Positions 1 to 24,067 of a stretch of DNA of 24,067 nt are shown piece after piece. Within the stretch, counting starts at the first letter, position 1, and each line of letters opens with the position of its first letter. The DNA is from a virus: positions 1 to 24,067 of the IMG/VR virus record IMGVR_UViG_3300020056_000167; one strand, 5' to 3'. A model generated the notes under the pieces. That model saw nothing but the letters and a program-made list of their open reading frames with translations, was not told where the DNA came from and did not search any database. Made by a program: the position numbers and the translations under genes.

Positions 1-1725
1 TATACCAGTAGTGAGTTCTACTGTTCGTATGCCAGAACCTGCAGTTGAAGAACCATATGCGACGAGACCATCAAATACTACGAGTTCACGTTCAGCAATA
101 CCACTAATTGAGCCAGGAACTGATTGTGGTAAATCAGTAAATGTACTTGTAATGATACGTTCAGGGAAACTAGATACAGATGAAACTGTCGATACAAGTG
201 ATGTAGATTCAGATACAACAGTTCGAATACCAGAACCAGAAGTCGATGCAGCTGTAATAAGATTTGCAGATACAGCAGGAATTCTACGTGTACCATCACC
301 AACTACTGCATCATCCGCTACGAGATCACCAAATCCTGTAATCGATGTAATTCGTCTTATACCTACACCGCTGACACTCGGTATAGTTGTAGTAGTATCG
401 CCACTACCAGGTATAATTCTTTCGGCAATACCAGTAGTAGTTGCCGAAGTAGTTAGATTTGTTGATGTCGATACTATTGTTCGCTCAGCAATACCGCTAG
501 TCGAAGCTGAAGTTACTAATCCAGTTGATGTTGATACGACTGTTCTAATACCGCTGCCGTTTGTGCTAGCACCAACAGCTACGAGCGAATCAGTTCCGAC
601 AACTTCTCGTTCACCAGTACCGACGGTAGAATTACCAGCAACAAGATCACCAAATCCGGATATAGATGTTATAGTTCTTTCACCTACACCTGTCACGGAT
701 GCTGACGTCACTAAACTCGTCGATGTCGATACAATAGTTCGTTCTGCAATACCTGCAGTTGAAGCTGTTGTGACTAAACCTGCCGATGTAGAAACAACAG
801 TTCGAATACCGCTACCACTCGTACTAGCGCCAACAGCGACAAGCGAGTCTGTGCCCGGAACTTGACGTTCACTAATACCTGATACACTACTATTATTTTG
901 TGGTAGAGTTGTAGATGTACTCTTAACAATTCTTTCAGCAACACCAGCTGTACTAGAATTAATCGCTATGAGAGATGTAGATGTAGATACGATCGTTCTT
1001 TCAGCAATACCACTAGTGCTAGAATTAACAGCAACTACATTTGCTGATGTAACAACTTTACGTGTAGCATCACCAAGAACTGAATTACCAGATACAAGAT
1101 CTCCTGTACCTGTAGCAATAATTGTTCTTGTACCTGCGCCTGTTACAGTTGCAGATGTGGTAAGATTTGCCGACGTAGATACAACTGTTCGTTCGCCAAC
1201 ACCTGCAGTACTACCATTTGAAACAGCAAGAGAAATAGATGTTGTAATTTCTCTTTCAGCAGTACCTGAAACTACAGATCCGACAGCAACAAGCGAGCCT
1301 GTGCTAGTAAGCTCACGTTCGAGTGTAGAGGATATTAATGAATTGGCAGATACAAGAGAAGTAGATGTCGATACTATTGTACGTTCAGCGACACCACTTA
1401 CAGAGCTATTAACTGCTACAAGACCGGCAGATGTAACAACCTTACGTGTTGCATCTCCTAGTACGGAATTGCCAGATACGAGATCACCCGTACCCGTTGC
1501 GATGATTGATCTTTCGCCGACACCAGATGTAGAACCATCTGTAGAAGTAAGAGATACGCTACTTGTAATTACACGTTCTGCAATACCAGTAACTGCAGTA
1601 CCGGCACAGACAACGGTACCAGTTCCGGGTAGTTGTCTTTCTGGAGATGTGGTAACTGAGCAATCGTCAGCTACGAGATTTGTATTAACACTGAATACTG
1701 TTCTAGCACTAGAGCCAGATACAGC
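1..1725 (-). repeat. About 27 degenerate tandem repeats of ~63 bp (~21 aa)
   Basis: Each unit carries an (IVG)-x-(EIT)-R core spaced about 21 residues from the next. Some units are nearly identical: GDLVSGNSVLGDATRKVV occurs twice, about 128 residues apart, and related GFGDLVA units recur further on. This points to a higher-order period of about six units. Synonymous codon differences between copies show that the protein, not only the DNA, has been kept. Confidence 0.8.
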
Positions 1726-1845
1726 ACTATTAGTAATACCAAGAACACCAGCAGTGACTTCTTCGTATTTAATTACATAGGCGATATCTACGTAATTATT
1801 ACTGCCAGGTGGTGTTCCATCAACTACATAAACTATTCTAGCCAT
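1..1845 (-). CDS. Repeat-rich virion-type protein, 3' end beyond the window
   Basis: Codon-by-codon reading of the minus strand from the ATG at 1845 stays open for 615 codons to base 1, so the gene is cut by the window edge. GGGTG lies 5 nt before the ATG. The N-terminus (MARIVYVVDG, about 40 residues) is not repetitive. From about residue 41 the protein is a run of roughly 27 tandem units of 20-23 residues with the consensus G-(IV)-(AG)-E-R-T-I-V-S-T-S-T-S-L-V-x-x-x-S-S-T-S. It is almost wholly Ser, Thr, Val, Gly and Ala with one regular Arg and often Glu per unit; Cys occurs only near the start. Regular short beta-rich units suggest a beta-solenoid or stacked-hairpin fibre. Its place after the tail-fibre cluster suggests a virion surface or adhesin role. 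I do not recognise the family; the function is inference. Confidence 0.8.
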   Translation of the reverse strand, partial: MARIVYVVDGTPPGSNNYVDIAYVIKYEEVTAGVLGITNSAVSGSSARTVFSVNTNLVADDCSVTTSPERQLPGTGTVVCAGTAVTGIAERVITSSVSLTSTDGSTSGVGERSIIATGTGDLVSGNSVLGDATRKVVTSAGLVAVNSSVSGVAERTIVSTSTSLVSANSLISSTLERELTSTGSLVAVGSVVSGTAEREITTSISLAVSNGSTAGVGERTVVSTSANLTTSATVTGAGTRTIIATGTGDLVSGNSVLGDATRKVVTSANVVAVNSSTSGIAERTIVSTSTSLIAINSSTAGVAERIVKSTSTTLPQNNSSVSGISERQVPGTDSLVAVGASTSGSGIRTVVSTSAGLVTTASTAGIAERTIVSTSTSLVTSASVTGVGERTITSISGFGDLVAGNSTVGTGEREVVGTDSLVAVGASTNGSGIRTVVSTSTGLVTSASTSGIAERTIVSTSTNLTTSATTTGIAERIIPGSGDTTTTIPSVSGVGIRRITSITGFGDLVADDAVVGDGTRRIPAVSANLITAASTSGSGIRTVVSESTSLVSTVSSVSSFPERIITSTFTDLPQSVPGSISGIAERELVVFDGLVAYGSSTAGSGIRTVELTTGI

Positions 1846-1862
1846 AAATCACCCGCATAACA

Positions 1863-1885
1863 AAGGGCAGAATAAACCTGCCCTT
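1863..1885 (-). terminator. Possible intrinsic terminator between two late genes
   Basis: AAGGGCAG and CTGCCCTT form a perfect 8-bp stem around a 7-nt loop. On the minus strand the stem is followed by TTTGTTAT, a weak U-run. It lies after the stop of the 143-aa gene and just before the ribosome binding site of the repeat protein, so it may attenuate transcription or stabilise the mRNA end rather than stop transcription fully. Confidence 0.45.
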
Positions 1886-1914
1886 GTATGTTAGATCTCT
1901 TTGGCCGGAAACGA

Positions 1915-1939
1915 GGTAACGGTCAAAGACTTCGTTACC
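1915..1939. repeat. Inverted repeat in the intergenic gap
   Basis: GGTAACG at 1915-1921 is the reverse complement of CGTTACC at 1933-1939, with an 11-nt spacer. It lies 16 nt after the stop of the 143-aa gene. There is no T-run on either side, so termination is not supported; it may be an mRNA 3' hairpin. Confidence 0.35.
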
Positions 1940-1954
1940 CAAAACCATTGTTAA

Positions 1955-2386
1955 TTAATTCGGCGCAGTATAAGTCAGAGAGCTGACAGAGATTGTATCA
2001 CCAGTACCGATGTTCACAGACGAAAGCTGAATTGAACCCGTTCCGGTGTCGTCATCAGTAACGTCACCAGTAAAGATTGTATTGCCATTCGAATCTTGTA
2101 CTTCGAAGTACGTTACTGTTGATGAGTCACCAGATGACCAACCATTTCCAGGTGCCAATGTGTTAGTATCAGCTGTGATAGCAGCGGCCGTCGCGACTCC
2201 ATTTGCTGAAGCACCAAATGCAGTACTACTAAAAGTCAATTCTGCAATAACAGCATTTCCTCCAGCATGTACAGTACCTGTATCATAAAAAATAAGTTTT
2301 CCTGCTGCGCCGCCTGCGTCAATACGATCGACAACGGTATCAGCTATTAGATTCCGGACGTCGTCTGGATGTTCTAGTGTTGCCAT
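1955..2386 (-). CDS. Small beta-rich virion-type protein (143 aa)
   Basis: I chose the ATG at 2386 (MATLEHPDDV) because AGGAG lies 9 nt upstream. An in-frame GTG two codons earlier would sit only 3 nt after that Shine-Dalgarno sequence. The protein has a short charged N-terminus with a predicted helix (HPDDVRNLIADTVVDRIDAG). It then becomes Gly, Thr, Ser and Ala rich with alternating beta-type segments, ending in SLTYTAPN. No catalytic motif or signal peptide is visible. Its size, composition and place after the fibre genes fit a small structural or decoration protein. It lies downstream of a late promoter and is followed by hairpins, so it may form its own transcript. The family was not recognised. 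Confidence 0.75.
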   Translation of the reverse strand: MATLEHPDDVRNLIADTVVDRIDAGGAAGKLIFYDTGTVHAGGNAVIAELTFSSTAFGASANGVATAAAITADTNTLAPGNGWSSGDSSTVTYFEVQDSNGNTIFTGDVTDDDTGTGSIQLSSVNIGTGDTISVSSLTYTAPN

Positions 2387-2513
2387 TAGCACTTTCTCCT
2401 TGAGTTTCTTTTTTTGAATCTTTCGATGTCAATCTTAATTTTTGTATGGTACCATCTGCGCGTTTAATTTCTATAACACCAGATATACCAGATTTATGTT
2501 CATCGTCTTTCAT
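2340..2513 (-). CDS. Possible micro-protein (57 aa) overlapping the next gene
   Basis: An ATG at 2513 opens a 57-codon frame ending in TGA at 2340, overlapping the first 47 nt of the 143-aa gene in another frame. The first 35 residues look like a real protein: a beta-like stretch GVIEIKRADGTIQKLRLTSK followed by a Lys/Ser/Glu tail. The overlapping part (Arg, Asn, Ser rich) looks dictated by the other frame. A weak GGATAG precedes the ATG. It fills the only otherwise empty gap of this size (about 160 nt). The perfect late promoter just upstream would place the transcript start only a few bases before this ATG, so translation may depend on read-through transcripts. It could also be only the leader of the next gene. 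Confidence 0.4.
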   Translation of the reverse strand: MKDDEHKSGISGVIEIKRADGTIQKLRLTSKDSKKETQGESANGNTRTSRRRPESNS

Positions 2514-2523
2514 ATCTATCCAT

Positions 2524-2531
2524 TATTTATA
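2524..2531 (-). promoter_or_regulatory. T4-type late promoter (TATAAATA)
   Basis: The plus strand reads TATTTATA, giving a perfect TATAAATA on the minus strand, between the glycosyltransferase stop (2548) and the 143-aa gene. T4-like late promoters need only this -10 octamer, read by the phage late sigma factor. Expected transcription start is near 2518. Confidence 0.65.
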
Positions 2532-2547
2532 ATAGTTTGATTTTAAG

Positions 2548-3651
2548 CTATTGCCAGCCACCTTCTGGTCCAACTCTAAATAAATCCCCTTCGCCTGGAA
2601 TACCACTTTGCGCATCCCACCAAATATGCTGAGGACCAGGAAAGTTTACTAAATTCATAACGTCTGGTCGATAGTTTTCTGGCCAAACAATATCATACGA
2701 ATCTAAATCGTCCCGACCATTCCATTGTACCTCTACTTTTGGCAGGGTATAATCGTGCATCTTTCCTTCATTGTCATATTGTTCATATTTATTTCCTAAT
2801 TTTCGCAGCCATTCTTCCCATCCTCTATTACCAACTCTATTTTGAGCGTCAGCACATATACCTTCAACTCGAGTATCGTATACGTAAGTTGGATAACGAT
2901 CAGTTAAAACCTTCATTGATAGATTACCTTGTACGTGCTCATGTTTGAGAATAAAATATTGCAGTGTATCTTCACCAATCTTATGAGCATTATCAAATCG
3001 ATGTGCTGCCGCGGCTTTAGAATAAAATACTACACGACAATGTGATTCCCAATTATTGATATAACGATATGCATACTGCGCCCATTTTGTGTGAGCTTGA
3101 GATAATTGTACAGCAAAATCATTTCCTTCAGGCGTTGGAATAAGGTTGCCATTAATTGCCTTCTGCCAAAAATCTTGTTTTAAAATGAAACAACGACAAG
3201 GAAATCCATGTATTTGATCATGGTCAAACTGATCGCTTGAGCCTACTCGAGGATTATAGTGATGTGGATTTAAATATCCCCAATCTGCATATATTCCATA
3301 TTGATATTCGATCGCGACAACATCGGGACATGTATTTGATTGCGCTAATTGTTTATATGTCCATACACCATGCGGTGTAATAAAATCGTCACCATCTACT
3401 AACACCATATAATCATTGTCTGATGATGTGAATATGTCTAAAACGCTGTTTTTACCTGTAGCTGGTGTGCCGTCAGATGTTGTAACTGAATATGCGATAT
3501 TAGCACTTGTTGCATAGTCTATAGCGGAATTGACGTATGCTTCATCAGTACTATTAAAGACGAAGTGAATATCTTCTTTTGGAATGGTCTGCTCGTGTCT
3601 TTTTGTAGCCTTTAGATTAGAACTACAAAGCACATAGAATTTAACACTCAT
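2548..3651 (-). CDS. GT2-like glycosyltransferase (GT-A fold), 367 aa
   Basis: The N-terminal half shows the layout of family-2 glycosyltransferases. A beta-strand start (MSVKFYVLCSS) is followed by a GKNSVLDIF helix at about 67-74 and then YMVLVDGDDF at 81-90, whose DGDD (86-89) fits the metal and nucleotide-sugar binding DxD motif. IGEDTLQ around 225-231 could hold the catalytic acidic residue. The C-terminal third is rich in Trp, Tyr and Asp and unassigned. There is no signal peptide or TM segment, so action is cytoplasmic. The start lies 1 nt after the stop of the tail-assembly chaperone gene, so translation is probably coupled. Position inside a tail-fibre operon suggests it glycosylates a virion protein; the target is inference. 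The donor sugar cannot be told from sequence. Confidence 0.65.
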   Translation of the reverse strand: MSVKFYVLCSSNLKATKRHEQTIPKEDIHFVFNSTDEAYVNSAIDYATSANIAYSVTTSDGTPATGKNSVLDIFTSSDNDYMVLVDGDDFITPHGVWTYKQLAQSNTCPDVVAIEYQYGIYADWGYLNPHHYNPRVGSSDQFDHDQIHGFPCRCFILKQDFWQKAINGNLIPTPEGNDFAVQLSQAHTKWAQYAYRYINNWESHCRVVFYSKAAAAHRFDNAHKIGEDTLQYFILKHEHVQGNLSMKVLTDRYPTYVYDTRVEGICADAQNRVGNRGWEEWLRKLGNKYEQYDNEGKMHDYTLPKVEVQWNGRDDLDSYDIVWPENYRPDVMNLVNFPGPQHIWWDAQSGIPGEGDLFRVGPEGGWQ

Positions 3652-3652
3652 A

Positions 3653-4180
3653 TCAATCTATCGGTTGTACTGGCCAAGAGACCGATGAGGGAAACGTATT
3701 TTGATTTGGAATATCTCGTAACGCTTGTCTATACGCAATCATTTCATCAGTCATTGTCCGGTCAGAGAATCCCCAATTATCAGTCAAACGTAGTAAATCA
3801 TTTCTCTTTTTTCGTATATCTAATGCTAGTTCATTATTAGTTTTATCTGTTACTGTCCAACCATGAGTAACTGTAGTTTCTGTCTCAGTAATATTTTCTT
3901 CGATAGTTTGCGTAGCAAAATCGTACGAAGGCGCATCTACAAAAACATGATCTTTTGTTTGACCAGTTGTAGTATCGAGTACAAACGTATCTGCTTCCAT
4001 TTTTGCCCAATATCTTTCTGCTTGCACCACTTGATCAGTTGCTGCTTCGTGACAGTCATTTGCAGTAAATCCATCTTGCAAACCAATCTGAGCAAAAAAA
4101 TCTGGTTTATCAGTTTTAGAATACTTAACTTGTATTCTGTTGTTGATAGCATCAGCTTCTAAAATTTCGTAATTGACCAT
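3653..4180 (-). CDS. Tail-fibre assembly chaperone-like protein (Phage_tail_APC type)
   Basis: The C-terminal 50 residues carry the pattern of the phage tail assembly chaperone family (Pfam Phage_tail_APC): KKRNDLLRLTDNW near 124-136, SDRTMTDEMIAYRQALRDI at 139-157, then a Pro-rich WPVQP ending. The N-terminal part (MVNYEILEADAINNRIQVKY) is a small beta domain of the kind found ahead of this module. The middle is variable and Thr/Glu rich. Proteins of this group are usually encoded beside tail fibres and help them fold or attach, which fits the position. AGGA lies 9 nt before the ATG. Confidence 0.75.
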   Translation of the reverse strand: MVNYEILEADAINNRIQVKYSKTDKPDFFAQIGLQDGFTANDCHEAATDQVVQAERYWAKMEADTFVLDTTTGQTKDHVFVDAPSYDFATQTIEENITETETTVTHGWTVTDKTNNELALDIRKKRNDLLRLTDNWGFSDRTMTDEMIAYRQALRDIPNQNTFPSSVSWPVQPID

Positions 4181-4189
4181 TATAATATC

Positions 4190-4867
4190 CTAAGAGAAAT
4201 CGAAATACATTGTTCGACCATTTAAATGAGCATCAGTAAATAAATTGTATATCGCTTCTATAGTCGAAGCGTTAGCGGAACCATGATTATATGAACCGCC
4301 ATTAGTGACACCCGCGAATACCCATCTATAAGATCCACTAATTTGTGGATTACTATCGCCAGCATTTAGTTGTTGAAAAGCACCCGCACTTGTTCTGTTA
4401 ACGGTATACTTAGTATTTGTATTTGCTGAACTATATACTTGCACGCTTGTCCATCCACCATTACTCGATCTACTTGTTGCTATTTCGAAGTGATAATCGC
4501 CATTATAATAATTGGTTGCGTAAATAGTATGTATAGTACCACTTGTAATTATTCCCGTAGTAGCAGAGATAGAACCAAATGATGTTGCTGTTGTAGAACC
4601 TTCGTAGTGGTAATAATTACCCTTGCCACTGCCCGCATAACCATAACGCGATGGACCATAACCATCATTTGATCTGCCAACAGATGTAATTCTCGTTTGA
4701 GCTACAGCACTTTTGCCATGAAAATCACTATAGCAAATTTGACCAGACGACTTTTGGGCTAATGCTCGAGCATCTGCATCATTTAAACATAACTGTGCGC
4801 CTGCTGATTTACCTAATTCAACGTTAATATCCGATGCACATAATTGTCCAGATGATGGAAGTGCCAT
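4190..4867 (-). CDS. Virion-type protein with SGQxxxSDINxELG N-terminal repeats (225 aa)
   Basis: The first 52 residues hold the repeated phage motif typified by SGxIsxSDInxELG, here in three turns: SGQLCASDINVELGKS, AQLCLNDADARALA and SGQICYSDFHGKS. This motif is common at the N-terminus of phage tail or structural proteins. The usual Ser is replaced by Cys in each turn (QLC, QLC, QIC). The remainder (about 53-225) is Gly, Ser, Tyr and Asn rich, ends in GRTMYFDFS, and looks like a beta-sandwich tip domain. Its start codon overlaps the previous stop as TAATG. A minor fibre or tip protein is likely; the receptor is unknown. Confidence 0.65.
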   Translation of the reverse strand: MALPSSGQLCASDINVELGKSAGAQLCLNDADARALAQKSSGQICYSDFHGKSAVAQTRITSVGRSNDGYGPSRYGYAGSGKGNYYHYEGSTTATSFGSISATTGIITSGTIHTIYATNYYNGDYHFEIATSRSSNGGWTSVQVYSSANTNTKYTVNRTSAGAFQQLNAGDSNPQISGSYRWVFAGVTNGGSYNHGSANASTIEAIYNLFTDAHLNGRTMYFDFS

Positions 4868-5112
4868 TATGGTGTATTCGCTACTTGCTCGTCATCGTTT
4901 GTTGGTGCTACAAGAGTGCCCATGATAATTTTATTTTGTACACCCATTGCAACTTCGCCAACACGAATTTCAGTAGCATCGGCATCGTATTCACCATTTG
5001 CAGTAAATACAGCATTCACCTCGCGTACATGTATCCACTCACCATTATTAAATGTGACGGTAACAGTTTGAACCGCGCCAGCAGGTTCAGTATATGTCCA
5101 CGTTAAACTCAT
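4867..5112 (-). CDS. Small virion-associated protein (81 aa) after fibre D
   Basis: GGAG lies 8 nt before the ATG at 5112, which overlaps the stop of the large fibre gene as ATGA. Its own stop overlaps the next start as TAATG, so three genes are translationally linked. The sequence is beta-rich (TWTYTEPAG, TVTVTFNNGEWIHVREVNAVF) with no Cys and no signal, and ends QVANTP. It resembles the short partner proteins that accompany fibres in this cluster only in size and in the ANT-type tail. The function is unknown. Confidence 0.65.
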   Translation of the reverse strand: MSLTWTYTEPAGAVQTVTVTFNNGEWIHVREVNAVFTANGEYDADATEIRVGEVAMGVQNKIIMGTLVAPTNDDEQVANTP

Positions 5113-8100
5113 TTTATTTTCTCCTTTAATTCTTCAATTTGTTTCTGTTGCTCTTTAATGGCTTCTATTAATAGAGGTACCATTTTAGCATAGTCTACAG
5201 TTAAATAATTTTCACCAGATTTTGACGTTATTATTCCATCATGTTCGCCTGTTTCGTAATCAACTGGTGCAAGTTCTACGGCTTCTGGTAATACTGCTTG
5301 TACTTTTTGAGCTGATACACCAACTTGTTGCTTATCATTATTATAGCCTAATTCTTTAGCTAACTCATTTTCTACATAATAGAATCCGTCAAGTGATAAA
5401 ACTTTATCTAATGCATTATCTATATGTCCTGTAATTGTCTTCAGACGTTCATCTGAATAGTACGCGCAAATATTAGCAGATGTAGCAATAGTATTCGTAG
5501 CATATATAGCTTTACCGTTATATGCACGAATCCATGAAGTGTCGGTCATATTCCAACCACCGCCGTATGATTGGAAATATAATCCGCTAGTGCTTTCTGC
5601 TCTAAACCAATCATTTGCATAGAATTGGCCGCCATAAATTCTGCCATTCGCTTGAGTACGAACAACTCTATTTGCTTGATTATTTCTATCGGTGGTAGTA
5701 AGATGATAACCGTCAAGCAAATCGGCATCGAGTCCAGAACCAGAACCGTCATTAGAATCGTGCCATATTTTACGCCAGCTTGTAAACGATCCAGCGCTAC
5801 ATCTTCTCCACCAAGGCCCAGAATCTTGATTATATTGAGCTGCCATTTGCCAGCCGTACGCATTGCCAGTATTTCCTGAGATGCTACCAACAGTATAATG
5901 TAAAGCATTAAAACCATGAATATGACTAGTACCTGACGGATAATTTGAACCAGACCAAATATCAAAAAATCCTGATCCAGCATGGAATGTCTGATTAGCA
6001 TTGTAACCATTTTTTCCGAATGAACCTACCCAATAATTTGAATCAGTTGTATAATCTACTGACCGAGAGAAATCATTTTTGTAACTTTCTCCAATTTGTA
6101 CTTTAAAATCCTTTACAGTTAAATAACGTAGGTAGGCGTCATATGATGCAGTAATTCTGGTCAATCTGTTTGCTGTTCCTGACGATCCTGATACAGAATT
6201 GATCCAACCTGCATGAATATAGCCATTTGCCTGTGTGCGTACGACGGCGTTTGCTTGATTATTCGTTGTCGAAGAATTTAATTGCAAGCCATCGAGTGTA
6301 TCCGCATCAAGACCAGAACCTGAACCGTCGTTACCGGCATGCCACATGGCATTACCATTAGCTTGAATATTGGTTTTATTAAAATAAAAATTACTACGAT
6401 CCGTGTAAATATGAGCATGACCAGTATTTGCAGGACCTATTTGAATATATCCATATGCTGTTGTATTTCTTATCCAAGCACCAGATGTTGCAGGTCCAGT
6501 ATCGCTAGGAACATTAACATTTCCACCAGTGGTCATGGTCCCTGTAATACCTAAATTACCACCGGTTGTCAAATACATTTTTCTTGCACCGGAGGCATTA
6601 CTACCATACATCCAAACAAATGGATAACCGCCTACACCCGTTGAATACTCACTGGTGCCGTCTGTTCTAAATGCCATTTGACGGCTATTACCGTACAACT
6701 TTACATTAGCATTATCACCATTCTCTCTTAACCATGCATTATTAACATTATAGTTCGCACCATTAGTGATATAACCAGCGCCATTCGTCAGCTGATTGTT
6801 ATTGGTTGGGATGGTCGGCGTACCTGTTAGCTGAGAATACGCCATAGTACCGTTTAATATAGAACCTCTTACCCATACGTTACCATCGCCTCTAATAATA
6901 AGATTAGAATCACCACTGAGGCCACCATCTTTGAAAGCAATATCCTCACCACCAGATGTAGCTATAATCAAATGTTGATCATTAGTGTCAGTAGCTTGTA
7001 TATAACCTCGTACACTTCCTGCACTAGTTTCTAGATCTATATACTTACCAGCTTTTAAGCGTACATTTCCACTGTAGAAATCATGGCTAGTGGCCGTATA
7101 ATTCATTGCACCGTAAGCACCTGCAGTCCTGCTATATGACAACAAATATCCTTCACCGGCTGACCAACCTATTTCTACAGCATAACCGCTCCGATCAGAA
7201 GAATTAGTATTCCACCATCCAGTCGCTCTAATTTGACCAGCAGCTTTAACATCACCTACAATATCAATATCGCCAGAAACTGTTGATGTAATATAGCCAG
7301 CACCGTTCGTCAGCTGGTTGTTATTGGTTGGGATAGTAGGCTTATTTGATAAATTGTTATAATTCGAATAATATGAGCCATGTTGTCCATCTAACAAGTC
7401 AGCATCAAGTCCAGAACTAGCACCGTCGTTAGAGTCATCCCAAATTTTAACCCATCTACTCAAATTAGCATTATAAATGTTTAAACAATTATCACCAGCT
7501 TGATCGTATATTAATAAACCCTGTGCCGCAGTATACGTTGTTTTTTCGTTATTATAAAGTTGTATAGCCCCTAGTTGAACTAAACTATTATTAGCAGAAG
7601 TTGTGGTAATATAACCAGCACCATTCGTCAACTGATTGTTATTGGTTGGAATAGTAGGCTTACCAGTCAAATCAGCATATGCACCACTAAATAGTGATGG
7701 CTTACCAGTCAAATCAGCATATGCACCACTAAACAATGATGGCTTACCAGTCAAATCAGCATATGCACCACTAAAATTAGATGTGCCATAACCCGCTGAA
7801 GCATGATTACCCCAACCATGTGCTGTATCTGCTTTGGTGCCTTGCGCAGAAGTGGCATAATCAGTTGACGCAGTTGTCGCTGCAGTACCTAAACCTAAAT
7901 TAGTACGTGCTGTCGCTGCATTGGCGAGATCAGACAGATTAGAAGATTTAGCTAGCTTAGTACCAATATTAGTTGCGGTTGTAGTTGCAAAATCGGGATC
8001 ATCACCCAACGCCTCTGCTAATTCGTTTAATGTGTCAAGAGTAGATGGAGCAGAGTTTACAACACCGGCAACTTCAGCGTCTACATAATTCTTCATCGCA

Positions 8101-8648
8101 GTATTTGAAGATGCGATCGCAGTATTCATCTGTGCGGTATTAGAAAAATTAGTGTCTACATATGACTTGAGTGCAGTGTTTGATGATGCGATCGCAGTAT
8201 TCATTTGAGCTGTGTTAGAATAATCTGCTATATCCGTATCAGTGACATAGCTACTCAGATCTAAACTTCTATTAATCCACTCAGAACCAGAACTGCTATA
8301 AACAAGATAATCACCATTTGAAAGAGATGTAAGATTGGTATCGGTTAGACCATCAACACTACTCACAAGCGAGAGTGTTTCGTTTTCCCAATTACCAGTA
8401 TTTGCATTATATTGTAATACCTGATCAGAAACAACATTTGCAATAGAAATATCTGATAACGTGTTGATACCGGTATTACTGATCGTAGTTGAAATTTTAG
8501 TATCAGTTTCTTTAGATGTCAGAATATCTGTATTAGCAACAGTATTCGCTGCCCTACGAGTATTAATTTCTTTCGCTGTCTTATTCGTATTTTGAACAAG
8601 ACGCTTTGAAATATTATCAAAAAGGAAACTACGTGTACGTCTTGCCAT
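5109..8648 (-). CDS. Fibre D: tail fibre with C-terminal S74 autoprocessing chaperone (1179 aa)
   Basis: The N-terminal 100 residues are helical and Asn/Thr rich (MARRTRSFLFDNISKR). They are followed by SSNTALKSYVD-type repeats, three tandem FSGAYADLTGKPSL units, three copies of IPTNNNQLTNGAGYIT and three GLDADxLDG elements, all common phage fibre modules. The C-terminus has the peptidase S74 / endosialidase intramolecular chaperone signature: SDERLK at 1065-1070, then GFYYV, QQVGVSAQKVQAVLPEAV, LTVDYAKMVPLLIEAI and a coiled coil (KEQQKQIEELKEKIK). In this family Ser (1065) and Lys (1070) drive self-cleavage just before the Ser, releasing the chaperone after trimerisation. The last 115 residues are therefore probably absent from the virion. 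The gene is coupled to neighbours at both ends (TAATG, ATGA). Confidence 0.9.
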   Translation of the reverse strand: MARRTRSFLFDNISKRLVQNTNKTAKEINTRRAANTVANTDILTSKETDTKISTTISNTGINTLSDISIANVVSDQVLQYNANTGNWENETLSLVSSVDGLTDTNLTSLSNGDYLVYSSSGSEWINRSLDLSSYVTDTDIADYSNTAQMNTAIASSNTALKSYVDTNFSNTAQMNTAIASSNTAMKNYVDAEVAGVVNSAPSTLDTLNELAEALGDDPDFATTTATNIGTKLAKSSNLSDLANAATARTNLGLGTAATTASTDYATSAQGTKADTAHGWGNHASAGYGTSNFSGAYADLTGKPSLFSGAYADLTGKPSLFSGAYADLTGKPTIPTNNNQLTNGAGYITTTSANNSLVQLGAIQLYNNEKTTYTAAQGLLIYDQAGDNCLNIYNANLSRWVKIWDDSNDGASSGLDADLLDGQHGSYYSNYNNLSNKPTIPTNNNQLTNGAGYITSTVSGDIDIVGDVKAAGQIRATGWWNTNSSDRSGYAVEIGWSAGEGYLLSYSRTAGAYGAMNYTATSHDFYSGNVRLKAGKYIDLETSAGSVRGYIQATDTNDQHLIIATSGGEDIAFKDGGLSGDSNLIIRGDGNVWVRGSILNGTMAYSQLTGTPTIPTNNNQLTNGAGYITNGANYNVNNAWLRENGDNANVKLYGNSRQMAFRTDGTSEYSTGVGGYPFVWMYGSNASGARKMYLTTGGNLGITGTMTTGGNVNVPSDTGPATSGAWIRNTTAYGYIQIGPANTGHAHIYTDRSNFYFNKTNIQANGNAMWHAGNDGSGSGLDADTLDGLQLNSSTTNNQANAVVRTQANGYIHAGWINSVSGSSGTANRLTRITASYDAYLRYLTVKDFKVQIGESYKNDFSRSVDYTTDSNYWVGSFGKNGYNANQTFHAGSGFFDIWSGSNYPSGTSHIHGFNALHYTVGSISGNTGNAYGWQMAAQYNQDSGPWWRRCSAGSFTSWRKIWHDSNDGSGSGLDADLLDGYHLTTTDRNNQANRVVRTQANGRIYGGQFYANDWFRAESTSGLYFQSYGGGWNMTDTSWIRAYNGKAIYATNTIATSANICAYYSDERLKTITGHIDNALDKVLSLDGFYYVENELAKELGYNNDKQQVGVSAQKVQAVLPEAVELAPVDYETGEHDGIITSKSGENYLTVDYAKMVPLLIEAIKEQQKQIEELKEKIK
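6765..7652 (-). repeat. Three dispersed 48-bp repeats encoding IPTNNNQLTNGAGYIT
   Basis: Copies lie at 6765-6812, 7287-7334 and 7605-7652 within fibre D. All give the same 16-residue peptide, usually after (K/T)PT, with only a few synonymous base changes. Such repeats are typical of fibre shafts and are likely sites of recombination. Confidence 0.75.
7657..7775 (-). repeat. Three tandem 42-bp repeats in fibre D
   Basis: The units start at 7657, 7699 and 7741, exactly 42 bp apart, and encode FSGAYADLTGKPSL or a near variant (14 aa). Copies are almost identical at DNA level, which suggests recent duplication or conversion. The frame is kept. Confidence 0.85.
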
Positions 8649-9118
8649 TAGGGAATAACCTCGATTGTATTGACAACTGCTGTCCAGTTAACTGTTTTAC
8701 TCGTTGCTCCAGTGCAATATATATTGAGTGTATCATTTGTGTCATCAGCTCGTATATCAACCGACCAATTTAAATCATCAGCGGCAACCGCAATCTCGTA
8801 AATATCTCCAACGTCGTCTGTTGTACCGTTATGATTATCGGCGCAACCTTTTAAATGCCATGATGCACTTTCTCCATTTGAACATGCAACAATCGAAGCC
8901 TCAAAGAAAAGAGTAGAATTGGCCGTCACTGGAACACGACCAGTAGAACTGTGGATCAGATAAATTTCTGTCTCTGTACCATTCGTTGTTTGACCATGAG
9001 CCACGTAGCGATTCATCTGGTAACTGTCAGTACCATGTACAAACGAATTGGCAACCGCGACGTTAGTCAGATTAACATCGTTACCAAATGAGTTGCCTGT
9101 GAGTTTAGTGATTGCCAC
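8648..9118 (-). CDS. Small virion-type protein (156 aa) before fibre D
   Basis: It starts with GTG at 9118, with AGGA 7 nt upstream. The stop overlaps the fibre D start as TAATG. The N-terminus (MAITKLTGNSFGNDVNLTNV) resembles short attachment segments of phage structural proteins. The body is beta-rich with two Cys pairs (ACSN/GCADN and IYC) and acidic patches (ADNHNGTTDDVGD, DIRADDTND). No enzyme motif, signal peptide or TM segment is visible. The tight coupling to fibre D suggests a trimeric collar, adaptor or tip partner for that fibre; this is inference. Confidence 0.65.
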   Translation of the reverse strand: MAITKLTGNSFGNDVNLTNVAVANSFVHGTDSYQMNRYVAHGQTTNGTETEIYLIHSSTGRVPVTANSTLFFEASIVACSNGESASWHLKGCADNHNGTTDDVGDIYEIAVAADDLNWSVDIRADDTNDTLNIYCTGATSKTVNWTAVVNTIEVIP

Positions 9119-9127
9119 TGTTTATTC

Positions 9128-9325
9128 CTATGCTGTGTTTGCTTCGGGTGGAATAGGAGGTACAAAAGTTTCTTCTTCGTCTTGAGGAATATTATTTCCA
9201 GTTGCTTCCCATTCACTACCGTTGAATTGGAATTCATAATTTTGTAACCATGCTATATCTCCAGTATTTGCTTCTGGAAAAATAAACGTATTCATCTGTA
9301 TTGTTAAATCATCTATATTCGACAT
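9128..9325 (-). CDS. Small partner protein (65 aa) between fibres C and D
   Basis: The ATG at 9325 lies 2 nt after the fibre C stop, with AGGA 11 nt upstream. The protein is acidic, with WLQNYEFQFNGSEWEATGNN in the middle, then a Glu/Pro stretch (QDEEETFVPPIPPE), ending in EANTA. No domain was recognised. The stop context TAGGAATAAACA is the same as after fibre B. It sits where the other small partner genes sit, between two large fibres. Confidence 0.6.
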   Translation of the reverse strand: MSNIDDLTIQMNTFIFPEANTGDIAWLQNYEFQFNGSEWEATGNNIPQDEEETFVPPIPPEANTA

Positions 9326-9327
9326 AA

Positions 9328-12300
9328 TTAATAATATCCTGTAGCCGAAGAATGCTGCGCGGTAGCTGTTACTCTTCTTTCTCTAAAATCATAACCGCCC
9401 CATTGATCCCAATCTATAATAATTTGGCAATATGCTGCTAGCATATATGCTACCAAAACAACGTAACCGTCACTCGAAACATACGAACTCTGCGTTATAC
9501 TCCATCCTGTGTCGTTGTGCACAGTTTGATTGGGTAAAGAACCATTCCAATTGTGCCAACCAACCATGCCGCTACCAACTGCATTTGACCCAGTGTAACA
9601 ATATCCTCTATATCTAAAGAGAGACATTGTATATTCAGTATTACCAGTCGGCGAGCCACCGGCCCATAAGTTGGTTTTCATATGTAAATATGAAGCTGAA
9701 TTACTATATGGGCCTGAATAAGTAAACCATCCTAAAATACATCTTGGTTCAGAACTCGAATGCGATCCTTGTGTCCTGCCATGTATTAATGGGCCGAATG
9801 TTTGTGTAACAACTCCTGAACTTGTTACGCCAGTTTTTACACTATTTGTTCCAACTGCAAAATGTCCTGTTCCGTCCCCACCTATAAAAGATGTAGTGTT
9901 TGAAGTACCTCTAATTGCAACTGGTGTTGAAAGACCAGGATAACTAGAGTTATATTCATTACTGGTAAAAGTTCCTACGTATAGATTATTTTTAAAAAAA
10001 CCATATGGATTAGTACCATCAGAAAGTAACATATTAATTGATTTAACGCCACTAGAACTGTTACGATGCCCGAAAGCCCAAAAATAACCACTTCCATCTG
10101 ACTCCCACGAATCCACTCTGTAATAAGGATATTGCACAGGCATTTGGTCGGAGCCAATCCATATTGATGAATAATTACCGTCATCGGTTAATTTAAATCC
10201 TCCAGCTGAAGTCACATCAAGTAATTTAGAAGGTGCTGCGGTGCCAATTCCTACACTACCGTCACTTTTAATTGTGAATCGTGTAGCATCAGAGCCCCCG
10301 CTCGGATGACAATTAATATACATGTGCCCATCATTATAAGAATAGAATGTCCAACTTGATGCACCAGTATTATTTAATTCTAAATGTTCTGTATTTCCAG
10401 CAAACGAGGTTCTTATAGGTTTATAAGAAGTAAAACCTGAACTATTATGAAATTGAGCTACTTGTGTAGGAGTAAATGCACCGTCGTATGTTAATGATTG
10501 CGCTGCATCTGCAAATAAGTTAATAACACCATATGACAATTCCATTGCTGAGGGTGCCCATGTACCTGTATATGCCCCCAAATAACCGTTATTTGTTGTT
10601 TGTGAACCTTTTAAAGCTTGACCAAAAGTTAAACGCCCTCCATTTCGCGAAGTCCATATATTACCAAGCGATCGAGTAGAACTGCTATGCCAACTAATTT
10701 GTGTACTACCTGAAGAGTCTGCGCCCAAATCTAATGTACTGCGCGGAGACCTAGTACCAATACCCAAATTGCCAGAAGAGGTCAACGCTAATCGATATTG
10801 TGATGTTGGTGCATCAGCATAAAATTCTAATCCATTAGATGTAGAACCCATTTGCCAACTGCCATTTGTATCGGCAAGTTGAATCCAACCGCCACTAGAA
10901 CCGCTTGCAAATCTAGATATAATACCAGAAGTTGGAACAAGTCTATAGACTTCTAAAGGATATGAGGGAGACTGATCACCAATCCCCACGTTGCCGTCAT
11001 TGCGAACTGTAAAAAGCTCGGTTGTATTATTATGTACACTAAATATCGATACGTCTGCAACGCCAGTGCCTCTACCAGTCGCCTGTACTTTTAACGCTAC
11101 ACCTTCAGTTACGTTCGGTCCGCTATTGTTTATATAAACAGTGGGAGTCGAGCCCGTGTCTTTGTTAACGGTTAAAATACTAGAAGGACTCGAATTTCCA
11201 ATACCAACTCTACCAACGCTATCGATAACAATATTATGATCTGTATGATTCGTCCAAAAATGCATACGATCGTTAGCATGTCTATATTCGATAATTCCTT
11301 GATACGTGGCTGATCCAGTATTTGAATCGGCAAAATATAAACTTGTTCTTGCTGTGTTATCTGTAGTTGCAATAGTAATTCCAGCATTCGAATCATCTTC
11401 AACAACTAAATTATCTGCGTAGCTATTGTAAGCACTAGTCGTACCAATTTGTACTCTGCCGGCACTATCGATACGCATACGTTCTGAGCCGTTTGTATGC
11501 GCATGAAGGAAATTGCTAGTTTTGTTACCTCCCCAGAGATTTCCACCATAACCCGTTGTATCGCCTATAGACCAATAAGCCGTATCTGTATACAAATAAG
11601 CATCTATAGACCCGCTATGTCCAGAAAACCTAACTGGATTAAAACTAGAAGCAATTGCTTGTATATCTAGGGTATAAGATGGAGTAATGCCAATACCAAC
11701 TCTTCCTTCTTCGTCGATCCGCATCCGTTCATTAGAAACGCCTGTACTATCAGTATGGAAAGTTAAATAAGTGTTTGCTGATGTTCCGATCGCTGTGTGA
11801 GTGCTAGCGCTATATGCAAAGAAATCCCAATCATTTGTGCCGCTATCGCGACCCATCAATAATTGTCCACCAGTGGTACTTCTGATATTCAGCGTACTAT
11901 AATTGTTCGATAAAAATGGATCAAAACCCATGCCCACATTATTAGCTACAAAGTTAGCGAGGGTAAATGTATTAGCTGATCTGTCGATAGTAGAAGGAGG
12001 CGTGGCAGTGTCGAATGCATCTTCTTCGTAACCATTAAACAAATAATAGTATTCGTTGCTGGCGTCTCTGAAGAATCCTGTGTGAAGTGCAGTAGTCCCA
12101 CCATCATTTGAATAGTGACCTACAAAACCGATATCGATTGTGTCTGAAATCTCGTTATTAGTAGCGAGCTGAATGAGCGAGTCTTCAACTTTTAATTCGT
12201 TAGCGGCAATGGTAGTTGTATTACCATTGACGATAAAGTCGCCGCCAATTGTCAAGTCATTTACAATAGTGACATCATCGGGCAATCGAGCGAGAGGAAT

Positions 12301-12837
12301 TGTACCTGTTGTGAGCTCGCTAGCATTAAGACTCGTGACTAAAGCGCCGTTACCTGTCATCACTCCAGTTGTGACAACATTACCCATTGAAATATGAGTA
12401 GCATTAGCAGTAATCGAATGATCACCAAGTTCGATAGATGAACCTGAAAGATAGATGTCTCTGAACCGTAGGTCAGACGTACCTAGATCGTATGTTACGT
12501 TTGCTGTTGGTACAAGATGACCATCAGTCGTAATCGTCAATACTTTCTGAGTAGCTTTATCTTCAATACCAGGTGATTCTGCAGAAGAGAATGTACGACC
12601 GATATGTAGGATATAACAGTCATCAGTTGATTCGAGATTTGCTGTGAAGGTAATCGTATTGCCTGTTGCAGTGTATGCAACACCTGGTTCTTGCCGCACA
12701 TCATTAACAAAGACAGCGAGATCATTTGCATCGCTAACACCTTTATTTAGAGTATAGCTAACAGAGCCATCACCAGCCACCGACTGTTTAGCTACGCTAG
12801 AAAATTCCTGTGTTGGTGTAACTCCGAGATAAGCCAC
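9328..12837 (-). CDS. Fibre C: large tail fibre with GIGT repeats and a tip domain shared with fibre A (1169 aa)
   Basis: It starts with GTG at 12837, with AAGGA 6 nt upstream. Residues 1-100 form the phage fibre N-terminal domain (MAYLGVTPTQEF, then VNDVRQEPGVAYTATGNTITF). Residues about 190-300 are a module shared with fibres A and B (DLTIGGDFIVNGNTTT, IDIGFVGHYSNDGG, TGFFRDASNEYYYLFNG). Next come at least six turns of the ERMRIDxxGRVGIGxxxP shaft repeat. The C-terminal 120 residues from 1050 (YLHMKTNLWA ... SSYVSSDGYVVLVAY) match the tip of fibre A in pattern, so this is likely a receptor-binding end. There is no S74 chaperone. A major host-range determinant is likely; the receptor is unknown. 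Confidence 0.85.
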   Translation of the reverse strand: MAYLGVTPTQEFSSVAKQSVAGDGSVSYTLNKGVSDANDLAVFVNDVRQEPGVAYTATGNTITFTANLESTDDCYILHIGRTFSSAESPGIEDKATQKVLTITTDGHLVPTANVTYDLGTSDLRFRDIYLSGSSIELGDHSITANATHISMGNVVTTGVMTGNGALVTSLNASELTTGTIPLARLPDDVTIVNDLTIGGDFIVNGNTTTIAANELKVEDSLIQLATNNEISDTIDIGFVGHYSNDGGTTALHTGFFRDASNEYYYLFNGYEEDAFDTATPPSTIDRSANTFTLANFVANNVGMGFDPFLSNNYSTLNIRSTTGGQLLMGRDSGTNDWDFFAYSASTHTAIGTSANTYLTFHTDSTGVSNERMRIDEEGRVGIGITPSYTLDIQAIASSFNPVRFSGHSGSIDAYLYTDTAYWSIGDTTGYGGNLWGGNKTSNFLHAHTNGSERMRIDSAGRVQIGTTSAYNSYADNLVVEDDSNAGITIATTDNTARTSLYFADSNTGSATYQGIIEYRHANDRMHFWTNHTDHNIVIDSVGRVGIGNSSPSSILTVNKDTGSTPTVYINNSGPNVTEGVALKVQATGRGTGVADVSIFSVHNNTTELFTVRNDGNVGIGDQSPSYPLEVYRLVPTSGIISRFASGSSGGWIQLADTNGSWQMGSTSNGLEFYADAPTSQYRLALTSSGNLGIGTRSPRSTLDLGADSSGSTQISWHSSSTRSLGNIWTSRNGGRLTFGQALKGSQTTNNGYLGAYTGTWAPSAMELSYGVINLFADAAQSLTYDGAFTPTQVAQFHNSSGFTSYKPIRTSFAGNTEHLELNNTGASSWTFYSYNDGHMYINCHPSGGSDATRFTIKSDGSVGIGTAAPSKLLDVTSAGGFKLTDDGNYSSIWIGSDQMPVQYPYYRVDSWESDGSGYFWAFGHRNSSSGVKSINMLLSDGTNPYGFFKNNLYVGTFTSNEYNSSYPGLSTPVAIRGTSNTTSFIGGDGTGHFAVGTNSVKTGVTSSGVVTQTFGPLIHGRTQGSHSSSEPRCILGWFTYSGPYSNSASYLHMKTNLWAGGSPTGNTEYTMSLFRYRGYCYTGSNAVGSGMVGWHNWNGSLPNQTVHNDTGWSITQSSYVSSDGYVVLVAYMLAAYCQIIIDWDQWGGYDFRERRVTATAQHSSATGYY

Positions 12838-12858
12838 TGACTATCCTTCTTTTTGTTT

Positions 12859-12866
12859 TATTTATG
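12859..12866 (-). promoter_or_regulatory. Late-promoter-like CATAAATA before fibre C
   Basis: It differs by one base from the T4 late octamer and includes the TAA stop of the upstream 84-aa gene. It is followed by an A-rich leader and GAAGGATA before the fibre C GTG. The same arrangement precedes fibre B. Confidence 0.4.
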
Positions 12867-13116
12867 CAGTGTTTGCTGACGCTATACTAGCTTCGTATGC
12901 TGCAATAACTTCGTCTGTATGTACTATTGCACAAATTGCTTGTACTTCAGCTGATTGGCTTGATGTGTCCATACCGGGATGCACCACGTGTCTATGAAAT
13001 GTACGACTAATTTCTACGCCATCTCGTTCAATTACAGTAGCTGTACGAACTTGTACATTTTTTAAAGCTCCTATAATTTCAATTTTATCTTCTTCGATTC
13101 TTTCTGTTAATGCCAT
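12862..13116 (-). CDS. Small fibre-partner protein (84 aa)
   Basis: The ATG at 13116 has AGGA 7 nt upstream, in the leader TAGGAATAAACA that is repeated before the GTG at 9118. The sequence (MALTERIEEDKIEIIGALKNVQVRTATVIERDGVEISRTFHRHVVHPG) is of a type I recall next to tail fibres in marine phages: a small beta protein with an SRTFHRHVVHPG segment. It ends in a helix (TDEVIAAYEASIASANTA). It is located between fibres B and C. The role is unknown; tail-fibre partner or assembly factor is a guess. Confidence 0.65.
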   Translation of the reverse strand: MALTERIEEDKIEIIGALKNVQVRTATVIERDGVEISRTFHRHVVHPGMDTSSQSAEVQAICAIVHTDEVIAAYEASIASANTA

Positions 13117-13125
13117 TGTTTATTC

Positions 13126-16100
13126 CTATGAATCTGTAAAATATGTAAACATACCACGTATTTGTTTTCCAGCAGCTAATCCATATTGAGTTTGGCCAAT
13201 TCTTAAATTCCATACGTTAGCAGCTTGAACTAAAATTCCTATCGTTTCACCTGAAACATGTGTTTGATAACCAACAACTCCTCCTGATTCTCCATTTGGA
13301 GTAAACGGTAAACCAGTTATATCTCCGCTACAAGTAGTAGCGGCAGATAAATAAAATCGGCATGTCACTTGTCTGCCAATTTTTGTATATGTAGCACTAT
13401 TAACGGTCACTGTACCCGAAATACTGAACGCTGGAGTGAATGTCCCTTCCTCGTAATCATCTAGCTCATTGGCGGCGGCTGTATTATTATTAAATTTAAT
13501 ACCACCTTTAATTATAAGATCTCCAGCAGTCTCAAGGCGCATTGAAGAAGTCGAAAAATTTGTTCCATTATACCAATACCATTCCATTGCATCTTGCGAA
13601 CTGCCAGTATTTGGTCCTCTATAACTTTGATGCCAGAATCTCATACTATTAGTATTATCACCATCCGCATCAAAACTACCTAAATTTAAATTGGAATATC
13701 CTTTTCCAATATGCATAGCACCTATTGTTATTTGACCACCACCAGTTGATCCGGTGCCAGGATTAGTGCCGCCAACAGATAACATATGATAATCCGATCT
13801 ACCGTTTGATCCGTTGCTTTTACTAGTATCAGCACTTGTTATTTGGAGTCGACTGTCTGGATCAGTAACGCCAATCCCCACGTTGCCGCTAGAGTCGATG
13901 CGCATTCGCTCTGCGGGCGTACTATTAGATGGCCTGGTTTGGAAAGTAAGAGCACCTGCGTAATTAGTATTATCTGTGTTTTCTTTTATTCCACTGATAA
14001 GAGCTAATGTTGTTACCGAGCCTGCTGAAGTATATTTGCCTCCAAACAGAATACCAGAACCAGCATTTCCAGCATCATTATAATTTGCATCACCATATAG
14101 GAAGACGGTTGCAGGTCCATCGAATCCTGTATATGAGGGTCCAAACACCTCTAAGCCAACATCAGTAGGAGTTCTGCCAATCCCTACTTTGCCATCAGCG
14201 GTAATACGCATACGTTCGCTACTATTTCCATTTGTATGGAAAGTTAATGCATGGTTTGTAAGCGTTGCAATGCCTAATGTACTAGCTGAATCGTCCCATA
14301 CAAATCCAATATCTCGTACACCGTTTTGAGAACTAAATCTACCTAATACTTGATCACTCGAAGCAGGCGCGCCTACATCTACGTCGAGAATATATGTAGC
14401 GTTAGTATTACCAATCCCCACGTTGCCGTCGGCCTTGATACGCATACGTTCCGCTGAGGTATTTCCTGTAAAGAATTTTATAGATCGACTATTAACTCCT
14501 GGCCTAGACTGAAGCACAAGATCGCCAGAGCTAAAGTCAGTGACATTAGCAGCTGCTGAAAAAACACCTCCTAATCCTGCAGTAGGAACACCCGCACTTA
14601 AATCGTAGCGAGCGACAACAAAACCTTGATTGTCTATTCCAAATGTTATATTAGAATCCGGAGCCCCCGTACCAATATTAACTCCACCATCAGCGATACG
14701 CATGCGTTCTGTTCTATCGGTCGTAAAAATAATATCGTCTGGGCCGTCTGCGGCTACGTATAAATCGTAACCTGAAGTAGAAACGATTTGCGGCATTCCA
14801 GTTGCAGCACCGGGATTTGTTCTTGTACTACCTGCGCCTCGTATTATTAATTGATTGGCAGAGTCGTTTTTAATTACAAGACCGGTCCCTGTGCTTGCGC
14901 CAGATTCTTCAATTAAAATATTTCCGTCATAGACATGAAGTAGTTCTACAGGACTATTATTACCAATACCAACTCTGCCACTAGAGTCGATGCGCATGCG
15001 CTCTACTGGGTCAGAGCTAACACCATTTGTTAAAAATGCAAGGTTTGTGGGGTTTCCTGATCCGCCGCTAATTGCCTGAATAGCTGACCATCTAGCGGTT
15101 GAACCAATATCATTATCATATGGTGTAGGAGCAAGTCGAATTTCAACTGTTGTTCCTGCTATACTTGAATTATTCTGAAGATTTAGGTGTGTTGCAGTTG
15201 CTCCAGCCGATGCAGCATAAATATGAAGTGGGTTTGCAGGGCTCGCAATACCAATACCAACATTCCCACCATTAAAGTAACTATTGCCATTTGAGTGAAG
15301 CAAAACTTTTGCAGTACCTGACGTATCGAAAGTAAATATCCTACCGTCACCGTTAGATGTTTGTTCAACTGACATCATTATTGTGCTGTCTGAATCTTTA
15401 ACAGCAAAAATATTATCGTTAATGTTATTATCACCCTGCACTACAAGTGTGTAATCTGGTGAAGGAGTACCTATACCTACTTTCCCATCTTCTTGAACCC
15501 TAAATAACTCAGTTCCTCCAGATGTTCCTGTACGATCTTTAGCAATTCTAAATGATTCACCAGTATTATTATTGTCACTATCAATGTTTATAAGCAACGT
15601 AGCAGGTACATTGATAATTCCATTATGTGTTCCGTCATCGTCTAGCTCTAAAACACCTTCTCGTGACGATAGTTTTGTTGCTGAAATGATTCCAACATTT
15701 AAATCAGCCAATGCAAAATTATTTGCAGTGCGATCAATAGTAGTAGCTGAGCTGAGATCGCCTTCTAATCCATTGAACAGATAATATTTTTCATCACTCG
15801 CATCTCTGAAGAAACCAGTATTGAGTACTGTGCTACCATCGTTTGAATAGTTACCTACAAAACCGATATCTACAACATCAGTAGTATCGTTATTGGAAGC
15901 GAGATGAATTAATGGATCTTCAACGTCAAGTGTATTAGCATCAACCGTAACAGTATTACCAGTTACAGTCAAGTTACCGGTAACAGTCAGATCTTCGAAT
16001 TGATTACTACGATCAATACCTGTTGCAGATGTGATACGACCTGCAGCATCAATAGTGATCTGTGGAATACTTGTTGATGTACCATATGTCGCTGCGCCTA

Positions 16101-16455
16101 CACCTGTATTTGACATCTTCACTGATGTGACAGCGTAGTCTTGTAATTGTGTAGCTCCAACAGTGCTATCAGACGGTCGACCAATATTAAGTGTATCACC
16201 GAGAACAAGAATGTAGTCGATAACATCAACATCTGAATCTAGCGCGGAAGCGAATATGATATTGCTATCTGTAATAGTATAAGCAGTGAGTGGTGCCTGT
16301 GTAACACCATTCACCGATACTATCATATTCTGTGCCGAACCTGGATAATAGTCGAGTGTGTCTTTCGTCAGAGCAAATGTCGCTGTATTAGATACTGTGA
16401 TAGCATCTAATAATATGAAGTTTCCAACTGTTGGTGTTTTTCCGAGAAATGGCAC
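13126..16455 (-). CDS. Fibre B: large tail fibre with GIGT repeats and EEGTFTP-type C-terminus (1109 aa)
   Basis: It starts with GTG at 16455, with AAGGA 6 nt upstream. The N-terminal domain (1-100) is of the VNGVTQAPLTAYTITDSNIIF type. Residues about 155-252 are the module shared with fibres A and C (IDIGFVGNYSNDGSTVL, GFFRDASDEKYYLFNG). The shaft has about seven ERMRIDSSGxVGIGxxxP turns. The C-terminus from about 1002 is the common fibre module EEGTFTP...YTKIGRQV...SGDITGLPF, a tip unrelated to those of fibres A and C. Two Cys lie in the tip (CRFYL, TTCSG). It shares N-terminal and middle parts with its neighbours but not the tip, as expected of recombining fibre genes. Confidence 0.85.
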   Translation of the reverse strand: MPFLGKTPTVGNFILLDAITVSNTATFALTKDTLDYYPGSAQNMIVSVNGVTQAPLTAYTITDSNIIFASALDSDVDVIDYILVLGDTLNIGRPSDSTVGATQLQDYAVTSVKMSNTGVGAATYGTSTSIPQITIDAAGRITSATGIDRSNQFEDLTVTGNLTVTGNTVTVDANTLDVEDPLIHLASNNDTTDVVDIGFVGNYSNDGSTVLNTGFFRDASDEKYYLFNGLEGDLSSATTIDRTANNFALADLNVGIISATKLSSREGVLELDDDGTHNGIINVPATLLINIDSDNNNTGESFRIAKDRTGTSGGTELFRVQEDGKVGIGTPSPDYTLVVQGDNNINDNIFAVKDSDSTIMMSVEQTSNGDGRIFTFDTSGTAKVLLHSNGNSYFNGGNVGIGIASPANPLHIYAASAGATATHLNLQNNSSIAGTTVEIRLAPTPYDNDIGSTARWSAIQAISGGSGNPTNLAFLTNGVSSDPVERMRIDSSGRVGIGNNSPVELLHVYDGNILIEESGASTGTGLVIKNDSANQLIIRGAGSTRTNPGAATGMPQIVSTSGYDLYVAADGPDDIIFTTDRTERMRIADGGVNIGTGAPDSNITFGIDNQGFVVARYDLSAGVPTAGLGGVFSAAANVTDFSSGDLVLQSRPGVNSRSIKFFTGNTSAERMRIKADGNVGIGNTNATYILDVDVGAPASSDQVLGRFSSQNGVRDIGFVWDDSASTLGIATLTNHALTFHTNGNSSERMRITADGKVGIGRTPTDVGLEVFGPSYTGFDGPATVFLYGDANYNDAGNAGSGILFGGKYTSAGSVTTLALISGIKENTDNTNYAGALTFQTRPSNSTPAERMRIDSSGNVGIGVTDPDSRLQITSADTSKSNGSNGRSDYHMLSVGGTNPGTGSTGGGQITIGAMHIGKGYSNLNLGSFDADGDNTNSMRFWHQSYRGPNTGSSQDAMEWYWYNGTNFSTSSMRLETAGDLIIKGGIKFNNNTAAANELDDYEEGTFTPAFSISGTVTVNSATYTKIGRQVTCRFYLSAATTCSGDITGLPFTPNGESGGVVGYQTHVSGETIGILVQAANVWNLRIGQTQYGLAAGKQIRGMFTYFTDS

Positions 16456-16475
16456 GGATTATCCTTCTTTTTAAT

Positions 16476-16483
16476 TATTTATG
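16476..16483 (-). promoter_or_regulatory. Late-promoter-like CATAAATA before fibre B
   Basis: This is a one-base variant of TATAAATA that overlaps the TAA stop of the 103-aa gene. It is followed by an A-rich stretch, AAGAAGGATA and the fibre B GTG, nearly the same spacing and bases as before fibre C. Confidence 0.4.
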
Positions 16484-16790
16484 TGTTCGCAAATAATGCT
16501 TCGAGTTCTGATTCTAATACAGCTTTTCTTTCGTCTGTAACTTTTGGTACTTCATCTTTAATAGATTTAATGTGAAGATAAAAGGATCCGGTTTTAGCTG
16601 CATCACCAAATAATCCTGCATCAATATCTTTATAAAGCATATCTAATTCATTTTCTATTCTACCATACCTAATTTGTCTTTGATGCTCATGAGCATTTAA
16701 TTCAGCAAGACGAATTACAATTTCAGGATCAGGTTCAGGAAGAGGTAAAATTTCTGCGTCATTCACTATATCTATTTCTGTATTACTCAT
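16479..16790 (-). CDS. Small fibre-partner protein (103 aa)
   Basis: The gene starts at the ATG at 16790, just after the fibre A stop. It is acidic at the N-terminus (MSNTEIDIVNDAEILPLPEPDPE), followed by a long helical part with ENELDMLYKDIDAGLFGD, TGSFYLHIKSIKDEVPK and an ending EALFANT. The DMLYKDID...GxFYxxIKxIKDxxPK pattern is one I associate with short proteins beside tail fibres in T4-like marine phages. It has no Cys, no TM and no signal. Role as a fibre hinge or assembly factor is only a guess. Confidence 0.65.
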   Translation of the reverse strand: MSNTEIDIVNDAEILPLPEPDPEIVIRLAELNAHEHQRQIRYGRIENELDMLYKDIDAGLFGDAAKTGSFYLHIKSIKDEVPKVTDERKAVLESELEALFANT

Positions 16791-16792
16791 AA

Positions 16793-19537
16793 TTAAAATG
16801 CTCCTGTTGAACTATTATTTGTTATAGTATTTGTTACTGCAAATCCAGTATTAATACCTTGAGCAGTTGTTCTTTGACTCAAAGTAAATCCTGAATAATA
16901 AGTGGTTGAACTTGCATACCATACCATTACTAGATAACCGTCTGATGAACTATATACTGAAGCAGTATGTGTACCAGAACTGCCCACATTAATAGCAGCA
17001 TTATTTGGGCTATAACTATACCATGCAAGAGTTGTGTCGATTGCTTTACTCGCCTGATATTCGTGTCCTTCAAAATGTATAGAATACATTTGTGTATGTG
17101 AAGCCCATGAAATATTTGTTTTCATATGCACATAACCACCACTTGAAAAAGTGACAAAATGATAGAAATAATCGCGTTTAACAGGAGTACCACTTACTCC
17201 ATTATTATAATACTTGTGGCTTCCATCGACTCCTTCTATGACATATCTTAACGTTGGACTACTACCAGACCCTGCGCCATAAAAATTTACAGATCCATCA
17301 CGACGAGGGTAAATTGCGCTAGATGCATAACCAGAATTATATCGCGCCGTCGCCCCAGTTGTAGTAATATACGAATTAGTACCTATAAAAATTTCTGATC
17401 CTGCGCCACTAACATAATAACCCTGAATACTAGAGCTAGCTGATACATCCGGGTTATCCCACTTTATCATGCCTGCAGTTGCGCTAGATGTATAATTTGG
17501 TGTATTGATATTTAATCTAGCGTCAGGAGCAGCCCCAGTGCCAATAGCTAATCCAGTGCTATTAATTCTACCGATTTCGCTACTGCCATTATGGAAAATT
17601 ACATCAGTAGCAAAATTTGTTAGAGGCAAATAGACGCCATTAGTCCTATCGTAACTTTGAATGTAGTTACTACTGCCACTTGTCCACCAATTAAATTCTA
17701 TTGATTTTCCACTGTTAGTGTTAATACTAAGAATGTGAGCAGGATTAGTTGTATTAATACCTACCCTACCAGTTGAATCAACCATAATTCTATGCTGACC
17801 ATTTACATCATCATATGCTAAATAAAGGTCGCCGCCTCCGGCTCCTATGCTATATCTTGTTGTGATACTATTATAGTTACCTAGTAAATGCAACACTCCA
17901 TAAGTGTCACCGGAAATCGCTAATTGTTTTGAACTTACTCCCCAAGCACTGTCATAAGGTGAATTAGTTCCTATACCAACGTGGCCGTTATTATTAATAT
18001 GCATTGATGTAGTACGAGAGTTATTACCGCCCGTATTAAAGTTTAACTGATACGCGGCCATATATCCAGGTCCACCATTTGTTCCCCATAATTGGAACTG
18101 TGATCCTGTATCTGAACCTGAAGTAGTCGCTGCAAATCTATAGACACCGTAATTTTGATCTATATTGCCAGTATTAGTATAAAGTGTCCATAAATTTGTA
18201 CCAGCTCCATCAAATTTAAAATGTCTAAGGATTGAGCCAGTATCAAATTCCATACCTGTATCAGTATGAGTAATCGTTGAAACATAACCAGCTGTAGCAG
18301 TACTTTCGATCGTAATTCCTGAAGTCGATCCGCTACTAGATGCTGCTAAAATCCCGCCGACTACACTAAGTTTTTCTTGTGGATTGCCATCGCTAATACC
18401 AACATTACCTGCTGACGATATATACATACGCTCAGCAAATGTACCTGAATTTGATGTGCCGATGGACAAATATGTAGAACCGCCATTAGAATCTGGTCCA
18501 ATTACGGCACCGCCATTTGTGGCATTATAACTTAATTTGAGCGAGTTTGATGTAGAACCAGCAGAATCGTGTACATATATTTTACCACGATTGACTTGAA
18601 CATCACCACTGGCCAAAAGAGTAAGTTGAGCTGTTTCATTTGTGGCAAGAACTAAATTACGAGATGCACTATTGTGATAAACATACATTGCTGTGCCATC
18701 AAGTGCAATCGCTCCTGAATAGGCATTTCCATCTATATGAAATTGTCCATTCGCACCTGCGGATGGACTTATATCAACATTACTTTGTATATTTAAATGA
18801 CCATCAGTGTCAATTCTTATACGTTCCGGATTGCCTGTACTACCATCGGTAGAGAATATTCTCATACCATTGGTTTTATCAAAATAGATTGCACCTAAAT
18901 TATCAGTTCCGTCAGTCCAAAATATATTAGGAAAACCGGTTGGCCTATTAACTTTTACTACACCACCATATACCGCAAGGCCATTACCACTATTATAGCT
19001 AGAATAAAATTCACCTACATTTAAAGTAGCGGCCGTATACCCCGTGCCTGTTTTATCAATCGTGGTAGCTGTGTTAATATCGTCAGACAGACCATTAAAC
19101 AAATAGTATTGTTCATCGGTCGCGTCTCTGTAGAATCCAGTAAAGAGTTCGGTATTGCCACTATCGTTTGAGTAATGGCCAATAAAACCGATATCAATAA
19201 TGTCATTCGAAACATTATTGCCGGCGAGATGAATGAGGGAATCTTCTACTTTGAGGCTAGTAGAATCGACGGTAAAAGTATTACCGGTAATAATGAAATT
19301 ACCACCAACCGTCAAATCATTAGAAATTGACGCATCGTTATTCACAGTTAGATTTGTAACCGTGATATATTCATTAAACGTGGTATTGCCTGTTACGTTG
19401 GGAATCGTAGCAGTATTATTAGCGTTAAGCGTTATTGTAGTAGCGGTGGCATTATCATCAACGCCAGTTGAATTGAACTCGGTAATAATATCGGTACTGA
19501 GATCAATACCTTTACCGCCAATTTTAGAAAACGCCAT
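16793..19537 (-). CDS. Fibre A: tail fibre with tip domain shared with fibre C (914 aa)
   Basis: The start at 19537 overlaps the previous stop as TAATG. The N-terminus (MAFSKIGGKGIDLSTDI) differs from fibres B and C. Residues about 73-174 are the shared module (DLTVGGNFIITGNTFTV, IDIGFIGHYSNDSG, TGFYRDATDEQYYLFNG). The shaft has fewer GIG-type turns (GNVGISDGNP, GHVGIGTNSP, GRVGINTTNP, GLAIGTGAAP). The tip from 802 (YVHMKTNISWA ... ASVYSSSDGYLVMVWY ... SGFTLSQ) aligns with the fibre C tip through YxHMKTN and SSDGYxVxVxY. It is likely an alternative receptor-binding fibre from the same virion. Confidence 0.85.
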   Translation of the reverse strand: MAFSKIGGKGIDLSTDIITEFNSTGVDDNATATTITLNANNTATIPNVTGNTTFNEYITVTNLTVNNDASISNDLTVGGNFIITGNTFTVDSTSLKVEDSLIHLAGNNVSNDIIDIGFIGHYSNDSGNTELFTGFYRDATDEQYYLFNGLSDDINTATTIDKTGTGYTAATLNVGEFYSSYNSGNGLAVYGGVVKVNRPTGFPNIFWTDGTDNLGAIYFDKTNGMRIFSTDGSTGNPERIRIDTDGHLNIQSNVDISPSAGANGQFHIDGNAYSGAIALDGTAMYVYHNSASRNLVLATNETAQLTLLASGDVQVNRGKIYVHDSAGSTSNSLKLSYNATNGGAVIGPDSNGGSTYLSIGTSNSGTFAERMYISSAGNVGISDGNPQEKLSVVGGILAASSSGSTSGITIESTATAGYVSTITHTDTGMEFDTGSILRHFKFDGAGTNLWTLYTNTGNIDQNYGVYRFAATTSGSDTGSQFQLWGTNGGPGYMAAYQLNFNTGGNNSRTTSMHINNNGHVGIGTNSPYDSAWGVSSKQLAISGDTYGVLHLLGNYNSITTRYSIGAGGGDLYLAYDDVNGQHRIMVDSTGRVGINTTNPAHILSINTNSGKSIEFNWWTSGSSNYIQSYDRTNGVYLPLTNFATDVIFHNGSSEIGRINSTGLAIGTGAAPDARLNINTPNYTSSATAGMIKWDNPDVSASSSIQGYYVSGAGSEIFIGTNSYITTTGATARYNSGYASSAIYPRRDGSVNFYGAGSGSSPTLRYVIEGVDGSHKYYNNGVSGTPVKRDYFYHFVTFSSGGYVHMKTNISWASHTQMYSIHFEGHEYQASKAIDTTLAWYSYSPNNAAINVGSSGTHTASVYSSSDGYLVMVWYASSTTYYSGFTLSQRTTAQGINTGFAVTNTITNNSSTGAF

Positions 19538-19869
19538 TAGGTGATCTCCATAATTCCAAGCGTGACATCAAGTGCTGATGCAGATCCCGCTTGAAGTGCC
19601 AAAGAATCTCCTGTTTCCAAAATATATTTTTGTCCTGCTAATACTTCAAGTGTTGTATCACCAGGAATGTTCACTTCGTTTAGCACCATTGTATTAGTAG
19701 ATCCAGAGTTATCAGTAAATCGCAATGATGCGACAATACCTGATGCGCTCTTATTACACAATGCAACACCTAAGATGACAGTCGTTGTCGCTGCTGGTGC
19801 AGTATAGAGTGTATCGTAACTACTATTACTCACATTCTGTAACGAAGCATTTTTAAATGTGTTGGCCAT
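19537..19869 (-). CDS. Small virion structural protein (110 aa)
   Basis: MANTFKNASLQNVSNSSYDTLYTAPAATTTVILGVALCNKSA has the look of short phage structural proteins from marine myoviruses: a start segment, a YTAPA turn and then regular beta strands (GIVASLRFTDN, TMVLNEVNIPGDTTLEVLAGQKYILETGDSLALQAG). The C-terminus ends DVTLGIMEIT. The whole length fits a single beta-sandwich domain. It is coupled to fibre A by TAATG and lies 4 nt after the 81-aa gene, so it may attach that fibre. No name is assigned. Confidence 0.7.
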   Translation of the reverse strand: MANTFKNASLQNVSNSSYDTLYTAPAATTTVILGVALCNKSASGIVASLRFTDNSGSTNTMVLNEVNIPGDTTLEVLAGQKYILETGDSLALQAGSASALDVTLGIMEIT

Positions 19870-19873
19870 TTGA

Positions 19874-20119
19874 TTATCCTAATGCAATTGCAAGTGCAGT
19901 TGCGTCGTCTATTGTGCCGTATGTCGTAGAGTCTGTAGAACCATCGGCTTTGAGAAATTCTGTGGAGCTGCCGCCTACACTCACAGTATTGGCTACGATA
20001 TCATCACCTGACTGGTACTTATCTGTATTCAAATTAATAAAATTATTATCGAGTTCTTGGTGAGTAAGGCTCGAACCTTTTGCTGTTGCTCCGTTTGTTC
20101 GTGTAACAATAGTACTCAT
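19874..20119 (-). CDS. Stand-alone fibre N-terminal-type protein (81 aa)
   Basis: It carries KGSSLTHQELDNNFINLNTDK at about 14-34, a motif (KGxxLTxxElDxNFxNLNxDK) usually found at the start of large phage tail fibres. It is followed by STEFLKADGSTDSTTYG, another fibre element. Here both stand in a protein of only 81 residues ending in ALAIALG. It starts at 20119, overlapping the previous stop as TAATG. It may be a separate adaptor, or a fibre N-terminus detached from its shaft. Confidence 0.7.
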   Translation of the reverse strand: MSTIVTRTNGATAKGSSLTHQELDNNFINLNTDKYQSGDDIVANTVSVGGSSTEFLKADGSTDSTTYGTIDDATALAIALG

Positions 20120-20475
20120 TAGCTTACCCTCGTTACACTTGGTTTGACGAAAACTTTGCCCTCCAAAATACTAATAATATTAGTATTACCAGAAGCGTAC
20201 ATAAACACGTCATAGACATAACGAGCACTGTGATCGAGTGTAGCAGTTGTATCACTATTAAGACCAATTGTGATAATGCCATTGGCGGAATCAACAACTG
20301 TTGTTGTAAAATCGATTTTAGTAGAATCTAATGAAGTATAAGATTTTTTAAGGGAAGCAGAAAAAAGTTGCGATGTCACATCTTTCGGTGTGCCATCTGG
20401 TTCTTGAATGTTTATTCTGAATACCGCGTCTGTCCCTTGGACAATGGTCAGATCTTCAGCTCGTGTGGAGGACAT
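20119..20475 (-). CDS. Ig-like baseplate or fibre-base protein (118 aa)
   Basis: After MSSTRAEDLTIVQGTD the protein has alternating beta strands with VFRINIQEPDGTPKDVTSQLFSASLKKSY, IDFTTTVVDSANGIITIGLNSD and YVYDVFMYASG...LEGKVFVKPSVT. This is the pattern of the small phage beta-sandwich proteins related to BppU N-terminal domains, which sit at the base of fibres. It is the first gene after the perfect late promoter at 20520-20513, with a leader of about 32 nt containing AGGAA. It begins the structural transcript that runs through the fibre genes. Confidence 0.7.
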   Translation of the reverse strand: MSSTRAEDLTIVQGTDAVFRINIQEPDGTPKDVTSQLFSASLKKSYTSLDSTKIDFTTTVVDSANGIITIGLNSDTTATLDHSARYVYDVFMYASGNTNIISILEGKVFVKPSVTRVS

Positions 20476-20512
20476 ATTCGTGGTTCCTGCGATGAATCTA
20501 TTATTATCTATT

Positions 20513-20520
20513 TATTTATA
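20513..20520 (-). promoter_or_regulatory. T4-type late promoter (TATAAATA) for the fibre operon
   Basis: This is a perfect octamer on the minus strand in the 49-nt gap between the oxygenase stop (20525) and the 118-aa gene start (20475). Expected start of transcription is near 20507, leaving a leader of about 32 nt with a Shine-Dalgarno sequence. Confidence 0.75.
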
Positions 20521-20524
20521 CGAA

Positions 20525-21139
20525 TCAGACCGGAACAAAATTAATACCAGCGACTAATCTATCCTCGTCAACCGTGGTTTCCATTACCTCGTGAGCTAAC
20601 CATGAAGAAAACAAATATGCTTTACTTGGTATTGGCTTTCTTTGTGCATTTGTACGCCACAATTTATCGCGATCACCAGTTCTTGTGTATTCGTTTCCTA
20701 TTCCAAACCACGCGGTAGATTCTACGGCGTGTGCATCACTTCTAATAAAATTAATTGGACCAGTATTATCAGAAGTTTTAATATAATATACTCCAGAAAA
20801 CAAAGCTCCTGGATGAGTATGTATTGAATTTAAACCACCTCTTGAACTATAGTTTAGCCAAGAATTAGATATTTGCATAGTCAAGTTTATATTAAAAACA
20901 TTTTTAAAAATATGATTAACTGCATATAACACTTTACTCATGGCGTCATCATAATCAGGACACATACCTTCTTTCATATCAAACTGCCAACCGCCTAAAT
21001 TTGATCTATGTACACCTTTGTGTTTTTTAATTGTTTCTTGAAAAAAATCGAATATATTTGAATTATTTACTTCTGGAACATCAACATCAAATATACTTTC
21101 AACAAAAATGTCATGTCTTTTAATTGACATATCCATCAT
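20525..21139 (-). CDS. 2OG-Fe(II) oxygenase-like protein (204 aa)
   Basis: Residues 105-120 read SIHTHPGALFSGVYYI, and 181-200 contain LAHEVMETTVDEDRLVAGIN. In the phage 2OG-Fe(II) oxygenase family these give the iron ligands and the 2-oxoglutarate-binding Arg. Here the candidates are His107 or His109, His183 and Arg194. The usual acidic ligand is not plain in HTHPG, as in related phage proteins. It is cytoplasmic with no signal. The start overlaps the previous stop as ATGA, with AGGA 11 nt upstream. The substrate is unknown. Related genes are common in T4-like marine phages, often beside structural genes. Confidence 0.75.
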   Translation of the reverse strand: MMDMSIKRHDIFVESIFDVDVPEVNNSNIFDFFQETIKKHKGVHRSNLGGWQFDMKEGMCPDYDDAMSKVLYAVNHIFKNVFNINLTMQISNSWLNYSSRGGLNSIHTHPGALFSGVYYIKTSDNTGPINFIRSDAHAVESTAWFGIGNEYTRTGDRDKLWRTNAQRKPIPSKAYLFSSWLAHEVMETTVDEDRLVAGINFVPV

Positions 21140-21912
21140 AAAGCCATAGGTCCTTTTAATATCAACGGTAAATTTAAATACATTACATTTTTTGTAGGTT
21201 TTAATCTATGCATTAATCTGTTCGGTACATATATTAAATCATTAGTTTTTGCTTTTATTTTTTGATCAAATTCTAATGAATCAACATGTTTTTTTAAATT
21301 TTCATCTGAAGTAGTATTACTCAGAGAATGATCCATTAATGTGCACGTTCTATTTTTATAGACATCAACTTCTAACTCACCATCAATAATAAAAATAAAA
21401 TTAGTCCACGGATCAGCATGTACACCATCAAAATTACTACCTTTCAATGCTGCATTTAAATGTGCGTGTCCTGAATATTGATTAATAAATGCGGGCCATA
21501 CACCGTGGTCTTCGAGATTTATATAAAATGTTTCTAATAAAAATCTTAATAATTGCTTCGAAGCTTGATTTTTTTCGTCAAAGTTTTTAATGATAACAGC
21601 GTATCTATTTTCGAAATAGTCTTTAGGGTTCCACGCTGGTGTACCATTTAAAGGTTTCTCAAGTGAATAGGGTCTTCTTTCCCATGCATCATCTTTTGTA
21701 TTAATTTCTACTGTGCTAGTCATATTATAATAATTGTCCATTTTACTAATTATTGAACAATCATATACATTATTTTCTATCATACATTCTTGAAATTCGT
21801 CCCAATCAGTAATAGGCGATTGTAAAACGTTTGAAATATGGACAAAATTATCATTAAAATGTATTTTATCTCTTAAATCTTGTATTGCTTCGACATTAAT
21901 AAAATCAATCAT
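21136..21912 (-). CDS. Cupin/JmjC-like oxygenase candidate with HxD...H triad (258 aa)
   Basis: I chose the ATG at 21912 (MIDFINV). A TTG three codons upstream is possible but has no better ribosome site. The centre reads FDGVHADPWTNFIFIIDGELEVDVY, and later KAKTNDLIYVPNRLMHRLKPT. Counted from this ATG, His165, Asp167 and His235 form the HxD...H iron triad of a double-stranded beta-helix. This is typical of JmjC / cupin-8 type 2OG oxygenases. It has no signal peptide. It overlaps the upstream DUF6065-like gene by 8 nt and the downstream oxygenase by 4 nt, so the three are one translational unit. The substrate is unknown, and a non-catalytic cupin remains possible. Confidence 0.6.
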   Translation of the reverse strand: MIDFINVEAIQDLRDKIHFNDNFVHISNVLQSPITDWDEFQECMIENNVYDCSIISKMDNYYNMTSTVEINTKDDAWERRPYSLEKPLNGTPAWNPKDYFENRYAVIIKNFDEKNQASKQLLRFLLETFYINLEDHGVWPAFINQYSGHAHLNAALKGSNFDGVHADPWTNFIFIIDGELEVDVYKNRTCTLMDHSLSNTTSDENLKKHVDSLEFDQKIKAKTNDLIYVPNRLMHRLKPTKNVMYLNLPLILKGPMAL

Positions 21913-22648
21913 ATTGTTCAACCGTGTATTTAGATCTTTTCATAACATATTTTCTGTAAAATTGTTTGACTGTTGCAATTGTACCTACATCCTCACGTTT
22001 TTGCGGTCCGTATTTTAAATTATAGTTTGCTTTTGCCATTGGAATAATATGTAAAAGTGGTGTACCAGCTTTAATAACAAATGTGCCCTCTTTACGTGGA
22101 GACATAATAACATTAATAGTATTAAATTTTGCAGTGTAATCTACAATTCCTGGATATATGAGAAAATTATCAACTATATTACTATGATAAAACGGTGGCA
22201 TGAGGAGTAAAGATACTGATGTATCCTTATCTTCAGGCTCAACACGCCATGGACTTGTAAAGTGCAATGGCTGCAATCGTTTTACACCTTTATCAGTACC
22301 CAATGGTATCCCGTCAGATATGTCAGCACTCATATTATTAGGATTTGTCATATGAGGACATTCAGTTTTGATTGGAGTAGGTAAATCTACCGGTTGCCGC
22401 TTATCACCACCAGCATAAGCCATCGTAGCATGCTCAGATGCATACACAGTAAATTCATCCCAAGCTGAGAGAATCCAGCCAGTATTTTTATAATCAAACA
22501 TTCCGGGACAATCAACAAATGTTTCTCTGCCGTGTTGCTTGACTTGAAAATCTTTATGTGCTGATTCTACTGATGCCGCTCTTTGTATGGGATGTACTCT
22601 ATAAAGTGATTTGCTGTGATCGACAAATCTCAAATTAACATTATCCAT
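21905..22648 (-). CDS. DUF6065-like protein (247 aa)
   Basis: The gene starts at the ATG at 22648, with GAGGT 3 nt upstream. The motif order matches what I recall of DUF6065 and related phage or bacterial proteins: CPGMFDYKNTGWILSAWDEF (47-66), LHFTSPWRVEPEDKDTSV (128-145), LLLMPPFYH (147-155), YPGIVDYTAKFNTINVIMSP (165-184) and FVIKAGTPLLHIIPM (190-204). Domains of this kind look like a double-stranded beta-helix but lack a clear HxD...H. In other organisms the family lies near oxygenases and sugar-modification genes. Its function is not known. Here it precedes two oxygenase-like genes and overlaps the first, suggesting joint action. Confidence 0.6.
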   Translation of the reverse strand: MDNVNLRFVDHSKSLYRVHPIQRAASVESAHKDFQVKQHGRETFVDCPGMFDYKNTGWILSAWDEFTVYASEHATMAYAGGDKRQPVDLPTPIKTECPHMTNPNNMSADISDGIPLGTDKGVKRLQPLHFTSPWRVEPEDKDTSVSLLLMPPFYHSNIVDNFLIYPGIVDYTAKFNTINVIMSPRKEGTFVIKAGTPLLHIIPMAKANYNLKYGPQKREDVGTIATVKQFYRKYVMKRSKYTVEQYD

Positions 22649-22654
22649 GATACC

Positions 22655-23113
22655 TCAATCAAATTTAATCAAATCAAATACAGAATCTGTTCCTTCTTGT
22701 ACGACCTCTTCGGTATCTTCGGGAGTTTCTTTGATCATCGTCTCGATAGACTCCTCATAATATACAATAAGAGCTTTCTGCTGGTTTATATATCGACGCA
22801 ATTCTGCTACGTTCATACTCATATTTTCATAGTCGGGAACACTCATTGCAAAAAACACAGTAGTACCACTTTCTTCTTCGAATCGCTCGAGGAACTCTTC
22901 CATGTTTTCAGGCGTCACAGCATAAAACTTAACGCGATGTAGATTCATCGCTTTAGGGCGGGGTTGGATAGGAATATCTTTGACTACGTAGTCTGTCTTG
23001 ACTACAATTTGAGGTTCTACGCTTGCACAACCACTATTCAGGCTGATCAGCGGGAACAACAGGCTCAGAGCCAGAATCGATTTCGAGCTGTGAGAAAATC
23101 TTGTCCGTAGCAT
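22655..23113 (-). CDS. o-spanin-like lipoprotein (152 aa)
   Basis: The N-terminus has a positive start, a hydrophobic segment (SILALSLLFPLISL) and then LNSGC with Cys29, which looks like a lipoprotein signal, although position -3 (Asn) is not ideal for a lipobox. The start lies inside the 3' end of the i-spanin-like gene in another frame (80 nt overlap), the layout of Rz/Rz1 pairs. The mature part is long for an o-spanin (about 124 aa), with a Pro-rich stretch (IPIQPRPK), an acidic helical region (TPENMEEFLERFEEE) and an acidic end. The expected role is outer-membrane disruption at lysis by linking to the inner-membrane partner. An unrelated outer-membrane lipoprotein is possible. Confidence 0.6.
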   Translation of the reverse strand: MLRTRFSHSSKSILALSLLFPLISLNSGCASVEPQIVVKTDYVVKDIPIQPRPKAMNLHRVKFYAVTPENMEEFLERFEEESGTTVFFAMSVPDYENMSMNVAELRRYINQQKALIVYYEESIETMIKETPEDTEEVVQEGTDSVFDLIKFD

Positions 23114-23429
23114 TGTTTACTCTCTTTTCAATTAGTCCAGGTTTTTGCAGGGTCAGTCGTGTGAGGTCATGACGACGTAGCTTTGCAGCCAATTCGTCTT
23201 GATATACCTCAGCTTCTCGTGCCCTCTCTTCAAGCTTTGCCATATTCTCTTGCGCGAGTTTATAGTCAGCTTGTAGATTCTCGATGGTATTTTGATTCGT
23301 CTCAGCAACCATCTGTAGTTTTGCATTGTTATCACGAAGGGTAGCGAGGCGCTCTTGTGTATCAGTATAATAATAGAACGCGCCTCCACCCATCGATCCA
23401 AGCAACAATAATAAAATCAAATACGGCAT
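23034..23429 (-). CDS. i-spanin-like inner-membrane coiled-coil protein (131 aa)
   Basis: Residues 2-22 (PYLILLLLLGSMGGGAFYYY) form one N-terminal membrane anchor. Residues 24-85 are a charged heptad-like coiled coil (RLATLRDNNAKLQ, NLQADYKLAQENMAKLEERA). The C-terminus has LTLQKPGLIEKRVNNATDKI, a segment also found in related marine phage proteins. Length, topology (one TM, long periplasmic coil) and the overlapped downstream lipoprotein gene match an inner-membrane spanin. It begins 2 nt after the holin-like gene, with AGGT upstream. Assignment rests on topology and neighbourhood, not a strong family motif. Confidence 0.65.
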   Translation of the reverse strand: MPYLILLLLLGSMGGGAFYYYTDTQERLATLRDNNAKLQMVAETNQNTIENLQADYKLAQENMAKLEERAREAEVYQDELAAKLRRHDLTRLTLQKPGLIEKRVNNATDKIFSQLEIDSGSEPVVPADQPE

Positions 23430-23431
23430 AA

Positions 23432-23755
23432 TTACTTACCTTTACTCCATGCTTGTGCGCCAAAGAACGCTGCAACTAAACCAGCGACTGCAACAAAATA
23501 GGTTGGCGCCATATCACCTAAAATGTTTGATGCTTTTTCTAACCCAGCAAGATCAGTAACAACAACCATGGCGGGATACAGAAGCATACCAGCAAGAGAG
23601 AACCACGCCATATTTCGTTGTGCGTCTCGCATTGCATCGGCATCTTCTAATTCCTTACGTTTAAACTCCATATACATCGCATGCTCTTCTTCACTGACTT
23701 TACCATCACCATTCGTATCTGCTGGATGAAATTCTTTTTTTTCTTCGTCAGCCAT
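23432..23755 (-). CDS. EF-hand, two-TM holin-like protein (107 aa)
   Basis: Residues 13-24 (DTNGDGKVSEEE) are a complete canonical EF-hand loop with D1, N3, D5, G6, V8, S9 and E12 in place. A charged helix follows (EHAMYMEFKRKELEDADAMRD). Two membrane segments come next: about 49-68 (MAWFSLAGMLLYPAMVVVTD) and 83-102 (APTYFVAVAGLVAAFFGAQA), with a short basic tail (WSKGK). Small size, two TM helices and a place directly before the spanin pair suggest a holin. The EF-hand would make it a calcium-binding one, with the loop in the cytoplasm if the N-terminus stays inside. EF-hand membrane proteins of this type are known to me from marine phages, but activity as a holin is inferred. Confidence 0.65.
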   Translation of the reverse strand: MADEEKKEFHPADTNGDGKVSEEEHAMYMEFKRKELEDADAMRDAQRNMAWFSLAGMLLYPAMVVVTDLAGLEKASNILGDMAPTYFVAVAGLVAAFFGAQAWSKGK

Positions 23756-23764
23756 TTGTTTCTC

Positions 23765-24019
23765 CTATTTGGTTTGTACAACATCAAATCCCACAGGCGA
23801 AACTGTCTTGATCTCCACTAATCTACCATCCGTTGTTCTTAACTTAAAATGTGTCTCACTCACTTTGACAAGTTTCTTACATACATAAGTCTTTGGTTTG
23901 TTTGTAGTTACTACGTTACCATCCTTTTCCAAGGTTTGGTGTTGAAAATAGATAGTGACTTCCCACTCGTCGTGCAGCCACACATCTATCTTACGTTTGA
24001 TTTTATCCCATATCTTCAT
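23765..24019 (-). CDS. Small conserved-looking phage protein (84 aa), function unknown
   Basis: The gene starts at ATG 24019 (MKIWDKIKRKIDVWLHDEWEVTIYF). It has a basic amphipathic N-terminal helix, then a small beta-rich domain (KTYVCKKLVKVSETHFKLRTTDGRLVEIKTVSPVGFDVV). There is no TM or signal. The WLHDEWEVTIYF opening recalls small proteins of T4-like marine phages, but I cannot give a function. It lies 9 nt before the EF-hand gene and is probably co-transcribed with the lysis genes. It ends in QTK. The rest of the window to 24067 holds no gene that I can see. Confidence 0.65.
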   Translation of the reverse strand: MKIWDKIKRKIDVWLHDEWEVTIYFQHQTLEKDGNVVTTNKPKTYVCKKLVKVSETHFKLRTTDGRLVEIKTVSPVGFDVVQTK

Positions 24020-24067
24020 AAAAGTATTTATCTATAGTTTATTTTTGCCGTGAAGCCAAAAGACAAT

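Follow-up and report, generated by a model that had tools for sequence, protein, structure and literature searches.

In phage T4 the gene at the slot 5′ of gp13 is wac, and its product, fibritin, is a trimeric alpha-helical coiled coil. The tail of Agrobacterium phage 7-7-1 provides a second point of reference: 36 homodimers of the garland protein, gp014, surround the distal baseplate of this phage and touch both the short and the long tail fibers, and its capsid carries long flexible fibers formed by proteins that are still unknown (PMC12796354). Here we describe a locus of uncultured marine phages in which a gene for a highly repetitive protein sits directly 5′ of gp13 and is itself preceded by a gene whose product is a homolog of the garland protein. 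The window, by which we mean the whole stretch of DNA analyzed, comprises all 24,067 nucleotides of the IMG/VR record IMGVR_UViG_3300020056_000167. The repeat protein encoded at its edge represents the first half of a long fiber-like protein present in single copy, and we suggest below that this protein probably belongs to the virion.

Results

A truncated gene for a long repeat protein

An earlier note on this DNA described a minus-strand frame that is open for 615 codons to the window edge and is nearly all repeat, and our analysis confirms it (Table 1). Because the window is the entire record, the gene is truncated by the contig end. The missing C-terminus, which the note had proposed to find by extending the contig, is present on contigs L002 to L004, where the complete gene encodes 1145 aa. 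Of the 1845 bases in the window copy, 5 differ from L002, and two further complete alleles, L005 and L006, encode 1119 and 1121 aa. The protein is rich in Ser, Thr, Gly, and Val. The note had counted 27 units of about 21 residues; the repeat is real and 21 is the commonest unit length, and the count of complete units is now 26, with individual units of up to 24 residues. Units terminate in Arg, most commonly as (G/A)-E-R, and within the 21-residue units of the window Gly17 and Arg21 are the only invariant positions. The observation that residues are kept while codons vary also stands: pN/pS between the window and its orthologs is 0.15–0.18 over the first 300 codons, and the gene is under purifying selection.

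Two long antisense frames lie opposite the array, probably as a by-product of its codon pattern. They are what might be said for regarding the periodic frame as low-complexity noise or a noncoding repeat, a notion so improbable that we set it aside, given the low pN/pS among orthologs, the complete genes with start and stop codons on several contigs, and the conservation of both the N-terminus and the synteny.

Table 1. Positions of the features discussed; coordinates refer to the window unless a locus is named
Feature	Position	Strand	Basis or remark
Repeat-fiber gene, 5′ part (615 codons)	1..1845	-	ATG start, open to window edge
N-terminal segment, residues 1-48	1702..1845	-	Motif IYVxDG..YVExGYVxK; six columns invariant among 14 aligned members
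Repeat array, residues 49-607, 26 units of 21-24 aa	25..1701	-	Pattern roughly (T/E)(I/V)xSTSxxLVxxxSxxSGxGER
Example of four-unit block: units 14-17 (residues 328-413), then counterparts 18-21 (414-497)	355..864	-	Unit-pair similarity
Source of six-unit impression: units 4-6 (residues 113-177) and 10-12 (241-305), 128 residues apart	931..1509	-	Unit-pair similarity
Antisense open frames	11-865; 968-1780	+	Opposite the repeat array
Partner gene, 145 aa, phrog_3758, homolog of garland protein gp014	1955..2392	-	Profile match to 9rkv
Gene for 367-aa protein	2548-3651	-	Just upstream of the garland gene
2OG-Fe(II) oxygenase gene	20525-21139	-	phrog_81; tail-fiber region
Cupredoxin-like module, ~100 aa	L002:8545-8838; L030:4280-4591; L037:5083-5391 (also L040, L042)		Three different array positions
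gp15 homolog with extra C-terminal stretch	L002:10981-12090		
Garland-type paralogs gp014 and gp012, phage 7-7-1	L107:8001-8426; 8948-9379		
Protein with 21-residue period, RHph_N46	L106:10958-13066		C-terminal half

A recurrent block of four units

Near-identical units about 128 residues apart had been read as a six-unit super-period, as if six coils made one larger turn. Self-identity of the window protein, scored against shuffled sequence, is high at lags of 21 residues (z = 10.7), 86 (15.5), 107 (14.5), and 128 (10.9). With permuted unit order as the null, lags of four and five units each give z = 2.4, and a lag of six gives z = 1.6. The 128-residue spacing rests mainly on the resemblance of units 4–6 to units 10–12, and the pairs 4/10 and 5/11 do rank near the top for similarity within the window; so do the pairs 14/18, 15/19, and 16/20, which are four units apart. 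Across the family, lag 4 is the highest of lags 1–7 in 12 of 16 members, with z as great as 6.2 and a lag-8 harmonic in most, a consistency that overstates the number of separate observations since the members are partly non-independent. When the 867 units of 18 members are pooled, the excess in column identity reaches 1.08 for lag 4 and 0.69 for lag 8, as compared with −0.05 to 0.34 for the other lags. On this evidence we reject the six-unit super-period in favor of four units.

The same spacing can be followed along single proteins and between alleles. Units of the SALGTGER type occupy positions 10, 18, 26, 30, 34, 42, 50, and 58 of L048, spaced by multiples of four, until the phase is lost near the C-terminus. 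Between the L002 protein and its close alleles L005 and L006 there is a clean indel whose length is exactly four units, and the indels between L048 and L026 come in steps of 3, 1, 4, and 12 units, among smaller ones. Taken with the lag-4 statistics, the unit phase and the indels point to a recurrent module of four units, or approximately 86 residues; it may be a structural unit or only a unit of recombination.

Gene context

Related loci were collected with the downstream neck gene, gp13, as a hook, and the homologs that the earlier note had hoped to find near the fiber clusters of marine myoviruses were located by this means within the T4-like structural module. Where gp13 is 82% or more identical and the upstream ORF could be read, the ORF directly 5′ of gp13 encodes a repeat protein of this kind in nearly all loci. 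L062 (83% identity in gp13) is an exception, with a different ORF in this slot, so that at its distance the association does not always hold, and more distant phages carry unrelated proteins there. On the gp13 tree two changes suffice to explain which loci have the repeat gene, whereas shuffled labels require 18, a clustering to which near-copies add. Since gp13, gp14, gp15, gp16, and gp17 follow the repeat gene and gp23 lies on the same contig, the phage is a T4-like myovirus; the nearest cultured gp13 sequences are those of Stenotrophomonas phage DLP6 (64%), Caulobacter phage Cr30 (53%), and Sinorhizobium phages such as phiM12 (50%). Upstream of the repeat gene the window carries tail-fiber and tail-fiber-assembly genes.

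Three other genes were noted in passing. The tail-fiber region includes a 2OG-Fe(II) oxygenase gene, and genes of this type also flank gp13 in pelagiphage HTVC008M. The gp15 homolog of L002 has an extra C-terminal stretch (approximately residues 255–340) matching many PHROGs virion proteins and baseplate wedges, and this stretch is probably a shared decorating domain. The 367-aa protein encoded just upstream of the garland gene looks like a glycosyltransferase by eye only (YMVLVDGDDFITPHG stretch) and has no significant match in Pfam, PHROG, or NCBIfam; homologs occur in six gp13 loci (L019, L027, L029, L030, L034, and L046), and the protein might modify the Ser/Thr-rich fiber.

The garland-type partner

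In 17 of 17 testable loci the repeat gene is preceded, at a distance of approximately 100 bp, by a partner gene encoding 133–145 aa, and no match to it was found in loci that lack the repeat gene. A partner profile built without 7-7-1 or the rhizobial phages matches PDB entry 9rkv with E = 1.5e-9, positions 1–129 aligning with 1–139 of the chain. That entry is a 141-aa "Structural protein" whose chain sequence is that of 7-7-1 gp014, and by this match the partner is a full-length homolog of the solved garland protein. The homology provides the strongest, though indirect, support for a tail or baseplate role of the repeat protein. The gene after gp014 in 7-7-1 encodes a different protein of 165 aa, and no such repeat fiber lies beside gp014. 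Phage 7-7-1 has two garland-type paralogs, gp014 and gp012, the second of which is followed by gp011, annotated as a virion structural protein.

Family members, N-terminus, and Vibrio relatives

So far the family consists of uncultured T4-like marine phages and a diverged form in four sequenced Vibrio phages. Its repeat proteins are 882–1613 aa long and contain 28–71 units by a simple split. A search of two ~160-kb genomes with the motif of the N-terminal segment gave a single strong match in each, and this segment is the likely virion anchor; its alignment offered no stretch conserved enough for a scan of the collections. C-termini differ between sub-clades.

Searches of Pfam, PHROG, and PDB sequences gave no match to the repeats, the exception outside the inserted module described below being one phrog_677 stretch in L002 that spans repeats and module. 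The full-length L002 protein, the sole member compared with NCBIfam, had no match there, and the Peptidase_S74 C-terminal chaperone domain was not matched in the full-length repeat protein; a neighboring gene has one. Searching 50,697 cultured-phage records by tblastn with the window protein, L048, and the L048 N-terminus gave no match, and low-complexity masking probably hides the repeats from this program. Nor was a relative found in a search of one genome per bacterial or archaeal species. Given that the collections consist of contig fragments, that records very near the window were possibly excluded, and that masking limits tblastn, these negative results do not establish that cultured phages and genomes lack the protein. 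A literature search on tandem-repeat and beta-solenoid tail fibers found no paper. The results from the libraries searched support a new family of repetitive phage fiber, and to that extent the "new class" of the earlier note holds; its alternative of a surface coat has gained no evidence.

It was through the partner gene that Vibrio phages 501E54-1 and K354/K406/K408 were reached, which repeat searches alone had not done. Directly after the 124-aa garland homolog in 501E54-1 (OX241455.1) and in K354/K406/K408 (OZ196403.1 and others) comes a hypothetical protein of 583 or 669 aa. The proteins of 501E54-1 and K354 have a 21-residue period (z = 9.4 in 501E54-1), and a triple-unit profile of the family scores them at 25.5 and 18.0 bits, respectively, as compared with a maximum of 2.4 bits for 50 shuffles of 501E54-1 and −16.5 and −27.4 bits for the reversed sequences. 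Judged by period and profile, they are diverged relatives of the family. We do not claim the same of Rhizobium phage RHph_N46, in which the C-terminal half of a protein encoded two genes after the garland homolog has a 21-residue period (z = 5.6) but a profile score of −2.4 bits; both that protein and the product of the intervening gene are annotated as WD40/YVTN repeat-like.

An optional cupredoxin-like module

Some arrays are interrupted by a cupredoxin-like module, which is absent at the L002 position from L005, L006, and L024. The module also ends cyanophage gp9 and sits within a collagen-like protein of P-SSM2; being common to known fiber-type proteins, it supports the reading of the repeat protein as a virion fiber. 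His46, Cys92, His95, and Met98 are invariant in an alignment of seven sequences (His...Cys-x2-His-x2-Met), a ligand spacing that we take to resemble that of amicyanin. Profile searches gave weak matches, to a copper nitrite reductase at E = 0.003 and, with one member, to PF00127 at E = 0.022; the module may bind copper. No paper was found in a literature search on cupredoxin domains in cyanophages.

Membership of the repeat protein in phrog_677, the gp9 family, was considered. The L002 protein matches this profile with E = 7e-17 over a stretch, 266–947, that takes in both repeats and module; in L037 it is limited to the module region (271–410 of the 412 profile positions), and the part of the protein in the window has no match. 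We have not adopted the assignment, because the L037 match is confined to the module region and S-SM1 gp9 has no repeats.

Fold of the shaft

The structure prediction called for in the earlier note was run for the monomer. AlphaFold2 models of window residues 1–327 (pLDDT 57.8, pTM 0.55) and of 12 clean L048 units (pLDDT 66.7, pTM 0.59) are all beta and solenoid-like. The latter is a continuous regular stack in which, over most of the model, each unit has a short strand and a long one that spans the SGxGER-EIT boundary. In both, the input alignment had as its rows copies of the same repeats offset from one another, and this could tilt the result toward a regular stack. No coiled coil was predicted in these models. 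Foldseek found no PDB match for either model at E < 0.001, and the best matches, mostly beta-helices or solenoids, had probabilities of 0.13 or less. Two matches to viral models at E < 0.001, from Tetraselmis virus, had a TM-score of 0.16 and were judged meaningless.

For repeat sequences, beta-solenoids are reported to be over-predicted by AlphaFold2 (PMC11795689), and because of this tendency and the low pLDDT of 58–67 we treat the solenoid fold as tentative. Of the beta-solenoid fiber originally suggested, the fiber is supported and the models are all-beta and solenoid-like, while the solenoid itself is weakly indicated. A different architecture is quite conceivable, if somewhat doubtful: the shaft could be a homotrimeric fiber (a triple beta-spiral or beta-prism-like), or each block of approximately 86 aa could be a separate eight-stranded domain, the whole resembling beads on a string. 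In size such a block is comparable to a small beta-sandwich domain; the clean four-unit indel between L002 and L005/L006 and the indels between L048 and L026 would suit this arrangement, as would the persistently low confidence of the monomer models and the unit Arg, which should share a strand face with the conserved V/G/G/I, an awkward position for a simple solenoid core. Against it, AlphaFold2 renders the cleanest array as an unbroken stack of long and short strands over most of its length, and most of the top Foldseek matches are beta-helices or solenoids. This alternative concerns the fold only and is compatible with a fiber.

Discussion

It seems likely that the repeat protein is a long fibrous virion protein with an N-terminal anchor, a shaft of beta-repeats, a distal C-terminus, and a garland partner, serving most likely as an adhesion or adsorption fiber of the baseplate and possibly of the neck. 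Incorporation into the virion as a fiber is supported by the gp13 synteny, the garland partner, the Vibrio relatives, the upstream tail-fiber genes, and the occurrence of the module in cyanophage gp9 and P-SSM2. The original proposal of a long repetitive phage fiber selected at the protein level thus draws support from gene context, purifying selection, the conserved N-terminus, and the partner. Two facts weigh against placing the fiber at the baseplate. The slot 5′ of gp13 resembles that of wac, a neck gene, not a baseplate gene, and contact between a garland and fibers is known in 7-7-1 alone, a phage in which gp014 has no repeat fiber beside it.

The first of these facts, together with the single copy found in the two ~160-kb genomes searched, would suit a neck whisker, that is, a non-homologous all-beta replacement of fibritin that possibly aids tail-fiber attachment or senses the environment. 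We consider a whisker unlikely: the partner is homologous to a protein located at the 7-7-1 baseplate, no coiled coil is predicted, and the K354 cassette lies several kilobases from an annotated neck gene. A capsid fiber tethering the particle to host filaments or surfaces is less probable still. Phage 7-7-1 has long flexible capsid fibers of unassigned proteins (PMC12796354), for which an extended repeat protein would be suitable, but no capsid gene adjoins the repeat gene, the garland partner corresponds to a baseplate protein in 7-7-1, and tblastn with repeat-array members of the family listed no Agrobacterium phage, the repeat not being found in 7-7-1.

We favor the tail-associated fiber. 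Its conserved N-terminal segment, about 30–45 residues, would anchor the protein to the particle, and the 28–71 tandem 21-residue beta-repeats would form an extended shaft. Repeats would be gained or lost mostly as four-unit blocks, the number of blocks setting the length of the shaft. The C-terminus, variable between sub-clades, should be distal and, with the spliced-in modules, would meet the host or the surroundings. The garland-type protein could pack on or beside the fiber, and the two would act together in adhesion or adsorption, most likely at the baseplate and possibly at the neck. More speculatively, the beta module of ~86 residues could be a previously undescribed fiber building block that lengthens by four units and serves as a track for garland-type dimers, with cupredoxin-like host-surface modules spliced in at differing positions; we put this forward as a tentative idea.

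Pfam and PHROGs do not recognize this fiber-protein family of marine T4-like phages (for NCBIfam, one member was searched), and the family is tied to a structurally solved baseplate garland protein. The isolated Vibrio phages with relatives offer systems in which location and function can be tested. The natural series, which runs from 28 to 71 units and mostly steps by four-unit blocks, bears on how phage fibers change length, and the array is a natural test case for the over-prediction of beta-solenoids.

Comparison with known systems

Like fibritin, the repeat protein is an elongated structural protein, by our reading, and its gene occupies the position immediately 5′ of gp13 within a T4-like structural module. 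It differs from the alpha-helical coiled coil of fibritin in being predicted all-beta, with no helix in either AlphaFold2 model, and no fibritin model is present among its Pfam and PHROG matches. The gross geometry of the AlphaFold2 model is similar to that of curli CsgA (8c50), HxuA (4i84), and the Antarctic beta-helical antifreeze protein (3p4g), proteins that have no sequence relation to the repeats and match with Foldseek E-values of 0.02 or worse and probabilities of at most 0.07.

Among phage proteins, the Prochlorococcus phage P-SSM2 tail fiber-like protein PSSM2_028 contains the cupredoxin-like module (59% identity) inside a repetitive fiber-like protein, although its repeats are collagen-like G-x-y and not 21-residue beta units. 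Cyanophage gp9, the "baseplate wedge tail fiber connector" (phrog_677), likewise comes from marine T4-like phages and shares the module of ~100 aa; S-SM1 gp9 differs in having no 21-residue repeats. The Vibrio phage proteins, at 583–669 aa, differ from the family in that no GER motif and no YVExGYV N-terminus were seen. K354 carries a tail sheath gene, but the PHROGs matched by its tail sheath and neck genes are not the ones matched in the T4-like relatives, and its repeat/garland cassette does not adjoin gp13. What the Vibrio proteins have in common with the family is the 21-residue period, the profile score, and the place directly downstream of a garland homolog.
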